The notes under the pieces are model-generated. The model worked only from the letters and a program-made list of their open reading frames with translations, was not told where the DNA came from and did no database searches. A program made the translations under genes and the position numbers. Positions 1 to 64,000 of a DNA stretch of 64,000 nt are shown here, piece after piece. Position 1 is the stretch's first letter. Each line of letters opens with the position of its first letter. Origin of the DNA: Acidisoma sp. L85 (GTDB taxonomy: Bacteria > Pseudomonadota > Alphaproteobacteria > Acetobacterales > Acetobacteraceae); assembly GCF_009765865.1 (NCBI RefSeq), contig NZ_LMUQ01000073.1:9608-73607 (forward strand), written 5' to 3'.

Positions 1-2
1 TA

Positions 3-581
3 CAGCTTCAGGGGCAGCCAGTGCGAATCACCTCGCCGGCACAAGCGATCGCGCAAGGCGTTTTTCTTGTCCCCGAAGACCGCAAGCGCGAGGGCCTGAT
101 CCTCGATATGCCACTGGTCGAGAATATCACGCTGGCCAGCTTGCGCCGCTACGCACGGCTGCTGCTGATTGACCGGGCGGCCGAAGGGAAGGTGGCACGC
201 ACTCAACAGGTGCGGCTGTCGATCAAGACACCCTCCGTCGCCGTGAATGCCGCGACGCTCTCCGGCGGCAACCAGCAGAAGGTTGTGCTGGCGAAATTCC
301 TGTCGATGGCACCGCGCCTGATGATTTTCGACGAGCCGACACGCGGCATCGATGTCGGGGCTAAAGGCGAGATCTACATGCTGATGCGTGGGCTTGCGGA
401 TGAAGGAGTGGCGATTCTGATGATTTCGAGCGACATGGAAGAGGTGATCGGTGTTTCCGACCGCATCGCCGTCATGCATGATGGCGAGATCAGCGGCACT
501 TTGGATCGCCCCGATTTCAGTGAGCTGAATGTCCTAAGGCTGGCGATTGGTCAGCCTGCCGCGCGCGACGAGGCCGCCTGA
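3..581 (+). CDS. Sugar ABC transporter ATP-binding protein, C-terminal part (RbsA type)
   Basis: The reading frame is open from the left edge, so this is the end of a longer gene whose start lies outside the window. The visible 190 or so residues are the second ATPase domain of an RbsA/MglA-type protein: the ARxA-family phrase LVPEDRKREGL, the signature LSGGNQQKV, Walker B LMIFDEPTRGIDVG and the switch region ISSDMEEVIGVSDRI. It would power import of a monosaccharide together with the permease that follows; the TGA overlaps the permease ATG by one base, indicating translational coupling. The substrate-binding protein is probably upstream of the window. The substrate cannot be read from the sequence. 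Confidence 0.93.
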   Translation, partial: QLQGQPVRITSPAQAIAQGVFLVPEDRKREGLILDMPLVENITLASLRRYARLLLIDRAAEGKVARTQQVRLSIKTPSVAVNAATLSGGNQQKVVLAKFLSMAPRLMIFDEPTRGIDVGAKGEIYMLMRGLADEGVAILMISSDMEEVIGVSDRIAVMHDGEISGTLDRPDFSELNVLRLAIGQPAARDEAA

Positions 582-1579
582 TGCTTAAGAAGGAACTTGG
601 CCTTCTGATCCTGCTCGTGGTGGTGAGCGCGATCACGACCGCGCTGAACCCGCGCTTCCTGTCCGGCGTCAATTTGCTCGACATGGCGAATCTGATCGGC
701 CTTTTCGGGATCTTTTCGATCGGCGAAGGCCTAGTGATCATCACGGGTGGCATCGACCTGTCAGTGGGCTCGATGTTTTCGCTCCTCGGCGTCGTGTTCA
801 TCGACTTGCTGGTCAATCGCGGAGTGCCCTGGCCGTTTGCGTTGATCGTGATCATCGTGGGCGGGCTGTTCCTGGGCGGGGTGCAGGGTTTTCTCGTGAC
901 CCGCATGAAGCTCCAGCCCTTCGTGGTTACATTGTGTGGGCTGCTGATCTATCGCGGCGCCGCGCGTTACTACACGACCGATGCGACTATGGGCTTCGGC
1001 TATTCGGACGATTTCGACTGGCTGGCTTGGCTGGCGTCGGGGCGTAGCTGGGGCGTTCCGCATGCCTTCATCTTGCTCGTGATTGTGGCGGTCGTGATGT
1101 GGGTCGTGCTGCATCGCTCGGTGCTGGGCCGCTACTTGTACGCCGTAGGACGCAATGAGGAGGCCGCTCGATTCTCCGGCGTCAAATCGCGAGCGGTGAT
1201 TGCGAGCGCCTATATCATCAGTGGTGGTCTCGCAGGGATCTCGACGATCCTCTTAGTCTTCTACACCAACTCCGTTTCGCCGAGCTCCTTCGGCAATTTC
1301 TACGAGTTGTACGCGATCGCTGCTGCCGTTCTTGGCGGATGCAGTCTGCGCGGCGGGGAGGGGTCCATTCTTGGAATCGTATTAGGCACGGTCCTGCTGC
1401 AGGTGCTGCAGAATCTGGTGAATATTCTAGGCATCCCAAGCTCGCTCAATTTCGCCGTCATGGGAACGGTGATCCTCTTGGGCGTATTGGCCGACCAACA
1501 GTTTGCGGCACGCCGCAAGGCAGGGGGCAAACGTGCGCCGGCCCTGGTGGCAATGGAGAAACAGAGCCGACCCGCTTAG
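581..1579 (+). CDS. Sugar ABC transporter permease (RbsC family)
   Basis: This 332-residue polytopic inner-membrane protein carries the RbsC/BPD_transp_2 hallmarks: ITGGIDLSVGS near residue 56, a central AVGRNEEAARFSGV loop and a glycine-rich AAAVLGGCSLRGGEGS segment near residue 248. Length and about ten hydrophobic segments fit the family. It is coupled to the preceding ATPase gene by a TGATG overlap and is the last gene of that operon, because the next gene is convergent and overlaps its last four bases. Role: membrane channel of a ribose/xylose-type importer; exact sugar unknown. Confidence 0.93.
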   Translation: MLKKELGLLILLVVVSAITTALNPRFLSGVNLLDMANLIGLFGIFSIGEGLVIITGGIDLSVGSMFSLLGVVFIDLLVNRGVPWPFALIVIIVGGLFLGGVQGFLVTRMKLQPFVVTLCGLLIYRGAARYYTTDATMGFGYSDDFDWLAWLASGRSWGVPHAFILLVIVAVVMWVVLHRSVLGRYLYAVGRNEEAARFSGVKSRAVIASAYIISGGLAGISTILLVFYTNSVSPSSFGNFYELYAIAAAVLGGCSLRGGEGSILGIVLGTVLLQVLQNLVNILGIPSSLNFAVMGTVILLGVLADQQFAARRKAGGKRAPALVAMEKQSRPA

Positions 1580-2259
1580 CGCCGGTGGTCAGAGATCTGG
1601 CAGACGACGCCAAGGTAGGCTTGGCTCGTTACGTTGTCGCCAGAGACCTCCACTGACTTGGCCTCGCTGTGGCACGACTGGAGCGTGAGGCCCCCGAACT
1701 CGGCCGATCTGTTCAAATTGTAATAGCCATTCGCTGTGAGTCTCGCGAACCAGACGATGCCATGGTCTCGGTCGATCTGCGTTCCCGATACTTTGGCGAC
1801 GGCTTCGCCAAGTTGGTACAGCGCGTCAGGATCGCGCTGTGTTGACGATATGGAGGGCGGTTCGCTGACAGTGGTGCCTGGCTCTGCGGCGTCCTTCGCT
1901 AGCTTCGCCCTGAGGTCAGTTATCGCGGAATGCGCGGCAGCGAGTTCCGCACCAAGGGCGTTGGTCTCGTGGAGGCGGCGCTGATTCAAAGCTTCGGCGG
2001 CCAAGTGGTCCTCATAGATGATACCGATGACGGACCATTGAATAATGATGGCCCAAAAGAGCAACAGTGAGCCGAATGCCCAGCCAAAGATCTCGAGCCA
2101 GTTGGCGGTCATCGCTCTAAAGCTGGTTCCACGTCGAAGAACCAGAGGCACGACAAGGACGATCGCCAGGCTCATGAGGCCAGCAAGGCCGACAACCCAT
2201 GGAGAGCCGAAAGGCAGGCGACAGGCGGCGACCAGGAGATGCCATGCGGCAGTGAGCAT
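1576..2259 (-). CDS. Small membrane protein of unknown function with coiled-coil segment
   Basis: I do not recognise a named family. From the ATG at 2259 (227 residues) there are two or three hydrophobic segments in the first 100 residues, then an alanine/leucine-rich stretch likely to form a coiled coil (about residues 105-140), and a soluble C-terminal half with a YQLGEAVAKV segment. The frame is open up to an ATG at 2349, but the added 30 residues are not hydrophobic and have no ribosome site, so the later start is preferred. The gene is convergent with the sugar permease and overlaps it by four bases. It has no obvious functional partner nearby. Confidence 0.6.
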   Translation of the reverse strand: MLTAAWHLLVAACRLPFGSPWVVGLAGLMSLAIVLVVPLVLRRGTSFRAMTANWLEIFGWAFGSLLLFWAIIIQWSVIGIIYEDHLAAEALNQRRLHETNALGAELAAAHSAITDLRAKLAKDAAEPGTTVSEPPSISSTQRDPDALYQLGEAVAKVSGTQIDRDHGIVWFARLTANGYYNLNRSAEFGGLTLQSCHSEAKSVEVSGDNVTSQAYLGVVCQISDHRR

Positions 2260-2477
2260 CAGAGAGCCTGTGTGATGGACGAGGTTCGCCCAGTGCGAAA
2301 AAATCTTACGGCACCCGATCCGGGGAATAGCATCCGGACGGCGTTCCATTGCAACGATGGTCTAGCACCTGTGGCTCGTTTCCGGGCACTAGCCGCAGCT
2401 CCGGGAATTGCCAAAATCCACCCAACGTGGCCGCATGACAGCACGGGAGTCGCAAAACCGAGGAAGCGGGAAACGCC

Positions 2478-3878
2478 ATGCAGGACGTGACGATGGATCG
2501 AGACGCTGCCACGGCGATCCTTGCGAGGCTGGACCGCTTGCCCGCGACGCGATCCATTTGGAAGCTTGTAACGCTTCTGTCTCTGGGGGGCCTGTTCGAG
2601 TTCTATGACTTGTTCATGACCGGCTACGTGATCCCAGGCCTGGTCAAGGCGGGTCTACTGACCAAGGCGAGCGTCGCGATTTTCACCGGACCCGCGCTGT
2701 TTGTGGCAGCGACCTTCGTCGGCCTGTTCATCGGCACCTTCGTCTTTGGATTCGTGGCCGACAAATATGGCCGCCGCACGATCTTCACCTTTTCGCTGCT
2801 GTTCTACTGCGCCGCGACGCTGATCATGGCCTTCCAAAACAGTGGCTTCGGGGTCTGCCTGTGGCGACTGATCGCGGGTATCGGGATCGGCGTCGAATTG
2901 GTGACGATCGACACGTATATCGCCGAGCTGGTGCCCAAACAGGTCCGGGGGCGGGCCTTTGCTTACAACCAGACTGTCCAGTTTCTCGCGGTGCCGATCG
3001 TGGCGTTCCTCGCCTATATGCTGGTGCCTATCGCGCCGTTTGGCATCGATGGTTGGCGCTGGGTGGTCGTGATCGGCTCAGCCAGCGCAGTGGCCGTCTG
3101 GTTTTTGCGCCGAGGGCTGCCGGAGAGCCCGCGCTGGCTGATCCAGCAAGGCCGCCTGGAGGAAGCAGGCGCCATCACGGCGGCGATCGAAGCCAGAGTG
3201 GTCGCCGATCTAGGGGGCGGGTCGTTGCCGGCGCCGGCAACGCATGCCCTGGAACGCGCGGAAGCTCAGGGCAGTTTCACCGAAATCTGGAAGCCGCCCT
3301 ATCGCCAGCGCACGATCATGCTGATGGTGTTCCAGTTCTTCCAAACCTTTGGCTTCTACGGCTTCGCGGCCTGGGTGCCGACATTGATCGCGCAGCAGGT
3401 CGGCATCCATCTGAGCGCGAGCCTGCTCTATTCCTTCATTATCGCCATCGCCAGCCCCTTCGGCCCCATGCTGGCAATGACCTTCGCGGACAAATTCGAG
3501 CGCAAATGGCAAATCGTGGCCGCGGCCTGCGGCGTCGGCGTGTGCGGGGTGCTGTTCTCGCTCCAGACCACCATCGCATTGCTTATCGTCTTCGGGGTGT
3601 TGATCACCTTGTCCAACAACGTTCTGTCCAACACCTTTCATGGCTACCAGACCGAGTTGTTCCCCACGCGGGTGCGGGCCCGGGCGGTGGGCTTTACCTA
3701 TTCGTTCAGTCGCATCAGCACAGTCTTTGCGAGCTTCATCATCGGCTTCTTCCTGCACGCCGCCGGGACCAAGGGCGTGTTCGGGCTGATTGCCTTTGCG
3801 ATGCTGATGGTGGTGTTGTCCATCAGCATCTTCGGCCCGCGTACTAAAGACATGGAGTTGGAGCAGATCTCCCACTGA
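2478..3878 (+). CDS. MFS transporter, sugar/aromatic acid symporter type
   Basis: This 466-residue protein has twelve predicted membrane segments. The early GGLFEFYDLFMTGYV segment, the loop 2-3 motif DKYGRR with flanking FGFVA, and the RGLPESPRWLIQQGR segment in the central loop are typical of the sugar porter/metabolite:H+ symporter branch. It is likely a proton-driven uptake carrier for a small organic acid or sugar. The ATG at 2478 follows GGGAAAC; a second in-frame ATG at 2493 is equally possible. It stands alone, with a convergent F420-type oxidoreductase downstream. Substrate unknown. Confidence 0.85.
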   Translation: MQDVTMDRDAATAILARLDRLPATRSIWKLVTLLSLGGLFEFYDLFMTGYVIPGLVKAGLLTKASVAIFTGPALFVAATFVGLFIGTFVFGFVADKYGRRTIFTFSLLFYCAATLIMAFQNSGFGVCLWRLIAGIGIGVELVTIDTYIAELVPKQVRGRAFAYNQTVQFLAVPIVAFLAYMLVPIAPFGIDGWRWVVVIGSASAVAVWFLRRGLPESPRWLIQQGRLEEAGAITAAIEARVVADLGGGSLPAPATHALERAEAQGSFTEIWKPPYRQRTIMLMVFQFFQTFGFYGFAAWVPTLIAQQVGIHLSASLLYSFIIAIASPFGPMLAMTFADKFERKWQIVAAACGVGVCGVLFSLQTTIALLIVFGVLITLSNNVLSNTFHGYQTELFPTRVRARAVGFTYSFSRISTVFASFIIGFFLHAAGTKGVFGLIAFAMLMVVLSISIFGPRTKDMELEQISH

Positions 3879-3899
3879 CGAGCATTGGAGGGGCGACGG

Positions 3900-4787
3900 T
3901 CAGACCCCGGAAAGCGCCTTCAAGGTCCGGTCGCGCGCCGCCGTGTCCCCGGCCGTGTGGACCGGCTGGACGCAGACATGGGTGGCCCCGGCCTCGAAAT
4001 GCGCGTGCAACCCGCGGGTGATGGTTGGCGCATCGCCCCACAGGACCATCGAATCGATGAAACGGTCCGTGCCACCGTCGGCGAGGTCGGCTTCCGTGAA
4101 CCCCATCCGCAGCCAGTTGTTGCGATAGTTGGTCAGAGTCAGGTAGGGCTTCAGCTCCTGCCGGCCGAGCTTTCGGGCTGTCGCCGCGTCGGTCTCGAGG
4201 CAGACCTTTTGCTCCACGGCCAGCCACTTGTCCGGCCCGAGCACCGCTTTCGCCGCTCGGGTATGCTCGGGCGTCACGTTGTAAGGAACGGCGCCCAGCG
4301 TCCGCTCTCCGGCGAGCTTGAGCATCAGCGGACCCAGCGCCGCCAGTACCACCGGCCAATCCTCGCTGCCCGGCTGATCCTGGTAGAGGCCATCCAGATA
4401 GCGCCGCATGGTGGGCACCGGCTTATCATAGGCATGGCCGCGCAACGCTTCCACCAAGGGCACGTGGCTCACGCCAAGGCCGAGAATGAACCGGTCACCA
4501 TAAAGCTTTGACAAGGTGAGAAGGCCGCGCCGAGCCGCGAAGGCGTCGCGCGCATAGATATTGGCAATGGAGCTCCCTATCATCAATCGCTTGGTATTCG
4601 CGAGCATGAAGCTCGCAACCGACAGCGATTCGTAACCGAACGCCTCAGGATACCAGAAGGTCGCATAACCGAGTTCTTCGACCGTTTCGATCAGGTTCGT
4701 GATCTCCTGGCCGTCCAGACGATCAATCGGATACCAAACGCCGAGCCGGCCCATCTGCCTCAAGATTCCACCCTCCAATTGCGTCAC
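3900..4787 (-). CDS. LLM-class F420-dependent oxidoreductase (TIGR03620-like)
   Basis: Luciferase-like monooxygenase fold: GRLGVWYPIDRLDG at the start, the LGYATFWYPEAFGYE segment, IGSSIANIYARDAF and the GDRFILGLGVSHVPLVE strand. These match the subfamily usually annotated as F420-dependent. About 295 residues from a GTG at 4787. A TTG at 4763 lies 7-8 bases after GGAGGG and an ATG at 4754 also fits, so the true start may be 8 or 11 codons later. It probably uses reduced F420 as hydride donor on an unknown substrate. The divergent neighbour is FO synthase, and the two share a 113-base control region with a direct repeat, so co-regulation with F420 synthesis is likely. Confidence 0.85.
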   Translation of the reverse strand: MTQLEGGILRQMGRLGVWYPIDRLDGQEITNLIETVEELGYATFWYPEAFGYESLSVASFMLANTKRLMIGSSIANIYARDAFAARRGLLTLSKLYGDRFILGLGVSHVPLVEALRGHAYDKPVPTMRRYLDGLYQDQPGSEDWPVVLAALGPLMLKLAGERTLGAVPYNVTPEHTRAAKAVLGPDKWLAVEQKVCLETDAATARKLGRQELKPYLTLTNYRNNWLRMGFTEADLADGGTDRFIDSMVLWGDAPTITRGLHAHFEAGATHVCVQPVHTAGDTAARDRTLKALSGV

Positions 4788-4813
4788 GGTCCGCTATGCT
4801 TCCGCGCAATTTG

Positions 4814-4843
4814 CATCATGCGGGAGGATACCACATCATGCGG
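4814..4843. promoter_or_regulatory. Paired direct repeat CATCATGCGG in the divergent F420 promoter region
   Basis: CATCATGCGG occurs at 4814-4823 and again at 4834-4843, exactly 20 bases apart start to start, close to two helical turns. The pair lies between the LLM oxidoreductase start and the FO synthase start, where promoters for both must lie. A regulator binding both copies on one DNA face is inferred; no protein is identified. Confidence 0.4.
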
Positions 4844-4900
4844 CCGGCCGCATCCGAGGCGACGCAGGAGCATGCCAGGCAGTGTCGAAGGTGACAGGCG

Positions 4901-7270
4901 ATGACCGTAACGAATGATTCGGCGCTGACACAGTGGTTGCTTGATGCGCCGCTGATGGAGCTGATGCCGCGAGCGGAGCGTTCCCGTGACGAGGGCCATG
5001 GCCGACTGATGTCGTATTCGCGGAAAGTGTTCATTCCGCTCACACATTTATGCCGCGATGTCTGCCACTACTGCACTTTTGCCCAACGGCCGCGTGCTGG
5101 GAAGGCGGCGTATCTCTCGCCCGATGATGTGCTTTCGATAGCACGGGCCGGGGCTGCCGCCGGTTGCACGGAAGCGCTGTTCACGCTCGGGGACAAGCCT
5201 GAGCTGCGTTATCACGCCGCAAGGGACGCGCTCGCCGCGCTTGGGCATGAAACGACAATTGGCTACCTGGAGGCGATGTGCGCGCTGGTTCTGCGGGAAA
5301 CCGGGCTGCTGCCGCACGCCAATCCGGGGCTGATGAGCCGGGAGGAAATAGCCGGGCTGCGCACGGTTACAGCGAGTCAGGGCATCATGCTGGAGTCCCT
5401 GAGCGAGCGGCTATGCGAGCCGGGCGGGGTTCACTATGGTTCGCCTGACAAACGGCCGCAATTGCGGCTCGACACGCTGCGGCTGGCGGGAGAGTTGCAG
5501 GTCCCGTTCACGACCGGAATCCTGATCGGTATCGGAGAGACGAGGCGGGAGCGGCTGGACGCGCTATGCGCCATCCGCGAGATCCATGCGGAGTACGGTC
5601 ACGTCCAGGAAGTTATCGTCCAGAATTTCCGTGCGAAACCTGGCACCAAACGCGCCAACGCCGCTGAGCCGGATTTGGATGACCTACTTTGGACCGTCGC
5701 TGCTGCTCGGCTAATTCTCGGTTCGGAGATGAATATCCAGGCGCCTCCCAATCTCTCGCCGGGCGTGTTTCCGCGGCTGATCGCGGCGGGGATCAATGAT
5801 TGGGGTGGCGTTTCCCCGGTGACTCCGGATCACGTCAATCCGGAGGCGCCATGGCCTGCTATCGTCGAACTCGCTCGACAAACCGCTGACGCCGGCAAGC
5901 TGCTGGTCAATCGGCTGCCCGTTTACCCGTCCTATGCGCGATCATCCGAGATCTGGCTGGCGCCTGAGGTTGCGAGCCGGGTGCTCCGTATGAGCGACGC
6001 CGAGGGCCTCGCGCGCGATGATGATTGGGCGCCCGGCAGCCTGGTGTCGCCGCGGATGCCCGCGATCCTCGCGCGTTCCGTCGATCCGGCTGTGGATAGG
6101 ATCATCGCCAAGGCCGTGGGTGGCGACCGCCTCGAAGAGCCTGAGATCGTGCGGCTTTTCGCAACACGCGATGCCGATTTTGAGCGCGTCACGTTTGCGG
6201 CGGATGAATTGCGCCAAGCGGTGAGTGGCGACACCATCCGGTACGTTGTCAACCGCAACATCAACTACACCAACATCTGCTACTATCGTTGCCAGTTCTG
6301 CGCATTTTCGAAAGGCAAAAAGCATGAGGCGCTGCGGGGCGCGCCCTATGATCTTGCGCTTGAGGAGATCGTGCGCCGCGCTGTGGAAGCGTGGGACCGG
6401 GGCGCCACAGAACTTTGCCTGCAGGGTGGTATCCACCCCGAGTACACGGGCGAGACCTATCTCGGCATATGCCGGGCCATAAAGACAGCCGTTCCCGGTA
6501 TGCATATTCACGCATTTTCGCCGCTTGAGGTCACTCAGGGCGCGGCTACGCTCGGACTATCCGTCCGCTCGTTTCTTGCGGCGCTGAAGACAGCTGGTTT
6601 GGGAACCTTGCCGGGCACGGCAGCGGAAATCCTGGATGACGAAGTGCGTGCGAAGATCTGCCCGGACAAGCTGACGACGGCCGAGTGGCTCGATGTGGCC
6701 CGCGCGGCGCATGGTCTCGGGCTGCGAACGACGTCAACGATCATGTATGGGCATCTGGAGCAATCCTCTTCCTGGGCCAAGCACCTTCTCGCGCTGCGTG
6801 ATTTGCAGAAGGAGACCGGCGGCTTCACCGAATTCGTTCCTTTGCCGTTCGTGCATATGGAAGCGCCGATGTATCTGCGTGGCCGCGCTCGGCGCGGGCC
6901 GACGTTTCGCGAAGCGGTATTGATGCACGCAGTGGCGCGCCTGACCTTGCACCCGGGGATCACGAATATTCAAACATCCTGGGTCAAGATGGGGCCTCAA
7001 GGGGCGGCGGCCTGTCTGAAGGCGGGGGCCAATGACCTCGGCGGCACGCTGATGAACGAGAGCATTTCCCGCGCGGCTGGTACCGAGCACGGTCAGGAAT
7101 TTCCACCCGAGGCGATGGAGCAATTGATCCGCTCTCTCGGGCGCCAGCCTGAACAGCGCAGCACTTCGTATGGTCCGGTTATGACGGAACGTCGCCAAGC
7201 ATCGATGCGTGCGGCCGTGCTGGCTCCAGTTATATTGACGCCGCCGCGGAAGCTTGCGGTGGTGGGATAG
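4901..7270 (+). CDS. fbiC: FO synthase, fused CofG-CofH radical SAM enzyme
   Basis: This makes 7,8-didemethyl-8-hydroxy-5-deazariboflavin (FO), the chromophore of coenzyme F420, from tyrosine and 5-amino-6-ribitylaminouracil. It has 789 residues and two radical SAM halves. The N-terminal CofG half has its cluster cysteines at 51, 55 and 58 (CRDVCHYC); the CofH half has them at 460, 464 and 467 (CYYRCQFC). Fusion is the arrangement of actinobacteria, whereas archaea keep two genes. Start ATG 4901 follows GAAGGTGACAGGCG. The stop is only three bases from the stop of the convergent cofC, so one locus holds the whole pathway. Identification is firm. Confidence 0.97.
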   Translation: MTVTNDSALTQWLLDAPLMELMPRAERSRDEGHGRLMSYSRKVFIPLTHLCRDVCHYCTFAQRPRAGKAAYLSPDDVLSIARAGAAAGCTEALFTLGDKPELRYHAARDALAALGHETTIGYLEAMCALVLRETGLLPHANPGLMSREEIAGLRTVTASQGIMLESLSERLCEPGGVHYGSPDKRPQLRLDTLRLAGELQVPFTTGILIGIGETRRERLDALCAIREIHAEYGHVQEVIVQNFRAKPGTKRANAAEPDLDDLLWTVAAARLILGSEMNIQAPPNLSPGVFPRLIAAGINDWGGVSPVTPDHVNPEAPWPAIVELARQTADAGKLLVNRLPVYPSYARSSEIWLAPEVASRVLRMSDAEGLARDDDWAPGSLVSPRMPAILARSVDPAVDRIIAKAVGGDRLEEPEIVRLFATRDADFERVTFAADELRQAVSGDTIRYVVNRNINYTNICYYRCQFCAFSKGKKHEALRGAPYDLALEEIVRRAVEAWDRGATELCLQGGIHPEYTGETYLGICRAIKTAVPGMHIHAFSPLEVTQGAATLGLSVRSFLAALKTAGLGTLPGTAAEILDDEVRAKICPDKLTTAEWLDVARAAHGLGLRTTSTIMYGHLEQSSSWAKHLLALRDLQKETGGFTEFVPLPFVHMEAPMYLRGRARRGPTFREAVLMHAVARLTLHPGITNIQTSWVKMGPQGAAACLKAGANDLGGTLMNESISRAAGTEHGQEFPPEAMEQLIRSLGRQPEQRSTSYGPVMTERRQASMRAAVLAPVILTPPRKLAVVG

Positions 7271-7273
7271 CCC

Positions 7274-7957
7274 TTACCGGGCTGCCGTGGCCTCGGCCAG
7301 GAGTTCGCCCGCGATCCCGGATTGCTCCAGAAAGGCGAGTGTCCGGGTGGGTATGCGAGGCGACATTTGTAGGAACGCCAAGAGATCGGCGGGGTGGTCG
7401 ATATCCATGGCGATCCCCGGCTGATGAAGGATCGACGGCGCGATTCCGGCGCGTCGTGCGGCGTCCAGATGCGGGAAGAAGCTGTCCTCTCCAAAACGAA
7501 AGGGAACTGCATCCGGCGGTGAGCAGATGATCGCGTTGGATCCCAACTCGTCATGTGCCGGCACGATCGTAAAGGCAGGAGCGGATTTGTGAGCGGCCAA
7601 AGCGGCCGTCACCTCGGACGCCTGAATGCGTGGAATGTCGCCCGGCAGGGTGATCATGCCGTCGAGACGTTCCCGGGCTAGAAGCCGCGCTGCCGATGTG
7701 ACAGCGCCCGTATGCCCGTCGCGCGCCCCGTCAGTCACGACCCGCGCGCCGTAACGTTCGGCGAGCGATCTCGCAAGCGGATCGATGGTGACAACCACTA
7801 TCCCGGCGAGCTGGGGCACCGTGGCCAGAGTGTGAAGCACATCCTCGACCATGATCGCGGCGAGCGACTGACGCTGCTGGGGCGAGAGGCGAGGGGTCAG
7901 TCGCTGCTTGGCGCCTGAGAACTCCTTGATGGGCACGACTGCCCAAATCCCACTCAT
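7274..7957 (-). CDS. cofC: CofC, phospholactate/PEP guanylyltransferase of F420 synthesis
   Basis: CofC (FbiD) activates a three-carbon phosphate (2-phospholactate, phosphoenolpyruvate or 3-phosphoglycerate, depending on lineage) with GTP. 227 residues with a nucleotidyltransferase fold: VVPIKEFSGAKQRL at residues 7-20, the metal-binding LPGDIP strand near 104, LGSNAIICSPPD, and the closing GIAMDIDHPADL. The start overlaps the stop of cofD in an ATGA. It is the last gene of the fgd-cofE-cofD-cofC operon. Which three-carbon substrate is used cannot be settled from motifs alone. Confidence 0.93.
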   Translation of the reverse strand: MSGIWAVVPIKEFSGAKQRLTPRLSPQQRQSLAAIMVEDVLHTLATVPQLAGIVVVTIDPLARSLAERYGARVVTDGARDGHTGAVTSAARLLARERLDGMITLPGDIPRIQASEVTAALAAHKSAPAFTIVPAHDELGSNAIICSPPDAVPFRFGEDSFFPHLDAARRAGIAPSILHQPGIAMDIDHPADLLAFLQMSPRIPTRTLAFLEQSGIAGELLAEATAAR

Positions 7958-8925
7958 GATGAAGGTGCTCGGCGGCGTCTGGCGGGCGGGACCGCATCGG
8001 CCGCATCGAGAACCACGCGCGCCAAGACCTCGCGATCCGCGAGGCTAGTCATCAACGTCGGGGCGAGGGTGACGATTGGGGACAATCCTTCAGCTTCCCC
8101 GGCGTCTCCGACATCCATGACGTAGGCATCCAGGAGATCGCCATAGCGCGCGGCAACAGCCGCAGCGCTTGGCTGAAGTCCAAGCTCGGTCATCATCTTG
8201 GCTGTCGGCCCTTTGACCGCGCGGCCGCCAATGATCGGCGACACCGCGACGACAGGCGCAGGGCACGCCGAAAGCGCTTGGCGCACACCCGGCACCGCCA
8301 GGATAGGCTCGACGCTGATGAACGGGTTGGATGGGCAGATAATGACCGCGCGTAACCGTGCGCTGCTTAGGGCCTCGAGCAAGTCCGGATGCGCCAGGGC
8401 GCTCTCCGCCCCCGCGAACACAAGCTCTCGCACCGTCGGGCGGCATTGCAGGCGCACGAAATAGTCCTGGAAATCCAGCCAACCCTCATCCGTGTGCAGT
8501 CGGGTGCGAACCGGGTCGTCGGTCATGGGAAGAACGCGAGGATGGACCCCGAGGCGACGGCAGAACTCGCTTGTAATCTCCGCCAGCGTCTGGCCAAGGC
8601 GCAGTCTCCGCGTTCGTTCGACATGCACGGCCAGATCGCGATCCCCGAGCCGGAACCAGTCCTCTCCGCCGAGCGCGGTCAGAGTTTCCATGAACGACCA
8701 GCTCTCGTCCCGTCGACCCCAGCCGAGCTCCGTATTGTCCAAGCCGGCGAGCGTGTACATGAGCGTGTCGATATCGGGCGAGACATGCAGGCCCAGGTGT
8801 TCGAAGTCGTCGCCCGTATTGGCGACGACGAGCAGATTCTCGGCTGGAAGGATGCGGCTTAAACCCAAAGCAAGTTTCGCGCCGCCGATGCCGCCTGATA
8901 GCGCGACCACGAGATCCCGTGTCAC
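7954..8925 (-). CDS. cofD: CofD, 2-phospholactate (or PEP) transferase forming F420-0
   Basis: CofD (FbiA) moves the phospho-acid unit from the guanylylated donor made by CofC onto FO, giving F420-0 or its dehydro form. 323 residues. The N-terminal LSGGIGGAKLALGLSRIL loop and NTGDDFEHLGLHVSPDIDTLMYTL segment are diagnostic, as is SPIIGGRAVKGPTAKMM near residue 215. It overlaps cofE upstream and cofC downstream by four bases each, so all three are likely made in fixed proportion. Confidence 0.96.
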   Translation of the reverse strand: MTRDLVVALSGGIGGAKLALGLSRILPAENLLVVANTGDDFEHLGLHVSPDIDTLMYTLAGLDNTELGWGRRDESWSFMETLTALGGEDWFRLGDRDLAVHVERTRRLRLGQTLAEITSEFCRRLGVHPRVLPMTDDPVRTRLHTDEGWLDFQDYFVRLQCRPTVRELVFAGAESALAHPDLLEALSSARLRAVIICPSNPFISVEPILAVPGVRQALSACPAPVVAVSPIIGGRAVKGPTAKMMTELGLQPSAAAVAARYGDLLDAYVMDVGDAGEAEGLSPIVTLAPTLMTSLADREVLARVVLDAADAVPPARRRRAPSS

Positions 8926-9686
8926 CGGAACAGATCCTCCTCGGGCGGACGTAGGATCGCGGCCGCCGTAGAATGATCGGCTGACCAGCGCAGTCCGCGA
9001 ACCAGAACAACTGGCAGCCCCTCATCCGCTTGGCCCATCAGCAGCGAGGCGGCGGAAGCGATTTCGTCGGCAAAGCCTATGATGCTGGCCTCAAGCTTTC
9101 GATCGAAGAGGTCTGGTTGTCCGCGTAGATCGAGTATCGCAGGCAGCCCCGCAACGCCGATCGCGACACCTGCGGTTCCTTGCCGCCAAGGCCGTCCAAA
9201 ACTGTCGTTGATGATCACCGCGACGTCTACGCCCGTCAGCGTGGCCAGGCGACGCCGCAGATGCTCGGCACTTCGGTCAGGATCCTCGGGCAGCAGCAGC
9301 GCGTATTGGCCCGCGCCCGCCGGTGCGACATTTGACTGATCCACGCCGCCATTCGCCATGATGTGGCCGAGCCGGTGTTCAACGATCAATACGCCGGGCC
9401 GGTTGCGAACTACGCGCACAGATTCGGAAAGGATGACCTCCACGAGCCTCGGGTCCTTTCGGATCTCCGAGGCCAGCGCGATCGCGCGCGCCGAGGGTTC
9501 GATTGTCGCCAGATCGATTATTCGACCTTCGGCCTTCGAGACGATCTTTTGCGCCACGACCAGCACGTCTCCGGCGCACAGCATTATATCGCTCGACGCA
9601 AGGGCGGACGCCACCAAGTCGCTTAAATCGTCGCCACTCTTAACCTTCGGAAGGCCTCGTAGCGCAACAATCTCTAGGCCGATCAT
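8922..9686 (-). CDS. cofE: CofE, coenzyme F420-0:L-glutamate ligase (stand-alone)
   Basis: CofE adds L-glutamate residues to F420-0 using GTP. 254 residues, matching archaeal CofE and the N-terminal half of actinobacterial FbiB. Visible signatures: [19 protein letters not shown] at the start, [13 protein letters not shown] near residue 44, and [21 protein letters not shown] near residue 160. The C-terminal FMN reductase domain of FbiB is absent here, and no such gene was seen elsewhere in the window. Overlaps fgd upstream and cofD downstream by four bases. Confidence 0.96.
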
Positions 9687-10714
9687 GCGCCCGTTGTGTT
9701 TTCGCCCGATCCGCCAAAGCGGCGGCGGAGGCGGGGGAGTATTTGCTCGGAATACAGCCGGATAAACCGCTCCTGGTCCGGACCCGGCGCATGAAAGACC
9801 AAATGTTCGAAGCCTAGGTCTACATAATAGCTGATTCGCTCGACGTGCTCATCCGGGTCATTGGAGACGATCCAACGGCTGGCGGCTCGCTCCGCCGAGA
9901 GACCGGCGGCGAGACGTTCCATTTCATCGGGATTTTCGACCGAGACTTTTTCTTCTGGCGTTAAGGCGAGAACCGCCCAGTGCCGGGTATCTTGCAGTGC
10001 ACGGTCCCTATCCGCATCGAACGAGACCTTGATCTCGATCATCCGCGCGTAGTCTGGGCGTTTTGATTCCGCCTCGCTCAGTCCTTCGGCGACCTTCGGC
10101 AATAATGTCTCGGTGTAGAGTTCCCGCGCTTTGCCGCTGGTGCAGATCAACCCGTCACCAACCCGGCCGGCATATTTGGCGATGAGGGCGCCAGCCGCCG
10201 CGACATAGATCGGCACCGGGGTCGCGGGCCGGTCGTAGATGGTGGCACTCTGGGTGCGATAGAATTGACCCTCGAAGGTCAGCCGCTCCTCGGTCCAGAG
10301 GCGACGGATCAGCGTGACGGCTTCACGCAGGCGCGCGAACCGTTCCTTGAAGTCAGGCCACGCCATGCCCGTGGAAGGCACTTCGTTAAGTGACTCGCCG
10401 GTGCCGATGCCAAGCACAATCCGCCCCGGGAACATCACGCCGAGTGTTGCAAAAGCCTGCGCCACAACCGCGGGATGATAACGGAAGGTCGGAGTCATTA
10501 CGCTGGTGCCGATGGTGATGCGCGACGTCCGCGCACCCAATGCGCCTAGCCAGGCGAGCGAGAAAGGCGCGTGGCCGTCGTGATGCTTCCATGGCTGGAA
10601 GTGGTCACTAACAAAGACAGAGTCGAAGCCTGCTTTTTCCGCAAGGCAAGCGAAGTCGAGCAGCTCCACAGGGCCAAACTGCTCCGCCGACGCCTTGTAT
10701 CCTAGTCTCAGCAC
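9683..10714 (-). CDS. fgd: F420-dependent glucose-6-phosphate dehydrogenase-like protein
   Basis: LLM-fold enzyme closely resembling mycobacterial FGD1, which reduces F420 with glucose-6-phosphate. Opening [65 protein letters not shown] and HLVFHAPG are all FGD-like. From the GTG at 10714 (343 residues; GGAGAG lies six bases upstream) the expected active-site residues are H38, W42, E107 and phosphate-binding K195, K256 and R280. The position of FGD1 His260 is Val257 here. An upstream TTG at 10738 has no good ribosome site. First gene of the F420 operon, so it probably supplies reduced F420. Exact sugar-phosphate specificity is unproven. Confidence 0.88.
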
Positions 10715-10795
10715 GAGCCACTCTCCAACATCTTGCAATCGCTCGCCGAACCGCCAGCACGATTAACCAGCGGCCGCCCTAGACGACTGGTCGCC

Positions 10796-11194
10796 TCAGC
10801 CCATTACCTGAGTGGCGCCAGGTTCGATTTCGAAGGTGACCCGCACTTCGCCCGGCTGGCCGAAGGGATACTTGTCTTTCCCCAAATACTTCTTGGCGAG
10901 TGAATCGATATGCGCGTCGGCGCCTTCCTCGGTCACCCGTGAGACCCGTCCGCGGATCTGAATGTAGCGATAGGCATTTTCGGGGTCGAGTATCGAAAGT
11001 GCAACCGGCGATCCTTCCTGCATATTGCGAGACTTCACGCGGCCCTTAGCCGAGTTTACGCGGATTTTTCCATTAGTGTAGTCGAACCAGACAGGGGTCA
11101 CCTGCGGCGATCCGTCCTTCATGATCGTTGCGAGATGCGCGAAGGAAGTTTTCTGCTGAAGCAAATCAAGATACTCTGCTGGAATTGCTACCAT
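10796..11194 (-). CDS. PPOX-class F420-dependent oxidoreductase
   Basis: 132-residue split beta-barrel protein of the pyridoxamine-phosphate-oxidase fold, of the kind usually annotated as TIGR03618/FDOR-B and linked to F420 binding. TSFAHLATIMKDGSPQVTPVWFDYTNGKIRVNSAKGR at the N-terminal half and RGRVSRVTEEGADAHIDSLAKKYLG later fit the family. The ATG at 11194 follows AAAGAGGC; the open frame further upstream to 11341 encodes no conserved sequence. It sits 80 bases upstream of fgd on the same strand, supporting F420 as its cofactor. Substrate unknown. Confidence 0.85.
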   Translation of the reverse strand: MVAIPAEYLDLLQQKTSFAHLATIMKDGSPQVTPVWFDYTNGKIRVNSAKGRVKSRNMQEGSPVALSILDPENAYRYIQIRGRVSRVTEEGADAHIDSLAKKYLGKDKYPFGQPGEVRVTFEIEPGATQVMG

Positions 11195-11399
11195 GATTGC
11201 CTCTTTGTTGGCGTGCGCCGTGTGTTTGGTTATTTCTTGGCAGGATGCCGTATCATCAGCGAGAGCTACCCTAGTCGCGGCTACGAAGGATTGCAACGAA
11301 GGTAACTGGGAGGCGGGCTGACGGATTGTCCGAGCGCGCATGCTTGAATAAGCGGCCCGGGCGGGTTCCTATGCGCCGCAGCATCGAAAGCGCATCGAT

Positions 11400-12089
11400 A
11401 TGCCTGAGGCCATTTCCCGCGTCGCCATGATCTCGGGTGCCAGCCGCGGCATCGGTGCCGCCATCGCCGAGCGCCTTGGTGCTACGGGCTGGACGCTCTC
11501 CCTCGGTATGCGCAGTCCTAAACCCGTCGGAGATGCTCTGGTCCACGCCTACGAGGCCGGTTCCCGGGATGCCGAGGCAGAATGGGTGGCGGCAACCTTG
11601 GCTCGCTTCGGACGGATCGATGCTCTTGTGTGCAATGCCGGTATCTCGGTGTCGAAATCGGTGGTCGATGCGACTGACGAGGACATGGCCGCGATGTTCG
11701 CGGTCAATGTCCTGGCGCCGCAACGCCTCGCGCGCGCCGCCTGGCCGGCTCTTACGGCATGCGGGCGAGGGCGCGTGGTCATAATTTCCTCCCTCTCCGG
11801 CCTCCGCGTCGCTTCGGCCGCCTCGGGCGCCTATGCCATGACGAAGTTCGCCGCGACTGGCCTGGCGCATGGCCTGCGCCATGCTGGCTGGGACCGCGGC
11901 ATCCGCGCGACCGCCATCTGCCCAGGCTTCGTCGCGACCGATATGGCGAGGGCGGTGACTGATACGGACCCGGGCACGATGACCCAGCCCGAGGAGGTCG
12001 CGCGGCTGGTCGAGCTGGCGCTCGACTTGCCCAATAACGCGAGCGTGGCGGAGATCGGCGTGAATTGGCGCGTTGAGGGCAGGCTTTAG
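11400..12089 (+). CDS. SDR-family oxidoreductase
   Basis: Classical short-chain dehydrogenase of 229 residues. The cofactor loop is GASRGIGAAI at about residues 13-22, NAG is in CNAGISVSKS, and the catalytic set is Ser (SSLSG) with YAMTK. It uses NAD(P)H on an unknown alcohol or ketone. It is divergent from the PPOX gene across a 205-base gap and convergent with the MarR gene, so it is probably its own transcription unit. No special tie to F420 can be shown beyond position. Confidence 0.88.
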   Translation: MPEAISRVAMISGASRGIGAAIAERLGATGWTLSLGMRSPKPVGDALVHAYEAGSRDAEAEWVAATLARFGRIDALVCNAGISVSKSVVDATDEDMAAMFAVNVLAPQRLARAAWPALTACGRGRVVIISSLSGLRVASAASGAYAMTKFAATGLAHGLRHAGWDRGIRATAICPGFVATDMARAVTDTDPGTMTQPEEVARLVELALDLPNNASVAEIGVNWRVEGRL

Positions 12090-12112
12090 GCCGCACGTGC
12101 GCTATGGGCGCA

Positions 12113-12610
12113 TCAACTGCGAGAATTTGCCGTCGCGGAGTCCAGGCCAAGCGTCTCAGGCTGGTGGATGCGCCTTAGTTTTCGCGCGATCCGGGCGAGA
12201 CCGCGACGCTCTTCTTCGGTTAGAGCCGAGAAGAACGCGCCGTCATAGGCCTTTGCGATCGCCATGTAGCGCCCGATTTCGGCCTCGCCTCTCGGCGTGA
12301 GCGTGAGCGCGTGGCGTCTTCGCTCGGCAGGGTCCGGCTCGCGTCGCAATAGGCCGGCGCGCTCCAGATGATCGACGATCCGGACCATCGCTGGCCGGTC
12401 CTTGCCGAGCACCCGGCCCGCCTCGCTCTGACTCATGCCAGGGTTGGCCGAGACGAGCAGGAGGGTCGTGAGCTTGCCTGTCCCGCTCGACGCTTCGGTG
12501 GCGGAGAAAGCGTCGTCATAGGCGCGGTTGATCGCCTGGCTCAGCATCCGAAGCTGGAAGCTCAGCATGTCCGTCAAAACCGAGATATCGGGGCCGTTGC
12601 GCGCGTCCAT
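12113..12610 (-). CDS. MarR-family transcriptional regulator
   Basis: 165 residues from the ATG at 12610. Winged helix-turn-helix: helix pair in GMSQSEAGRVLGKDRPAMVRIVDHLERAGLL and wing RREPDPAERRRHALTLTPRGEAE, both standard for MarR. The open frame continues upstream to 12721 but has no family sequence. It is divergent from the truncated oxidase and peptide-importer operon. A short palindrome at 12679-12691 between them could be its operator. Ligand unknown. Confidence 0.88.
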   Translation of the reverse strand: MDARNGPDISVLTDMLSFQLRMLSQAINRAYDDAFSATEASSGTGKLTTLLLVSANPGMSQSEAGRVLGKDRPAMVRIVDHLERAGLLRREPDPAERRRHALTLTPRGEAEIGRYMAIAKAYDGAFFSALTEEERRGLARIARKLRRIHQPETLGLDSATANSRS

Positions 12611-12678
12611 TCTGCGCCTCTTCGTTACTGTGCGACCGGTGAGACGATCCGCCAAGCAGTTTGGCAATTGCTGTAGCT

Positions 12679-12691
12679 GACAACAATTGTC
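12679..12691. promoter_or_regulatory. Palindrome GACAA-N3-TTGTC, candidate MarR operator
   Basis: GACAACAATTGTC has perfect 5-base arms around a 3-base centre. It lies 69 bases upstream of the MarR start and 66 bases upstream of the divergent small ORF at 12757, where a MarR protein would control both directions. A nearby GGCAATTGC at 12663-12671 is also near-palindromic. Assignment is inferred from position. Confidence 0.4.
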
Positions 12692-12756
12692 TAGGCTGCT
12701 CTGCGGGGTTGCGCCTGGCATGGCGCTTGCGTCGGCTGGGTCGGGTTGCAGGGGGC

Positions 12757-12984
12757 ATGGACGGCATGGCGGATGTCGTTGTCGTGGGGGCGGGCATCAG
12801 CGGGGCTGCCACAGCCTGCGAGCTGGCGCTCGCGGGCGTCTCGGTCACGCTGGTCGATCGGTTCAGCCCCGCGGCAATGGGCTGTGGATGGACGCTAGCC
12901 TGCGTGCGGCAATCTGGCTGTTTCGCCTCGGAGCGTTTCGCGAAACAGGCTGCGGTGATGGCGCCGGTGGCCCTGCATGGCTGA
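12757..12984 (+). pseudogene. Truncated FAD-dependent amine oxidase (N-terminal fragment)
   Basis: 75 codons encode only the dinucleotide-binding start of a DadA/glycine-oxidase type protein: MADVVVVGAGISGAATACELA with GxGxxG, then VTLVDRF and a GWTLACVRQSG segment that parallels GWVRKTG in the intact oxidase at 16874. The frame stops at 12984, six bases before the permease ATG, and no rest of the enzyme follows in any frame. The start has a good AGGGGGC ribosome site, so it may still be translated and couple to the permease. Likely a deletion remnant. Confidence 0.7.
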
Positions 12985-12990
12985 CGGCAG

Positions 12991-13941
12991 ATGACCCGCT
13001 ATGTGCTCCACCGGCTCGGCCAAAGCCTGGTGCTGCTTGTTTTGGTGTCGATGATCGGCTTCGGCTTGCTGCACCTGACGCCAGGCGGTCCGCTCAGCCA
13101 ATTCGCCTTGACGCCCGGGATGTCGGCAGCCACGCTGGCGCGGCTCTCGCACCAGATGGGCCTCGATCGCCCGCTGCCGATCCAATACGCCGAGTGGGCG
13201 GGACATTTGCTACGCGGTGACTGGGGCCGTTCCTACCGCGACCAGCAGCCGGTGCTCGCGATCATCGTGTCGCATCTTTGGGCGACGCTGGAGCTGATGG
13301 TCAGTTCCACTCTGCTCGCCATTATCTTCGGAACATGGGTGGGTGTGCTGGGTGCGATCCGCCGCTACTCGCTCGCCGACTATCTCGCCACGATCGGTGC
13401 GATGGTCGGGCTTTCGATCCCGACATTTTGGTTCGGGCTGGTCATGATCTATCTCTTCTCCGTCTGGCTCGGTTGGTTGCCGTCCGGGGATATGTACACG
13501 AACGGCGACGCCTCGCTGTTGGACTATGCGCGGCACCTCGTCTTGCCCTGTCTCGTCCTGACGCTCGTCACGATCGCGACCTGGAGCCGCTATATGCGGG
13601 CCTCGATGCTGGACGTGATCAGCCAGGACTATATCCGCACCGCGCGCGCGAAAGGTCTGAGGCCGCGCGCCGTGCTCATTCACCACGCGCTGCGGAATGC
13701 GTTGTTGCCGATGATCACCGTCGCTGGCCTGCAACTGCCGACCTTGCTCGGCGGCGCGCTCGTGACCGAGACAGTGTTCACCTGGCCCGGCATGGGGCGG
13801 CTCTTTCTCGATTCCATCAGTTATCGCGACTACCCGGTGGTGATGGGGCTGCTCATGTTCTCAGCTTTGCTTGTGCTGTTAGGCAACCTGGTCGCGGACC
13901 TGCTCTATGTGGTGGCGGATCCAAGGATCCGGCTCGCATGA
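12991..13941 (+). CDS. Dipeptide/oligopeptide ABC importer permease (DppB type)
   Basis: 316 residues with six membrane segments. N-terminal YVLHRLGQSLVLLVLVSMIGFGLLHLTPGGP, the LGLDRPLPIQY-type segment and the coupling-helix region DYIRTARAKGLRPRAVLIHHALRNALLPMITV are standard for DppB/OppB. First transporter gene of a five-gene system (DppB, DppC, DppD, DppF, then oxidase and binding protein). The TGA overlaps the next ATG. Confidence 0.93.
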   Translation: MTRYVLHRLGQSLVLLVLVSMIGFGLLHLTPGGPLSQFALTPGMSAATLARLSHQMGLDRPLPIQYAEWAGHLLRGDWGRSYRDQQPVLAIIVSHLWATLELMVSSTLLAIIFGTWVGVLGAIRRYSLADYLATIGAMVGLSIPTFWFGLVMIYLFSVWLGWLPSGDMYTNGDASLLDYARHLVLPCLVLTLVTIATWSRYMRASMLDVISQDYIRTARAKGLRPRAVLIHHALRNALLPMITVAGLQLPTLLGGALVTETVFTWPGMGRLFLDSISYRDYPVVMGLLMFSALLVLLGNLVADLLYVVADPRIRLA

Positions 13942-14843
13942 GCGCCGTCGCCCCATCGGCTGCCGAACTTCCTCCGCCCGTTCTGGCGGCGCCATCCGCT
14001 GCCCGCCGCCCCGCGCTGCGCCGTTTCATGCGACACCGGCTAGCCATGTTCGGCCTCGTAGCGATCATCGTTCTCGTGGTTGCCTGTGCGCTCGGACCTT
14101 ATTTGTCACCATACGGCCCGCTCACCATCGATCTGCGTCACCGGTTCCAACCGCCATTCGAGGGCCGACACTGGCTGGGTTCGGACCAACTCGGGCGGGA
14201 CTTGCTGGTACGGCTGCTGCTTGCCGGTCGAATTTCTCTGACTGTCGGTTTCGCGGCGATGGGACTCAGCACGGCCGTCGGGGTTGTCATCGGCCTTGTC
14301 GCCGGCTTCTACGGCGGCTGGGTAGGCACCGCGCTGATGCGCTTCGTCGATGCGGTGCTTTCCTTTCCGGCCATCTTCCTCCTGCTGACGCTCGCGGCGC
14401 TGGTCAGTCCCGGCGTGTTGACCATCACGCTCATTGTGGCGCTGACCGCCTGGATGGAAGTGGCACGCGTCGTGGAGGGACAGGTCCGCTCGCTGCGAGA
14501 ACGCGACTTCGCGATAGCGGCGGAGGCGATCGGCGTATCCGACGCGCATCTCATGTTGCGCGAGCTGCTGCCCAATATCATGGCGCCAATCGTCGTCGCG
14601 GCGACGCTGAACGTGGCCCGTGCCATTTTGCTGGAGAGCTACGCAAGCTATCTCGGCTATGGCATTCAGCCGCCCACGCCTTCCTGGGGCAATATGCTGA
14701 ACAACGCACAAGAATACCTCACCTCGGCACCATGGCTCGCGATTTTCCCCGGCGCGGTCATCACGCTCGCCGTTACCGGCTTCAACTTTCTCGGGGACGG
14801 TTTGCGCGACGCGCTCGACCCCAGGCTGGACGTGCATCGTTGA
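13938..14843 (+). CDS. Dipeptide/oligopeptide ABC importer permease (DppC type)
   Basis: 301 residues from the ATG at 13938, which overlaps the DppB stop in ATGA; the frame is open far upstream but overlaps DppB there. Cytoplasmic proline-rich N-terminus, then membrane segments, HWLGSDQLGRDLLVRLLLAGRISL near residue 75, and an EAA loop RDFAIAAEAIGVSDAHLMLRELLPNIMAPIVV. C-terminal NFLGDGLRDALDPRL is the family ending. Forms the channel with DppB. Confidence 0.94.
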   Translation: MSAVAPSAAELPPPVLAAPSAARRPALRRFMRHRLAMFGLVAIIVLVVACALGPYLSPYGPLTIDLRHRFQPPFEGRHWLGSDQLGRDLLVRLLLAGRISLTVGFAAMGLSTAVGVVIGLVAGFYGGWVGTALMRFVDAVLSFPAIFLLLTLAALVSPGVLTITLIVALTAWMEVARVVEGQVRSLRERDFAIAAEAIGVSDAHLMLRELLPNIMAPIVVAATLNVARAILLESYASYLGYGIQPPTPSWGNMLNNAQEYLTSAPWLAIFPGAVITLAVTGFNFLGDGLRDALDPRLDVHR

Positions 14844-14856
14844 GGAGCGGGTATCC

Positions 14857-15861
14857 TTGACCGATGTCCTCATGGTCGAGGATCTTGCTGTCCGCTTTCG
14901 CGGCGAGAGCGGGGTGGTGGACGCGGTCGAGGGCGTCTCCTTCCGTCTGCGCGAGGGGGAGACGCTGGCCATTGTCGGTGAATCGAGCTCGGGCAAGAGC
15001 GTCACCGCCCTCGCGTTGATGCGCTTGCTAGGCGGGCCGCCGAATTGCGTGGTGCGAGGGCGCGCAACCTTCATGCGCCAGGACGGTGAGGCGCTTGCCC
15101 TCCTCTCGCTGCCAGAGACGCGCATGGCGAGCGTGCGTGGCCGCGACGTCGGCATGATCTTCCAGGAGCCGATGACGTCGCTCAATCCTGTGCATCGCAT
15201 TGGAGCACAGATCGTGGAGGGACTGCTCGCGCACGAGCGCCTTTCGCCTCGTGCGGCGGAGAAACGTGCGGTCGCGCTGCTCGATCATGTCGGAATCCCG
15301 GAGCCTGCATTGCGCGCCCGTGCTTTCCCGCACCAGCTTTCTGGCGGAATGCGGCAGCGCGCGATGATTGCGATGGCCCTCGCTTGCCGCCCTCGCGTGC
15401 TGATTGCTGATGAGCCAACGACGGCGCTCGACGTCACGATCCAGGCGCAGATTCTGGAGCTGATCCGCGCGCTGCAACACGAAACGGGCATGTCGGTGAT
15501 CTTCATCACGCATAATCTTGGTGTCGTGGCGGAGGTAGCGGACCGCGTGCTCGTTATGTATGCGGGTCAGGTCGTGGAGGACGCGCCCGTCGACGTACTG
15601 CTGCACCGGCCGCAGATGCCATATAGTGCCGGGCTGATCGGCTCTGTTCCGCGACTTGACGACGTGCGTCGCCGTGGTGGTCGGCTCGCCGCCATTCCCG
15701 GGAATGTGCCCGACCCAAACACCCGGCCTGCTGGCTGCACCTTCCATCCGCGCTGCGCTCATGCGCGACCGGATCCCTGTGAGACGGCGCGCCCGGCCTT
15801 GGAATATGTGTCAGACGGACACACGGTGCGCTGCGCCCGCTGGCGAGAGATCACAGTGTGA
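14857..15861 (+). CDS. Peptide ABC importer ATP-binding protein (DppD type)
   Basis: 334 residues. Walker [19 protein letters not shown] near residue 38, the QxP region [16 protein letters not shown], signature [16 protein letters not shown], Walker [15 protein letters not shown], and the peptide-importer C-terminal cysteine motif [15 protein letters not shown], which in relatives binds an iron-sulfur cluster. The TTG at 14857 follows GAGGAG; an ATG at 14872 is the alternative. Its stop overlaps the next gene's GTG (GTGA). Confidence 0.93.
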
Positions 15862-16856
15862 ACAGCCCACTTCTCCAAGTCACTGATCTTGCCAAGCACT
15901 ATCCCGTCGCTGGCGGGCGCACGCTGCGCGCGGTTAACGGCGTGTCCTTTACCTTGCGCGCCGGTGAGGTTCTTGGCGTGGTGGGTGAGAGTGGTTCCGG
16001 CAAGACGACGCTCGGGCGCGTCGTGTTGCGACTCACCCCACCTAGCGCGGGCGAGATTGTTTTCCGCGGCCAGGACGTGACGCATCTCTCCCGTCGTGCG
16101 CTGCGGAAAGTGCGGCGGCATATGCAGCTCGTCTTCCAGGACCCCTACGCATCGCTCAATCCCCGCATGAGCGTGGAACAGATCCTCGCTATCCCGCTGC
16201 AGGTGCACGAGCCGTCACTCGGCCGTGCTGACCGGCGGAGCCGTATTGAGGAAATGCTGCGCACGGTTGGACTCTTTGCCGAAGCCGCCGACCGCTATCC
16301 GCATGAATTCTCCGGCGGCCAGCGACAACGCATCGGCATCGCGCGCGCTCTGATCTGCCGTCCCGAACTTCTGGTGGCGGATGAGCCGGTTTCCGCCCTC
16401 GACGTTTCGGTTCAGGCGCAGGTCGTGAACCTGTTGCTCGACCTGCGAGAGCGGCTCGGGCTCTCCATCCTCTTCATCGCGCATGACATTGCGGTTGTCG
16501 GCATGATTTCGGATCGGATAGCGGTGATGTATCTCGGCCGGGTCGTCGAGATTGCGGACACGCTGTCGCTGTTTAATCGTCCGCGGCATCCTTACACGGA
16601 AGCGTTGTTTTCCGCCGTTCCCGATCTTGGCGGCCGGCGAGACCGCATCCTGCTCCAGGGGGATGTGCCGAGCCCTGTGTCGCCTCCATCCGGTTGCCCG
16701 TTCCGAACCCGGTGCCGCTATGCGGAACCGGACTGCGCCGTCGAAGTGCCGTCGCTTGTGGAGCGCTCGCCCGGTCATCTTGCCGCTTGCCACCGACCGG
16801 AACTCGTTCTTGCCTCACCGCTATCCGATGTGGCGCCTCTCCCTCGTCTCCGCTGA
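15858..16856 (+). CDS. Peptide ABC importer ATP-binding protein (DppF type)
   Basis: 332 residues from a GTG that overlaps the DppD stop. Walker A VGESGSGKTTLGRVVLRL, LVFQDPYASLNPRMSVEQI, signature EFSGGQRQRIGIARAL, Walker B LLVADEPVSALDVSVQAQV, and the closing CPFRTRCRYAEPDC cysteine motif. Pairs with DppD to drive import. The FAD oxidase gene starts 17 bases downstream on the same strand. Confidence 0.93.
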   Translation: MNSPLLQVTDLAKHYPVAGGRTLRAVNGVSFTLRAGEVLGVVGESGSGKTTLGRVVLRLTPPSAGEIVFRGQDVTHLSRRALRKVRRHMQLVFQDPYASLNPRMSVEQILAIPLQVHEPSLGRADRRSRIEEMLRTVGLFAEAADRYPHEFSGGQRQRIGIARALICRPELLVADEPVSALDVSVQAQVVNLLLDLRERLGLSILFIAHDIAVVGMISDRIAVMYLGRVVEIADTLSLFNRPRHPYTEALFSAVPDLGGRRDRILLQGDVPSPVSPPSGCPFRTRCRYAEPDCAVEVPSLVERSPGHLAACHRPELVLASPLSDVAPLPRLR

Positions 16857-16873
16857 ATGCCTGAAGGAATTGC

Positions 16874-18202
16874 TTGATGGGACCACTAATCGACCCGGTC
16901 ACGACCGATGAGACACCGCCCACCCAGGCGGATGTCGTCGTGATCGGAGGCGGCATCATCGGGGTCAGTGCAGCGTTTTTTCTCGCGCGCCAAGGTATCT
17001 CCGTCGTGCTCTGCGAAAAAGGGAAGCTTGCCGGCGAGCAGTCGAGCCGCAACTGGGGATGGGTGCGAAAGACCGGTCGCGATCTTCGGGAAGTGCCCCT
17101 GATCATCGAGAGCCTCCGCATGTGGGGCGAGATCGAGCGCGAGGGTATTCAAACGGGCTTCCGTGAAAGCGGGGTGCTCTATGTTGCTGAGACGGACAGC
17201 GAGCGTGAGCGCTACGAGCGCTGGCTCGACATGGTGAGGCCCTATCAGATGGGCAGCCGAATTATCGAAGGGGAAGAACTCGCCGCGCATCTTCCGGGGG
17301 CGACAAAGCAATTCAAGGGTGCGCTATATACCGCGACCGACGGGCGAGCGGAGCCGCAAAAAGCCGTGCCCGCGATCGCCGCAGCCGCGCGGGCGGCCGG
17401 AGCGATTATTGTGGAAAACTGCGCGGTGCGCGGTCTCGATCGGCAGGGAGGGCGCGTCGTGGGGGTGGTGACGGAGCGCGGTCGCATTGCCTGTGAGAGC
17501 GCGATTCTGGCCGGCGGGGCATGGTCGCGACTTTTCTGTGGCAGCCTCGGAATTCGCTTGCCGCAGCTTAAGGTGCGGGCCTCTGTGCTGCGCACTGGTC
17601 CCATTCAGGGTGGGCCGGAGACCTCTGCTTGGCTTGGTCGCTTCGCCTATCGCCGACGCCTGGACGGCGGCTACACGATCGCGAATGGACAAAGCAATGT
17701 CGTGCCGATCACGCCCGACACATTCAATTTCTTCAGGGAATTCCTTCCGGCGGCGCGAGCCGAGAGGCGCGGACTTCGGCTGCGTCTCGACCACCGCTTC
17801 CTGCAGGAGGCGATGACGCCGAAACGATGGTCGCTCGACAAGCCAAGCCCGTTCGAGAATATTCGCATGCTCGATCCCGAGCCAGTGCGTTCGATCAACG
17901 CCGAGGCGGCGAAATCAATTGCCGAGGTCTTCCCCATATTCCACAACATGACGATCACGCAGCACTGGGCTGGGATGATCGATGTGACGCCCGACGTCGT
18001 GCCGGTGATTTCGGAGATTGATGGGACGCCCGGCCTTGTCGTCGCCACGGGTTTCTCGGGCCATGGTTTTGGCGTCGGCCCGGCGGCAGGACGCCTTGCC
18101 GCGGAAATCGCGACGGGACGCCGAACCATCGTCGATCCCACGCCCTTCCGCTACAGCCGATTTACGGACGGCTCACCGATTACCATCGAATCTGGGCTTT
18201 GA
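16874..18202 (+). CDS. FAD-dependent D-amino-acid/opine-type oxidase (DAO family)
   Basis: 442 residues. FAD-binding start ADVVVIGGGIIGVSAAFFLARQGISVVLCEKG (GxGxxG near residues 22-27), SSRNWGWVRKTGRD, and a C-terminal HWAGMIDVTPDVVPVISEI followed by ATGFSGHGFGVGPAAGRL that closes the flavin site. This family oxidises secondary or D-amines such as D-amino acids, sarcosine or opines. Its place between the importer ATPases and the binding protein says it acts on the imported compound. The truncated gene at 12757 is a relative of it. Confidence 0.88.
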   Translation: MMGPLIDPVTTDETPPTQADVVVIGGGIIGVSAAFFLARQGISVVLCEKGKLAGEQSSRNWGWVRKTGRDLREVPLIIESLRMWGEIEREGIQTGFRESGVLYVAETDSERERYERWLDMVRPYQMGSRIIEGEELAAHLPGATKQFKGALYTATDGRAEPQKAVPAIAAAARAAGAIIVENCAVRGLDRQGGRVVGVVTERGRIACESAILAGGAWSRLFCGSLGIRLPQLKVRASVLRTGPIQGGPETSAWLGRFAYRRRLDGGYTIANGQSNVVPITPDTFNFFREFLPAARAERRGLRLRLDHRFLQEAMTPKRWSLDKPSPFENIRMLDPEPVRSINAEAAKSIAEVFPIFHNMTITQHWAGMIDVTPDVVPVISEIDGTPGLVVATGFSGHGFGVGPAAGRLAAEIATGRRTIVDPTPFRYSRFTDGSPITIESGL

Positions 18203-18221
18203 CCCACAAAAAGGAGCGACC

Positions 18222-19871
18222 ATGCACAACCAAGCTTCACGTTTCGCGCTCTCCCGCCGCCGTCTTCTCGTCACAACCGCGGCGCTCGGGGCAGGGGCGA
18301 TTGTCGGTGCGCGTAGCGGGTATTCCCAGACGAAGGTTAAACCTTCAGGCCAGGTGGTGATTGGACTTTCACAGGAGCCAACCGTTTTCGATCCGCGTCT
18401 GCCACATATCGAAGTGGATGACGGCGTTTATATGTCTCTGTTCAGCCCGCTCTGGACGGTGAGTCCGAAGGGAGAGCTTCTGCCGCGGCTTGCGGCCGAG
18501 ATTCCGACGACCGCGAATGGCGGTATTTCCGCTAACGGCCTGACTTGGACGATCAAGCTTCGTCCTGGCGTTACCTGGCATGACGGCACGCCTTTCACGT
18601 CCGAGGATGTGAAATTCACGATCGAAAGCATCATGGCGCCCGAATTTCCGGCCTATAGCCGAACCGGGCATGAACTTGTCCAGAACATCCAGACGCCGGC
18701 ACCGGACCGGATCACCTGGACAATGAAAAAACCCTTCGCGCCTTACATCTCTATCCTGGCCTGGACGTATATTGTTCCCAAGCACAAGCTCGAAGGCCAG
18801 CCTGCGATCGGCGGCACGTTCGTACAGCACCCGATCGGCACCGGACCATTCAAGTGGCAAGAGCGCGTCTCCGGTGACCACATCACGCTGCTTGCCAATG
18901 ACAGTTATTTTGGTGATGGCCCGATGCTGGCCACTGCGATCTACAAATACATTCCGGACCTTACAGTACTGTTCACGCAGTTTCGCACTGGCGATATCGA
19001 CTATATCGGATTGCAGGGGATATCGGCGGATCACTATGGCGAGGCGAAGAAACTCAATGACCGCACTGTCGTGAATGCGCCGCTGAGTTTTATCGAGTGT
19101 TTCTATTTCAACCTTGGGCTGCCGCAATTCCAGGATCGCGCCGTGCGGCATGCGCTCTACGCCGCCTACGACAAAGACAGCATCATCCAACAGCTTTACT
19201 ACGGCCTGCCGACACCATCGGAATCCTATCTGCCGAAGCAGTCCTGGGCCTATAATCCAAATCTGCCGAAGCATGAATACAACCCGGACAAGGCCAAGCA
19301 GATGTTTGATGCCGCGGGTTGGAAGCCCGGCGCGGGCGGCATTCGCGAAAAAAACGGCGTCAAGCTGAGCTTTAGTAACTCGACCACGGCAGGGAACCAC
19401 CTGCGCGAGCAGGTGCAACAGCTTCTGCAACAGAACTTTCAGGACGTCGGCGTTGCGATGGCAATCAAGAACCTGCCGGCCGCCGTCATGTGGGGCGACT
19501 ACTGGATCAAATCGCATTTCGAGACAGCGATTGTCGGGCTGGACTTCATGGTGGGCCCAGATCCGGACGCATCCGACTACCTGAGCAGCGCCTCGATCGC
19601 GGTGAAGACGGGCTCTGGCCAGAATACGATGCAATATTCCAACCCCGAGGTTGATCAACTCCTCCAGCAGGGGGCCTCTACGCTCGACCAGACAAAGCGC
19701 ATCCCGATTTACCAGAAGCTTCAGGCCGTTCTGCGCAATGACCTGCCTTTCCTGCCGCAGCTACAATATGCGGAGATCGAGGGAACGAAAGCGAAGTTGC
19801 TGGGCTTTGAGCCGAACATTAATGTTCGACTAAACACATGGAACCTGGAAACCTGGCACTGGATTGGCTGA
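18222..19871 (+). CDS. Peptide/opine ABC importer substrate-binding protein (SBP family 5)
   Basis: 549 residues from the ATG at 18222, preceded by AAGGAGCGACC. The N-terminus has a Tat-like signal: SRRRLLVTTAALGAGAIVGA, cleaved probably near GYSQT. Mature protein has the family-5 landmarks: GLSQEPTVFDPRL, LTWTIKLRPGVTWHDGTPFTSEDVKFTIE and a late YQKLQAVLRNDLPFLPQLQ. It binds ligand in the periplasm and feeds the DppBCDF-type complex. Last gene of the operon, followed by a strong hairpin terminator. Confidence 0.92.
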   Translation: MHNQASRFALSRRRLLVTTAALGAGAIVGARSGYSQTKVKPSGQVVIGLSQEPTVFDPRLPHIEVDDGVYMSLFSPLWTVSPKGELLPRLAAEIPTTANGGISANGLTWTIKLRPGVTWHDGTPFTSEDVKFTIESIMAPEFPAYSRTGHELVQNIQTPAPDRITWTMKKPFAPYISILAWTYIVPKHKLEGQPAIGGTFVQHPIGTGPFKWQERVSGDHITLLANDSYFGDGPMLATAIYKYIPDLTVLFTQFRTGDIDYIGLQGISADHYGEAKKLNDRTVVNAPLSFIECFYFNLGLPQFQDRAVRHALYAAYDKDSIIQQLYYGLPTPSESYLPKQSWAYNPNLPKHEYNPDKAKQMFDAAGWKPGAGGIREKNGVKLSFSNSTTAGNHLREQVQQLLQQNFQDVGVAMAIKNLPAAVMWGDYWIKSHFETAIVGLDFMVGPDPDASDYLSSASIAVKTGSGQNTMQYSNPEVDQLLQQGASTLDQTKRIPIYQKLQAVLRNDLPFLPQLQYAEIEGTKAKLLGFEPNINVRLNTWNLETWHWIG

Positions 19872-19940
19872 GCTCCTAGGCTTCGGGAATCATAATTCCA
19901 GAACCAATTCGGCCAGTGTGATTTCATCTAGCTTGCTTTT

Positions 19941-19980
19941 AGCGGGTTGCAGGGCCGAGCGGCTCTGCAACCCGCTTTTG
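19941..19980. terminator. Rho-independent terminator after the peptide importer operon
   Basis: A perfect 12-base-pair stem, AGCGGGTTGCAG at 19941-19952 with CTGCAACCCGCT at 19965-19976, loop of 12 bases, followed by TTTTG and preceded by CTTTT, so it could work in both directions. It lies 70 bases after the binding-protein stop. Confidence 0.85.
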
Positions 19981-20258
19981 GCCACACCTCCCCCGCTACG
20001 CTTGTCGCGCGTGGGAACGTCGCCTAGGACGCCCCATCACCCTTAAGGCTAGTCCCCCGTCCGGGCATCACCCTAAAAGACGCAATCACGGCTCCCCGTC
20101 GGCTTGCTAGTCTGCGCAAAGGGAGAGGCCGATACGTGGAAGGGCCCAACCTCGTTATTTGATGGCGCGACCGGAATAAGAGCTGAGCATCTTATCGTGG
20201 GTCTTCGTGTGGTCAAAATCATAGACACCTCGCATTTCACAATCGGGGGCGGATCTCT
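19981..20258. other. Intergenic stretch without a recognised gene
   Basis: Together with the terminator this forms a 387-base gap between the importer operon and the SGNH-like gene. I see no open frame with family similarity, no tRNA and no repeat. It must hold the promoter of the gene at 20259, but no convincing -35/-10 pair stands out. Confidence 0.5.
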
Positions 20259-21446
20259 GTGTCTTCGTCTGACAACGACATCCTGTCGAGAGTAACAGAT
20301 GACCTTTGCGCCGCGGGTCGTTCGCCGCAGGGGCGTTTCGCAGTGCGGGCGATGGCGCAGCCGCCGATGGCGACTGCGGTCGAGCGAGCGGCAGCGCGGT
20401 CGAGCGGACTAACCGCTCGTGGGTTTCTTGTTTGGTTCTTCGTTACCCTTATTGCATCGTTCGGCTTCGCTTGGCTTTATGTCGCGGCCATGCCGATGGC
20501 CTTCCTCGACCGCGACTACCCATTGTGGATCGCGAAGCGCACGATGCTGGACGAATGCCATCTCGGCGCGGTTTCAGTGTTCGGCGACAGCCGCACCATG
20601 GCGGCCACCATACCAAGCGTGATGACAATGCCGGTCGAGAATTTTGCGATGTCCGGCACAAGTCCGATCGAGACCTACTTTGCCGTCGAGCGCGCAATGC
20701 GCTGCCGCATAATGCCGAAACTTGTTGTCATCGCTCATGGAGCATTGAAATTCTCATCCGACCCCGGTTACTGGGTCTTCAGCGCGCGCAGCGGCTTTCT
20801 GAATTATGCGGAGATGCGCGCCATTGATGCTGACGCGGCACGCCTCAATGACAACGAGCTAATCGACATGCAACGTGGCGACGGGCTGCGGCCCGCGCTG
20901 CGAGAATTGCTCTTCGCTCTGCGGTTTCCGCCCTTCTATTTTGACAGCTTGGTGAATGGCTATGTTGCCCTGCGCTGGCAACATAATCGTGAAGCGATGC
21001 GCGATGCCCTTCGGTCGTCCGGACATGCATTATTCGGCACGGCGGCGGGTTCGAGCGGCCTTGCGATAGAGGCAGGCTCGGAGCCGTATTCGACGTCACC
21101 CCTCGTCGATCTCTTCTTCTCGCGGACGCTCGCGCTTTTGGCCAAGCATGGCGTGCAGGTCATGGTCCTCACGATGCCGATAAACCATGCTACTTTCGTC
21201 CGCACGCGGCCGGAACTTGGTAGGCAATTTGATGCCTATCTAAGGACAAAAACGCGGCAATACCCGAATCTCCGCGTAGTCGGCCCTACCATCCCCTGCT
21301 GGCCCGATCGGTTCTATGGCGATGCGTGGCACTTCAATGCGCGCGGTGCGGAAGCCTACAGCCGCGAGCTTGACCCGGTGCTGCGGTCCGTCCTCGTGAA
21401 CAGCACGCCTCGACCCCTCCCCAACCACTGCACAGTCAATGGGTGA
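20259..21446 (+). CDS. Membrane-anchored SGNH/GDSL-like protein of unknown role
   Basis: 395 residues from a GTG at 20259 behind GGGGGCGG; an ATG at 20352 is possible. One N-terminal membrane anchor (GFLVWFFVTLIASFGFAWLYV, about residues 52-72) precedes an extracytoplasmic domain with FGDSRTMA near residue 108, the likely Ser of a GDS block, and DAWHFNARGAEAYS near the end, the D-x-x-H pair of SGNH hydrolases. These are the features of AlgX/DltD-like acyl-handling proteins, but no acyltransferase or polysaccharide gene is nearby. It is a single gene after a terminator. Function not assigned. Confidence 0.6.
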   Translation: MSSSDNDILSRVTDDLCAAGRSPQGRFAVRAMAQPPMATAVERAAARSSGLTARGFLVWFFVTLIASFGFAWLYVAAMPMAFLDRDYPLWIAKRTMLDECHLGAVSVFGDSRTMAATIPSVMTMPVENFAMSGTSPIETYFAVERAMRCRIMPKLVVIAHGALKFSSDPGYWVFSARSGFLNYAEMRAIDADAARLNDNELIDMQRGDGLRPALRELLFALRFPPFYFDSLVNGYVALRWQHNREAMRDALRSSGHALFGTAAGSSGLAIEAGSEPYSTSPLVDLFFSRTLALLAKHGVQVMVLTMPINHATFVRTRPELGRQFDAYLRTKTRQYPNLRVVGPTIPCWPDRFYGDAWHFNARGAEAYSRELDPVLRSVLVNSTPRPLPNHCTVNG

Positions 21447-21487
21447 AATGCTGCTGATGTGACCGTAATTCAACGGAGTTCGTTGCG

Positions 21488-22426
21488 TCAAGTCTTCTCC
21501 CCAGGAAGCGAGAGACTGGAGAGCAGGGCATAGACGCGGGCGACGGAGGAATCGTCGTCGGCGCCCATGCCCGCGGCGGCCGTCATCAGAAACATCTGCA
21601 ACGCGCTGCTTGCAATCGGCACGGGAAAATTCGCGGCGCGTGCCATATCCAGCACGATGCCAAGATCTTTCGTGAAGATGCTGACAGCGCTTTTGGGGCT
21701 GTAGTCGCCTGCCAGAACATGCGGCATACGATTTTCAAACATCCAGGAATTTCCGGCGGATGCGGTGATGACCTCGTAGACTTTCTGCAAATCGAGATTC
21801 TGGCGTGCGGCGAAGGCTATGGCCTCAGAAGCGGCCGCTATGTGAACGCCCGCCAGAAGCTGATTGACCATCTTGAAGGCTGCACCCTGTCCAGGCTCGT
21901 CGCCGAGCCGGTAAAGCGTTGCGGTCAAGGCGTCGAGGGCCGGCTTGGCCGCGTGAAATGCCGCCTCTGAACCGGAGGCCAGCATCGTCAGCTTGCCCTC
22001 CGCGGCGCGCGCCGCGCCCCCGCTTATCGGAGCATCGAGATAATGCACACCCTTCGCCTCAAGGCGCGCGGCGAGGCTGCGTGCGATAGCCGGCGCCATG
22101 GTAGCCGAAGAGACGAAGACGGAGCCCGGCGTCATGGTGTCGGCACAGCCGTCAGGCCCGAACATGATGGCTTCGGTCTGTGCCGCATTGACCACGACCG
22201 CGACCACGATATCCGCGCCGCGCGCGGCCTCAGCTGCGGCATGCGCTCCCAGGCCTCCGGCGGCGACGAAGCGGGCCACGGCGTCCGGCGAAACATCGAA
22301 CCCGACGACGTCAAGCCCGGCGCGCAGCAAAGATTGCGCCATGCCGAAGCCCATCGAGCCTAGGCCGATCACTGCCGATCGATGCCGGAGCGACTGGGTG
22401 TCGCCTTGCGTCGTCTGCGCAGTCAT
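21488..22426 (-). CDS. L-threonate dehydrogenase-like NAD-dependent oxidoreductase (LtnD family)
   Basis: 312 residues of the 3-hydroxyisobutyrate dehydrogenase superfamily: VIGLGSMGFGMAQSLLRAGLDVVGFD at the NAD site, SSATMAP, DAPISGGAARAAEGKLTM with the catalytic neighbourhood, FKMVNQLLAGVHIAAASEA with the catalytic Lys, and NSWMFENRMPHVL, a phrase typical of L-threonate dehydrogenases. The ATG at 22426 follows GGAAGGAAG. It lies 140 bases downstream of the GntR gene on the same strand. The kinase and isomerase of the threonate pathway are not in the window, so the substrate remains tentative. Confidence 0.8.
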   Translation of the reverse strand: MTAQTTQGDTQSLRHRSAVIGLGSMGFGMAQSLLRAGLDVVGFDVSPDAVARFVAAGGLGAHAAAEAARGADIVVAVVVNAAQTEAIMFGPDGCADTMTPGSVFVSSATMAPAIARSLAARLEAKGVHYLDAPISGGAARAAEGKLTMLASGSEAAFHAAKPALDALTATLYRLGDEPGQGAAFKMVNQLLAGVHIAAASEAIAFAARQNLDLQKVYEVITASAGNSWMFENRMPHVLAGDYSPKSAVSIFTKDLGIVLDMARAANFPVPIASSALQMFLMTAAAGMGADDDSSVARVYALLSSLSLPGEKT

Positions 22427-22566
22427 GTGGATGCTTCCTTCCTGCAGTCGTTGGTGTGGAAGTATCTGCGCCAATTCCACGTTTCCTCAAAGCCTGTCGG
22501 GGGCAACGATAGTGGTTGGCGAGCCCTCTCTCGAGCGGCCGGTGGCGGCGGTTTTCGTTTGGTCGC

Positions 22567-23295
22567 TCAGACGACGACCGTCTTTTTCTTTTTCGCGATG
22601 TTTGGTGTCGGCCCTTGTTCCGAACCCAGCATCCGCAATGCTATTGCCGCCGCGGCCCTGATATGATTGCTGCACGCGACCGCGGCCCGATCGCCATCGC
22701 GAGCCGCGACGGCCTCATAGATTTCATTGATTTCCGCGAGACTATGGACCGAGCGTCCAGGTTCCATCATGGATTTCACCCGCAGCAAGTTGACGCGATT
22801 GTGAATGGTCATCAGAAACTGCTTGATGAAACGATTTCCGCAACCGTCCATGAGAACTTGGTAGAAGGCTGTTTTGGCTTCCAACATGAGCCCCTGGTCA
22901 GTCTGCTCGGCCGCGCGCTTGATCAGAGCGATCGAATTTTGTAGCGCCAACAGCTGTGCCCCATCGTGATGCCGGGCAAAACCTTTCCCGGCGTCGCCCT
23001 CGAGCAGCGCACGAACGGCATAGAGCTCCCCCGCTTCAGCGGAAGTTATTGTGCTGACCGCCGGACCGCGGTGCGGGATCGTCAGGACTAGGCCTTCAGC
23101 CTCAAGCTGCCGCAGGGCCTCGCGGATTGAGGTCCGGCCGACGCCGATAAGTTCACATAACTCGCGCTCTACCAGCCGCTGTCCAGGCTGGAAGCGCCCG
23201 GAAGCTATGGCGCCTCTCAACTTGTCCTCGACCTGACGCCGGAGAGTCGCTGCCTGCCGGACCACTTGGAGATCGTCGCTCATTTTCGGCACCAT
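22567..23295 (-). CDS. GntR-family regulator, FCD (FadR) subfamily
   Basis: 242 residues (an ATG four codons later, 23283, is possible). The N-terminal winged helix includes RLVERELCELIGVGRTSIREALRQLEAEGLVL; the C-terminal helical FCD domain binds an effector. The usual D-x3-H of the FCD metal site reads differently here (KTAFYQVL rather than an AFHxxL type), while a late NHIRAAA histidine is kept, so metal binding may be altered. The protein ends in a lysine run (KKKK). It probably controls its own gene, the LtnD gene and the divergent cluster through the operator at 23310. Confidence 0.88.
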   Translation of the reverse strand: MVPKMSDDLQVVRQAATLRRQVEDKLRGAIASGRFQPGQRLVERELCELIGVGRTSIREALRQLEAEGLVLTIPHRGPAVSTITSAEAGELYAVRALLEGDAGKGFARHHDGAQLLALQNSIALIKRAAEQTDQGLMLEAKTAFYQVLMDGCGNRFIKQFLMTIHNRVNLLRVKSMMEPGRSVHSLAEINEIYEAVAARDGDRAAVACSNHIRAAAAIALRMLGSEQGPTPNIAKKKKTVVV

Positions 23296-23309
23296 TCATC
23301 GCGAACGGA

Positions 23310-23336
23310 TTGTCTGTCAATCGGCTTGACAGGCAA
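23310..23336. promoter_or_regulatory. Palindromic operator TTGTCTGTCAA-N5-TTGACAGGCAA
   Basis: Two 11-base arms are inverted repeats with one mismatch, separated by TCGGC. The site starts 15 bases upstream of the GntR ATG, in the shared region before the divergent gene at 23532. Size and symmetry fit an FCD-type GntR dimer site, so autoregulation is likely. The match to this regulator is inferred from position. Confidence 0.7.
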
Positions 23337-23531
23337 GCCGCCGGATCACTAGGCTTGGCTTAGCCAAGAGGGCTGGAGCTCTCCGAGAATGAATGGGATG
23401 CCGGGGCGGAATGCTCTGGGGGGAATGATATCCATGATCGAACTCAGCATCGAAAATCGGTGTCCGGATCGCGAGGCTTGGATCCTTCCCACATCATCCG
23501 GGCTGCAGCCAATCAAGAGGGACCTCCCGCT

Positions 23532-23972
23532 TTGAGCGGCACGATTGCCGCAGTGACGGCACCGGGGGAGTTCGAATATCAGAAATACGACCTTCCGAAG
23601 CCGACGCCTGGCGCGTTGTTGCTGCAGGTGGTGCGCGCTAACGCCTGCGGCTCGGAATTGCATATCTGGCGTGGGCATCATCCGGTAAAGAAGCGCGGTA
23701 GCATAGGCCATGAGATGGTCGGCCGCGTCCTCGCGCTGGGTGAGGGCGTAGCGATGGACTATGCACCTCAACCAATCGCGGTTGGTGACCGAATTGTCGC
23801 GACATATTTCCAGACTTGCTTGCGTTGTCCGCCATGTGTCGGAGGTCAGTACAATCTCTGCGACAACGACTTGCTCGACGCTGACTTCTCACTCGACGAG
23901 GTCAAGCTCGCTTTGGACAAGTCGGCGAAGCGAGACGTCACGCGGGCCTCGATCATCTGCGAAACGGCTTAG
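23532..23972 (+). pseudogene. Zinc alcohol dehydrogenase (MDR) with internal in-frame deletion
   Basis: 146 codons from a TTG at 23532 behind GAGGG. Residues 1-118 are the catalytic GroES-like half of a medium-chain dehydrogenase: NACGSELHIW, GHEMVGRV and the structural zinc motif CLRCPPCVGGQYNLC (C-x2-C-x2-C-x7-C). Then the sequence jumps directly to the normal C-terminal end, DADFSLDEVKLAL...VTRASIICET. About 200 residues with the whole NAD-binding fold are missing, yet the frame is kept. The product could not bind NAD and is almost certainly not an active dehydrogenase. Confidence 0.75.
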
Positions 23973-24009
23973 CCGGCTCCTTAGAAATTCAGAAAAAACG
24001 GGGAAGACC

Positions 24010-24384
24010 GTGGCGGTAATCAACATACAGGCGTTCAAAGAGCGCGCCGGAAAAGATCCCGAGTTCCTGCGGGCCATGCGCTATTATGACGGCGTCCTTC
24101 GGATATCCGTAGGTGATACCGAGACTTATGATCTGAAGTTTCATGATGGCAAGATGACAGGCGCGGGTCCCGGTGATGCGGGGCCGGCGACGATCTTTGT
24201 AAAGGCCACGGAGGAGCAATGGTCCGCAATGCTCGCGGAATATCCGAAACCCTTCTACCACAGCCTGCAGTCCAGCGCGGTCAGGCATGATGTCGTGCTT
24301 AGCGGTACGGATGCCACTTTCGCTTATCTTCCGGCATTGAATCGAATGATGCAGATTTTACGCATGAACCGTAAGGCTGGATGA
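24010..24384 (+). CDS. SCP2-like sterol/lipid-binding domain protein
   Basis: 124 residues from a GTG at 24010 behind GGGGAAGA. The phrases LRISVGDTETYDLKFHDGKMTGAG, DAGPATIFVKATEEQWSAML and the helical end resemble stand-alone SCP2 domains, which bind lipids or acyl-CoA-like molecules in a tunnel. No cofactor motif is visible. Seven bases separate it from the hydrolase gene downstream, so the two are co-transcribed. Confidence 0.65.
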   Translation: MAVINIQAFKERAGKDPEFLRAMRYYDGVLRISVGDTETYDLKFHDGKMTGAGPGDAGPATIFVKATEEQWSAMLAEYPKPFYHSLQSSAVRHDVVLSGTDATFAYLPALNRMMQILRMNRKAG

Positions 24385-24391
24385 GGCGAGC

Positions 24392-25273
24392 ATGGCAAAG
24401 ATCGAACCCATCCAAGGTCGTTATATCTATTTGACGGTCGGTGGAATCGAGTATCGCGTCTATTTCGAGGAAGCCGGAAACGGAATTCCGCTTTTGCTGG
24501 GGCATACAGCGGGCTCGGATGGCCGCCAGTATCGTCATCTTCTCAATGACCAGGAGGTGACTCGCAATTTCCGCTGCATCGTTTTCGACTTGCCGTATCA
24601 CGGAAAGTCACTGCCGCCGCATGGTGTGCAGTGGTGGACGCACGAGTACAGCATCGGCAAGAAGTTCATGATCGACTTTCCCAACACATTGGCGGAGGTG
24701 CTAGAGCTGAAGCGACCGGTCTATATGGGAAGTTCGATGGGTGGGCATCTAGCGATTGACCTCGCACTGGAATGTCCCGAGCGCTACCGCGCTACGATCG
24801 CGGTGGAAGGGGCGTTGCAGTCGGCTATCGAATATGTGGATGTCGGCATGGCAAATATTCGCCGCGAGTTTGACAATCCCAACGTCAACCGAGCCTCTAC
24901 AGGGGCCGCGATGCTTCTCAATATCTCACCATATTCCCCCGAGGAGAATGTACGCGAGATACAATGGGAATACAGCTGCGGCGGTCCGGGTATTTTTGCC
25001 GGGGACCTCAACTACTATTATTACGAGCACAAGGTTTCGGAACAGGAAGCACGATCAATCGATACGAGCAAATGCATGCTGTATCTGCTCACCGGCGAAT
25101 ACGATCCCAATACCTCTCCGTCGGAAACTCAAGCGCTTGCCGATCTCGTTCCGGGTTGCAAATTTACGGAGATGAAGCAGCTGGGTCATTTCCCAGTTAC
25201 CGAGGACTATACGAAATTCCGCAATTATCTCTTGCCGATCCTCAGTGAGATCAAGGCCAAGTCTGAAAGCTGA
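24392..25273 (+). CDS. Alpha/beta hydrolase
   Basis: 293 residues. The oxyanion region LLLGHTAGSDGRQ, the strand FDLPYHGKS, the nucleophile elbow GSSMGG near residue 113 (Ser), then late LTGEYDPNTSP (Asp region) and LGHFPVTEDY (His) complete a triad. Likely cytoplasmic, hydrolysing an ester or C-C bond of a small molecule. It follows the SCP2 gene by seven bases. Substrate unknown. Confidence 0.85.
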   Translation: MAKIEPIQGRYIYLTVGGIEYRVYFEEAGNGIPLLLGHTAGSDGRQYRHLLNDQEVTRNFRCIVFDLPYHGKSLPPHGVQWWTHEYSIGKKFMIDFPNTLAEVLELKRPVYMGSSMGGHLAIDLALECPERYRATIAVEGALQSAIEYVDVGMANIRREFDNPNVNRASTGAAMLLNISPYSPEENVREIQWEYSCGGPGIFAGDLNYYYYEHKVSEQEARSIDTSKCMLYLLTGEYDPNTSPSETQALADLVPGCKFTEMKQLGHFPVTEDYTKFRNYLLPILSEIKAKSES

Positions 25274-25437
25274 GACGAGGCGCTGGCGACATCTCAGCCC
25301 ATTCCTAGTGAGCCCGTGCCGATCTCCAAACTCTGCGGCATAGACCCGGAGAGGTGAGGCATCGAAGGAAGGTCCGCGGATTGACAGATTATCAAGTCCT
25401 AGCCGACGATAAATGGCGACCGGAAACGAGGGTGTGA

Positions 25438-25815
25438 ATGAACGAACAATTTGAGAAGGGCCTCAAGGTCCGCAAAGCGGTACTGGGGGAAGAGTATGTC
25501 GAGAAATCGCTCAACTCGGCCAACCACTTCACGCAGGCGATGCAGCAGCTCACGACCGAATGGTGCTGGGGCGAGGTCTGGACCCGCGAGGGACTCGACC
25601 GGAAGACGAGGAGCATTATCAACCTCTCGATGCTGACGGCGCTCAACCGCCCGCACGAGATTCGGGTTCACGTGCGCGGCGCGATCAACAATGGCTTGTC
25701 AACCGACGAGATCAAGGAGGTTTTCTTACAGACCGCCATCTATTGCGGAGTGCCTGCGGCAATGGATAGTTTCCGGATCGCGAACGAGGTGTTTGTGGAA
25801 CTCGGCCTAGTCTGA
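25438..25815 (+). CDS. Carboxymuconolactone decarboxylase-family protein (PcaC-like)
   Basis: 125 residues, the size of PcaC. N-terminal FEKGLKVRKAVLGEEYVEKSL, then WGEVWTREGLDRKTRSIINL, LNRPHEIRVHVRGAINNGLS and EIKEVFLQTAIYCGVPAAMDSF are textbook CMD-domain sequence. Members either decarboxylate 4-carboxymuconolactone or act as AhpD-like peroxidases; this one lacks the AhpD CxxC pair, favouring the PcaC side. It stands 164 bases after the hydrolase and 40 before the iron alcohol dehydrogenase. Confidence 0.88.
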   Translation: MNEQFEKGLKVRKAVLGEEYVEKSLNSANHFTQAMQQLTTEWCWGEVWTREGLDRKTRSIINLSMLTALNRPHEIRVHVRGAINNGLSTDEIKEVFLQTAIYCGVPAAMDSFRIANEVFVELGLV

Positions 25816-25855
25816 CCCGGCTCCGCTCACTACGGTCGTTACCAGGAGACGATGC

Positions 25856-26983
25856 ATGAGCCTGATCACCTATCTTACACGCATCCAGTTTGGTCCCGGT
25901 GTCCTGAGCCTGGTCCCCGACGAACTCCGCGCTATGGGGTCGAGCATCCCGTTGATGATCACCGACAAAGGGGTGATGGCTGCCGGCCTGGCAGGGCGCG
26001 TCACCGCCGGGCTTTCCTGCACGATCACCGTCTATGATGGGACGCCCCCGAATCCAACGGAGTCCGCCGTGCTAGAGGCCGTGGAGGTCTATCGCCGCGC
26101 GGGGTGCGACGGGATCATCGCGGTTGGTGGTGGGTCATCCATCGATCTCGCGAAGGCCGTGGCGCTTCTGGTCAGTCATCCACAGCCTCTCGAACAATAT
26201 TCCGCGATACTGGGAGGTGCGGAGCGCATTACGCGCGATATGCCCCCTGTGATGGCAGTCCCGACCACTTCGGGCACCGGTAGCGAAGTCGGCCGTGCGG
26301 CGCTGATCACGCTGAATGACGGCCGCAAGCTCGGCTTCATCTCGCCGCACCTGATTCCCAATGTGGCGATTTGCGATCCAGAGATGACTGTAGGGTTGCC
26401 TCCGGTGTTGACGGCGGCGACTGGGATGGATGCGATCAGCCATTGCATAGAGACGTTCCTGAGCCCGCGCTTTAATCCGCCTGCCGAGGCTATCGCATTG
26501 GATGGGCTGAGCCGCGGGGTACGTTGGTTGGCGAAAGCGTTCGCTGACGGCGGCAATCTTGAGGCGCGCTCGGAAATGATGATGGCGGCGTTGCAAGGCG
26601 GCATGTGCTTCCAGAAAGGGCTGGGTGCGGTGCACGCCATGTCGCATCCGCTGGGAGGCCTGGAGTCGCCCCGTCTGCATCATGGAACGCTGAACGCGGT
26701 CATCATGCCGGCGGTGCTGCGCTACAACGAGGCTTTCGCGGAAGAGAAATACGGTCGACTCAAAGCGGCACTAAACCTGCCGCCGACGGCCGACCTCGCC
26801 GAGTTCATCACTCACTTGAACAGCACGCTGGGACTTCCGGGAAGTCTCTCGGAGATGGGTGTTCCGGCCGACTGTCTGCCCAAAATGGTCGACGGCGCGG
26901 TCAAGGATCATTCCTCGGCCACCAATCCTCGACCGATGGAGGCTGCGGATTACGAACGACTATTCGCCGAGGTGATGAACTGA
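25856..26983 (+). CDS. Iron-containing (group III) alcohol dehydrogenase
   Basis: 375 residues. NAD-binding GGGSSIDLAKAVALLV near residue 82, PTTSGTGSEVGRAALIT, and metal ligands in TGMDAISHCIETFLSP and AVHAMSHPLGGLESPRLHHG. These mark the family that includes maleylacetate reductase, 1,3-propanediol and lactaldehyde dehydrogenases. Last gene of the cluster that starts at 23532; it runs into the convergent larB with a 35-base gap. Together with the CMD protein it suggests breakdown of a ring-derived or branched acid, but the pathway is not identified. Confidence 0.88.
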   Translation: MSLITYLTRIQFGPGVLSLVPDELRAMGSSIPLMITDKGVMAAGLAGRVTAGLSCTITVYDGTPPNPTESAVLEAVEVYRRAGCDGIIAVGGGSSIDLAKAVALLVSHPQPLEQYSAILGGAERITRDMPPVMAVPTTSGTGSEVGRAALITLNDGRKLGFISPHLIPNVAICDPEMTVGLPPVLTAATGMDAISHCIETFLSPRFNPPAEAIALDGLSRGVRWLAKAFADGGNLEARSEMMMAALQGGMCFQKGLGAVHAMSHPLGGLESPRLHHGTLNAVIMPAVLRYNEAFAEEKYGRLKAALNLPPTADLAEFITHLNSTLGLPGSLSEMGVPADCLPKMVDGAVKDHSSATNPRPMEAADYERLFAEVMN

Positions 26984-27018
26984 ATCTGGCGGATGCTAAA
27001 CGCCTTGGTGGCCGCACA

Positions 27019-27687
27019 TCAGAGTTTTGGCAGTGTGCCGATACGGAGGATTTTGATGGCGGCGACGGCTGCGCCAAAGCCGTTGTCGATATTGACCGTA
27101 AGAACGCCAGGCGCGCAGCTTGCCAAGGCCGAACTCAACGCGGCACGTCCTTTCGCCGAAACGCCGTAGCCAACGGAGGAGGGGAGGGCGATGACCGGCG
27201 CCTCTACCAGACCGGCAACCACGCTGAAAAGCGCGCCTTCCATTCCAGCCACGACGATCAGAACGCGCGCCGCGCGTAATGCTCCGAGATGCGCCATAAG
27301 GCGCCAGAGCCCGGCGACGCCGACATCGACGATGAGAGGCGCCGCATAGCCATGGAAGGCGAGGGTGCGCGCCGCTTCCTTCGCTACGCTTAAATCCGCG
27401 GTTCCAGCGGCGACCACCAGCGCTCCGCCGGTCAGCGAGTCTTCGGGCGCCAAGGCCCCGAGGATCGCGGTGCTCGAGATAGGGTCATAATCGAGCCGCG
27501 TCAGTACCGGCGCGGGCAAGGCCTTGACTTGGCCCGGGCGAAGTCGGGTCAGCAGTAGACGGCGATCGTCCCGGATTGCCAGGTTGGCGATTGCTGCAAT
27601 CTGCTCGTCCGTCTTGCCGACACACAGGACAGCCTCTGCAGTGCCTGTTCTGCTTTCGCGCTCCCAGTCGAATTGGAAGTTGCTCAT
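27019..27687 (-). CDS. larB: LarB, nicotinic acid adenine dinucleotide carboxylase/hydrolase
   Basis: LarB carboxylates the nicotinate ring of NaAD and releases P2CMN, the first step of nickel-pincer nucleotide synthesis. 222 residues with the PurE/AIR-carboxylase-like C-terminal half: LVVAAGTADLSVAKEAARTL, VDVGVAGLWRL, VLIVVAGMEGALFSVVAGLVEAPVIALPSSVGYG. The start overlaps the larE stop in ATGA. Last gene of the larA-C-E-B order. Confidence 0.94.
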   Translation of the reverse strand: MSNFQFDWERESRTGTAEAVLCVGKTDEQIAAIANLAIRDDRRLLLTRLRPGQVKALPAPVLTRLDYDPISSTAILGALAPEDSLTGGALVVAAGTADLSVAKEAARTLAFHGYAAPLIVDVGVAGLWRLMAHLGALRAARVLIVVAGMEGALFSVVAGLVEAPVIALPSSVGYGVSAKGRAALSSALASCAPGVLTVNIDNGFGAAVAAIKILRIGTLPKL

Positions 27688-28460
27688 CGCCCCGTATGCA
27701 GAAAGGCGGAGCCGCGCCGGTAGCGCCGCAGGCCAGCGAAGATGCGACCCTGCTCTGCGCAGAGATTGCGTGCCGTCGCGATCAGTTCTTCGGCGTGCTC
27801 AGTATCGCTGGCCTCGATGACGACGCCGGTATGGGTGATGCGGCAGCGCAGGTCGGCGCCTCGCGGCACTTTTGGAAAGAGGCGGCGCTCCATTGCGTCA
27901 ATAAAGGCGAGATCCTCGGCCTCGATCGCGAGACCTGTCTCCACGCGGCTGGAAAGGCAGGGAGCGGCGGGCAGTTCCGAGAGATCGTCGAGCCCGAATT
28001 GGCGCGCGAGGCGGCGCACCGCCTGCTTGTCCATGCCAGCCACGATATAGGGGTGCACCACGGCGTGCTCGGCGGCGGCCTGCAGTCCGGGGCGGTAGTC
28101 TAAGAGATCGTCCAGGTTGGCGCCGGAGGCGATGGGTGCCGTCGTCACCTGGGAGATTCGTCCGTAGAGATTGGTTTTGCAGAAATAGCAGCGGTTGACA
28201 GGGTTCGCGCGGTAGGCGGGATCGTCGAATTCGCCTGCGTCCACCAGGCGTAACTTCCACCCGTTGCGCGCGGCATGGGCACGCACGCGCTCGGTTGCGT
28301 GGCTGGGAACGGCCGGGGAGATTGCGTGGACCACCACCAACTCGGCTATGCCCAGCAGATGGGCCGCATGGGCCAGGGTCATGCTGTCCACCCCGCCGCT
28401 GACGGCTATGGCGAGGCGAGGATAGCGGCCGAGCACGGTGTCAAGCGTCGGCTGGGTCAT
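27684..28460 (-). CDS. larE: LarE, sulfur transferase of nickel-pincer synthesis
   Basis: LarE converts the pincer carboxylates to thiocarboxylates. 258 residues: PP-loop SGGVDSMTLAHAAHLL near residue 21, then C91 and C94 in RCYFCKTNLYG and C168 in PCLSSRV. Some LarE proteins sacrifice one cysteine as sulfur source, whereas others use three cysteines to hold an iron-sulfur cluster; the three cysteines visible here favour the second type, by inference. Overlaps larC and larB by four bases each. Confidence 0.93.
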   Translation of the reverse strand: MTQPTLDTVLGRYPRLAIAVSGGVDSMTLAHAAHLLGIAELVVVHAISPAVPSHATERVRAHAARNGWKLRLVDAGEFDDPAYRANPVNRCYFCKTNLYGRISQVTTAPIASGANLDDLLDYRPGLQAAAEHAVVHPYIVAGMDKQAVRRLARQFGLDDLSELPAAPCLSSRVETGLAIEAEDLAFIDAMERRLFPKVPRGADLRCRITHTGVVIEASDTEHAEELIATARNLCAEQGRIFAGLRRYRRGSAFLHTGR

Positions 28461-29647
28461 TCTGCTTCCTCAGCCTGTCGCTTGGCGGCGCGTCGAGACT
28501 CCAGCCCTTCGATTTCGGCGAGGTCGTCGCTCTCCGCCTTGCGGCTATCGCCAGCCGGGCGGATGGCGGTCTTGACCCTGACATTTGGCGCCTTCGCCGT
28601 GCCCAGTTCTCGCGCCAGCACCATGCGCCGCTCCTGCCGCCATCGTAGACCGATCGTGGAGGTTTCAGTGAAGCAGGCGGCAGCAACGCTTGCCTGATCG
28701 TCGAAGCGTAGGAGCAACCGGAAGGCATGGACGGGCCGGCCCTTCTTTCCCAAAGCGGAGAGAACTACGAGGTCCCGCACGCCCGCGAGCTGGCGCAACC
28801 GTTCGGCCGCCACCCCGATCTCCTCGCCAGTCATATCGTCGATGTCGAAGCTCAGGACAAGGATGTCCTCAGTTCCGATAGTGAAATCCGAGGCTGGGCC
28901 GGCCACTTCATCGAAGATGGTGACTCGCAGGACGTTCGGTTGCCCGGGCAGATCGCGCGTGCCTGCACCGGTGCCGCTCGCGCGCAAGCGGCCTGCAGCA
29001 GGAGCCGTGGCGTTCGCGACCAGATGGCGAAGGATGGCCGCCCCCGTCGGTGTGACCCGTTCGCCGCTAATCCCATCGTCGCGCCAAGTGAAGCCCTGGA
29101 GCAGCCGGGTGGTGGCGGGGGCCGGCACTGGCAATAGGCCATGCTGAGTTCGCACAAGGCCTCCGCCGCGTGGCAAGTCAGAGACGGTCCAGCGGGCTGC
29201 CGGCAAGGCGGCGGCGATGCTGCCGGCGGCAACCACATCCATCAGCGAGTCCCAGTCGCCGATCTCGTGGAAATGAACGTCACCGAGCGGCACGCCGTGG
29301 ATTGCGGCCTCGGCTTCTGCGAGATGGCGGAGGATTGCGATGGCTTCAGGAGCCGTGCCGCTCGCGAGGGCGGTATCCTCGATCCGCGCGACCATGCCGA
29401 GAAAGCCAGCGTGCGCGTGATCTCCGTCAGTCTGTTGGGTGGCGCCGGAGAGGCGGAAGCGCAAACAGCGGAGGCCGCCGCTTGTGCCACTGTCCAACAA
29501 TGGCGTACCCGCCCCTGGTGGCAGCACGGCGGCTGCGTCAGCCAGCGCCCGGTCCCGCAACTCCGGCAGGGCGTCGATCATGGCGGCCACGAACATGTCG
29601 CCGGCCATGCCGCCGACCGCATCGAGCTGAATGGTGGTCGTAGTCAA
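28457..29647 (-). CDS. larC: LarC, nickel insertion cyclometallase
   Basis: LarC uses CTP to insert nickel into the pincer ligand, forming the Ni-C bond. 396 residues in one uninterrupted frame, whereas some lactobacilli need a frameshift to make the full protein. Start IQLDAVGGMAGDMFVAAMIDALPEL, the HFHEIGDWDSLMDVVAAGSI segment (near residue 125) and DIDDMTGEEIGVAAERL near 267 are characteristic. The C-terminus is rich in charged residues (about the last 30). Overlaps larA by four bases. Confidence 0.95.
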   Translation of the reverse strand: MTTTTIQLDAVGGMAGDMFVAAMIDALPELRDRALADAAAVLPPGAGTPLLDSGTSGGLRCLRFRLSGATQQTDGDHAHAGFLGMVARIEDTALASGTAPEAIAILRHLAEAEAAIHGVPLGDVHFHEIGDWDSLMDVVAAGSIAAALPAARWTVSDLPRGGGLVRTQHGLLPVPAPATTRLLQGFTWRDDGISGERVTPTGAAILRHLVANATAPAAGRLRASGTGAGTRDLPGQPNVLRVTIFDEVAGPASDFTIGTEDILVLSFDIDDMTGEEIGVAAERLRQLAGVRDLVVLSALGKKGRPVHAFRLLLRFDDQASVAAACFTETSTIGLRWRQERRMVLARELGTAKAPNVRVKTAIRPAGDSRKAESDDLAEIEGLESRRAAKRQAEEAE

Positions 29648-30963
29648 GGCGTGAGGTGGCCATCCGCCAGGGATGGCGCATAGACGGGGACGAGGTAAGG
29701 CCCTTCGGGAACAAAGGCGACGTGCTCGTCAGCGTGACGCGCGATGCTTTGCCGGAGGGCCGCATCGATGTTCGTGGCTATGACAACACCTGTGATGCGC
29801 TGTTCCTCGGCATCGAGTCCGGTCGTGTAGAGCTCCACACTGCCGAGGCGTGTTGCCTTCAGCTGCATCTCGGTTTGCCATTCATCGATTTCGGCAAGGG
29901 ATTTTGCCGTCAGCGTGGCAAGGAAACGCTCGGACCCCAGGGCGACCAGACGTTCCTGCGCGGCGCGGAATTCATGTGAGCCGAAACCCTCCGAACACGC
30001 AGAGGCGATGATGAGCGTGCCACCGGGGGCGAGTATGTCGAGCGGCGTCACCATGCCTTTGATCGTCTGGTAATAGGTTTTGTCCAGGGGATAGCCGGCC
30101 GATGAGGTGACGACGGTCTTGTAGCGACGGGGTACCTCGATGCGGGTCGCGGTCTTGACGAAATCGACGGCGGCCATGTGGCTCGCGATGATCTCGCCGA
30201 AAGTGACGCAGACGAGGTCGCGATCCTCGTCGAGCACAGTGTTGAGGGCGTAGATCTCGCCCAGGCGTTCGACGATCTGCAATTGCTCCTCATGGAGCGG
30301 GTTGCCTACGAGATTGCATTGGATGGCCAAAGGATCTTCCATGAAGCGGGCCGAGTGGAAGGTCCGGATCGTTTCGTGGTGGGCGACGCCCGGTGCCACC
30401 ACCTTGCGGCCGCCGGACCATCCCGCCATGAAATGTGGCTCGACGAGGCCGGTTGCGATACGCAGGTCAGCCTCGACGAAGCGGCGGTCTATCTTGATCG
30501 GTGTACCACGGGTCTTGGTGACGCCGAGATCGACATGGGCCCCCTCATCGCGGGCGAAGTGGTTTTCGACACGGACTTCGGCCATGACCCAGGGGTCGCC
30601 GACGAGTTCGGCGAGTTCCTCGCCTTCGTTGGGGCGATGCAGGCCAGTCGCGACCAGAACGGTGATCGCGTCCAGCGGAATGCCTTCCTCAACCATCGTC
30701 TCGATCATAGGGCGAAGAAAGAGCTGGTTAGGCACTGGGCGTGTGATATCGCAGATCAAAATGCAGGCACTGCGTCGCCCGCGTGCGAGGACACGGAGCG
30801 ATGGGGAGCCGATTGGCGCGTTCAGGGCTTGGCGGATGGCCGCCGGTCCGTCCGAGAGTTTGGGGAGCACGCCTTTGCGGATGATCGTCGCCTTGGCGCC
30901 TTCGGGCAGATTGACCGGCAGATGGCCTTTCCCGAAGAGGAGTTGGATCGTTTCGCCTGCCAT
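29644..30963 (-). CDS. larA: LarA, nickel-dependent lactate racemase or 2-hydroxyacid racemase
   Basis: LarA interconverts the enantiomers of a 2-hydroxyacid using the nickel-pincer cofactor bound through a lysine. 439 residues. The expected ligands are present: H109 (GLHRP), H177 and K187 (EPHFMAGWSGGRKVVAPGVA) and H203 (FHSARF). First gene of the operon; the upstream 269 bases hold its promoter. The family includes racemases for lactate and for bulkier hydroxyacids, so the true substrate is open. Confidence 0.93.
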   Translation of the reverse strand: MAGETIQLLFGKGHLPVNLPEGAKATIIRKGVLPKLSDGPAAIRQALNAPIGSPSLRVLARGRRSACILICDITRPVPNQLFLRPMIETMVEEGIPLDAITVLVATGLHRPNEGEELAELVGDPWVMAEVRVENHFARDEGAHVDLGVTKTRGTPIKIDRRFVEADLRIATGLVEPHFMAGWSGGRKVVAPGVAHHETIRTFHSARFMEDPLAIQCNLVGNPLHEEQLQIVERLGEIYALNTVLDEDRDLVCVTFGEIIASHMAAVDFVKTATRIEVPRRYKTVVTSSAGYPLDKTYYQTIKGMVTPLDILAPGGTLIIASACSEGFGSHEFRAAQERLVALGSERFLATLTAKSLAEIDEWQTEMQLKATRLGSVELYTTGLDAEEQRITGVVIATNIDAALRQSIARHADEHVAFVPEGPYLVPVYAPSLADGHLTP

Positions 30964-31114
30964 GCCCCCACCCTGTCCTTGCCGTATGCCGAGAGGGCCT
31001 GCCCCTAAATCTCAGTATACAGGTTTGATGACCGGGATCGGTATCCAACTGTCTGTTCGAAAGCAATACGGAGGCTGCTGGGTGGCGCCCTGCGCATAGC
31101 GAAGGTCGCTTGTA

Positions 31115-31144
31115 AGGGGTCCGGATCGGCCGACCCGGACCCCT
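31115..31144. other. Perfect 10-base-pair hairpin between the His-rich gene and larA
   Basis: AGGGGTCCGG (31115-31124) pairs perfectly with CCGGACCCCT (31135-31144) around a 10-base loop. It lies after the stop of the His-rich gene and upstream of larA on the same strand. There is no T-run on either side, so it may be a terminator of the rho-assisted kind, a processing site or an operator. Confidence 0.5.
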
Positions 31145-31232
31145 GGAGGCTTGAAATTACTGTCTGAAACGCTATCGGAGGAGGCTGAGAGTTGCGCCTT
31201 TTTCCTTGGCAAAATGCCGATGGGAGTCTGGG

Positions 31233-31418
31233 TCAGCGATGGCCGCCACGCATTCCGCCGTGGTCATGGTCGTGCCCAGCGTGGTGTCCGTGATCGTCGC
31301 CCGCGTCGTGTCCTCGATGGTCGTGGCCGGATCTGCTGGCGAACGCGGGTGTAACCGCGACTGCCGTGACAGAAGTAGCGAAGGTCGCGAGACATAGGAT
31401 CATAAGAAGCTTGCGCAT
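31233..31418 (-). CDS. Secreted histidine-rich miniprotein, probable metal binder
   Basis: 61 residues. A clear signal peptide (MRKLLMILCLATFATSVTA, cleavage likely after TPAFA near residue 27) leads to a mature peptide of 34 residues with ten histidines in HDH, HHAGH and HDHDH clusters mixed with Asp and Gly. AAGAGGA lies eight bases before the ATG, supporting translation. Such peptides bind nickel, zinc or copper in the periplasm. It sits between the nickel-pincer operon and an anti-sigma/sigma pair on the same strand, so a nickel role is attractive but unproven. Confidence 0.7.
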   Translation of the reverse strand: MRKLLMILCLATFATSVTAVAVTPAFASRSGHDHRGHDAGDDHGHHAGHDHDHGGMRGGHR

Positions 31419-31558
31419 TGCGTGAGTCCTCTTTTGCCGACGGTTGGTACGCGCGACGGAATCCGGATCCTGCTCTGTGTTTCAGCTTTGCCTGAACTCA
31501 GAAGAAAGCGATCTGTCTTCCATTGTGACAACACCCGCCGCAAACAGCTTATTCTCGG

Positions 31559-32332
31559 TCACGAGATTTTATCGAGCCCGGGCATGATTTCATTCGCGAC
31601 CGATGCAAGGAAATCCTCGCTGGTCCAACCAACCAGCACATAGGTGTAGCCATGATGTCTCCATAAAACCTGGTGCAGGCCATTGCGTTCATCCGCGCGC
31701 AGCCCTCGATCGCCCGGCGCGCCATAGGTGACGCAGAGGGCGAGCGGCTCATGATCAAGACCTGGCCAGCGATAGAGAAGCTGCGCTACCGGTGCACCGT
31801 CCACGACGAGCAGCCGCGCACCCACAAAACTCAGGCCCCGCCCCGAGAGATCTGGTACGCGCAGTTGGCGGTGGAGCCGGCTGCCGAACCAATCCTGGAT
31901 ATGCGCGCGCTGGTCGCCCGGCACCTCGACCTGATGCTCGCCTTCCTGGGCGTAGACGACGTGATACTCGGCGATGTCCGCGAGTAACCGATCGCTGAAG
32001 CTCGTAGTTGGACTCGCGCTCATCCGGCCGATGCCGATGCCGCTACCAAAACCGATCGCGACGATCAAAAAGGATGCGGCGATCGGAAGGGCGAAGCGCC
32101 ATCGCGTCCGCCGCTTTGGACCTTCTAGCATTTTGGCTAGTTGCGGCGGAACGTCTCTATAAGCGGGCCGCTCGAAGACCTTGCGTACCAGCATCGCGGA
32201 TTGGCGAAGGCGCCGAACCGTTTCTTGTGCGGCAGGGTCGTGCGAGATGACTTCCGCGACACCGCGGGCCGTGGCGGGATCCAATTCGCCGTCGAAGAAG
32301 GCCAAAAGAGTTATCTTGTCTAGCGCCGACAT
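31559..32332 (-). CDS. Membrane anti-sigma factor
   Basis: 257 residues. A cytoplasmic N-terminal helical domain (LAFFDGELDPATARGVAEVISHDP) like other anti-sigma proteins, one membrane segment (about residues 80-102, FALPIAASFLIVAIGFGSGIGIG) and a periplasmic domain of about 150 residues with FVGARLLVVDGAPVAQLLYRW. The zinc motif H-x3-C-x2-C of ZAS proteins is absent. It overlaps the sigma gene by 13 bases, the standard arrangement for a cognate pair, and would hold the sigma factor inactive until a periplasmic signal arrives. Confidence 0.85.
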   Translation of the reverse strand: MSALDKITLLAFFDGELDPATARGVAEVISHDPAAQETVRRLRQSAMLVRKVFERPAYRDVPPQLAKMLEGPKRRTRWRFALPIAASFLIVAIGFGSGIGIGRMSASPTTSFSDRLLADIAEYHVVYAQEGEHQVEVPGDQRAHIQDWFGSRLHRQLRVPDLSGRGLSFVGARLLVVDGAPVAQLLYRWPGLDHEPLALCVTYGAPGDRGLRADERNGLHQVLWRHHGYTYVLVGWTSEDFLASVANEIMPGLDKIS

Positions 32333-32859
32333 ATCGACATCCGCTGCACATTCGCGCTTGCAGGGCGCTCTGTGGCCTCGAGCCTCGCCATAAGCGTCAG
32401 CCGGGCACGGGATAGTCGGCTCATGATCGTGCCGATCGGAACGCCTGCGACTTCGGCGGCTTCCCTATAGGTCAGCCCTTCGACGCAAACCAATAGAAGC
32501 ACTACGCGTTCAGCTTCGGGCAAGGAGAAGATTTCCGCCTCGACCCGATCCAGTTCCAGCATCGATTCGACAATTCGCTCTCCGTGAACCGCGCGCTCCT
32601 CGTCAGGCTCGCCGGCGTCGCTATGCCTATTACGGACCCCACGAGCGCGTAGTTCATTGAGCCAGACCGTCTGCATTATCCGGAAGACCCAGCTCTCAAG
32701 CTTGGTATCCGGTGACCATTGAGCCTCTCGGCTGATGGCGCGCTCGCAGGTCATCTGCACCAGATCGTCCGCGTCCTGACGCGACCGGGTCAATGTCATC
32801 GCGAAGCGGATCATGCTGGGCAGTAGCCAGCTCAGATGCACTCGCACTTCTGGCTCCAT
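32320..32859 (-). CDS. ECF RNA polymerase sigma factor
   Basis: 179 residues from the ATG at 32859 (a GTG at 32889 is possible). Region 2 RSRQDADDLVQMTCERAIS and LESWVFRIMQTVWLNELRAR; region 4 LPEAERVVLLLVCVEGLTYREAAEVAGVPIGTIMSRLSRARLTL with its helix-turn-helix. No other domain. It should direct transcription of a small regulon in response to the membrane anti-sigma encoded next; the His-rich gene downstream is a candidate target. The signal is unknown. Confidence 0.93.
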   Translation of the reverse strand: MEPEVRVHLSWLLPSMIRFAMTLTRSRQDADDLVQMTCERAISREAQWSPDTKLESWVFRIMQTVWLNELRARGVRNRHSDAGEPDEERAVHGERIVESMLELDRVEAEIFSLPEAERVVLLLVCVEGLTYREAAEVAGVPIGTIMSRLSRARLTLMARLEATERPASANVQRMSICRR

Positions 32860-32943
32860 GAAGATCGCCCTCTGGTAGGAGGACAACACTCACGCCCTAA
32901 AAATTATTCGGCAAAAACGGTCCGCAGGCGGCTTTTGATTGCT

Positions 32944-33957
32944 TCAAGCGCTCAGCCACGTCTGAACGGCAGTGCGGAGGAAGGCGGCATCCTCAGGTAT
33001 ATCTGAAGGCGCCCCGGCGACGTGTCCCCAGATGCTGGGTATCGGACGAAGCTTCGCCGCACTCAGCCATTCCAATTCTGCGGCATTGTCTGCGACAGGA
33101 AAGTAGAGGTCGGTGGCGCTCGGAATGAGCAAAACGCGGGACCGGATCGCCGCCAAAGCCGCAGCCAGATCACCATGGTATCGTGCATTGTCGCTGATAT
33201 CACAGGCATACCAGGTCCGGAGCTGCGCGTAGAGATCCGCCGCGCTCAATTTCCTGAAACCGGGTTCCCAATGATCATCGAGAAAAGCGTCGAGATTGGT
33301 GGCGCCGGTGCTGCTGAGATGAAGCCCGGCGCGAAACCAATCCTGACTCATGGCCCAGCCCGCATAGACGCGGGCGAAAGCGCGGATGGCGGCGTTCGGC
33401 GCCGATGCGAAACGTCCATCGCCAATGTATTCGGGTGCGCTTTCGAGTATTGCCATCAGCCCCGCGAGGAAGACACGATTATGCACGGAAGTTCGCGCAC
33501 TGCCGCAGACGATGATTGCGCGATCCGCGACATGAGGCTCGAGCGCGGCCCAATGATAAGCCTGCTGGGCTCCCATCGAAAAACCATAGGCGCAGGCGAT
33601 GCGATCCACGCCAAACACCTCGCGAAGGAGGCGCTGTTGCGCCAAAACATTGTCTTCCGCCGTCACAAGCTCCGGATAGTTTTGCGTATTCGACGGGCTA
33701 GAGGATAGACCATTGCCGAACATGTCCGCGATCACGATGAACCAGCGATTCGGGTCGAGCACGCTGCTTGGTCCTATTGCCCATTCGATATCCTGGTGCT
33801 GCGCGCTGTAGCTCGTCGGGTAGACAACGACGTTGTCTCGGGCGCTGGACAGCGTCCCATACGCCTTCCAGGAGAGCCTGGCGGCGGGGAGAACGCCACC
33901 GGACATAAGCGGCAGTTCGCCGAGAGCGAAGAACCCCTGCCTCGTCGGCCAGCTCAT
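32944..33957 (-). CDS. Alpha/beta hydrolase of the homoserine O-acetyltransferase (MetX) family
   Basis: 337 residues. LSWKAYGTLSSARDNVVVYPTSYS, ADMFGNGLSSSPSNTQNYP, the nucleophile elbow GFSMGAQQAYHWAALEP (Ser near residue 125) and a late GHVAGAP histidine follow the MetX-like pattern. Genuine MetX has a GGSLGG-type elbow and conserved acetyl-CoA residues; this protein diverges and may be a plain hydrolase. It lies just upstream of the sigma gene on the same strand (54-base gap or more) but need not belong to the stress response. Confidence 0.8.
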   Translation of the reverse strand: MSWPTRQGFFALGELPLMSGGVLPAARLSWKAYGTLSSARDNVVVYPTSYSAQHQDIEWAIGPSSVLDPNRWFIVIADMFGNGLSSSPSNTQNYPELVTAEDNVLAQQRLLREVFGVDRIACAYGFSMGAQQAYHWAALEPHVADRAIIVCGSARTSVHNRVFLAGLMAILESAPEYIGDGRFASAPNAAIRAFARVYAGWAMSQDWFRAGLHLSSTGATNLDAFLDDHWEPGFRKLSAADLYAQLRTWYACDISDNARYHGDLAAALAAIRSRVLLIPSATDLYFPVADNAAELEWLSAAKLRPIPSIWGHVAGAPSDIPEDAAFLRTAVQTWLSA

Positions 33958-34090
33958 GTCACTATCCTCATGGGTGCTTTACTCCAAGCGAGCTTGACCC
34001 AGTGACTATCATGCTTGCAACGTGCTTTATGGCAAGGGTGATGGCGAGATTCACGCCGCCTTAGGTTGAAGCTGGGTTAGGCTGCCACAT

Positions 34091-34711
34091 GTGCTTCGCA
34101 TGAATGCCACGGTCGAACTCTGGGATTGGCGGCGTCGTGTTGCCGACCTCTATGCGGCCGTTCGGGCCAATCCTGACCCTCATGCCGCGTGGCGGCAATG
34201 GTCTGAGGTGCGGTCGCTGCTATTCCGCACCCACCCACAATCTCCCATAGAATCAGCCGAACGCACCGGCTACCCTGGTCCTGAGGTTTTCCCATACGAT
34301 CCGCGGTTTCGCTTCGAGGTGACACTGCGGCCCGCGGCGGGCAAGAAGCTTGATTTGCCGGCCGGCGAGGATGGCGGCGTTACTCTGGAGCCTTTCGCCC
34401 TCACCGAGGGACTTAGGTCGAGCCTCGGGGGCGAACTGACGCTGTATTGGATCGGCGGATACGGCGGCGGCGTGTTTCTGCCTTTCGCGGATGCTACCAG
34501 CGGAGGCGAAACCTACGGAGCGGGCCGCTATCTTCTCGATACGATCAAAAGCGCTGACCTAGGCGAAACGCCTGATGGCAGCCTCATCCTCGATTTCAAT
34601 TTTTCCTATGCCCCGTCATGCGCGCACTCACCGCGTTACGTATGTCCGCTGGCGCCGCGGGAGAACCGTCTATCCGCAGGGATCAGCGCTGGTGAACGCT
34701 GCCGCGTCTAA
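34091..34711 (+). CDS. DUF1684 protein
   Basis: 206 residues (an ATG four codons in is possible). The order W-x-WR-x2-V near the start, SLLFRTHPQSPI, YDPRFRFEVTL, GGETYGAGRYLLDT, and the cysteine-containing end FNFSYAPSCAHSPRYVCPLAPRENRL are the hallmark of DUF1684. No biochemical role is known to me for this family. No signal peptide. It stands alone upstream of the MEKHLA gene on the same strand (145-base gap). Confidence 0.78.
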   Translation: MLRMNATVELWDWRRRVADLYAAVRANPDPHAAWRQWSEVRSLLFRTHPQSPIESAERTGYPGPEVFPYDPRFRFEVTLRPAAGKKLDLPAGEDGGVTLEPFALTEGLRSSLGGELTLYWIGGYGGGVFLPFADATSGGETYGAGRYLLDTIKSADLGETPDGSLILDFNFSYAPSCAHSPRYVCPLAPRENRLSAGISAGERCRV

Positions 34712-34856
34712 CGGCTGATCTGGGGCGCGTATGCGCGACGGTCAATTCACCTGCCACGAAGGCAAGACCTGGCCGGCTTAGTTCAGTGGCGGCAGCGCAA
34801 TTGCTCAATCAACATTGCGACAAAGCAATTTGCGTCGTGGCGAGGAGGTCCTGCGA

Positions 34857-35369
34857 ATGGGTGGTTCGAGTGTAATTCCGGGACTTGACGCGGATGATCC
34901 GGGTCCGAGCGATTCTGGATTGGCGCAAGATCTTGTCTTCGTCGGTTTGCTCTCCGGTAGTTACCTGCGCCTGCTGAGGGAAAGTCTTGCGCCAGCCGAC
35001 CTGGAGCCGATGGCCGCGGCGCGATGGCTTTATGAGGAGGCGCCATTTTGCCTGCTCGCCCATAACACGTCACCGGATCCGCGCTTTGTCTACGCAAATC
35101 GCGCGGCGCAGACCTGTTTCGGATATAGTTGGGACGAGATGACCCGGCTGTCTTCGCGGCTCTCCGCCGAGGCTCCGAATCGAGCCGAGCGGCAGCACTT
35201 GGTCGAAGCAGTCACGCGGGACGGGTTCGCGACGGGCTATCGCGGTTTGCGCATCGCCAAGTCGGGGCGGCGCTTCTGGATTGAGGACGTGACCATGTGG
35301 CAGGTTACCGATGACGCTGGAGCGGTGCTCGGCCAAGCCGCCACCTATCGCCGCTGGCGCGACGCCTGA
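34857..35369 (+). CDS. MEKHLA-domain (PAS-like) protein
   Basis: 170 residues from the ATG at 34857, which is preceded at eight bases by GAGGAGG; an upstream TTG frame at 34815 lacks this. Residues about 60-165 (YEEAPFCLLAHNTSPDPRFVYANRAAQTCFGYSWDEMTRLSSR, then YRGLRIAKSGRRFWIEDVTMWQV) fit the MEKHLA domain, a PAS relative that may bind a small ligand. No output domain is attached. It sits 70 bases ahead of the sorbosone dehydrogenase gene and may form a unit with it. Confidence 0.8.
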   Translation: MGGSSVIPGLDADDPGPSDSGLAQDLVFVGLLSGSYLRLLRESLAPADLEPMAAARWLYEEAPFCLLAHNTSPDPRFVYANRAAQTCFGYSWDEMTRLSSRLSAEAPNRAERQHLVEAVTRDGFATGYRGLRIAKSGRRFWIEDVTMWQVTDDAGAVLGQAATYRRWRDA

Positions 35370-35439
35370 GTATCGAGGGCACCGTTCTCGCTTTGTAGGT
35401 TACCGACTAAACGCCCGGGGGTTCGATCAGGAGGCGAAA

Positions 35440-36813
35440 TTGAAGTGTCGCGTTATGGTCACCGCTGGCGCCGTTGTCGCCGGCGCTTTCTTGGGGCCAA
35501 GCCCTGTTCTTGGGCAGACTGTCCTCATGGGGAGTGCAGCCTATGGCGATTGGCGCAGCGATGCGCCCGGTGTAACGCGCCGCATAGCGCCTGCGGATAT
35601 TCCCGCGCCTTCCGAAAGCCGGTCCGTCAGCAACGCACCGGACATTGTGGATCGGCCATCGACCAGTTCGCTTCGAGTTCCCGCGGGATTTGCCGTCACT
35701 CAGGTCGCGGCCGGCCTGACAAATCCGCGCATTGTGCGCGTCGCACCGAACGGCGACATCTTCGTTGCTGAGAGCATTGCCAATCGCATTCGAGTGATGC
35801 GGGCCGCCGACGGGGCGACGCAGCCTCAGCGGATGGAGGTTTTCGCGCGCGGCCTCGATCGCCCATTCGGCATGGGTTTCTATCCGCCCGGCCCGAATCC
35901 ACAATGGCTGTATGTCGCGGACACCAATTCGGTCGTTCGGTTCCCGTATAGGAATGGGGACCTTGCCGCGATGGGCCAGCCGCAAATTGTGGTCGCACAA
36001 ATCTCCCAAACCTCGGCCCATCACTGGACGCGTGACCTGGCGTTCAGCCGGGACGGGAAGTTGATGTATGTCTCTGTCGGTTCGGGGTCGAATGATGCGG
36101 AAGACATGGGACCTCTGGGCTCGGCGGCGATTGCTGCGAATGAGTCCAGATACGGTGTGGGCGCAAGCTGGGGCAATGAGGCTCAGCGCGCGGATGTACT
36201 CGCCTTCGACCCTCGCGGCGGTAACCGCCATGTCTTCGCGACGGGTTTGCGCAACTGCGCGGGGTTGGCGGTGAACCCGCGGACCGGCGATGTTTGGTGC
36301 TCGACCAATGAGCGCGACGGCTTGGGAAACAATGTGCCGCCCGACTACGTGACCCGGGTGCGAGAGGGTGGCTTTTATGGCTGGCCCTGGTTCTATATCG
36401 GCGATCACCAAGATTCCCGCCACGCCGGGGAGCGTCCGGATCTTGCCGGTCGGGTGGACGTGCCGGATGTGCTGATCCAGACGCATTCGGCACCCCTAGG
36501 CATGGCATTCTATCAGGGTGTGGGCGTGGCCGCTTTTCCATCTGAATACACGGGGGATGCGTTCGTTGCCCTTCACGGGTCATGGAATCGCGCAGGCCGC
36601 ACCGGCTACAAGGTGATTCGCATCCCGTTGCACGATGGAATTCCGGAGGGCGTCTACCAGGATTTCCTGACCGGCTTCGTCGCCAGCGATTCCGGCGTTT
36701 GGGGGCGGCCCGTCGGTATCGCGGTGGCACATGACGGCGCCCTGCTCATCACCGACGATGGCGGGGGTGTGATTTGGCGGGTGGCGTATGGAGCGCGCCG
36801 GAGCACAAAGTAG
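35440..36813 (+). CDS. PQQ-type sugar dehydrogenase (L-sorbosone dehydrogenase family)
   Basis: 457 residues from a TTG at 35440 with AGGAGG five bases upstream; this start gives a proper signal peptide (KCRVMVTAGAVVAGAFLGPSPVLG, cleavage before QT) absent from the longer frame. Six-bladed propeller phrases: VAPNGDIFVAESIANRIRVMR, DTNSVVRFPYRNGD, RDLAFSRDGKLMYVSVGSGSN, VFATGLRNCAGLAVNPRTG and HGSWNRAGRTGYKVIRIP. A periplasmic oxidoreductase passing electrons to the respiratory chain; aldose or sorbosone is the family substrate, the exact one unknown. Confidence 0.88.
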   Translation: MKCRVMVTAGAVVAGAFLGPSPVLGQTVLMGSAAYGDWRSDAPGVTRRIAPADIPAPSESRSVSNAPDIVDRPSTSSLRVPAGFAVTQVAAGLTNPRIVRVAPNGDIFVAESIANRIRVMRAADGATQPQRMEVFARGLDRPFGMGFYPPGPNPQWLYVADTNSVVRFPYRNGDLAAMGQPQIVVAQISQTSAHHWTRDLAFSRDGKLMYVSVGSGSNDAEDMGPLGSAAIAANESRYGVGASWGNEAQRADVLAFDPRGGNRHVFATGLRNCAGLAVNPRTGDVWCSTNERDGLGNNVPPDYVTRVREGGFYGWPWFYIGDHQDSRHAGERPDLAGRVDVPDVLIQTHSAPLGMAFYQGVGVAAFPSEYTGDAFVALHGSWNRAGRTGYKVIRIPLHDGIPEGVYQDFLTGFVASDSGVWGRPVGIAVAHDGALLITDDGGGVIWRVAYGARRSTK

Positions 36814-36817
36814 CCGC

Positions 36818-38110
36818 TTACGGTGTTTGTCCGTTACTGATCGAGCGAGGGCGCCCTACAAACAACGCTCTCCCAGCGCCCAGCGCGGCAAGAGCCCCTG
36901 CGACACCAAACGCTAGGAAGAGCACCCCCATGCTGGCGAAGCTTCCCGTCCAATGACGCAGCAATCCGGCCAGGAGAGGTCCGCCGGCTGCCAGGGTGTA
37001 ACCGACACCCTGTGCCATCCCGGATAGTCGAGCGGCGACCTGAGCGTCCGGTGCGCGCAGCACGATCATGGTCAAGGCGACGGCGAACAGACCACCCTGG
37101 CCTAAACCTAGTATCACGGCCCAGATCCAAACCATGGAAAGTGGCGCGAACAGCAGAGCGAGAAAAGCGCCCGTCGCGAGCACGACCAGCATTAGGCTTA
37201 TGCCAATCTGTGTCGGCTGACGGGTCGCCAGTGAAGGCACGGTCAGGGAGGCGACCATCTGTCCCACCACCGACACCGACACAACGAGGCCAGCATGAAA
37301 ACTGTCCAATCCGCGGGCGTGCAGAGCAGGCGCAAGCCACCCGAAAACAGTATAGGCCTGGGCGGATTGCAGACCCATGAACAGCGTGACCTGCCAAGCA
37401 AGTCCGTCCCGCCATAGGCTCTGTGTCGAGGCACCGGCATGGCGCGGCGTGGCCGATTTGCGATAAGCCAGCGGCGCCCAGATCACGGCCGCGGCCATCG
37501 CCGGTGCCGCCCAAATCGCTAGACCCCATCGCCATGATCCGTCAGCCAGACGCTCTATCGGCACTGTGGATGCGGCCGCAAGCGCGGCGCCCATGCAGAG
37601 GGCGGTGCTGTAGAGCCCGGTCAGGAGTGCGATGTGCTTGGGGAAGTCCCGCTTCACCAAGCCGGGTAGCAAGACGTTCCCGACCGCAATGCTGCCGCCA
37701 ACGATAGCGGCGGCGACAAACAAAAGCGCGGGCGCGCCCAGGCCGCGCAAAGCGGTGCCGAAAGCGAGTAGAAGGACCGCTCCTAGCAGTGTCCGCTCGG
37801 TGCCAAAGCGACGGGCCAGGATCGGTGCGACCGGGGCGAAAACACCCATGCACAATACTGGTAAGGTGGTGAGGTAGCTGGCGTCCACGGCGGTAAGCCC
37901 GGTCTGCCGGGTGATGTCGGGCAATAGCACCGAGAAACTTGAAAACACCGTCCGCAGGTTGAAGGCGATCAGGACCAAGCTCGCACCAAGTATAAGGCCG
38001 GCGAGGCGACCGCGAACCCTCTCCGGCGCAACAGGCGGAACGTCTCCCGCTTCCGCATCGACCAGTTCGCGTTTAAGCCCAGAAGCGAGTTCCAGCGAGG
38101 TCACGTGCAA
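36818..38110 (-). CDS. MFS transporter (CynX/NimT-like)
   Basis: 430 residues with twelve membrane segments after a 30-residue polar N-terminus. Opening ASLVLIAFNLRTVFSSFSVLLPDI, the ASYLTTLPVLCMGVFAPVAPILARRFG loop and SALCMG-type helices are typical of the cyanate/nitroimidazole branch (CynX, NimT). Starts at a TTG (38110) or GTG (38104) after GGAG. Convergent with the sorbosone dehydrogenase (four-base gap). Direction and substrate unknown; an efflux role is common. Confidence 0.83.
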   Translation of the reverse strand: MHVTSLELASGLKRELVDAEAGDVPPVAPERVRGRLAGLILGASLVLIAFNLRTVFSSFSVLLPDITRQTGLTAVDASYLTTLPVLCMGVFAPVAPILARRFGTERTLLGAVLLLAFGTALRGLGAPALLFVAAAIVGGSIAVGNVLLPGLVKRDFPKHIALLTGLYSTALCMGAALAAASTVPIERLADGSWRWGLAIWAAPAMAAAVIWAPLAYRKSATPRHAGASTQSLWRDGLAWQVTLFMGLQSAQAYTVFGWLAPALHARGLDSFHAGLVVSVSVVGQMVASLTVPSLATRQPTQIGISLMLVVLATGAFLALLFAPLSMVWIWAVILGLGQGGLFAVALTMIVLRAPDAQVAARLSGMAQGVGYTLAAGGPLLAGLLRHWTGSFASMGVLFLAFGVAGALAALGAGRALFVGRPRSISNGQTP

Positions 38111-38260
38111 GCTGCTCCAAAGGTCTTCATTCTCCGCGCCGCGCGCCCATTTGGCGCCGGGTCAAGCGCGAGTGCCATATGGGTTCAAGATCATCGGCCA
38201 TGCCGAAATGCGATCCGAAGGCTCAGCTGCCTGGACGTTTCGTAACCCGCAGCTAACGAC

Positions 38261-39484
38261 CTACGGCGCCGCAGCAGCGGCTGAACGTTCGTGAACAACT
38301 GTCTCTGGCATCAGAAGCCAGACGAGGATAGTTGCCAGAAGGCCCGCCGCTGCGAGCACCAGGAACGCCAACCTCACTCCCGCTACCTCGGCGATCTCGC
38401 CGGTTACGGCATTGCTCAGCGTCGCCCCAAGCCCGGACGCGAGCCCAATCGCACCCATCGTCAGATTGAAATGCCCCCGCTCGCGCGCGATGTCGGCCGC
38501 GATGAGTGGCAGCGTTACGCCAATTGTCGCGGCGCTGACGCCGCTCAGTCCCTGAATTAGGACAACCGGTATCGGCAATGCGGTGAGCGCGAACAGGACT
38601 CCGCGCAACGGTTCGACCCCGAATCCCAGCAAGAGAATGAACCGGCGGCCGCGATGTTGTGCCGTGCGCCCGACCCAGGGCGAGATGACGGCGACGATGA
38701 CCTGCGGCCAGACGAGGCAGGCTGCAATGACGAGATTGGCGATGCTGCCCGCTTTGCCCGCGATCTCATTGCCAACGAAGGGCAACATCGCCGCGTCGGC
38801 CATTTGGAACAGGACGATGCAGGCCATGAAGGCGAGCAGCCTCCGATCCAGGGCAAGAGCCCGCAACTCGACCCATGCGCTCGCCTTAGGCCGTTCACGC
38901 TCGAGGGCGTCACGCACGGCGCGTCGTGATTCGATGCGTGACAATGCGAACAGCGAAGGCGCGCAGAGCAGAGCGGTGAGCCAGAATACCGAGCCGGGTG
39001 CGAAATAGTAGCCGCATACACCCATTGCGGCGGCCGCGACGCCGTTCCCGATCGAGGCAAAGCGTGCGTTTCGCCCAAGCCGCTCACCCAGTAATGCGCC
39101 GCCAACGATCGTTATACTGATCGCCGCGATCGCGGGGCTGAGCATGCAGCTCGCGAAGCCATGCAGAATCTCGGCAAGGCCGATTCCTGCTTGCGATGGC
39201 GCCAATACAAAAAGCAGAGCGCTTGCGGTGATTGCGACGATCGCAATTGCTGCCGCGAGGCGCTTGCTTCGCATCGCGTCCACCAAGGCGCCAGCGGGGA
39301 GTTGGCTCGCCATGGCGACGATTGTGCCCAGCGAAAGGACGCTGCCGATTTGCAGCTCTGTCCAGCGCTGGGTGGTGAGGTAGATGGCAATGAACGGGCC
39401 GAAACCGGTCTGTACATCGGCGACGAAGAATGTCAGCAAGTCGAGGCCGCGCAAGCTGCGCGGCGAGGCGTGCCCGGCGCTCAA
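38261..39484 (-). CDS. MFS transporter
   Basis: 407 residues, about twelve membrane segments. Start LLTFFVADVQTGFGPFIAIYLTTQRWTELQIGSVLSLGTIVAMASQLPAGALVDA with MFS loop features and a late GLGATLSNAVTGEIAEVAG helix. A branch of MFS annotated only in general terms. The start codon is TTG and overlaps the PRC-barrel gene stop in TTGA, so expression is coupled to that gene. Substrate unknown. Confidence 0.83.
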   Translation of the reverse strand: MSAGHASPRSLRGLDLLTFFVADVQTGFGPFIAIYLTTQRWTELQIGSVLSLGTIVAMASQLPAGALVDAMRSKRLAAAIAIVAITASALLFVLAPSQAGIGLAEILHGFASCMLSPAIAAISITIVGGALLGERLGRNARFASIGNGVAAAAMGVCGYYFAPGSVFWLTALLCAPSLFALSRIESRRAVRDALERERPKASAWVELRALALDRRLLAFMACIVLFQMADAAMLPFVGNEIAGKAGSIANLVIAACLVWPQVIVAVISPWVGRTAQHRGRRFILLLGFGVEPLRGVLFALTALPIPVVLIQGLSGVSAATIGVTLPLIAADIARERGHFNLTMGAIGLASGLGATLSNAVTGEIAEVAGVRLAFLVLAAAGLLATILVWLLMPETVVHERSAAAAAP

Positions 39485-40041
39485 GGAGTCGCTTTGGTCG
39501 CGGGGGGTTGAGTAGCAACCGGGACAGAAATCGCGTCGGGTTTGTATTCAGGCAAGGCCTTGAGTTTGGTGGCATCGAGAATCACGGTGATGGCGATGCC
39601 ATTCTCGTTGACGGCGAATCGCAAAGCATCCCATTCCACAGCGACATCGCGGTTGCCGACACCAAGGAAGCCCGCGAATTCGACCACTGCCGCCTTTGGA
39701 ACACCGCGCTTGTTGATCAGCACGTTTACAATCGCGCCAATCACGTTGCCTTTTCCGTCGAGCACCTGCTGACCAAGCAATCCTTCAGCATAGGCTTTGG
39801 GGAGATGCACAAGCTTAGGCGAGGGCGGCGTGGTCTGCTGCGCGACCGCTGGAGCGACGGATGGTGTCTGCGTTGCTCCAGTGGCGCTATCGGAAGTTTG
39901 GGCGAATGCCGATACGGTGCCCAGCGACAGAGTAAGAACCAGGCAAGGCGCCGCGCCGCGTGCCCATGAGGCTCTCGAGCGGTCACGCTCCTTTTTGACG
40001 GAGCACGTCGCTCTGACATTACCGAGAAGAACCTGTGTCAT
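39481..40041 (-). CDS. Secreted PRC-barrel domain protein
   Basis: 186 residues from an ATG with GGAGG four bases upstream. A long positively charged N-region is followed by a hydrophobic CLVLTLSLGTVSAFA signal, cleaved before QTSDS. A Thr/Pro-rich linker (about 49-75) leads to a PRC barrel: LGQQVLDGKGNVIGAIVNVLINKRGVPKAAVVEFAGFLGVGNRDVAVEWDAL. Such proteins are periplasmic and often stress-related; no ligand is known. First gene of a two-gene unit with the MFS carrier. Confidence 0.82.
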   Translation of the reverse strand: MTQVLLGNVRATCSVKKERDRSRASWARGAAPCLVLTLSLGTVSAFAQTSDSATGATQTPSVAPAVAQQTTPPSPKLVHLPKAYAEGLLGQQVLDGKGNVIGAIVNVLINKRGVPKAAVVEFAGFLGVGNRDVAVEWDALRFAVNENGIAITVILDATKLKALPEYKPDAISVPVATQPPATKATP

Positions 40042-40196
40042 CGGGCCTCCAACACCAGTAAGGTGAGCCTTACACCATCACGTGCCGAGACTGAACAGCG
40101 GCGAATATGCGTCTGGCGCGCTGTCAGACATTGTCGCCACCCGTGCCTTCGAGCCTCGACGGATCCCAAACGATGCGGCTCAGTTTGAGCGAGTAG

Positions 40197-41618
40197 TCAC
40201 GAAACTTGCCAGCGTGGCGGTGACGACCCGAGGTCTGTCGCCGGGCTCTGCCAACGCATCGCCGCGCCTCCAATCGTTACCGGCGGATGGAGGCGGCGGG
40301 CAGGGCCCCAGGGCGTCACTTCGATCCGCGCGTCGAAGTCGCGGGTGTCGAGCTTCTGCAACGGCTGGACGTTTTCGAGGCGTGGGGCGTTGGAAAGCAA
40401 GGCGGCCGTCCGGGCAAGTGACACGCGCGCGATCGAGCCGACGCCGCCGGCCCGGCGCCTAGTCAGGCTGCGCACGACAGCGGCCGCCATGATATAGCCC
40501 GTCGCGTGGTCGAGCGCCTGAACCGGCAATGGCGTCGGCCGATCTTTGCCGAAGCGTTCCATGCCCTCGAAGGCTATGCCCGTGCTCATCTGGAGGAGGC
40601 TATCGAAGCCGCGCCGGCCCGCCCAGGGACCGGTCCAGCCATAGGCATCGAGCGATACGTCGATGGTGCCGGGCCGAACGCGAGCCCGCGTCTCCGCTCC
40701 GAGCCCAAGCCGTTCGAGCGCGTCTGGCCGATAGCCATGAACGATGACATCGGCGCTGGCCAGAAGCTCAAGCAGAGCGTCTCGGCTGCCAGGATTCCGC
40801 AGATCGAGCCGGGCGCACCGCTTGCCGAGCGTCACTTCTGGCGCGAGGCTTGGCTCATCCCATTCTGGTGGGTCTATCCGCAGCACATCAGCCCCGAAGC
40901 CCGCGAGGAAGCGGGTCGCGACGGGACCGGCGAGCACCCGCGTGAGGTCCAGCACCCGTACACCGGCGAGCGGCCGCCCGTCCTCAAAGGCTCGGCGTTC
41001 GAGTGTAGCGGTGCCGGTCGTCCCGGATTGTACGAGCGGCTCCGCGATCACGGCCTTTCCTTGCGGATGGTCCGCCCACGCGGCGGGCGAGCGCATTGTC
41101 GCCGCGCAGCCGCCCCGCGCGATCACGGCCGCTTCGAGTTCATCGGCCTTCCAGCGCATGACGGCGGAGCGCACCATGGTCTGTTCCGCCGGAGTGCCCA
41201 GGACCGCCAGGGCTGCCGCGCGGTGGTGCGGCGCATTGGTGTGCAGCCTGATCCAGCCATCGGCCGTAACATAGTCACCAGCGATCGGGTCCCAGGCCGG
41301 CGGCGGCGCCCAGCCATCGGGCTCGATCGATGAGGCGAACCAAAATGACGCAAGCCGCCGATCGACGCTGACGGTTGGCGGTCGTGAGGCGGTCAACGCG
41401 ACGTGCTCGGCAATGGCCAGTGCTGCGGCGCCGATTGAAGCCGCAGCGAGATCGCTGACCGCGAAGACGGATGGCAGGTCGCCCGCGCTCGTGAATTCGA
41501 CGCGGGACTCCCATCCGCCATCGCCTGTCGCCCGCCAAATCTCGCGCAAGAGGTTGGCGGCTTCCGAGGCTGGCTTTGCGCTGGGGGACAGCGAGGCCGG
41601 CTTCGTTTCACCCTCCAT
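40197..41618 (-). CDS. CoA-transferase, CaiB/BaiF (family III)
   Basis: 473 residues from the ATG at 41618 preceded by GGAGA; a TTG at 41645 is possible. The central VLDLTRVLAGPVATRFLAGFGADVLRIDPP, LLASADVIVHGYRPDALERLGLG and DSLLQMSTGIAFEG segments are classic CaiB/BaiF. It would move CoA between acids. The N-terminal 200 residues resemble a second, degenerate CaiB half with poor motif retention. Divergent from the arylsulfatase, with which it may share control. Confidence 0.86.
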   Translation of the reverse strand: MEGETKPASLSPSAKPASEAANLLREIWRATGDGGWESRVEFTSAGDLPSVFAVSDLAAASIGAAALAIAEHVALTASRPPTVSVDRRLASFWFASSIEPDGWAPPPAWDPIAGDYVTADGWIRLHTNAPHHRAAALAVLGTPAEQTMVRSAVMRWKADELEAAVIARGGCAATMRSPAAWADHPQGKAVIAEPLVQSGTTGTATLERRAFEDGRPLAGVRVLDLTRVLAGPVATRFLAGFGADVLRIDPPEWDEPSLAPEVTLGKRCARLDLRNPGSRDALLELLASADVIVHGYRPDALERLGLGAETRARVRPGTIDVSLDAYGWTGPWAGRRGFDSLLQMSTGIAFEGMERFGKDRPTPLPVQALDHATGYIMAAAVVRSLTRRRAGGVGSIARVSLARTAALLSNAPRLENVQPLQKLDTRDFDARIEVTPWGPARRLHPPVTIGGAAMRWQSPATDLGSSPPRWQVS

Positions 41619-41655
41619 CGGCATTCTCCGCGGCGTCGTGACCAAGGGAACATCA

Positions 41656-41762
41656 TGACGTATCGATCAAAACGTCAATCGAAGTTTCACGCGCGAGGAC
41701 GGACGCAAGACGAAACGCAATGCCACCGCAAAACGGTGGACACGGAATAGTCCGACGTCAAT
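41656..41762. promoter_or_regulatory. Inverted repeat TGACGT-N10-ACGTCA with an extra ACGTCAAT half site
   Basis: TGACGT at 41656-41661 and ACGTCA at 41672-41677 form an inverted repeat with a 10-base centre. The extended half site ACGTCAAT at 41672-41679 recurs at 41755-41762. All lie in the 172-base gap between the divergent CoA-transferase and sulfatase genes. A shared regulator is inferred; none is encoded next to them. Confidence 0.4.
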
Positions 41763-41790
41763 AGTAGCTCATAGAGGAGTAACGGATGCC

Positions 41791-43302
41791 ATGGCCAAAA
41801 AGAAACAGCCCAATGTTCTCTTGATTCTCGCGGATGATATTGGGTGGTTTGACATCGGCGCCTATCATCGCGGGATGATGGGCGGGGCCACTCCCAACAT
41901 CGATCGCATCGCGAAAGAAGGCGTCATGCTCACGGACTGCTATGCGCAAGCGAGCTGTACGGCGGGCAGAGCCGCCTTCATCACCGGTCAGCTTCCGATG
42001 AGAACGGGTATGACCACGGTCGGATTGCCGGGTGCTCCGCAAGGGCTTCAGCCGGAAGACCCGACGCTGGCGGAACTGCTGAAACCCGAAGGATATTTGA
42101 CCGCTCAGGTTGGCAAGAATCACCTGGGCGATCGCAACGAGTTTCTACCGACGGTTCACGGTTTCGACGAGTTTTTTGGCAATCTTTATCATCTGAACGC
42201 CGAAGAGGAGCCGGAGCAGCCGGACTATCCAAAAGACCATCCAGCATTTCAGAATTTTTTCAAACCGCGTGGCGTGCTGGATTGCCGGGCGACTGCTATT
42301 GACGACCCGACCGAAGATCCTCGTTTCGGGAAGGTAGGCAAGCAGACCATCAAGGATACCGGACCAATGACGCGCAAGCGCATGGAAACGGTTGAGAATG
42401 ATCTTCTTGCGCGTTCGCTCGATTTCATCGATCGCGCCCATGCGGCGGACAAGCCATTCCTGCTTTGGCACAACACGACCAGAATGCATGTCTGGACCCG
42501 TCTGTCAGAGCGCTGGAAGGACAAGACCAAGTTCGGTCTTTACGCGGATGGCATGCAGGAACTCGATTGGGTGGTTGGGGAGTTGCTCGACAAGCTAGAG
42601 AGCCTGGGCATTGCCGACAATACGATTGTAATTTTCACGACGGACAATGGTGCCGAGAAATTTAGCTGGCCCGACGGCGGCACATCGCCGTTCCGTGGAG
42701 AGAAAGGACTGGGCTGGGAAGGTGGGTTCAGGGCTCCCTTCGTAATGCGCTGGCCCGGGAACATCGCTCCGGGACAAGTTCGCAACGGTATCTTCTCGCT
42801 GGAGGATGTGGTGCCGACGGTGATGGCTGCGGTCGGTGTTCCGGATATCAAGGAGCAGCTGCTCAAAGGCTATCAGGCCGGCTCAAAACATTTTCGCGTC
42901 CACCTGGACGGCTACAACCAGCTTCCCTATCTGACGGGCGAGACTGAAGACTCGGCGAGGCACGCGTTTTTCTACTATGGTGAGCACGAGCTTTTCGCTC
43001 TTCGCTACCAGAATTGGAAAATCCATTTTCTTATCAAGAATGACTGGTTCGCCGGGCAATCGATGAAGCCGACGGTTCCCAGGCCGGTCAATCTTCGGGT
43101 TGATCCATTCGAGCAGCATATGGATGCCCCGGGTTACCCACTTTACGCTGGCGAGAAGCTCTGGACGATTATGCCAGCAGGCTACATTTTGAAACAGCAT
43201 GCCGAGACATTTACCGAGTTCCCCCCTCGCCAAGCGCCACCGGATTTCAATCCGGGCGCAATGATCGAGCACGCAATAAAAGCGGCATCAAACGCGGTCT
43301 GA
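41791..43302 (+). CDS. Arylsulfatase (formylglycine sulfatase)
   Basis: 503 residues without a signal peptide, so probably cytoplasmic. LILADDIGWFDIGAY holds the metal aspartates D15 and D16; C56 in SCTAGRAAFITGQ is the residue converted to formylglycine (C-x-A-x-R core, with Ala instead of the usual Pro). VGKNHLG, IVIFTTDNGAEKFSWPDGG and SPFRGEKGLGWEGGFRAPFVMRWPG complete the active site. The formylglycine-generating enzyme is not in the window. A perfect hairpin follows the stop. Confidence 0.93.
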   Translation: MAKKKQPNVLLILADDIGWFDIGAYHRGMMGGATPNIDRIAKEGVMLTDCYAQASCTAGRAAFITGQLPMRTGMTTVGLPGAPQGLQPEDPTLAELLKPEGYLTAQVGKNHLGDRNEFLPTVHGFDEFFGNLYHLNAEEEPEQPDYPKDHPAFQNFFKPRGVLDCRATAIDDPTEDPRFGKVGKQTIKDTGPMTRKRMETVENDLLARSLDFIDRAHAADKPFLLWHNTTRMHVWTRLSERWKDKTKFGLYADGMQELDWVVGELLDKLESLGIADNTIVIFTTDNGAEKFSWPDGGTSPFRGEKGLGWEGGFRAPFVMRWPGNIAPGQVRNGIFSLEDVVPTVMAAVGVPDIKEQLLKGYQAGSKHFRVHLDGYNQLPYLTGETEDSARHAFFYYGEHELFALRYQNWKIHFLIKNDWFAGQSMKPTVPRPVNLRVDPFEQHMDAPGYPLYAGEKLWTIMPAGYILKQHAETFTEFPPRQAPPDFNPGAMIEHAIKAASNAV

Positions 43303-43320
43303 CAGTTTGATCACTAGCGG

Positions 43321-43352
43321 TCACGGCTTTTCCTCAGAAGGAAAAGCCGTGA
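43321..43352. terminator. Perfect 14-base-pair hairpin after the sulfatase gene
   Basis: TCACGGCTTTTCCT (43321-43334) pairs perfectly with AGGAAAAGCCGTGA (43339-43352) around the loop CAGA, 18 bases after the sulfatase stop. There is no terminal T-run, but the stem itself contains a TTTT/AAAA block. Most likely a terminator or mRNA 3'-end stabiliser. Confidence 0.65.
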
Positions 43353-43416
43353 TCCCCGCAGGTGCGGTCGCTCGGTGTGGAGTGTCGAACACGCACAGGA
43401 CCAGTTGGAATTACCT

Positions 43417-43806
43417 ATGATCGACAAACCTGTTGTCGGCAATATCGCCAATGAATTGGCGAAGGAACGCAACCGCGAGGCGGCGGACCGGACGCTCATG
43501 GCCTGGATCCGCACGGCCCTTTCGCTGATCGGTTTTGGTTTCGGTATCGGCAGGCTTTCCGCTTACATGAACGCCGCTGGTTTACACACTTCCCTCAATC
43601 CGGCGCACACGACTCTGATCTTTGGTGCCAGTTTCATGGTAGTCGGCCTTTTTGGTCTGCTTGCGGCGGTCGTTCAGCACGTTCGTATTTTGAACCGCCT
43701 CAGTCAGCCGGATTTCGCTTACAGCGCCATGCGGCCGATCGCGGTCGCGGTGGCCTGCATGCTTCTCCTGATCGGCGTTTTCGGTCTGGTCGCCGTCTTC
43801 TTGTGA
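43417..43806 (+). CDS. DUF202 small inner-membrane protein (YidH-like)
   Basis: 129 residues from the ATG at 43417. NELAKERNREAADRTLMAWIRTALSLIGFGFGIGRL is the DUF202 signature (N-R-x-A-x2-R-T-x2-A-W-x-R-T-x-L-x3-G-x-G), followed by two more membrane helices, three in all. Function unknown. Probably a single gene, since hairpins lie on both sides (43321-43352 and 43827-43843). Confidence 0.86.
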   Translation: MIDKPVVGNIANELAKERNREAADRTLMAWIRTALSLIGFGFGIGRLSAYMNAAGLHTSLNPAHTTLIFGASFMVVGLFGLLAAVVQHVRILNRLSQPDFAYSAMRPIAVAVACMLLLIGVFGLVAVFL

Positions 43807-43826
43807 GGACCGTTACGCCCTGGCGT

Positions 43827-43843
43827 CTGCGGAACCTCCGCAG
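43827..43843. terminator. Short hairpin after the DUF202 gene
   Basis: CTGCGGA and TCCGCAG form a perfect 7-base-pair stem with loop ACC, 21 bases after the DUF202 stop. No T-run follows, so a terminator role is tentative. Confidence 0.35.
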
Positions 43844-44015
43844 GCCTAACCTCAAAGCGCTCTATCCAATAATGGAGTGATGTATCGCCGCGCTGTTACA
43901 AACCAGACAAAAACCCCTTGCCAGCTCCAATACGACCGTCCATATTGCTGCATCGCGTCATAGCTTCGGCGGTCCCATCGGGACTGCTCAGCCCGCTAGC
44001 GCCAAGGAGGCAATT

Positions 44016-45260
44016 ATGACTGAACCCGAACTGGCGTCTGACATCGAACTCAAAGCCCCGCGTAGCCGGGTTGGCCGTTTGGCTTGGGGAGCCGGTCTTC
44101 TGGTCACTGTCGCTCTTGGCGCCGGGACCGCTTACGAGTTTTCACCGCAGTTTGCCTCCGCAACGGCGGTCGCCGTCGCGGCACCTTCAGCCATGCCGGT
44201 TTCGGTCGCCGAAGTCACGCAGCGGGACGCCGCGATTTGGGCCGACTTCTCAGGCCGGCTCGAGGCGGTCGGCCAAGTTGAAATCCGACCCCGTGTGGCC
44301 GGTGCCGTCATAGCGGCGCATTTCCGCGAAGGGGCGTTGGTCAGAAAGGGCGACCTGCTTTTCACGATCGATCCAGCGCCTTTCCAAGCCGAGGTGCAGA
44401 GCGCCGAGGCTGAGGTCGCCGCGGCGGCAGCTCGGCTCGTTTTGGCCGCGAGGGAGCAGCAACGCGGCCTGGCTCTCGTCGGCTCAGGGGCGACCCCGCA
44501 AGCCGAGGTCGATCAGCGCGTCAATGAATTTCACGCCGCCGAGGCAAATCTCCACGATAAGCAGGCGGCGTTGGACGTGACCAAGCTGAACCTCGATTGG
44601 ACGGACGTCCGGGCGCCGATAGCCGGACGCGTTGGTCGAATCGAAGTAACTCCTGGCAATCTCGTCGCGGCTGGCCCAAGCGCTCCTGTGCTGACGACGC
44701 TTGTTTCCGTCGACCCGATCTACGCCAGTTTCGATGCGGATGAGCACTCCGTTGAGCAGGCTCTAGCGACGCTGCCTGGTGGCCACGACTTCGATAGCGA
44801 GATCGGCCTCATTCCCGTGCAGATGGGCACGCTCGCCGAGGAGGGCACACCACAGCAGGGCAGACTGCAACTCATCGACAATTTGGTCGATAGAGGCAGC
44901 GGAACCGTGCGGGTTCGCGCTATTTTCAATAACGCGGACGGCAGGCTGATGCCTGGCCAATTCGCGCGGATGCGCATGGGCGAAGCCACGACTGCGCCGA
45001 CTATCGCGATCGACGAAAGTGCAATCGGCACGGATCAAGATCGCCGCTTCGTGATGGTCGTCGGCGGCGATAGCCGGGCGGTTTATCGCCAGGTGCAGCT
45101 CGGCCCGGTGATCGACGGCCAACGCGTCATCACGCAGGGCCTCAGCGCCGGCGAGCGGATCGTGGTGGGTGGGTTACAGCGTATCGGCCCCGGCTCTCTC
45201 GTGGCGCCGCATCTCGTCGCGATGACCCCGTCTCATAGCGCCAGCCTGCCTTCGGGTTGA
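44016..45260 (+). CDS. RND efflux periplasmic adaptor (MexE/AcrA family)
   Basis: 414 residues, with AAGGAGG six bases before the ATG. One N-terminal membrane anchor (LAWGAGLLVTVALGAGTAYEF) without a lipobox. The lipoyl halves RLEAVGQVEIRPRVAGAVIAAHFREGALVRKGDLLFTIDP and LDWTDVRAPIAGRVGRIEVTPGNLV flank an alpha-helical hairpin rich in Ala and Glu (about residues 125-190). Links the pump at 45286 to an outer-membrane channel, which is not encoded here. Confidence 0.93.
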   Translation: MTEPELASDIELKAPRSRVGRLAWGAGLLVTVALGAGTAYEFSPQFASATAVAVAAPSAMPVSVAEVTQRDAAIWADFSGRLEAVGQVEIRPRVAGAVIAAHFREGALVRKGDLLFTIDPAPFQAEVQSAEAEVAAAAARLVLAAREQQRGLALVGSGATPQAEVDQRVNEFHAAEANLHDKQAALDVTKLNLDWTDVRAPIAGRVGRIEVTPGNLVAAGPSAPVLTTLVSVDPIYASFDADEHSVEQALATLPGGHDFDSEIGLIPVQMGTLAEEGTPQQGRLQLIDNLVDRGSGTVRVRAIFNNADGRLMPGQFARMRMGEATTAPTIAIDESAIGTDQDRRFVMVVGGDSRAVYRQVQLGPVIDGQRVITQGLSAGERIVVGGLQRIGPGSLVAPHLVAMTPSHSASLPSG

Positions 45261-45285
45261 TCACAAGAGTTCTTCCGGACACACC

Positions 45286-48200
45286 ATGAACATCTCCAAG
45301 TTCTTCATCGACCGGCCGGTGTTCGCGGGGGTCCTGTCGACGCTCATCTTCATCGCCGGCTTGCTGGCGCTGGGCGCGCTCCCGATTTCGGAATATCCCG
45401 AAGTTGTGCCGCCGCAGGTGGTGGTCCGAGCGAATTACCCCGGCGCCAGCCCGAAAGTGATCGCCGAAACCGTCGCGACGCCCATCGAGGAGCAGATCGA
45501 AGGCGTCGAGGGCATGCTGTACATGAGCAGCCAGGCCACGACGGATGGGCTAATGACCCTGACTGTGACGTTCAAGCTCGGCACCGACCCGGATAAGGAC
45601 CAGCAGTTGGTGCAGAACCGCGTCTCTCAAGCCGAGGCGCGGTTGCCGGATGCGGTGCGCGCTTTAGGTCTGACGACGCTCAAGAGCTCGCCGGATCTGA
45701 TGATGGTGGTGCATCTTCTCTCGCCGGATGGCCGCTACGACGCGACCTATCTGCGCAATTATGCAGTTCTCAACGTGAAGGACCGTCTGGCCAGCATCGA
45801 TGGCGTGGGCGACGTCCAGCTTTTCGGCTCGGGTGACTACGCGATGCGCGTGTGGCTCGATCCACAGAAAATGGCGGAGCATGGGCTTTCCGCCGATGAC
45901 GTGGTGTCGGCAGTGCGCGCCCAGAACGTGCAGGCGGCGGCCGGTGTGATTGGCGGCTCGCCCTCCGTTCCGGGCCTCAGTCTTCAGCTTTCCGTCAATG
46001 CCCAAGGGCGCCTGCAATCCACGGAAGAATTTGCCAATATCGTCGTCAAAACCAGCGATGATGGCGCGGTCACGAGACTCGGCGACGTTTCACGCGTCGA
46101 GTTGGGCGCCGCCGACTACTCTCTTCGCTCTTTGCTCGGCAACAAGACGGCTGTCGCCATACCGATCTTCCAGGCGCCGGGCTCCAACGCGATTCAGATC
46201 GCCGACCACGTTCGCCGGCTGATGACCGAGCTAAAGCAGAACATGCCGGCGGGCGTGGATTACGAGATCGTCTACGACACAACGCAGTTTGTTCGAGCGT
46301 CAATCCAAGCCGTTGTTCACACCCTGCTCGAGGCCATAGTCCTGGTGGTGATCGTGGTGGTACTGTTCCTGCAGACTTGGCGTGCCTCGATCATCCCCCT
46401 GGTCGCCGTGCCGGTGTCGATTATCGGCACCTTCGGGGCGATGCATCTCTTTGGCTTCTCCATCAACGCCCTCAGTCTTTTCGGCCTCGTGCTGGCGGTA
46501 GGCATTGTCGTCGATGACGCAATTGTCGTGGTCGAGAATGTCGAGAGGAATATCGAGCAAGGCTACCTGCCGCGTCAGGCCGCCTATAAGGCGATGCGGG
46601 AAGTGTCGGGGCCGATCGTGGCGATCGCCCTGGTGCTGGTCGCTGTTTTCGTGCCGCTGGCGTTTATCGGCGGCCTGACCGGGCAGTTCTACAAGCAGTT
46701 CGCCCTGACGATTGCCATGTCGACGGTCATCTCCGCTTTCAACTCGCTGACGCTCTCGCCTGCTTTAGCGGCGCTGTTGCTGAAGGAGCACGGCGCGCCG
46801 AAGGATTGGCTCACGCGAGTGCTTGATGCGGTGCTGGGCTGGCTGTTCCGCGGGTTCAATCGCGTCTTTAATGCCGGCGCCAATGCCTATAGCGGCGGCG
46901 TGGCCGGCGTCATCTCGAAGAAGTCGATGATGATGGTGGTCTACCTCGTGCTGGTCGGGGTTGCGACCCTTCTGTTCCGCGTTGTTCCTGGTGGCTTCGT
47001 GCCGCTTCAGGACAAGCAGTATCTGGTGGGCTTTGCTCAGCTTCCTGATGGCGCGAGTTTGGACCGCACGGAATCTGTCATTCGCCGGATGGGCGACATC
47101 GCTCTGAAGCAACCGGGCGTGCAGAACACCGTGGCCTTCCCCGGTCTGTCGATCAACGGCTTCACCAATAGTTCCAATGCTGGCGTTGTCTTTGTTCCAC
47201 TGAAACCATTCGAGGAGCGCAAGACGGCGCCTCTGTCGGCCGGCGCCATTGCGGGACGGCTCAACGGAGAATTCTCGAGCATCGATGATGCGTTTATCGC
47301 GGTCTTTCCGCCGCCGCCGGTACAGGGCCTTGGAACGATTGGCGGCTTCAAACTGGAGATCGAAGACCGTGCCGGCTTGGGCTACACGGCGCTCGATCAG
47401 GCGACGAAAGCCTTCCTCGCCGCGGCCGCGAAAGCGCCGGAACTCGCGGGCCTGTTCACAGGCTATCAAGTCAATGTTCCGCAGCTTTACGTCGATATCG
47501 ACAGAGTGCGCGCCCAGCAGCTCGGCGTTGCCGTGCCGGATGTGTTCGACACGCTGCAAGTCTACCTGGGCTCGCTCTACGTCAACGACTTTAACATTTT
47601 CGGCCGGACCTATTCCGTGCGCGTTCAGGCCGATGCGAAGTTTCGCGAACATGCGGAAGATATCGGCCGGCTGAAGGTTCGTTCGGCTTCGGGCAAGATG
47701 GTGCCTCTCGCCGCTGTGCTGCGCGTAAGGCTGAGCGCGGGGCCTGAGCGCGCGATGCGCTACAACGGGTTCTTGTCGGCCGACGTAAATGGAGCGGCGG
47801 CGCCGGGCTATTCCTCGGGACAGGCGCAGGATGCGGTTGCGCGCGTTGCGGCGGCGTCTCTGCCCAAGGGCTTCGCCTATGAATGGACGGATCTGACCTA
47901 TCAGCAGATTTTGGCGGGGAATTCCGGGATCCTCATTTTCCCGCTGTCGCTGCTGCTCGTGTTCCTGGTCTTGGCAGCGCAGTACGAAAGCCTGACATTG
48001 CCGCTCGCCATCGTCATGATCGTGCCAATGGGCTTGCTCGCGGCCATGACAGGCGTTTGGCTGACGAAGGGGGATAATAACGTCTTCACCCAGATCGGCC
48101 TGATTGTTTTGGTCGGGCTGTCGGCGAAGAACGCCATTCTCATCGTGGAATTCGCGCGCGAGCTGGAATTCGCGGGCCGCAAACCGATTGCCGCTGCGAT

Positions 48201-48504
48201 CGAGGCGAGCCGGTTGCGGCTGAGACCTATCTTGATGACCTCGGTGGCCTTCATCATGGGCGTCTTGCCGCTGGTTCTCTCGACCGGCGCGGGGGCGGAA
48301 ATGCGGCATGCCATGGGTGTCGCCGTGTTCTCCGGCATGATCGGCGTCACGGCTTTCGGTCTGTTCCTTACCCCAGTCTTCTACGTTCTCCTGCGCCGTC
48401 TCGCCGGAAACCGTCCGCTGAAGCGGCATCCGCTGCCCGAGCCCGTTGAGGTACCAGCCTACAAGCCTCAGCCCGCGCCGGTCCTGGAGCCCGTAAGAAC
48501 TTGA
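45286..48504 (+). CDS. RND multidrug efflux pump, inner-membrane permease (HAE1)
   Basis: 1072 residues, the full AcrB/MexF size. Start MNISKFFIDRPVFAGVLST, porter-domain segments YPEVVPPQVVVRANYPGASPKV and the proton-relay aspartates in AVGIVVDDAIVVVENVERNIE (membrane helix 4), plus GLSAKNAILIVEFARELE late in the protein. Proton-driven trimeric exporter of drugs or other amphiphiles. Follows its adaptor by 25 bases; the TetR gene follows on the same strand. Confidence 0.95.
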   Translation: MNISKFFIDRPVFAGVLSTLIFIAGLLALGALPISEYPEVVPPQVVVRANYPGASPKVIAETVATPIEEQIEGVEGMLYMSSQATTDGLMTLTVTFKLGTDPDKDQQLVQNRVSQAEARLPDAVRALGLTTLKSSPDLMMVVHLLSPDGRYDATYLRNYAVLNVKDRLASIDGVGDVQLFGSGDYAMRVWLDPQKMAEHGLSADDVVSAVRAQNVQAAAGVIGGSPSVPGLSLQLSVNAQGRLQSTEEFANIVVKTSDDGAVTRLGDVSRVELGAADYSLRSLLGNKTAVAIPIFQAPGSNAIQIADHVRRLMTELKQNMPAGVDYEIVYDTTQFVRASIQAVVHTLLEAIVLVVIVVVLFLQTWRASIIPLVAVPVSIIGTFGAMHLFGFSINALSLFGLVLAVGIVVDDAIVVVENVERNIEQGYLPRQAAYKAMREVSGPIVAIALVLVAVFVPLAFIGGLTGQFYKQFALTIAMSTVISAFNSLTLSPALAALLLKEHGAPKDWLTRVLDAVLGWLFRGFNRVFNAGANAYSGGVAGVISKKSMMMVVYLVLVGVATLLFRVVPGGFVPLQDKQYLVGFAQLPDGASLDRTESVIRRMGDIALKQPGVQNTVAFPGLSINGFTNSSNAGVVFVPLKPFEERKTAPLSAGAIAGRLNGEFSSIDDAFIAVFPPPPVQGLGTIGGFKLEIEDRAGLGYTALDQATKAFLAAAAKAPELAGLFTGYQVNVPQLYVDIDRVRAQQLGVAVPDVFDTLQVYLGSLYVNDFNIFGRTYSVRVQADAKFREHAEDIGRLKVRSASGKMVPLAAVLRVRLSAGPERAMRYNGFLSADVNGAAAPGYSSGQAQDAVARVAAASLPKGFAYEWTDLTYQQILAGNSGILIFPLSLLLVFLVLAAQYESLTLPLAIVMIVPMGLLAAMTGVWLTKGDNNVFTQIGLIVLVGLSAKNAILIVEFARELEFAGRKPIAAAIEASRLRLRPILMTSVAFIMGVLPLVLSTGAGAEMRHAMGVAVFSGMIGVTAFGLFLTPVFYVLLRRLAGNRPLKRHPLPEPVEVPAYKPQPAPVLEPVRT

Positions 48505-48564
48505 AAGGCAATATGACTGGTCGTATTTGAACCTCACGGCTAAACGTGGCGTAGGAGGGATGAC

Positions 48565-49137
48565 GTGGCTCGGCCAAGTCTCCGCGACCGGATCGTCGAT
48601 GCAGCCCTGGAGCGCTTTCACCTTCAGGGGTTCAGCGGCTGCAGCGTCCAGGATATTACCGACGCGGCCGGTGTTCCGAAGGGCTCCTTCTACAGCCACT
48701 TCAAAACCAAGGAGTCCTTGGCGCTGGAAGTGCTCTCCCGTTACAGGAATGAGAGCAAACTCGAAATGCTTTTCGAGGGGGCCGGCCCGCCGTTGGAACG
48801 CCTACGCCGGCACTTCGAGTTTCTTGCAAAGAAGTATGAGGATTGGGGTTTCGATCGCGGATGCGTTGTGGGGAATTTCGGCTCCGACATGTGCGGGGAA
48901 CATCCGGCGATGCGTGCGGCGATATGCGACGGGCTAAATAGCTGGACCGCCGCGATTGCCAAAGTGCTGAGCGAGGCGCAGGCCGATGGAACACTATCGG
49001 CCAACAAGGATCCCGAGACCGTTGCCCGGTTCCTGATCAATGCCTGGCAAGGGGCCATCACCCGACAAAGCGTGGTGAAAAACCGGTCGCCCTTCGACGA
49101 CTTCTTCGACGTCGCCTTTGGCAGCATTCTGGTCTGA
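48565..49137 (+). CDS. TetR-family transcriptional regulator
   Basis: 190 residues from a GTG with AGGAGG six bases upstream. The DNA-binding helices read IVDAALERFHLQGFSGCSVQDITDAAGVPKGSFYSHFKTKESLALEVL (about residues 9-56); the C-terminal domain FLINAWQGAITRQSVVKNRSPFDDFFDVAF is the TetR_C_16/AcrR-like end. It lies downstream of the pump on the same strand rather than divergent, so it would be co-expressed and give feedback control. Ligand unknown. Confidence 0.9.
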   Translation: MARPSLRDRIVDAALERFHLQGFSGCSVQDITDAAGVPKGSFYSHFKTKESLALEVLSRYRNESKLEMLFEGAGPPLERLRRHFEFLAKKYEDWGFDRGCVVGNFGSDMCGEHPAMRAAICDGLNSWTAAIAKVLSEAQADGTLSANKDPETVARFLINAWQGAITRQSVVKNRSPFDDFFDVAFGSILV

Positions 49138-49333
49138 CCCGCAAGAGCTAAGGCCAAGCCGGTTTGAAGCGGGCCTGCTTCCGGCGCCCTCTCGGCGAGG
49201 CTGATCCATTCCCAAGACTCGCAAGTGCCGCAAAACCGGCTAGACTTCGTTGCCAAGGGAGGCGCCCGACGCCGGACGGGCGCGCGGAGGTCCAAAACAT
49301 AGGCCCCGCCGGCAGGCAGCGAGGAGCAGCATC

Positions 49334-51319
49334 ATGCCCGATCCCTCGGCAGGACAGGAGGCGGCCCGCCCGCGATCGGTTGCGCTGGTCGGGCCTTACG
49401 GTTGCGGGAAATCGACCCTTTTCGACGCACTCCTCGCTGCCGCGGGCGGCCCAGCCAGACGTTTGGGCGATGGGCGCGGACGAGGGGCGAAAGCGGATTT
49501 TCAGCTCGGCCATTGCAGCTTCATGGGGGATCGGTGGGCAATCTTGGATTGCCCAGGTTCCGTCGAGTTCGCGCATGAGGCCTGCTCAGCACTTGCCGCT
49601 GTCGATCTCGCTGTCGTCGTCTGTGAGCCCGCACCGGAAAAGGCGCTGGCTGTAGCGCCGTTACTGCGGTTCCTGCACCAGGAAGGCGTGCCGCATCTCC
49701 TCTTCATCAACAAGATCGATACAATGACAGGACGCGTGCGCGACACACTCGCCGCGCTGCAAGCCTGGTCACCGCAGCCGCTGGTGCTGCGTCAGATGCC
49801 GATCCGCGAGGGTGAGACGATCATCGGCTACGTCGATCTCGCAAGCGGACGCGCCTACCGCTATCGGAAGGGAGAACCTTCGGAACTTACGGACCTCCCG
49901 GCGCCAATGGTCGAGCGGGAGAAGGAAGCGCTGTTTGCTTTGCTTGAAGCGCTTGCCGATCATGATGACGCGCTGCTCGAGAAGATCCTGGAGGACGTAA
50001 CGCCGAGTAGCGATGAGATCTATCGTCAATTGCACAAGGATCTCGCGGAGGGGACCGTTGTTCCCGCGCTGCTTGGTGCAGGAGAGCGCGACAACGGCGT
50101 GAGGCGGCTGTGGAAGGCGCTGCGGCACGACACGCCAGACCCGCTGCAGACAGCGGAACGGCGGGGTATTGTGCCGGAAGGAGAGGCGCTCGCTCAGATC
50201 TGCAAGACAGTGCATGCCGGTCATGCCGGCAAGCTCTCCTATGCCCGCATCTGGCGCGGAACGATCAAGGATGGCGCCACGCTGAACGGCCATCGCATCG
50301 GCGGCATCTACCGTTTTACCAATGGCGAGCCAGCGAAAGTGACGGAGGCCACGACGGGCGATATCGTCGCCTTTGGCCGCCTCGAAGGCGAGCTTACCGG
50401 CGCGACGCTGAGCATGTCACAGACTGCCGAGGTGCTACCCTGGCCCGAACCCCCGCCGCCCGTCTATGCGCTCACCATCGCAACCGAGGATCGCAAGGAT
50501 GACGTGAAGCTTTCCGGCGCATTGCAAAAGCTCGCCGAGGAAGATCCGTGCCTTCATGTGGTGCACGACATTGAGACGGGCGAAACCGTGCTGCGCGGGC
50601 AGGGTGAGATGCATCTCAACTCCGCCATAGAGCGTCTGGCGAAATCGAGCGGTCTTAAAGTATCGTCTGCGCGTCCTCGCATTCCGTTCAAGGAGACGAT
50701 CCGTCTCGCAGTGCATCAGCATGCGCGGCTGAAACGCCAAACTGGCGGCCATGGACAATTCGCGGATGTGAAGCTCGATATCGCTCCTCGCGCGCGAGGC
50801 GAAGGCTTTGTCTTCCGGGACCGGATTGTTGGCGGCGCCGTACCCAAGCAATATATTCCGGCGGTCGGTGAAGCGGCGGACGCGGCGACGAAAAAAGGCC
50901 CTTTCGGCCATCCGGTTGTCGATATCGAGGTGACGTTGGTTGATGGCACTTTCCACGCTGTGGACAGTTCCGACATGGCCTTCAAGAGCGCCACGCGCAT
51001 GGCGATGCAGGAAGGTCTTGCCAAAGCCGATCCCGTGCTTCTGGAGCCGGTCGATCATGTGACCATCAGCGTCCCGAATGAATTCACGCCGAGCGCCCAG
51101 CGCCTGCTTACCGGTCGGCGCGGGCGGATTCTCGGCTATGCCGAGCGGCCCAGCTGGCCCGGATGGGACGATGTCGAAGCGCAGGTTCCCGAGGCCGAAT
51201 TGCACGACCTCATCATCGAATTGCGGTCACTGACGATGGGGCTGGGAACGTATCGGCATGAATTCCACCATCTTGCCGAGGTGCACGGAAATATGGCGAA
51301 TCGTCTCGTAGCGACCTAG
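49334..51319 (+). CDS. Elongation factor G-like GTPase with altered switch regions
   Basis: 661 residues from the ATG at 49334 (GAGGAG seven bases upstream); true EF-G is about 700. G1 is GPYGCGKST (residues 20-28) instead of GHxDxGKT, G3 is DCPG and G4 NKID. The switch I phrase RGITI, essential in translation GTPases, is absent: the region between G1 and G3 is shortened. Domain IV QTGGHGQFADVKLDI and domain V LTGRRGRILG are well kept. It belongs to the EF-G-like paralogues seen beside a normal fusA in many alphaproteobacteria; not the housekeeping factor. Role unknown. Confidence 0.82.
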   Translation: MPDPSAGQEAARPRSVALVGPYGCGKSTLFDALLAAAGGPARRLGDGRGRGAKADFQLGHCSFMGDRWAILDCPGSVEFAHEACSALAAVDLAVVVCEPAPEKALAVAPLLRFLHQEGVPHLLFINKIDTMTGRVRDTLAALQAWSPQPLVLRQMPIREGETIIGYVDLASGRAYRYRKGEPSELTDLPAPMVEREKEALFALLEALADHDDALLEKILEDVTPSSDEIYRQLHKDLAEGTVVPALLGAGERDNGVRRLWKALRHDTPDPLQTAERRGIVPEGEALAQICKTVHAGHAGKLSYARIWRGTIKDGATLNGHRIGGIYRFTNGEPAKVTEATTGDIVAFGRLEGELTGATLSMSQTAEVLPWPEPPPPVYALTIATEDRKDDVKLSGALQKLAEEDPCLHVVHDIETGETVLRGQGEMHLNSAIERLAKSSGLKVSSARPRIPFKETIRLAVHQHARLKRQTGGHGQFADVKLDIAPRARGEGFVFRDRIVGGAVPKQYIPAVGEAADAATKKGPFGHPVVDIEVTLVDGTFHAVDSSDMAFKSATRMAMQEGLAKADPVLLEPVDHVTISVPNEFTPSAQRLLTGRRGRILGYAERPSWPGWDDVEAQVPEAELHDLIIELRSLTMGLGTYRHEFHHLAEVHGNMANRLVAT

Positions 51320-51367
51320 ACCGCGACAGTATGAGTGACCTAGCCACCGGCCGACAGCAGTCGGGAA

Positions 51368-52294
51368 TCAGTCCTCCGCCTCAAGCAATTGGCGTGCCTC
51401 CTTCAGACGTACCTGTTCGTCTGGGGGAACCTCGACAGGGCGCAAGTCCAGCTTGCGCAGAGCCTCATTGATGGCGGCGACAACGACGAGTCTGGCAAAC
51501 CACTTTCGATCCGCCGGGACCACAAACCACGGGGCGTGTTCGGCTGCCGTCGCCGCGATCGCCTCCTCATAGGCGTCCGCATAGGCATCCCAGTTCGATC
51601 TCTCGGCGATGTCAGCCGAGCTGAACTTCCAATTTTTCACCGGATCATCAAGTCGCTCCAGGAACCTCCGCTTCTGCTCAGCCTTGCTGACGTTGAGAAA
51701 AAATTTCAGGACAATCGTTCCTTGCCGCGCGAGATGTTCCTCGAACGCACATATGTCCGAAAGCCGGTTGTCCCAAAACTTTTTGCCGCCGATCAGGCTT
51801 GGCGGCAAATGCTGTTTGCTGAGTAGCTGAGGGTGAACTCGGGTAACCAATACCTCTTCATAGTGGCTTCGATTGAATATTCCGATGAGCCCAGCAGCTG
51901 GTAGCGCGCGATTGATGCGCCACAGAAAATCATGCGCCAGATCTTCCGGTCCTGGCTGCTTGAATGAGGTTACCGCGACCCCCTGCGGATTTACGCCGGA
52001 TAAGACATGCTTGATCGTGCCATCCTTCCCGGCGGCATCCATCGCCTGAAACACGATCAGCAGAGACCAAGTGCTGTTGGCATAGAGCAAATTCTGCAAA
52101 TCCGACAGCTGTTCGACGCCGTGAGCCAGATAGGCGGGGCCGTCATCTTTACTCAGCAGTTTCGTGGCAACGTCTTCGGGGTCGTGGTCCTTGAGCCGAA
52201 ACCCCTTGCCGGATGTAATGCGATACCGGTCGAGAACCTCCTTGATGCTCTTCCGATCCAGTTTCGACGAGCTGTCGCCGCTCTTGTTCGCCAT
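51368..52294 (-). CDS. ppk2: Polyphosphate:nucleotide phosphotransferase PPK2
   Basis: 308 residues from the ATG at 52294; the open frame beyond it to 52429 is not conserved. Walker A FQAMDAAGKDGTIKHVLSGVNPQG (near residue 82), FLWRINRALPAAGLIGIFNRSHYEEVLVTRVHP with Walker B, the lid region KKFWDNRLSDICAFEEHLARQGTIVLKFFLNVSKAEQKRRFLERLDDPVKNWKFS and YADAYEEAIAATAAEHAPWFVVPADRKWFAR are standard PPK2. It uses polyphosphate to phosphorylate AMP, ADP or GDP; class not assigned. Convergent with the EF-G-like gene. Confidence 0.95.
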   Translation of the reverse strand: MANKSGDSSSKLDRKSIKEVLDRYRITSGKGFRLKDHDPEDVATKLLSKDDGPAYLAHGVEQLSDLQNLLYANSTWSLLIVFQAMDAAGKDGTIKHVLSGVNPQGVAVTSFKQPGPEDLAHDFLWRINRALPAAGLIGIFNRSHYEEVLVTRVHPQLLSKQHLPPSLIGGKKFWDNRLSDICAFEEHLARQGTIVLKFFLNVSKAEQKRRFLERLDDPVKNWKFSSADIAERSNWDAYADAYEEAIAATAAEHAPWFVVPADRKWFARLVVVAAINEALRKLDLRPVEVPPDEQVRLKEARQLLEAED

Positions 52295-52468
52295 CGAACC
52301 GTCCCCACCCGAATATTCCGGAGATGTGACAGTAATGTGACGTGCGAGGCAATTCAAATATGATTGACGGCCCGCCCACGAAGGGAAAGGGACCAACTGA
52401 GGTGACTTCGCTTCTTCAAGTAGTCGCAATCAGAGGTGGCTTGGGCGCGGTAACCTGACTGCCACGGT

Positions 52469-53839
52469 CTACCTACCTTGGGGCCAGCCGAGTTGTTCCA
52501 ATATGCGTGTCCCAGACGCCGCGAGGCTGATACGGATGGCGCTGAGATCTGCGTCCAGCAGGCGGCCTGATCGCTTATACCAATGTCCAGCGATCATAAC
52601 TGAATCAACGCTGCCAGGGTGTGCCTGCATCACGACGGTCGAGATCGGATCATGCACCGGCCAGAGGTCGAGATCACCTGCGCGGATCAACACGAGATCG
52701 GCTTGCTTGCCTGGCGTCAACGAGCCGATGCGATCCTGCATCCCCAACATTCGCGCGCCGTCCCGTGTGATCCAGGACAAAGCCTCTTGCACCTTGATAG
52801 TGCTCGTCTGCGGGATCGCGCCGGTCGCGGTGCGAGACGCCGCATTGTCCAGCGCGCGCTGATGGGACAGCGCGGTTCGGGCAACGTTCAGCATGCAGCC
52901 TGATACCACGCTCTCCAGATCCACGCCGAGTGACGGTGCCGCGCCGAGGGCGAGCAACCGGCCGGTGATGGGGTGGCCATGCCCTTGGCTCATCTCATTC
53001 TCCGGTGTCACGGAGAAGCTGGCGCCTTGCGCCACAAAGCGGGCAAGCCGGTCGTCGGAGAGGTCATTGCCGTGAACGATATTGACGAGGGGGCCGACCA
53101 AGCGCTCCGCCTCGAGAACGTCCCAGCCGCCCGGCGTTTTCGCCACGCCGCCGCCCTGGTGCATGGATGCGATCAGCCCGAGTTCACGCGATAATCTGAA
53201 ATCATGCAGTGCGACCTCGAGCGTGGAGTAATGCGGCCCCAGGATCGCCATACCGAGGCTCAGCCTGCCGTCAGAGGCGGAGAACGGGCCTGCGAGAAGT
53301 CGCTCGATCTCGGCGCGAGGATGCGGGATTTCGGAGAAATGCCGCTCGCCAGGTTTTGGATCTGGTTTTGGCGAGCCATGGAAGAAGGCAGCGCGAATGC
53401 CGGATTTCTGCAATGCCGCCACCGCCGCGTCGGTATGATCCGGCGTCGGATTGTTGTGGCACCAATCGACGAGGGTCGTGGTGCCGCAGTTGATCTGGTT
53501 CAATGCGCCAGCGAGCGTGGCGATGTGGATGTCTTCGGGGCGGAACCGGGTCGCAAGCCCCGCATGCACCCAGCAGAAATATTCCAGCAATGTCCAATCC
53601 GCACCGGCGCCACGGAGGGCGGTCTGCCACGTATGCATATGCGCATTGATAAGGCCGGGAATGACGATGGACCCGGCGGCCTCCACAGTCTCCGCATCAT
53701 CGACTTGCAGGTCTGGAGCGATCGCCACGATGCGCTCGTCCTCGATCAGCACACTACCGCGACGGAGCACGCCCAGCGTTTCATCCATCGTCACGACGAT
53801 GCCGTCGCGTAGAAGGATGCGGCGAGCTCTAAGTGTCAT
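52469..53839 (-). CDS. Amidohydrolase (TRZ/ATZ, guanine/8-oxoguanine deaminase-like)
   Basis: 456 residues. Metal ligands: HMH in NAHMHTWQ near residue 67, His in ASMHQGGG, His in NIVHGNDLSDD, and Asp in LGVDLES; the closing DRIGSLTPGKQADLVLI is the family ending. The group hydrolyses amino or chloro substituents on purines, pyrimidines and triazines. It is divergent from the three-gene sugar-type importer at 54134, which suggests but does not prove that the importer delivers its substrate. Specificity unknown. Confidence 0.88.
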   Translation of the reverse strand: MTLRARRILLRDGIVVTMDETLGVLRRGSVLIEDERIVAIAPDLQVDDAETVEAAGSIVIPGLINAHMHTWQTALRGAGADWTLLEYFCWVHAGLATRFRPEDIHIATLAGALNQINCGTTTLVDWCHNNPTPDHTDAAVAALQKSGIRAAFFHGSPKPDPKPGERHFSEIPHPRAEIERLLAGPFSASDGRLSLGMAILGPHYSTLEVALHDFRLSRELGLIASMHQGGGVAKTPGGWDVLEAERLVGPLVNIVHGNDLSDDRLARFVAQGASFSVTPENEMSQGHGHPITGRLLALGAAPSLGVDLESVVSGCMLNVARTALSHQRALDNAASRTATGAIPQTSTIKVQEALSWITRDGARMLGMQDRIGSLTPGKQADLVLIRAGDLDLWPVHDPISTVVMQAHPGSVDSVMIAGHWYKRSGRLLDADLSAIRISLAASGTRILEQLGWPQGR

Positions 53840-54133
53840 CAGTACGTTTCCTGGTGGTCGTGTCCGGCTTCGGCCGCATCAACCAACCGTGCCAATTGTA
53901 ACTCGTGACCAGCCTAGCGCGGGGAGGCGGCGCTCGCGGGTCATCCGATCAAATGCGAGGAACGCGTTCGGACCCATCTCCGTCGCTGTCTCGCCCTCCG
54001 CCTTGCTTGACAGCCTCGCAAATCCTTGCGCTATTTTCATTGGAGAAATAGACCGATCGGCCTCGGGAGAAAAGGCAAAAAGCCGGCCCACGACGGTGAT
54101 GACAAGTAAAAGATATAACGCAGGGGAAACAAA
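53840..54133. promoter_or_regulatory. Divergent control region between amidohydrolase and importer
   Basis: A 294-base gap with no convincing gene. On the plus strand TTGACA at 54007-54012 is followed, after 18-19 bases, by the AT-rich CTATTTT (54031-54037), a plausible sigma-70 promoter for the importer, though the spacer is long. CCGATCGG at 54053-54060 is a perfect 8-base palindrome just downstream, a possible operator. Confidence 0.4.
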
Positions 54134-55123
54134 ATGGAACGGCGTTCAATTCTTAGCGGCGTCGGCTTGGGTGCAATCGGCGCAGCGGCCATGCTTACAG
54201 CCGGAAAGGCACGTGCGGAGGGCAAGTCTTTCACGATTGCCTTGGTTCCCGGCCTCACTACGGATGCGTTCTACATTACAATGCACAAAGGCGCTCTTGC
54301 TGCTGCCAAAGCGCTCGGCGTCAAGCTTGTTTTCCAGGGGGCGCCATCCTTTAACCCGGTGCAGCAGGTGCCGGTATTGGATGCGGTCATTGCACGGCGG
54401 CCGGACGCCTTGCTGATCGCGCCCACGGACAAGACCCAGTTGATCGAGCCGCTGCAAGGCGCCTCCTCCTCCGGCATTCCGGTCATTACTGTTGATACCT
54501 ATATCGGCACTGGCGTGTATCAAACGGGCAGCGGCAGCGCTGATTTCCCGCTCTCGTATATCGCGTCCAATAATACGCTTGGTGGCCAAATCGCCGCGCG
54601 GGCTCTGGCCAAGGCAATCGGCGGGAAAGGCAAGGTCTACGTTTCGAATATCGAGGCCGGGGTTTCGACAACAGACCAACGCCGCGAGGGTTTCATTTCG
54701 GAGATGAAGAACTATCCGGGCATCACGGTGCTCGATACGCAATACAATGACGACGACGCGAATAAGGCGGCATCGCAGGCGCAATCGGTTCTCGCCCGCA
54801 ATCCCGACCTCGCAGGGATCTTCGGGACGAACCTGTTCTCCGCAATGGGAGCGGGCAGCGGCGTGCAGCAGAGCGGGGCGGCCGGCAAGGTCAAGGTCGT
54901 TGCCTTCGACGCGCCGGAATCGATCATCGGTAATATCAAGACCGGCCTGATCAGCATCGCTATCGCGCAGCATCCGGCCGAGATCGGCTGGTTCGGCGTC
55001 GCCGCCGCCTATGCGCATCTTACCGGCCAGTCTATTCCACCGGCGATCGCCACCGGCTTCACGGTCATCGATAAGACGAATGTCGATGATCCGAGCACTA
55101 AGAAATACGTCTACTCGGAGTGA
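54134..55123 (+). CDS. Sugar-type ABC substrate-binding protein (RbsB family)
   Basis: 329 residues. An RR-containing start (MERRSILSGVGLGAIGAAAMLTAG) looks like a short Tat signal, cleaved near KARA. Mature protein is a periplasmic type I binding protein: FTIALVPGLTTDAFYITMHKGALAAAKALGV, DALLIAPTDKTQLIEPLQGASSSGIPVITVDTY, FISEMKNYPGITVLDTQYNDDDANKAASQAQSVL. Ligands in this family are sugars, polyols or purine nucleosides. It begins the importer operon five bases ahead of the permease. Confidence 0.92.
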   Translation: MERRSILSGVGLGAIGAAAMLTAGKARAEGKSFTIALVPGLTTDAFYITMHKGALAAAKALGVKLVFQGAPSFNPVQQVPVLDAVIARRPDALLIAPTDKTQLIEPLQGASSSGIPVITVDTYIGTGVYQTGSGSADFPLSYIASNNTLGGQIAARALAKAIGGKGKVYVSNIEAGVSTTDQRREGFISEMKNYPGITVLDTQYNDDDANKAASQAQSVLARNPDLAGIFGTNLFSAMGAGSGVQQSGAAGKVKVVAFDAPESIIGNIKTGLISIAIAQHPAEIGWFGVAAAYAHLTGQSIPPAIATGFTVIDKTNVDDPSTKKYVYSE

Positions 55124-55128
55124 CCTGA

Positions 55129-56154
55129 GTGGCGTCGGCAACCATCGATAAGCCTGCGCGCTGGCGCGGCACCCTTGGGGTGCTCGCCTCCGCCAGGGCG
55201 TGGATCTTTCTGTTCGTTCTTCTCGTCGTTTTCGAACTCTGGTCGCAGATCGCCTACGGCACCACTTTCGTCTTCAGCGCCTTCAACCTGCGATCGGTTT
55301 CGGTTTTCGCGGTTGCGCCGGTGTTGTTGGGGCTCGGCCAAACCTTGGTGATCATCTCTGGAGGTATTGACCTCTCTGTCGGTTTTACAATGGGGCTTGC
55401 GGCTGTGATCGCCGCGCAAGTCGCTAATGACGTAGGAGCCTCGGCTGGCGTAGGCGTTGGCCTGGTCGCGGGCATAGTGGCGGCTCTCGCGGCGACTCTG
55501 ATTCCCGGTTGGGTCAATGGACTTCTGATCGCACGGCTACGTGTGCCACCCTTCATTGGCACGCTCGGCATGTATGGCGTGGCGCGTGGAGCCGCCTATC
55601 TGTTTTCCAACGGCACTACGGTGCCGGTCAACAATCCGTGGCTGACCTTTCTCGGCAACGGCCGGATCCTTGGCGTGCCTGTCGTGGTCATCATTGCTCT
55701 CATCGTGGTCTTGCTGGTGCATTATCTGCTCTCCGAGACTCTCTTCGGCCAATATACCTATGCGATTGGCGGCAATCGGCAGGCCACGCTACGCGCCGGC
55801 GTGAATGTGCGGCGTGTCACCATCCTGCTCTACATGCTCTCGGCGCTTACAGCCGGGGTCGATGGCATACTCTATACGGGGCGGTTCGCGGCCGGCGCCC
55901 CGCAGGCGGGTGAACCGCTGCTGTTGGACAGTATTGCCGCCGTTGTCATCGGTGGTGCCAGCTTGTTTGGCGGCTCTGGCACCGTGATGGGCACGATCAT
56001 CGGTGCGCTGATCATCGCGGTGATTCAATACGGCCTCGTCTTCCTCGACGTCGAACCCTTCTGGCAATTTATTGCTGTGGGCCTAGTCATCATCGTCTCG
56101 GTGCTCGTCGATCAGAGCCAGAAACGTTTGGGTGGAGGGCGCCAGGATGAGTGA
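55129..56154 (+). CDS. Sugar-type ABC permease (RbsC family)
   Basis: 341 residues from a GTG. LVIISGGIDLSVGFTMGLAAVIAA near residue 78, ETLFGQYTYAIGGNRQATLRAGVNVRR and VVIGGASLFGGSGTVMGTIIGALI are diagnostic. About ten membrane segments. Its last eight bases overlap the start of the ATPase gene. Works with the proteins encoded on both sides. Confidence 0.93.
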   Translation: MASATIDKPARWRGTLGVLASARAWIFLFVLLVVFELWSQIAYGTTFVFSAFNLRSVSVFAVAPVLLGLGQTLVIISGGIDLSVGFTMGLAAVIAAQVANDVGASAGVGVGLVAGIVAALAATLIPGWVNGLLIARLRVPPFIGTLGMYGVARGAAYLFSNGTTVPVNNPWLTFLGNGRILGVPVVVIIALIVVLLVHYLLSETLFGQYTYAIGGNRQATLRAGVNVRRVTILLYMLSALTAGVDGILYTGRFAAGAPQAGEPLLLDSIAAVVIGGASLFGGSGTVMGTIIGALIIAVIQYGLVFLDVEPFWQFIAVGLVIIVSVLVDQSQKRLGGGRQDE

Positions 56155-56899
56155 TGTGGCAAGCGATGCCCCGGTGCTTGAGACCTACGGCATTTCCAAG
56201 CGGTTCGGCGGCGTCCACGCGCTCGAACGGGTGAATTTCACGCTGCGCGCGGGTGAGGTCGTCGCACTTGCCGGCGACAATGGCGCGGGAAAATCAACCT
56301 TCACCAAGATCATCTCGGGAGTCTTCCAGCCGAGCGAGGGCGAGATCCGTTATCGCGGCCGCAGGGTCTCCTTCGACGGGCCGCAGGCGGCACGCACCCA
56401 GGGCATCGAGACGATCTACCAGGATCTAGCACTGGCCGACAATCTCGATATCGGCGGTAACGTGTTTCTTGGCCGCGAGCTGAAGACCAAATTCCTGTTC
56501 CTGCCGCGGATCGACCGTCGCCGTATGCGAGAGGAAGCAGCGAAGGCCATCGCCGTTCTCGATGTGCATCTTGATCGGCTGGATCGGCCGGTTCGCGCCT
56601 TATCGGGCGGTCAGCGCCAAGCTGTCGCGATCGGCCGAGCGATCCATTGGGATGCGCGCGTGCTGATCATGGATGAACCGACCGCGGCCCTAGGGGTGCC
56701 AGAGCAGCGGAAGGTGATGGACTTGATCCGCTCGCTCAAGACCAAGGGCATCGGCGTCATCTTCATCTCCCACAACCTCGCCGACATGTTCGCCGTCAGT
56801 GACCGTATCGTGGTGCTTCGCCGCGGCGTTGTGGCGGGCGAGAGGATGGTGGGGGACGCGGATCCGGAGGAGATTGTGCGGCTTATGGTCGGGCAATAA
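56147..56899 (+). CDS. Sugar-type ABC ATP-binding protein, single domain
   Basis: 250 residues from the ATG at 56147 (GGAGGG upstream). Walker A LAGDNGAGKSTFTKIISGVF near residue 43, signature LSGGQRQAVAIGRAI, Walker B VLIMDEPTAALGVPEQR, then the switch His in FISHNL. Unlike RbsA it has one ATPase domain only, as in FrcA-type fructose importers, so it must work as a homodimer. Last gene of the operon; convergent with the lipoprotein gene. Confidence 0.93.
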   Translation: MSDVASDAPVLETYGISKRFGGVHALERVNFTLRAGEVVALAGDNGAGKSTFTKIISGVFQPSEGEIRYRGRRVSFDGPQAARTQGIETIYQDLALADNLDIGGNVFLGRELKTKFLFLPRIDRRRMREEAAKAIAVLDVHLDRLDRPVRALSGGQRQAVAIGRAIHWDARVLIMDEPTAALGVPEQRKVMDLIRSLKTKGIGVIFISHNLADMFAVSDRIVVLRRGVVAGERMVGDADPEEIVRLMVGQ

Positions 56900-56942
56900 G
56901 GCGTTTGCCGCAACTCGAACGATCGCTGCGTGGATTGGCCGC

Positions 56943-57491
56943 TTAGGTGTCGAAATCCGTAGAGAATTGATCCGCATGGGTCGTGGCGGCGTTCACGATT
57001 GGCATCAGTGGTATGTCGGCGAGACGAGCCGTTACAACGGTCGGCGACACAGTGAAGATCGGATTGGTCAGAAGCCGTTGGGTCGCGGCCTGATCATCCG
57101 CGCGGTATGCGGCCGCAAGGGCTAGCATGGTATCGACGACGGCCTGAGATGACGCGCTCTCGCTAATGCCTATGTACTTCCGCATCAGCTCGCGCGCGTG
57201 CAGCATCTGTTCGCGATATAGCGGCGACATATCGACCCAGCGCGGCGCAGTATTGAGTCTGCCGCCCATATAATCCAGGGCGGCTATGCCGTCCGCCGCC
57301 CGCGCCGGCTGGCCTCGTAACGGCTGACCAAAGTCGAAAGCCGCTACGGTCAACGACCGCACATCGATGTCGCCATTCGTGGCAAGAGCTCCCGGCGGCA
57401 TGGTGGCAGTGTCGGGTAAGGTAGTCTCAAACCCACAGCCTGTCAGCGCGGCCAACACCGCGACGCTGAATAGGAGACGGGCGCGATTCAT
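56943..57491 (-). CDS. Lipoprotein of unknown function
   Basis: 182 residues from the ATG at 57491. A lipoprotein signal is plain: MNRARLLFSVAVLAALTGC with the lipobox LTGC, so Cys19 would be lipidated. The mature part has no recognised domain; it is largely helical with RRPxW-poor, Ala-rich stretches (AALDYMGGRLN, MLALAAAYRADDQAATQRLL). It is the last gene of the ornithine decarboxylase-homospermidine synthase-glycosyltransferase row, 70 bases after the glycosyltransferase. Role unknown; association with the envelope is likely. Confidence 0.65.
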   Translation of the reverse strand: MNRARLLFSVAVLAALTGCGFETTLPDTATMPPGALATNGDIDVRSLTVAAFDFGQPLRGQPARAADGIAALDYMGGRLNTAPRWVDMSPLYREQMLHARELMRKYIGISESASSQAVVDTMLALAAAYRADDQAATQRLLTNPIFTVSPTVVTARLADIPLMPIVNAATTHADQFSTDFDT

Positions 57492-57561
57492 GTAGCACCT
57501 AAACCCACGCATACGGTTGACGCCCTGCCCGCTGGCAGTCGGCCGCCCTTGAGGGGGGGCG

Positions 57562-58707
57562 CTACGCGGCGTCTGGCTCTTCAACCCATTTCTCCTCGAC
57601 GTTCATCGCGTTGCCACGCCAGACGAAACCGTCGCTCAGCCAGGCGCATGCCCAAAGACCTGGCAGCAGCAGGTCGCGCAGAGCCGCGGCCGCAGCCATG
57701 CTGAGTGAAACCCGCCACCCCGCTATTATAGCCAGCATTGCCTCGGCACTGAACCAAACGACAAGAAGTCCGGCAACGGACCATGCCGGGTTGATTCCGT
57801 AGGAATAGGCGGCGACGCAGCCAGCCAGGCAGGGCAAGACGCTCCCGGAGATCAACTCGGGAAGAAAGGCAGCCGGAAACGTCTTGCGCCTGAGGATTGC
57901 CCATCGCTTCTGGCGCGACCATACCTCGGAAAGTCGCCGGACGCCCAACGGTTGCTCGAATGGGTTTGCTACCAAGTGCACGCGCAAACCAGCGGCCCGG
58001 ACCATCTTGGTGACGGCTGCATCCTCGGCGAGTTCGGCGCCCAGCGCTTTGAGCAATCCTCCGGCACGATCCACAATATGGCGGCGGAACAGCATGCTCT
58101 TGCCTTGAGCAAAGCCGAGGCCGAGGCTTTCGCCAAAATACTGCCACCGAGCCTGGAACGTATTGAGGAAGGCGCATTCGAGCGACGCCGCAAAGCTCTC
58201 CGGCCGAGATCCAATCGGCATGGAGCAGACGAGGCCGGTATTGGCTCGCCAGCGCGTCGTCATGCGCTGGATATAATCCGGCGGCATCAAGACATTGCTA
58301 TCCGCTAGAATGATCCACTCATGCTCGGCCGCGTCCCATCCTTTGAGAACATTGTTTAGTTTTGGATTGGGGCTGCGATTGTCATCTCCGATCAGCAGCC
58401 GAGCCCGAACAGACGGATTGGCTTCTATCAACTGCCGAACAATCGGCGCGACCGGATCATCGGCGCGAGCGAGGCAGAAGATTATCTCGTAATTCGGATA
58501 GTCGAGCCGAAAGGTGGAGGCCAGCGTCTCCTTCACAAAGTTATCCAGGCGGCAGACCGGCCGAATGACGGTGACCGGGTTCGCATCATCTGCCGGCCTG
58601 CTCTGTCTCGGCCGTACGCGGCATTTGGCAGCCACGACGACCGTGCTGACGACGTGAGCCGCCGTCGTGGCAAGGCAAAATCCCGTGGCGATTGCCGCGA
58701 ATGTCAT
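57562..58707 (-). CDS. Family 2 glycosyltransferase, ceramide glucosyltransferase/HpnI-like
   Basis: 381 residues from the ATG at 58707; the open frame extends to 58827 but overlaps the upstream gene there. An N-terminal membrane anchor, then PVTVIRPVCRLDNFVKETL, GDDNRSPNPKLNNVLKGW, ILADSNVLMPPDY (D1-D2 region), ELAEDAAVTKMVRAAGLR (D3) and the QxxRW-like RQKRWAIL near residue 262; several C-terminal membrane helices. This layout is that of ceramide glucosyltransferases and the hopanoid enzyme HpnI. It likely glycosylates a membrane lipid. Confidence 0.82.
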   Translation of the reverse strand: MTFAAIATGFCLATTAAHVVSTVVVAAKCRVRPRQSRPADDANPVTVIRPVCRLDNFVKETLASTFRLDYPNYEIIFCLARADDPVAPIVRQLIEANPSVRARLLIGDDNRSPNPKLNNVLKGWDAAEHEWIILADSNVLMPPDYIQRMTTRWRANTGLVCSMPIGSRPESFAASLECAFLNTFQARWQYFGESLGLGFAQGKSMLFRRHIVDRAGGLLKALGAELAEDAAVTKMVRAAGLRVHLVANPFEQPLGVRRLSEVWSRQKRWAILRRKTFPAAFLPELISGSVLPCLAGCVAAYSYGINPAWSVAGLLVVWFSAEAMLAIIAGWRVSLSMAAAAALRDLLLPGLWACAWLSDGFVWRGNAMNVEEKWVEEPDAA

Positions 58708-58756
58708 GCGTTGCGTGACCTTCGAGAGTGTCAGGGGCAGGGTGGTGACCGCCTCT

Positions 58757-60163
58757 TCAGGTGACCCGGAAGTTGCCAAAGAGCCAGGGCGAGGCTGCAT
58801 CGACGGGTTCCGCGAACAGGCGTCCACGGTCGTCGAGAGGTGTCCAATCCGAGTAGACGCCGACGACCTCCCCCAAATACGGACGTGCTATCGCGAGGAT
58901 ACGCTCATAGTCGATGGCATCCGGCTCAACGACGCCGCATTCCGGATTTTCCATGGCCCAAATGATTCCGGCCATGACGGTGGCGGTTACCTGCAGGCTC
59001 GTCGCGTTGTTGTTTGGGGCAAGCTCGCGCGCCTCTTCAATCGATAGCCGCGAGCCGTACCAATAGGCACCGCGCTCATGGCCCATCAATAGCACGCCGA
59101 GTTCATCCGTTCCGGAGATGATCTCATCCATCATGAGTCGCGTCCGGGCCTGCATCTGCCAGTTCTTGCCGGCGAGTTCATGCACGGACAGCACAGCATC
59201 ATCGGCCGGGTGATAGGCGTAATGCACGGTGGGACGGTAGGTGACCGTGCCGCCTTCTTTCACGGTGTAATAGTCGGCTATGGAAATGGACTCGTTGTGT
59301 GTGATGAGAAAGCCGTGAAAGGGTCCCTCAAGCGGCGTCCAGGTGCGGACTCGTGTGGAGGCACCGGGACGCTCCAAATAGATTGCCGCGTCGGATCCGA
59401 AGTCGTGGCGCCGTGCATCCGCTGGCCAAACCGTTTCATGCGTTCCCCAGCCGAGTTCCGCCGGTTGGCAGCCCTCGCCGACGAAGCCATCGACGGACCA
59501 GGTATTTACGAATTCATCGCGCTGCTTCGGGATATTCGCAACCTGCGTGTCTCGCTCAGCGATGTGAATGACCTTTACCGAGAGTCTCTGCGCAAGCGCC
59601 GCCCAGCCGCTCCGTGTGTTTGGGACATCGACGGTGAGACCAGTATCCGAGGATAGATTCAAGAGCGCCTGCTTCACGAAGTGGGAAACGAGACCGGGAT
59701 TCGCACCATGCGTGATGAGCGCAGTTGGGCCGCCGGAATGCCTCGCTGCCACCGCCAGCGCCGATTCTCTCAGCCCGTAATTGGAGCGCTGGGAGGCTGT
59801 CAGCGACGTGTCCGTATAGCCGCCGGCCCAGGGCTCGACACAGGTGTCGAGATAGAGCGCGCCGACCTCGCGGCAGAATTCGATGAGCGCGACGGACGAG
59901 ACGTCAACCGAGAGGTTCAGCAGAAAGTCGCCCCGCCCAACCAGCGGCGCGAGCACGTCACGGTAGTTCGTTCGCGTAAGAGGAGAGAGGACATAGCGCA
60001 CTCCGGCATCGACTGCCGCTACGCGTCCGCGCTCATCGGCATTGACGATCGTGATCCGCGCCGGATCGAGATCGATATGCCTCAAGATCAGTGGCAGAAC
60101 ACCCTGGCCGATACTGCCGCATCCCACCATGATCAGCCGACCAGAGAACGCCACATGCTTCAT
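58757..60163 (-). CDS. hss: Homospermidine synthase
   Basis: It joins two putrescine units (or putrescine and spermidine) through an NAD-dependent route, giving sym-homospermidine. 468 residues from the ATG at 60163. Rossmann start VGCGSIGQGVLPLILRH (residues 13-29), LLNLSVDVSSVALIEFCREVGALYLDTCVEPW, THGANPGLVSHFVKQAL and GAYWYGSRLSIEEARELAPNNNATSLQVTATV. These match the bacterial family. It lies 78 bases after the decarboxylase that makes putrescine, so the two form one pathway. Confidence 0.93.
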   Translation of the reverse strand: MKHVAFSGRLIMVGCGSIGQGVLPLILRHIDLDPARITIVNADERGRVAAVDAGVRYVLSPLTRTNYRDVLAPLVGRGDFLLNLSVDVSSVALIEFCREVGALYLDTCVEPWAGGYTDTSLTASQRSNYGLRESALAVAARHSGGPTALITHGANPGLVSHFVKQALLNLSSDTGLTVDVPNTRSGWAALAQRLSVKVIHIAERDTQVANIPKQRDEFVNTWSVDGFVGEGCQPAELGWGTHETVWPADARRHDFGSDAAIYLERPGASTRVRTWTPLEGPFHGFLITHNESISIADYYTVKEGGTVTYRPTVHYAYHPADDAVLSVHELAGKNWQMQARTRLMMDEIISGTDELGVLLMGHERGAYWYGSRLSIEEARELAPNNNATSLQVTATVMAGIIWAMENPECGVVEPDAIDYERILAIARPYLGEVVGVYSDWTPLDDRGRLFAEPVDAASPWLFGNFRVT

Positions 60164-60199
60164 GCTTAGAGACTCCCACGAGGATGGTTGCACAGGGGT

Positions 60200-60222
60200 G
60201 TCGCTGCCTTTTGGGCAGCGAC
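60200..60222. other. Hairpin between the decarboxylase and homospermidine synthase genes
   Basis: GTCGCTGCC (60200-60208) pairs perfectly with GGCAGCGAC (60214-60222), loop TTTTG. It lies in the 78-base gap between the two coding regions. No T-run follows on the minus strand, so it is more likely a stability or partial-attenuation element than a full stop. Confidence 0.5.
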
Positions 60223-60241
60223 TTGGTTAGCAGCGGAGACG

Positions 60242-61474
60242 TCAGGCGGCGAGACGCAGCGGCCCAGGGTCATGACTTGCATTCCCAAGCATTGGCGCGT
60301 CGCTGACTTCCAGAAGCTGGGGACGATCAAAGCCGTTGAAGACTGTGCCCAGGCAAGCGCCGTACGCGCCGAGCTGACCGATCTCGATCCAGTCACCTTC
60401 TGCCATGTCGGCCGGCAGAGTGAAGGGACCCTTCATGTGATCGGCGCTGTCGCAGGTCGGGCCGAAGAAGGTATAAGCCCGCGACACCTCGATTTCTCCC
60501 CCTGTAAGCGTGCCGCGAATGCGACGTACCGGGAAGCGGAAGGCTGGTGCTCCCGCATCCGACAATGAGCCATAGACGCCATCATTGACGTAGAGGGCGT
60601 CTCCGCGTCGGAGTTGGACTTGCACCACCACAGAGGCGCCTGCCGCGACCAGGGCGCGGCCTGGCTCAGACCACAGTTTAGCGGCCGGCAGATCGAGCGC
60701 CTCGAAGGCGGCCTCGATCTCGGCGAAGAAGGCGCCCAGCGGAGGTGGTTCGAGGTCCGGGTAGCTCACCGGAAATCCGCCGCCGACATCGATGATATCC
60801 ACCGTGACGCCGGCGCGACGCATCGTGTCGGCTACCAGTGCGAGGGCGCGCCGATAGGCAAGCGGCTCCATGCATTGCGAGCCGACGTGGAAGGACAGGC
60901 CGAGGCGGAAGGCGAGGGGACGGGCGGCACGCAGCAACGCGGCAGCCTCTTCGACGGAAGCGCCGAATTTCCCCGACAGATCATAAATCGCTCCACTCGG
61001 CGGCAGCGCGAGCCGTACGACGAGGCCTAGATCAGCGGCGTTTCCTGTCTCGTCCATGATCTTTGCGAGTTCGCCCGCGCTATCGAGCACGAAGTCTCGC
61101 ACGCCAAAGCGTGCATAGGCGGCGCGGATCGCGGGGCGCGACTTGACCGGGTGCATGAAGTGGATGGCAGCCTCCGGAAGTATCTGGTGAACCAGCGCGA
61201 TCTCGCCGGCCGAGGCGCAGTCGAAATGGCGCACGCCGCCTTCCCAGAGGGCCTTCAGCACCGCAGGCTCCGGATTGCACTTCACCGCGTAGAGGACATC
61301 ACCATGGAACCCGCGCACAAACTCGCTGGCCGCTTCGGTGATCGCGGCAGGGCGCAGGCAATAGATCGGCTCCTCGGGCCGCGCCGCCAAAACGAACTGC
61401 TCAACAGTCGGCAGAGCGATAGACGAGGCGACCTGGCCGGAGAAGACAGACTCGCTGGAGCGGATGTAGCTCAT
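60242..61474 (-). CDS. Ornithine decarboxylase, PLP fold III
   Basis: 410 residues. It decarboxylates ornithine to putrescine (a lysine-accepting relative cannot be excluded). Lysine for PLP is K65 in YAVKCNP; HFMHPVKSRPAI, FRLGLSFHVGSQC, DVGGGFPVSYPDLEPP, SEPGRALVAAGASVVVQVQ and the catalytic Cys in FFGPTCDSAD are all present. The ATG has AGGAGG eight bases upstream. Preceded by a 450-base structured leader with a short ORF. Confidence 0.92.
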   Translation of the reverse strand: MSYIRSSESVFSGQVASSIALPTVEQFVLAARPEEPIYCLRPAAITEAASEFVRGFHGDVLYAVKCNPEPAVLKALWEGGVRHFDCASAGEIALVHQILPEAAIHFMHPVKSRPAIRAAYARFGVRDFVLDSAGELAKIMDETGNAADLGLVVRLALPPSGAIYDLSGKFGASVEEAAALLRAARPLAFRLGLSFHVGSQCMEPLAYRRALALVADTMRRAGVTVDIIDVGGGFPVSYPDLEPPPLGAFFAEIEAAFEALDLPAAKLWSEPGRALVAAGASVVVQVQLRRGDALYVNDGVYGSLSDAGAPAFRFPVRRIRGTLTGGEIEVSRAYTFFGPTCDSADHMKGPFTLPADMAEGDWIEIGQLGAYGACLGTVFNGFDRPQLLEVSDAPMLGNASHDPGPLRLAA

Positions 61475-61601
61475 TAGGCAATCCTCCTAGCACCCGCGCT
61501 CTTAAGCGCGTGTGACGTCTTGAACATGCGAAGATCGCGCATGGACCAGGCCGCCGCTCCCGAGCGTGGCTTCGGGGGCGGCAGCCCAAGGGACAGGATC
61601 A

Positions 61602-61623
61602 GACCAACGCTAACGCGCTGGTC
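61602..61623 (-). promoter_or_regulatory. Attenuator-like hairpin directly after the leader ORF
   Basis: On the minus strand GACCAGCGC pairs with GCGTTGGTC (nine pairs, one of them G-U) around loop GTTA. It begins six bases after the leader ORF stop, so a ribosome paused at the end of that ORF would cover its 5' arm. Confidence 0.55.
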
Positions 61624-61629
61624 GAACCG

Positions 61630-61680
61630 TCAGACGAGGGTGCGATGAAGGGGCATCGCAGCGTGCGGAACAGAAAACAT
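61630..61680 (-). CDS. Leader peptide ORF, 16 codons
   Basis: The ATG at 61680 is preceded by AAGGG at eight bases. The predicted peptide is MFSVPHAAMPLHRTLV. It ends 156 bases before the decarboxylase start. Size, ribosome site and the hairpin just after the stop recall polyamine- or ornithine-sensing leader peptides such as E. coli SpeFL, but there is no close sequence match that I can see. Too short to be certain. Confidence 0.5.
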   Translation of the reverse strand: MFSVPHAAMPLHRTLV

Positions 61681-61927
61681 ATCCGTTTCCCTTAAGGAGA
61701 CCGGTCGGGGTTGGGACCGGTCGGACCAAAAAGGACGCGTTACGTCGTTGCTGTGCCCTATCGGGCTCGCGGCACGTGCGGGTTGCGTCAGTCGAAGCGC
61801 CAGAATTCGGCGCGGCGCAGAGATATAAGGCTAAGCGCTTGAGATTGTGATGTTCTTCCGTTCGAACAGGTATTCCCAGGCAACATAGCTATTCGAGGTC
61901 TCTGAATGTCGCTGCGGTTGATCGAGC

Positions 61928-62503
61928 TTATGAGCGCTGCCGTTCAGGGACCTTGCGGCACGCGTCAGCGCAGCGAGCGAGGCAGGCTCTCAGAGCTTCC
62001 GCGCCCTCCTCGATTGGGCCGTCGTTGATGATCGTTCGCGTGTCGATGTGTATGGGCAGCGGTGATACGGTCCGGCTGAGCCGGTCGAGGACTGCCGCAG
62101 TGTCTTCTCGGCCTCGCTGCGCCAAGCGTTCCGCGCGAAGCGGATCGGGGGCGGTGATGAGTAGGACGGTCACGGGAAAGCGCTCTGCGGCCTCCGGCAC
62201 GACCCCTCGTGACACATTGGCGACAACGACTAGCCCGGCCTGCAGATCGGAAACGATGTCAGCCGGGATGCCGTAGCGCAGTCCATGCGCCCCCCAGGAG
62301 AGCGCGAAGTCACCGGCCGCCTCTCGCGCCGCGAAGGCGGCCTCGCCGATTGCCTCATTGCCTTCGATACCGGGCGCTCTGGTGATGACTCGGCGTACGA
62401 AGCGAAACCTAGGATCATTGCGAAGGCTAAGCGCGGCGGCGGCGAGTAGGGTGTCCTTGCCGGAACCCGAAGGCCCGACAACGAGCATGAGGTGGCCCGT
62501 CAT
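61928..62503 (-). CDS. phnN: Ribose 1,5-bisphosphate phosphokinase PhnN
   Basis: PhnN phosphorylates ribose 1,5-bisphosphate to PRPP, the last step of C-P lyase phosphonate use. 191 residues. P-loop VVGPSGSGKDTLLAAAAL near residue 7, RFVRRVITRAPG, FALSWGAHGLRYGIP and LLITAPDPLRAERLAQRGRED are guanylate-kinase-like PhnN signatures. Overlaps phnM by four bases. Last gene of the phn operon in this window. Confidence 0.94.
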   Translation of the reverse strand: MTGHLMLVVGPSGSGKDTLLAAAALSLRNDPRFRFVRRVITRAPGIEGNEAIGEAAFAAREAAGDFALSWGAHGLRYGIPADIVSDLQAGLVVVANVSRGVVPEAAERFPVTVLLITAPDPLRAERLAQRGREDTAAVLDRLSRTVSPLPIHIDTRTIINDGPIEEGAEALRACLARCADACRKVPERQRS

Positions 62504-63678
62504 GATATGCGGCGGCCTCCGCGCCAGACGGCCATGGGCGCCGCGAGCCCATGTTCGGTGTGGACCGCGGCCAGGTCAGCACGCAAGCCTGGCGCGATAC
62601 GGCCGCGGTCGGAAAGGCCCGCGATCCGCGCGGGATTCGCCGTCACCAATGCGACAGCTTCGTGTACCGGCACGTCACCGGCAGCGAGTCTGAAGACCGC
62701 CTCCAGCAAGCTTGGCGGAACATAGTCCGACGCAAGCGCATCGACCGCGCCGGCCGTGAGCATCTCGGCGGCGGAGACGTTTCCTGAGTGGCTGCCGCCG
62801 CGCACAAGGTTCGGCGCACCCGCGATCACATCCATGCCGAGCCCATGCGCGGCGAGCGCCGCTTCGAGCCGCACCGGAAATTCGCTGACGCGGATACCGT
62901 CGGCGTGGTTTTCCGCCACTTCCTCGACAGTCTCGTCATCGTGGCTTGCAAGCACAATCGGCAGGCAGTGCAGCCGGTTGAGCATGAAGCGCCGGTTCGA
63001 CGCGCGAAGTTTCCCGCGCTGTTCCTGTAGCCTTGCGATATGTGTGTCGATCTCCGTGACGGCCATCCCGCCCCTTGCACGACGGCTGCGGTAGCGCTCG
63101 ACATCCGCGTATTGGCCCACGCCGGGGGTATGGTCCATCAGGCTTGCCATGCGAACCAGCGCATGATCGGCGACGCTCTCGAGTAGATCCGGCATGTCCG
63201 CTGCTGGTAGTTCGCACCGCAAGTGGAGGAAGTGACCCGCCTTCAGCAAGCGGCTCCCCGCAAGCGCTTCCAGATTGGCGACTCCTTCACGGAAGGTGCG
63301 AACCCGGTCTCCGTCATCCAAGCCAAGATCGCCGAGGCAGAGCGCGTCGAACACCGTGGTGACGGCTGCCGCCGCGCATTGGGCGTCATGTGCGAGTAGT
63401 GCCGAACGGGAGGGCCAGCGCGCGCCGGGACGCGGCTCGCTTTGGCGCTCCAGATTGTCGGTATGCAGATCGATGATTCCGGGGATCAGAAAGTCACCCA
63501 CGAGATCGATCGCCGAGGGAGTCCGAGAAAATCCCTCATCGATTTCGGCGATAATACCATCACGAATGACGACGGTTCCGTCCAGCACGCCGTCCGCCAG
63601 CACAAGCCGGGCATTGGTCAGGATGATTTCGGCGAACCGGTTGGACTGGCTTGGCAGATCGAGCAGACTCTGACTCAT
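62500..63678 (-). CDS. phnM: PhnM, ribose 1-methylphosphonate 5-triphosphate diphosphatase
   Basis: PhnM removes pyrophosphate from the nucleotide-derived intermediate before C-P cleavage. 392 residues, an amidohydrolase: [37 protein letters not shown] with the HxD-type metal site near residue 72, HDGxxDHTPG-like [24 protein letters not shown] and [30 protein letters not shown]. Overlaps phnL and phnN by four bases each. Confidence 0.95.
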
Positions 63679-64000
63679 GCGGCTTCCCGGAGGGGTGTGA
63701 GGTGGAACAGCCGGTCCGCGATGGCGTCCCGTGTGGTCATGTCGTGGACGATGGCGAGGATCGCGGTCCCGGCAGCCTTGGCTTCCGCGACAAGCTCCAC
63801 AACGGCATCGCGATTGACCGCATCGAGAGACGAGGTCGGCTCATCGAGCAAAAGGATCGGGTGGTTCGGGATAAAGCCGCGCGCGAGATTCACCCGTTGT
63901 TGCTCGCCGCCTGAGAAGGTGGCCGGGGGCAGGTCGTGGAGGTGTGGCACGAGATTGAGGCGCAACAGCATGGACCGCGCCCGGAGTTTCGCCTCGTCGG
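63675..64000 (-). CDS. phnL: PhnL, C-P lyase system ATP-binding protein (partial)
   Basis: The frame runs off the right edge, so the N-terminal half with Walker A is missing. The visible part has the signature [16 protein letters not shown] and Walker [24 protein letters not shown], then [19 protein letters not shown]. The [16 protein letters not shown] phrase is typical of PhnL rather than a transporter. It associates with the C-P lyase core; other phn genes should lie beyond 64000. Confidence 0.9.

Follow-up and report, generated by a model that had tools for sequence, protein, structure and literature searches.

Production of F420 by Alphaproteobacteria has already been published, with trace amounts only for the two alphaproteobacteria reported (PMC8498797). 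According to the same source, the mycobacterial system, composed of FbiA, FbiB, FbiC and FbiD together with FGD1, charges F420 via Fgd and not via Fno. Its FbiB bears a dehydro-F420 reductase domain (PMC6450877). A reductase of the nitroreductase kind is described for Thermomicrobia in PMC8764529, and in Thermomicrobium roseum, where cofD and cofC are adjacent, the nitroreductase-family gene located second after cofC probably encodes this reductase, judging from its position. Clusters with cofE, cofD, cofC, fused fbiC and the NADPH-fed npdG are found on Sinorhizobium meliloti pSymA, Agrobacterium rubi pW2_73_1, Aromatoleum EbN1 plasmid 2 and Paraburkholderia PPGU19_p3, in the order npdG-cofE-cofD-cofC in three of the four and with fbiC on the same strand. 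The locus described herein lies in a 64,000-nucleotide stretch of contig NZ_LMUQ01000073.1 of Acidisoma sp. L85 (the window). It shares the cofE, cofD, cofC and fused fbiC genes with the npdG clusters, the adjacent cofD and cofC with T. roseum, and the Fgd route with mycobacteria, but differs in having the glucose-6-phosphate-fed fgd in place of npdG, a convergent fbiC and a single-domain CofE, and no close counterpart of the T. roseum nitroreductase-family gene was found for it.

Table 1. Genes of the F420 locus in the window, with NCBIfam scores and the corresponding cut-offs
Gene	Coordinates	Strand	Assignment	Score and remarks
LLM	3900..4787	-	LLM-class oxidoreductase, putatively F420-dependent	TIGR03620, 290 bits vs cut-off 220; divergent from fbiC
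fbiC	4901..7270	+	FO synthase (CofG-CofH fusion) with two radical-SAM centres	NF006687, 1135 bits vs 1018
cofC	7274..7957	-	Guanylyltransferase	TIGR03552, 137 bits vs 105
cofD	7954..8925	-	Joins activated C3 acid to FO	TIGR01819, 299.5 bits vs 257.45
cofE	8922..9686	-	F420:gamma-glutamyl ligase	TIGR01916, 287 bits vs 181
fgd	9683..10714	-		FGD equivalog TIGR03554, 484 bits vs 420; alternative TTG start at 10738 possible
PPOX	10796..11194	-	PPOX-class oxidoreductase, putatively F420-dependent	TIGR03618, 100.7 bits vs 79

When the gene calls in the window were scored against the NCBIfam equivalog cut-offs, the match of the five core genes to F420 families was far beyond chance. The first-pass annotation had read fbiC, cofC, cofD, cofE and fgd as present, and all five indeed exceeded the curated cut-offs; the three overlaps of 4 bases that it noted (7954-7957 for cofC/cofD, 8922-8925 for cofD/cofE and 9683-9686 for cofE/fgd) and the 3 bases separating the stops of the convergent fbiC and cofC were likewise recovered. 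FbiC retained both radical-SAM motifs, CRDVCHYC and CYYRCQFC, with CxxxCxxC at residues 51 and 460, so that a CofG/CofH protein with two such motifs was found together with CofC, CofD and CofE equivalogs, as in a bacterial F420 biosynthesis locus. The cofD gene was the sole CofD match in the source genome. CofE scored 265 against a second model, NF009809, under its cut-off of 274; Pfam showed F420_ligase alone, without the C-terminal nitroreductase domain of FbiB, and the protein matched archaeal CofE structures (2phn). The other structure-known relatives were 5lxe and 3b4y (FGD1), 3c3d and 6uvx (CofD/FbiA), and 7p97 and 6bwg (CofC/FbiD). The overlapping genes are presumably co-transcribed, and the PPOX gene is possibly the first gene of the transcript; scans for promoters and terminators gave site counts below those in shuffled sequence, and Rfam and tRNA scans gave zero matches.

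The window very probably carries a functioning F420 module of an Acetobacteraceae bacterium, which belongs to a class-wide cassette with one exchangeable F420-reducing gene. This reading builds on the gene identities, the gene order, the either/or pattern in the samples and the tree placement, all of which are read from sequence, and from it we infer the following enzyme activities. FbiC would form FO from tyrosine and 5-amino-6-ribitylaminouracil, CofC would activate a C3 acid, namely 2-phospholactate or PEP rather than 3-phosphoglycerate, CofD would couple the activated acid with FO, and CofE would add glutamates. The finished cofactor would then be reduced by FGD with glucose-6-phosphate, the presumed in vivo electron source, and F420H2 would be consumed by LLM-class enzymes and perhaps also by the PPOX protein. 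Across the class, the cassette would take the form [npdG or fgd]-cofE-cofD-cofC with an adjoining fbiC, where the single reducing gene is swapped, being the NADPH-fed Fno in most lineages and the glucose-6-phosphate-fed FGD in the lineage of the window. The source genome also has three zwf genes, and thus FGD is not its sole glucose-6-phosphate dehydrogenase.

As had been proposed, this proteobacterium has its F420 synthesis genes and fgd in a single operon-like block, but the idea of a special setting found no support: the block recurs through Alphaproteobacteria, 26 of the 100 genomes sampled from the family carry cofD, and production in the class has been published (PMC8498797); the window locus is one further alphaproteobacterial F420 cluster. 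The fgd-cofE-cofD-cofC block was found again in Acetobacteraceae, Reyranellaceae and Bradyrhizobium. In 68 of the 80 loci fetched by FGD similarity, whose FGD was 72-81% identical to that of the window, fgd, cofE, cofD and cofC lay on one strand, and fbiC converged on cofC in 46 of these 68. Roseomonas, Belnapia, Dankookia, Reyranella, Vineibacter and Bradyrhizobium thus share the order and strands of the window, whereas the window differs from them in that its LLM gene lies beyond fbiC, not upstream of fgd, and in that a PPOX gene precedes fgd.

The distribution of the two reducing genes followed an either/or pattern, which is new here. Among 63 alphaproteobacterial genomes with cofD, fgd was present in 30 and npdG (Fno) in 32 (two truncated), both were above cut-off in none, and one genome, with a contig edge, had neither; this count leaves out two genomes whose cofD match fell under the cut-off (G129, 19 bits; G162, 136 bits at a contig edge). 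All 26 cofD-positive genomes of the family sample had one gene or the other (fgd 24, npdG 2, none with both or neither), and in the class sample, where 38 of 240 genomes had cofD above cut-off, fgd occurred in 7, npdG in 30 (two truncated at contig ends), both in none and neither in one. Assuming independent genomes, the probability of zero overlap in the class sample was 6e-7, a figure that overstates independence given the kinship of the genomes. The slot upstream of cofE was occupied by fgd in 21 of 24 and by npdG in 2 of 2 genomes of the family sample, and by fgd in 4 of 7 and by npdG in 25 of 30 of the class sample. In many genomes only a share of the initial candidates was scored, for example 11 of 40 and 8 of 13 for the source genome in two of the class-sample searches, and in the family sample the 26 of 40 scored for the source genome gave no npdG match; sub-cut-off npdG-like matches occurred in some fgd genomes, the best reaching 58.5 bits (G094). 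For fgd, an E limit of 1e-60 applied in the class sample, and a truncated fgd would thus escape. On the tree of CofD, CofE and FbiC, at least six changes between fgd and npdG were counted, and a single fgd clade was rejected (p-AU 2e-69; the test was run once the tree was known, with the group set by gene and not by tree). These observations suggest that fgd behaves as a plug-in alternating with npdG, the two never being seen together in the genomes sampled. No description of such a rule appeared among the papers listed in the literature searches, as judged on titles and abstracts. It would mean that each alphaproteobacterium feeds F420 from NADPH or from glucose-6-phosphate via one plug-in gene, and natural swaps between closely related operons (G164 vs G191) make it testable.

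The cassette had also been thought to be gained by transfer, and phylogenies of CofD, CofE and FGD had been proposed as a check. In the CofD tree, the window fell among alphaproteobacteria. The fuller tree of CofD, CofE and FbiC comprised 33 of the 80 FGD-fetched loci plus other loci (in two rows labelled fgd, L160 and L171, this gene sits on another contig of the same genome), and a thinned version, from which 20 more FGD-fetched loci and the long-branch and split-cofG/cofH rows, actinobacteria among them, had been removed, placed the window inside a 16-row alphaproteobacterial fgd clade with support of 100/100. A long Nocardia branch landed among proteobacterial rows in the fuller tree. The FGD tree, built to find the fgd donor, had a backbone without resolution and too distant an outgroup. 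That the cassette came recently and in its entirety from an actinobacterium would fit the 57-61% identity of the FGD to plasmid-borne Nocardia and Rhodococcus FGD and the absence of cofD from four of five genomes of the genus, but it is disfavoured, and in our view extremely unlikely, given the CofD identities and the trees: identity to plasmid-borne CofD was 35-43% for actinobacterial and 41-59% for other proteobacterial proteins, full-length alphaproteobacterial relatives reached 74%, an incomplete relative matched at 82% across 179 residues, and the trees, although few actinobacteria were sampled, grouped the window with alphaproteobacteria; CofE without the FbiB C-terminal domain and the ordinary GC content point the same way. 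What survives of the transfer claim is a gain within Alphaproteobacteria, for which the chances against vertical descent with loss in congeners appear evenly balanced, the enzymology being the same either way. Presence of cofD in just one of five genomes of the genus is compatible with both gain within the class and repeated loss; the patchiness in the family (26 of 100) and the cof clusters carried by other Proteobacteria on plasmids, some typed conjugative, speak for the gain, while zero mobile-element genes among the neighbouring ORFs scanned and a GC content without break speak against it.

The substrates of FGD and CofC were considered in a similar manner. By alignment, K195, K256 and R280 of the FGD correspond to the phosphate-pocket residues K198, K259 and R283 of M. 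tuberculosis FGD1. Since broader sugar-6-phosphate dehydrogenases (FSDs) share these residues (PMC6279831), the residues cannot tell FSD from FGD, and the rows of the FGD tree were without any characterised FSD; that the protein is an FSD is nevertheless quite unlikely, considering the TIGR03554 equivalog score above cut-off and Rh-FGD1 as the best structure-known match (461 bits). For CofC, in an alignment restricted to rows with at least 80% coverage and 60 bits, the position of S162 in Mycetohabitans CofC was Gly in the window, and 91 Gly and 2 Ala among the 93 aligned loci, in place of the diagnostic Ser/Thr of the 3PG-F420 pathway. This residue marks the window CofC as a putative 2-PL/PEP-type enzyme and makes it very unlikely that the operon produces 3PG-F420 as in Mycetohabitans, a route without need for a reductase, even though no close dehydro-F420 reductase was found and the nearest structure-known CofC is the 3-PG enzyme 7p97. 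Moreover, in Hasan et al. (PMC8764529), 2-PL was the preferred substrate of CofC from Paracoccus denitrificans and from Oligotropha carboxidovorans, and some acceptance of 3-PG among the assayed non-Mycetohabitans enzymes was given for Ca. Entotheonella only. The pocket itself had a lineage-specific GHTG instead of GLN, with His at the FbiD Leu92 position in 72 of 93 loci, and this variant may accompany a different choice of acid.

The locus had been called complete; this was borne out for the core genes but not shown for the whole pathway, as the diagnostic 3PG-F420 residue was absent from CofC and searches of limited sensitivity gave no close relative of the known dehydro-F420 reductases. 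The best TIGR03553 score in the source genome was 56 bits against a cut-off of 249.55; the protein concerned, a nitroreductase (C14), was rejected as it is BluB (263 bits). The T. roseum enzyme itself reaches only 163 bits, and an annotated nitroreductase adjoining cofD in Paenarthrobacter gave zero NCBIfam and BLAST matches, so that a divergent reductase would escape these searches. In 100 family genomes, the best match of the T. roseum enzyme scored 71 bits, in a cofD-negative genome, and among the collected loci BLAST with it returned itself, Nocardia FbiB, the loci that nitroreductase queries had brought in, and a single protein in L177 (G265, npdG type; 32%, about 3.3 kb after cofD), whose top NCBIfam match was BluB, below cut-off, with the FbiB domain at 55 bits. 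The cofactor may therefore stay unsaturated, or a different enzyme may saturate it, one candidate being the co-located TIGR03620 LLM protein. The broader proposal, that the F420 system of Alphaproteobacteria is modular, has exactly one input gene, which can be exchanged, and includes no described dehydro-F420 reductase, the cofactor being dehydro-F420 or saturated by an undescribed enzyme, is speculative and rather unlikely to hold in full. For F420 production in Gram-negative hosts, the unassigned saturation step turns the question of which cofactor Proteobacteria make into a concrete one.

As for the flanking genes named as F420 users, the PPOX gene found little support as a partner, as a homolog was seen in just 1 of 80 related loci, namely in L028, which is the closest relative. 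The LLM gene was confirmed as a frequent neighbour: of the 49 loci whose retrieved DNA extended 6 kb or more upstream of fgd, 37 had an ortholog with an identity of 50% or higher in that DNA. The source genome has 22 Bac_luciferase matches, FGD included, not all of which need be F420 users. When neighbouring genes were clustered with a GC filter (81 sources) in search of the reductase, the clusters present in 57, 39 and 19 sources were, cassette genes aside, LLM-like by eye, the others occurring in at most 15, and the 39-source cluster, which includes the LLM of the window, was the sole one of these three tied to a family.

As summarized in the table, the window carries the F420 genes at the positions, and with the overlaps and the gap, that the first-pass annotation had assigned, which were borne out by the open reading frames and the NCBIfam equivalog cut-offs, all five core proteins scoring above their own. 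CofE consisted of one ligase domain. The best solved relative of the FGD was Rhodococcus FGD1 (461 bits), and its K195, K256 and R280 were the counterparts of Lys198, Lys259 and Arg283, the phosphate pocket of M. tuberculosis FGD1 (described in an excerpt of PMC5352752). The GC content of the core genes was 0.61-0.65 as against 0.617 in the whole window, with that of the PPOX gene (0.546) lying below both. The genome assembly (6.4 Mb, 85 contigs) was 99.5% complete.

Features of the window and of compared loci
Feature	Position	Strand	Remark
LLM gene (TIGR03620)	3900-4787	-	
fbiC	4901-7270	+	
cofC	7274-7957	-	
cofD	7954-8925	-	
cofE	8922-9686	-	
fgd	9683-10714	-	
PPOX gene	10796-11194	-	
Nickel-pincer cofactor cluster (larB, larE, larC, LarA-family racemase)	27019-30963	-	4-base overlaps
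BluB (C14)	L150:2245-2916	+	window genome
Nitroreductase-like gene	L177:11009-11767	-	npdG-type locus, about 3.3 kb from cofD

The most useful outcome of the analysis was an either/or rule for fgd and npdG, together with the unassigned saturation step of dehydro-F420. Because the 80 loci fetched with FGD had been selected by that protein, they are uninformative on how often cofD occurs with fgd; a test starting from cofD is free of this bias. Among the 26 cofD-positive genomes of the family sample, 24 carried fgd and two npdG above the cut-off, none carrying both or neither. The 38 of the class sample comprised seven with fgd, 28 with npdG and two with npdG truncated by contig ends, none with both, and one (G106) with neither, the cofE of which runs past the contig start; the chance of finding no overlap here is 6e-7 if the genomes are taken as independent. 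In the union of the samples (63 cofD-positive genomes; 30 fgd, 32 npdG, one neither), no single genome carried both above the cut-off. Every fgd- or npdG-positive class genome also had cofD, the class fgd matches being those listed to E 1e-60; in the family sample, G078 had fgd at the extreme contig end and cofD was not in its assembly. The scores, which in many genomes covered the top first-look candidates, were well separated: full-length npdG gave 171-217 bits against 85 for the next untruncated match, and fgd in the family sample 457-499 against 228. Some fgd genomes had weak npdG-like matches (best, 58.5 bits).

Both genes tended to occupy one slot, on the cofD strand 0.75-1.4 kb upstream of cofD. 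In the family sample this held for 21 of the 24 fgd and for both npdG, in each case with space for cofE, the other three fgd lying on separate contigs. The corresponding class figures were 4/7 fgd (G164 and G177, opposite strand; G115, separate contig) and 25/30 npdG (G179 and G191, downstream; three on separate contigs). On the CofD+CofE+FbiC tree, both samplings called for a minimum of six switches from one gene to the other. The clearest pair was G164 (L159), in which an inverted fgd separates fbiC from cofE, and G191 (L169), with npdG at the equivalent place, their F420 operons being sisters (support 100/100). A single clade of all fgd loci was rejected (p-AU 2e-69).

The background had been regarded as notable, a claim weakened by the presence of cofD above the cut-off in 26/100 family genomes (window genome included) and 38/240 class genomes, and by published production of F420, in trace amounts, by two alphaproteobacterial species (PMC8498797, in part). 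The 80 FGD relatives kept from named genomes, out of 339 found, were all labelled proteobacterial, nearly all alphaproteobacterial (72-81% identity), the nearest being an Acetobacteraceae MAG. Together with the CofD proteins of genomes from the same family, which were identical to entries named as Acetobacteraceae or Belnapia, this makes the window genome a probable member of Acetobacteraceae. Of the 80 loci, 68 had fgd, cofE, cofD and cofC all in one orientation, and in 46 of the 68 a convergent fbiC faced cofC.

The proposal that the cassette was probably gained by transfer likewise proved weaker than claimed. Judging from the CofD identities, a direct actinobacterial source is unlikely: the window CofD was 35-43% identical to actinobacterial plasmid CofD, 41-59% to proteobacterial plasmid CofD and up to 74% to full-length alphaproteobacterial relatives, and the nearest relative, L028, was 82% identical across the 179 residues present on its contig, with a PPOX gene 79% identical to that of the window. 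The CofD tree was built by a quick method, and its outgroup branches were long. With cofD in only one of five genomes of the genus, gain within Alphaproteobacteria and loss in congeners fit equally well. Many proteobacterial F420 clusters were plasmid-borne (L113-L118, L120, L121), several plasmids being typed as conjugative, and transposase or recombinase genes lay near some of these clusters.

The description of a self-contained module was mostly right. CofC enzymes can act on 2-PL or PEP, and those of Mycetohabitans on 3-PG (PMC8764529, in part). The diagnostic CofC serine was replaced by Gly in the window, and by Gly or Ala in 93/93 aligned loci. With PEP as the substrate, a reductase is required to saturate dehydro-F420. 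At the position of FbiD Leu92 in the substrate pocket, CofC had His in the window and 72/93 loci and Leu in 13, this His, which replaces Leu or Met, lying in a GHTG motif in the window. The window CofE had no dehydro-F420 reductase domain, and the best FbiB-domain match in the genome was BluB, weak at 56 bits; as a weak FbiB C-terminal match, BluB could mislead automated searches for this reductase. The Thermomicrobium enzyme gave weak best matches across the 100 family genomes, the top four in cofD-negative ones. No nitroreductase lay near cofD in the listed, incomplete annotation of seven npdG-type plasmid clusters, and the nitroreductase-like protein of L177 was nearest BluB, below the BluB cut-off. 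Since an annotated Paenarthrobacter nitroreductase adjoining cofD matched neither the NCBIfam models nor the Thermomicrobium query, these results denote no close relative of known dehydro-F420 reductases rather than absence.

Elsewhere in the window, larB, larE and larC scored above the cut-off and the LarA-family racemase under the equivalog cut-offs. Three zwf genes were found in the genome, and FGD is therefore a parallel entry for G6P. Among the presumed F420 users, the PPOX gene fared poorly as a partner, recurring in 1/80 loci, and the link of the LLM gene to the cassette was upheld, with a TIGR03620 LLM neighbor in 37 of the 49 loci having at least 6 kb of upstream DNA. The genome contained 22 Bac_luciferase matches, including FGD and this LLM protein.
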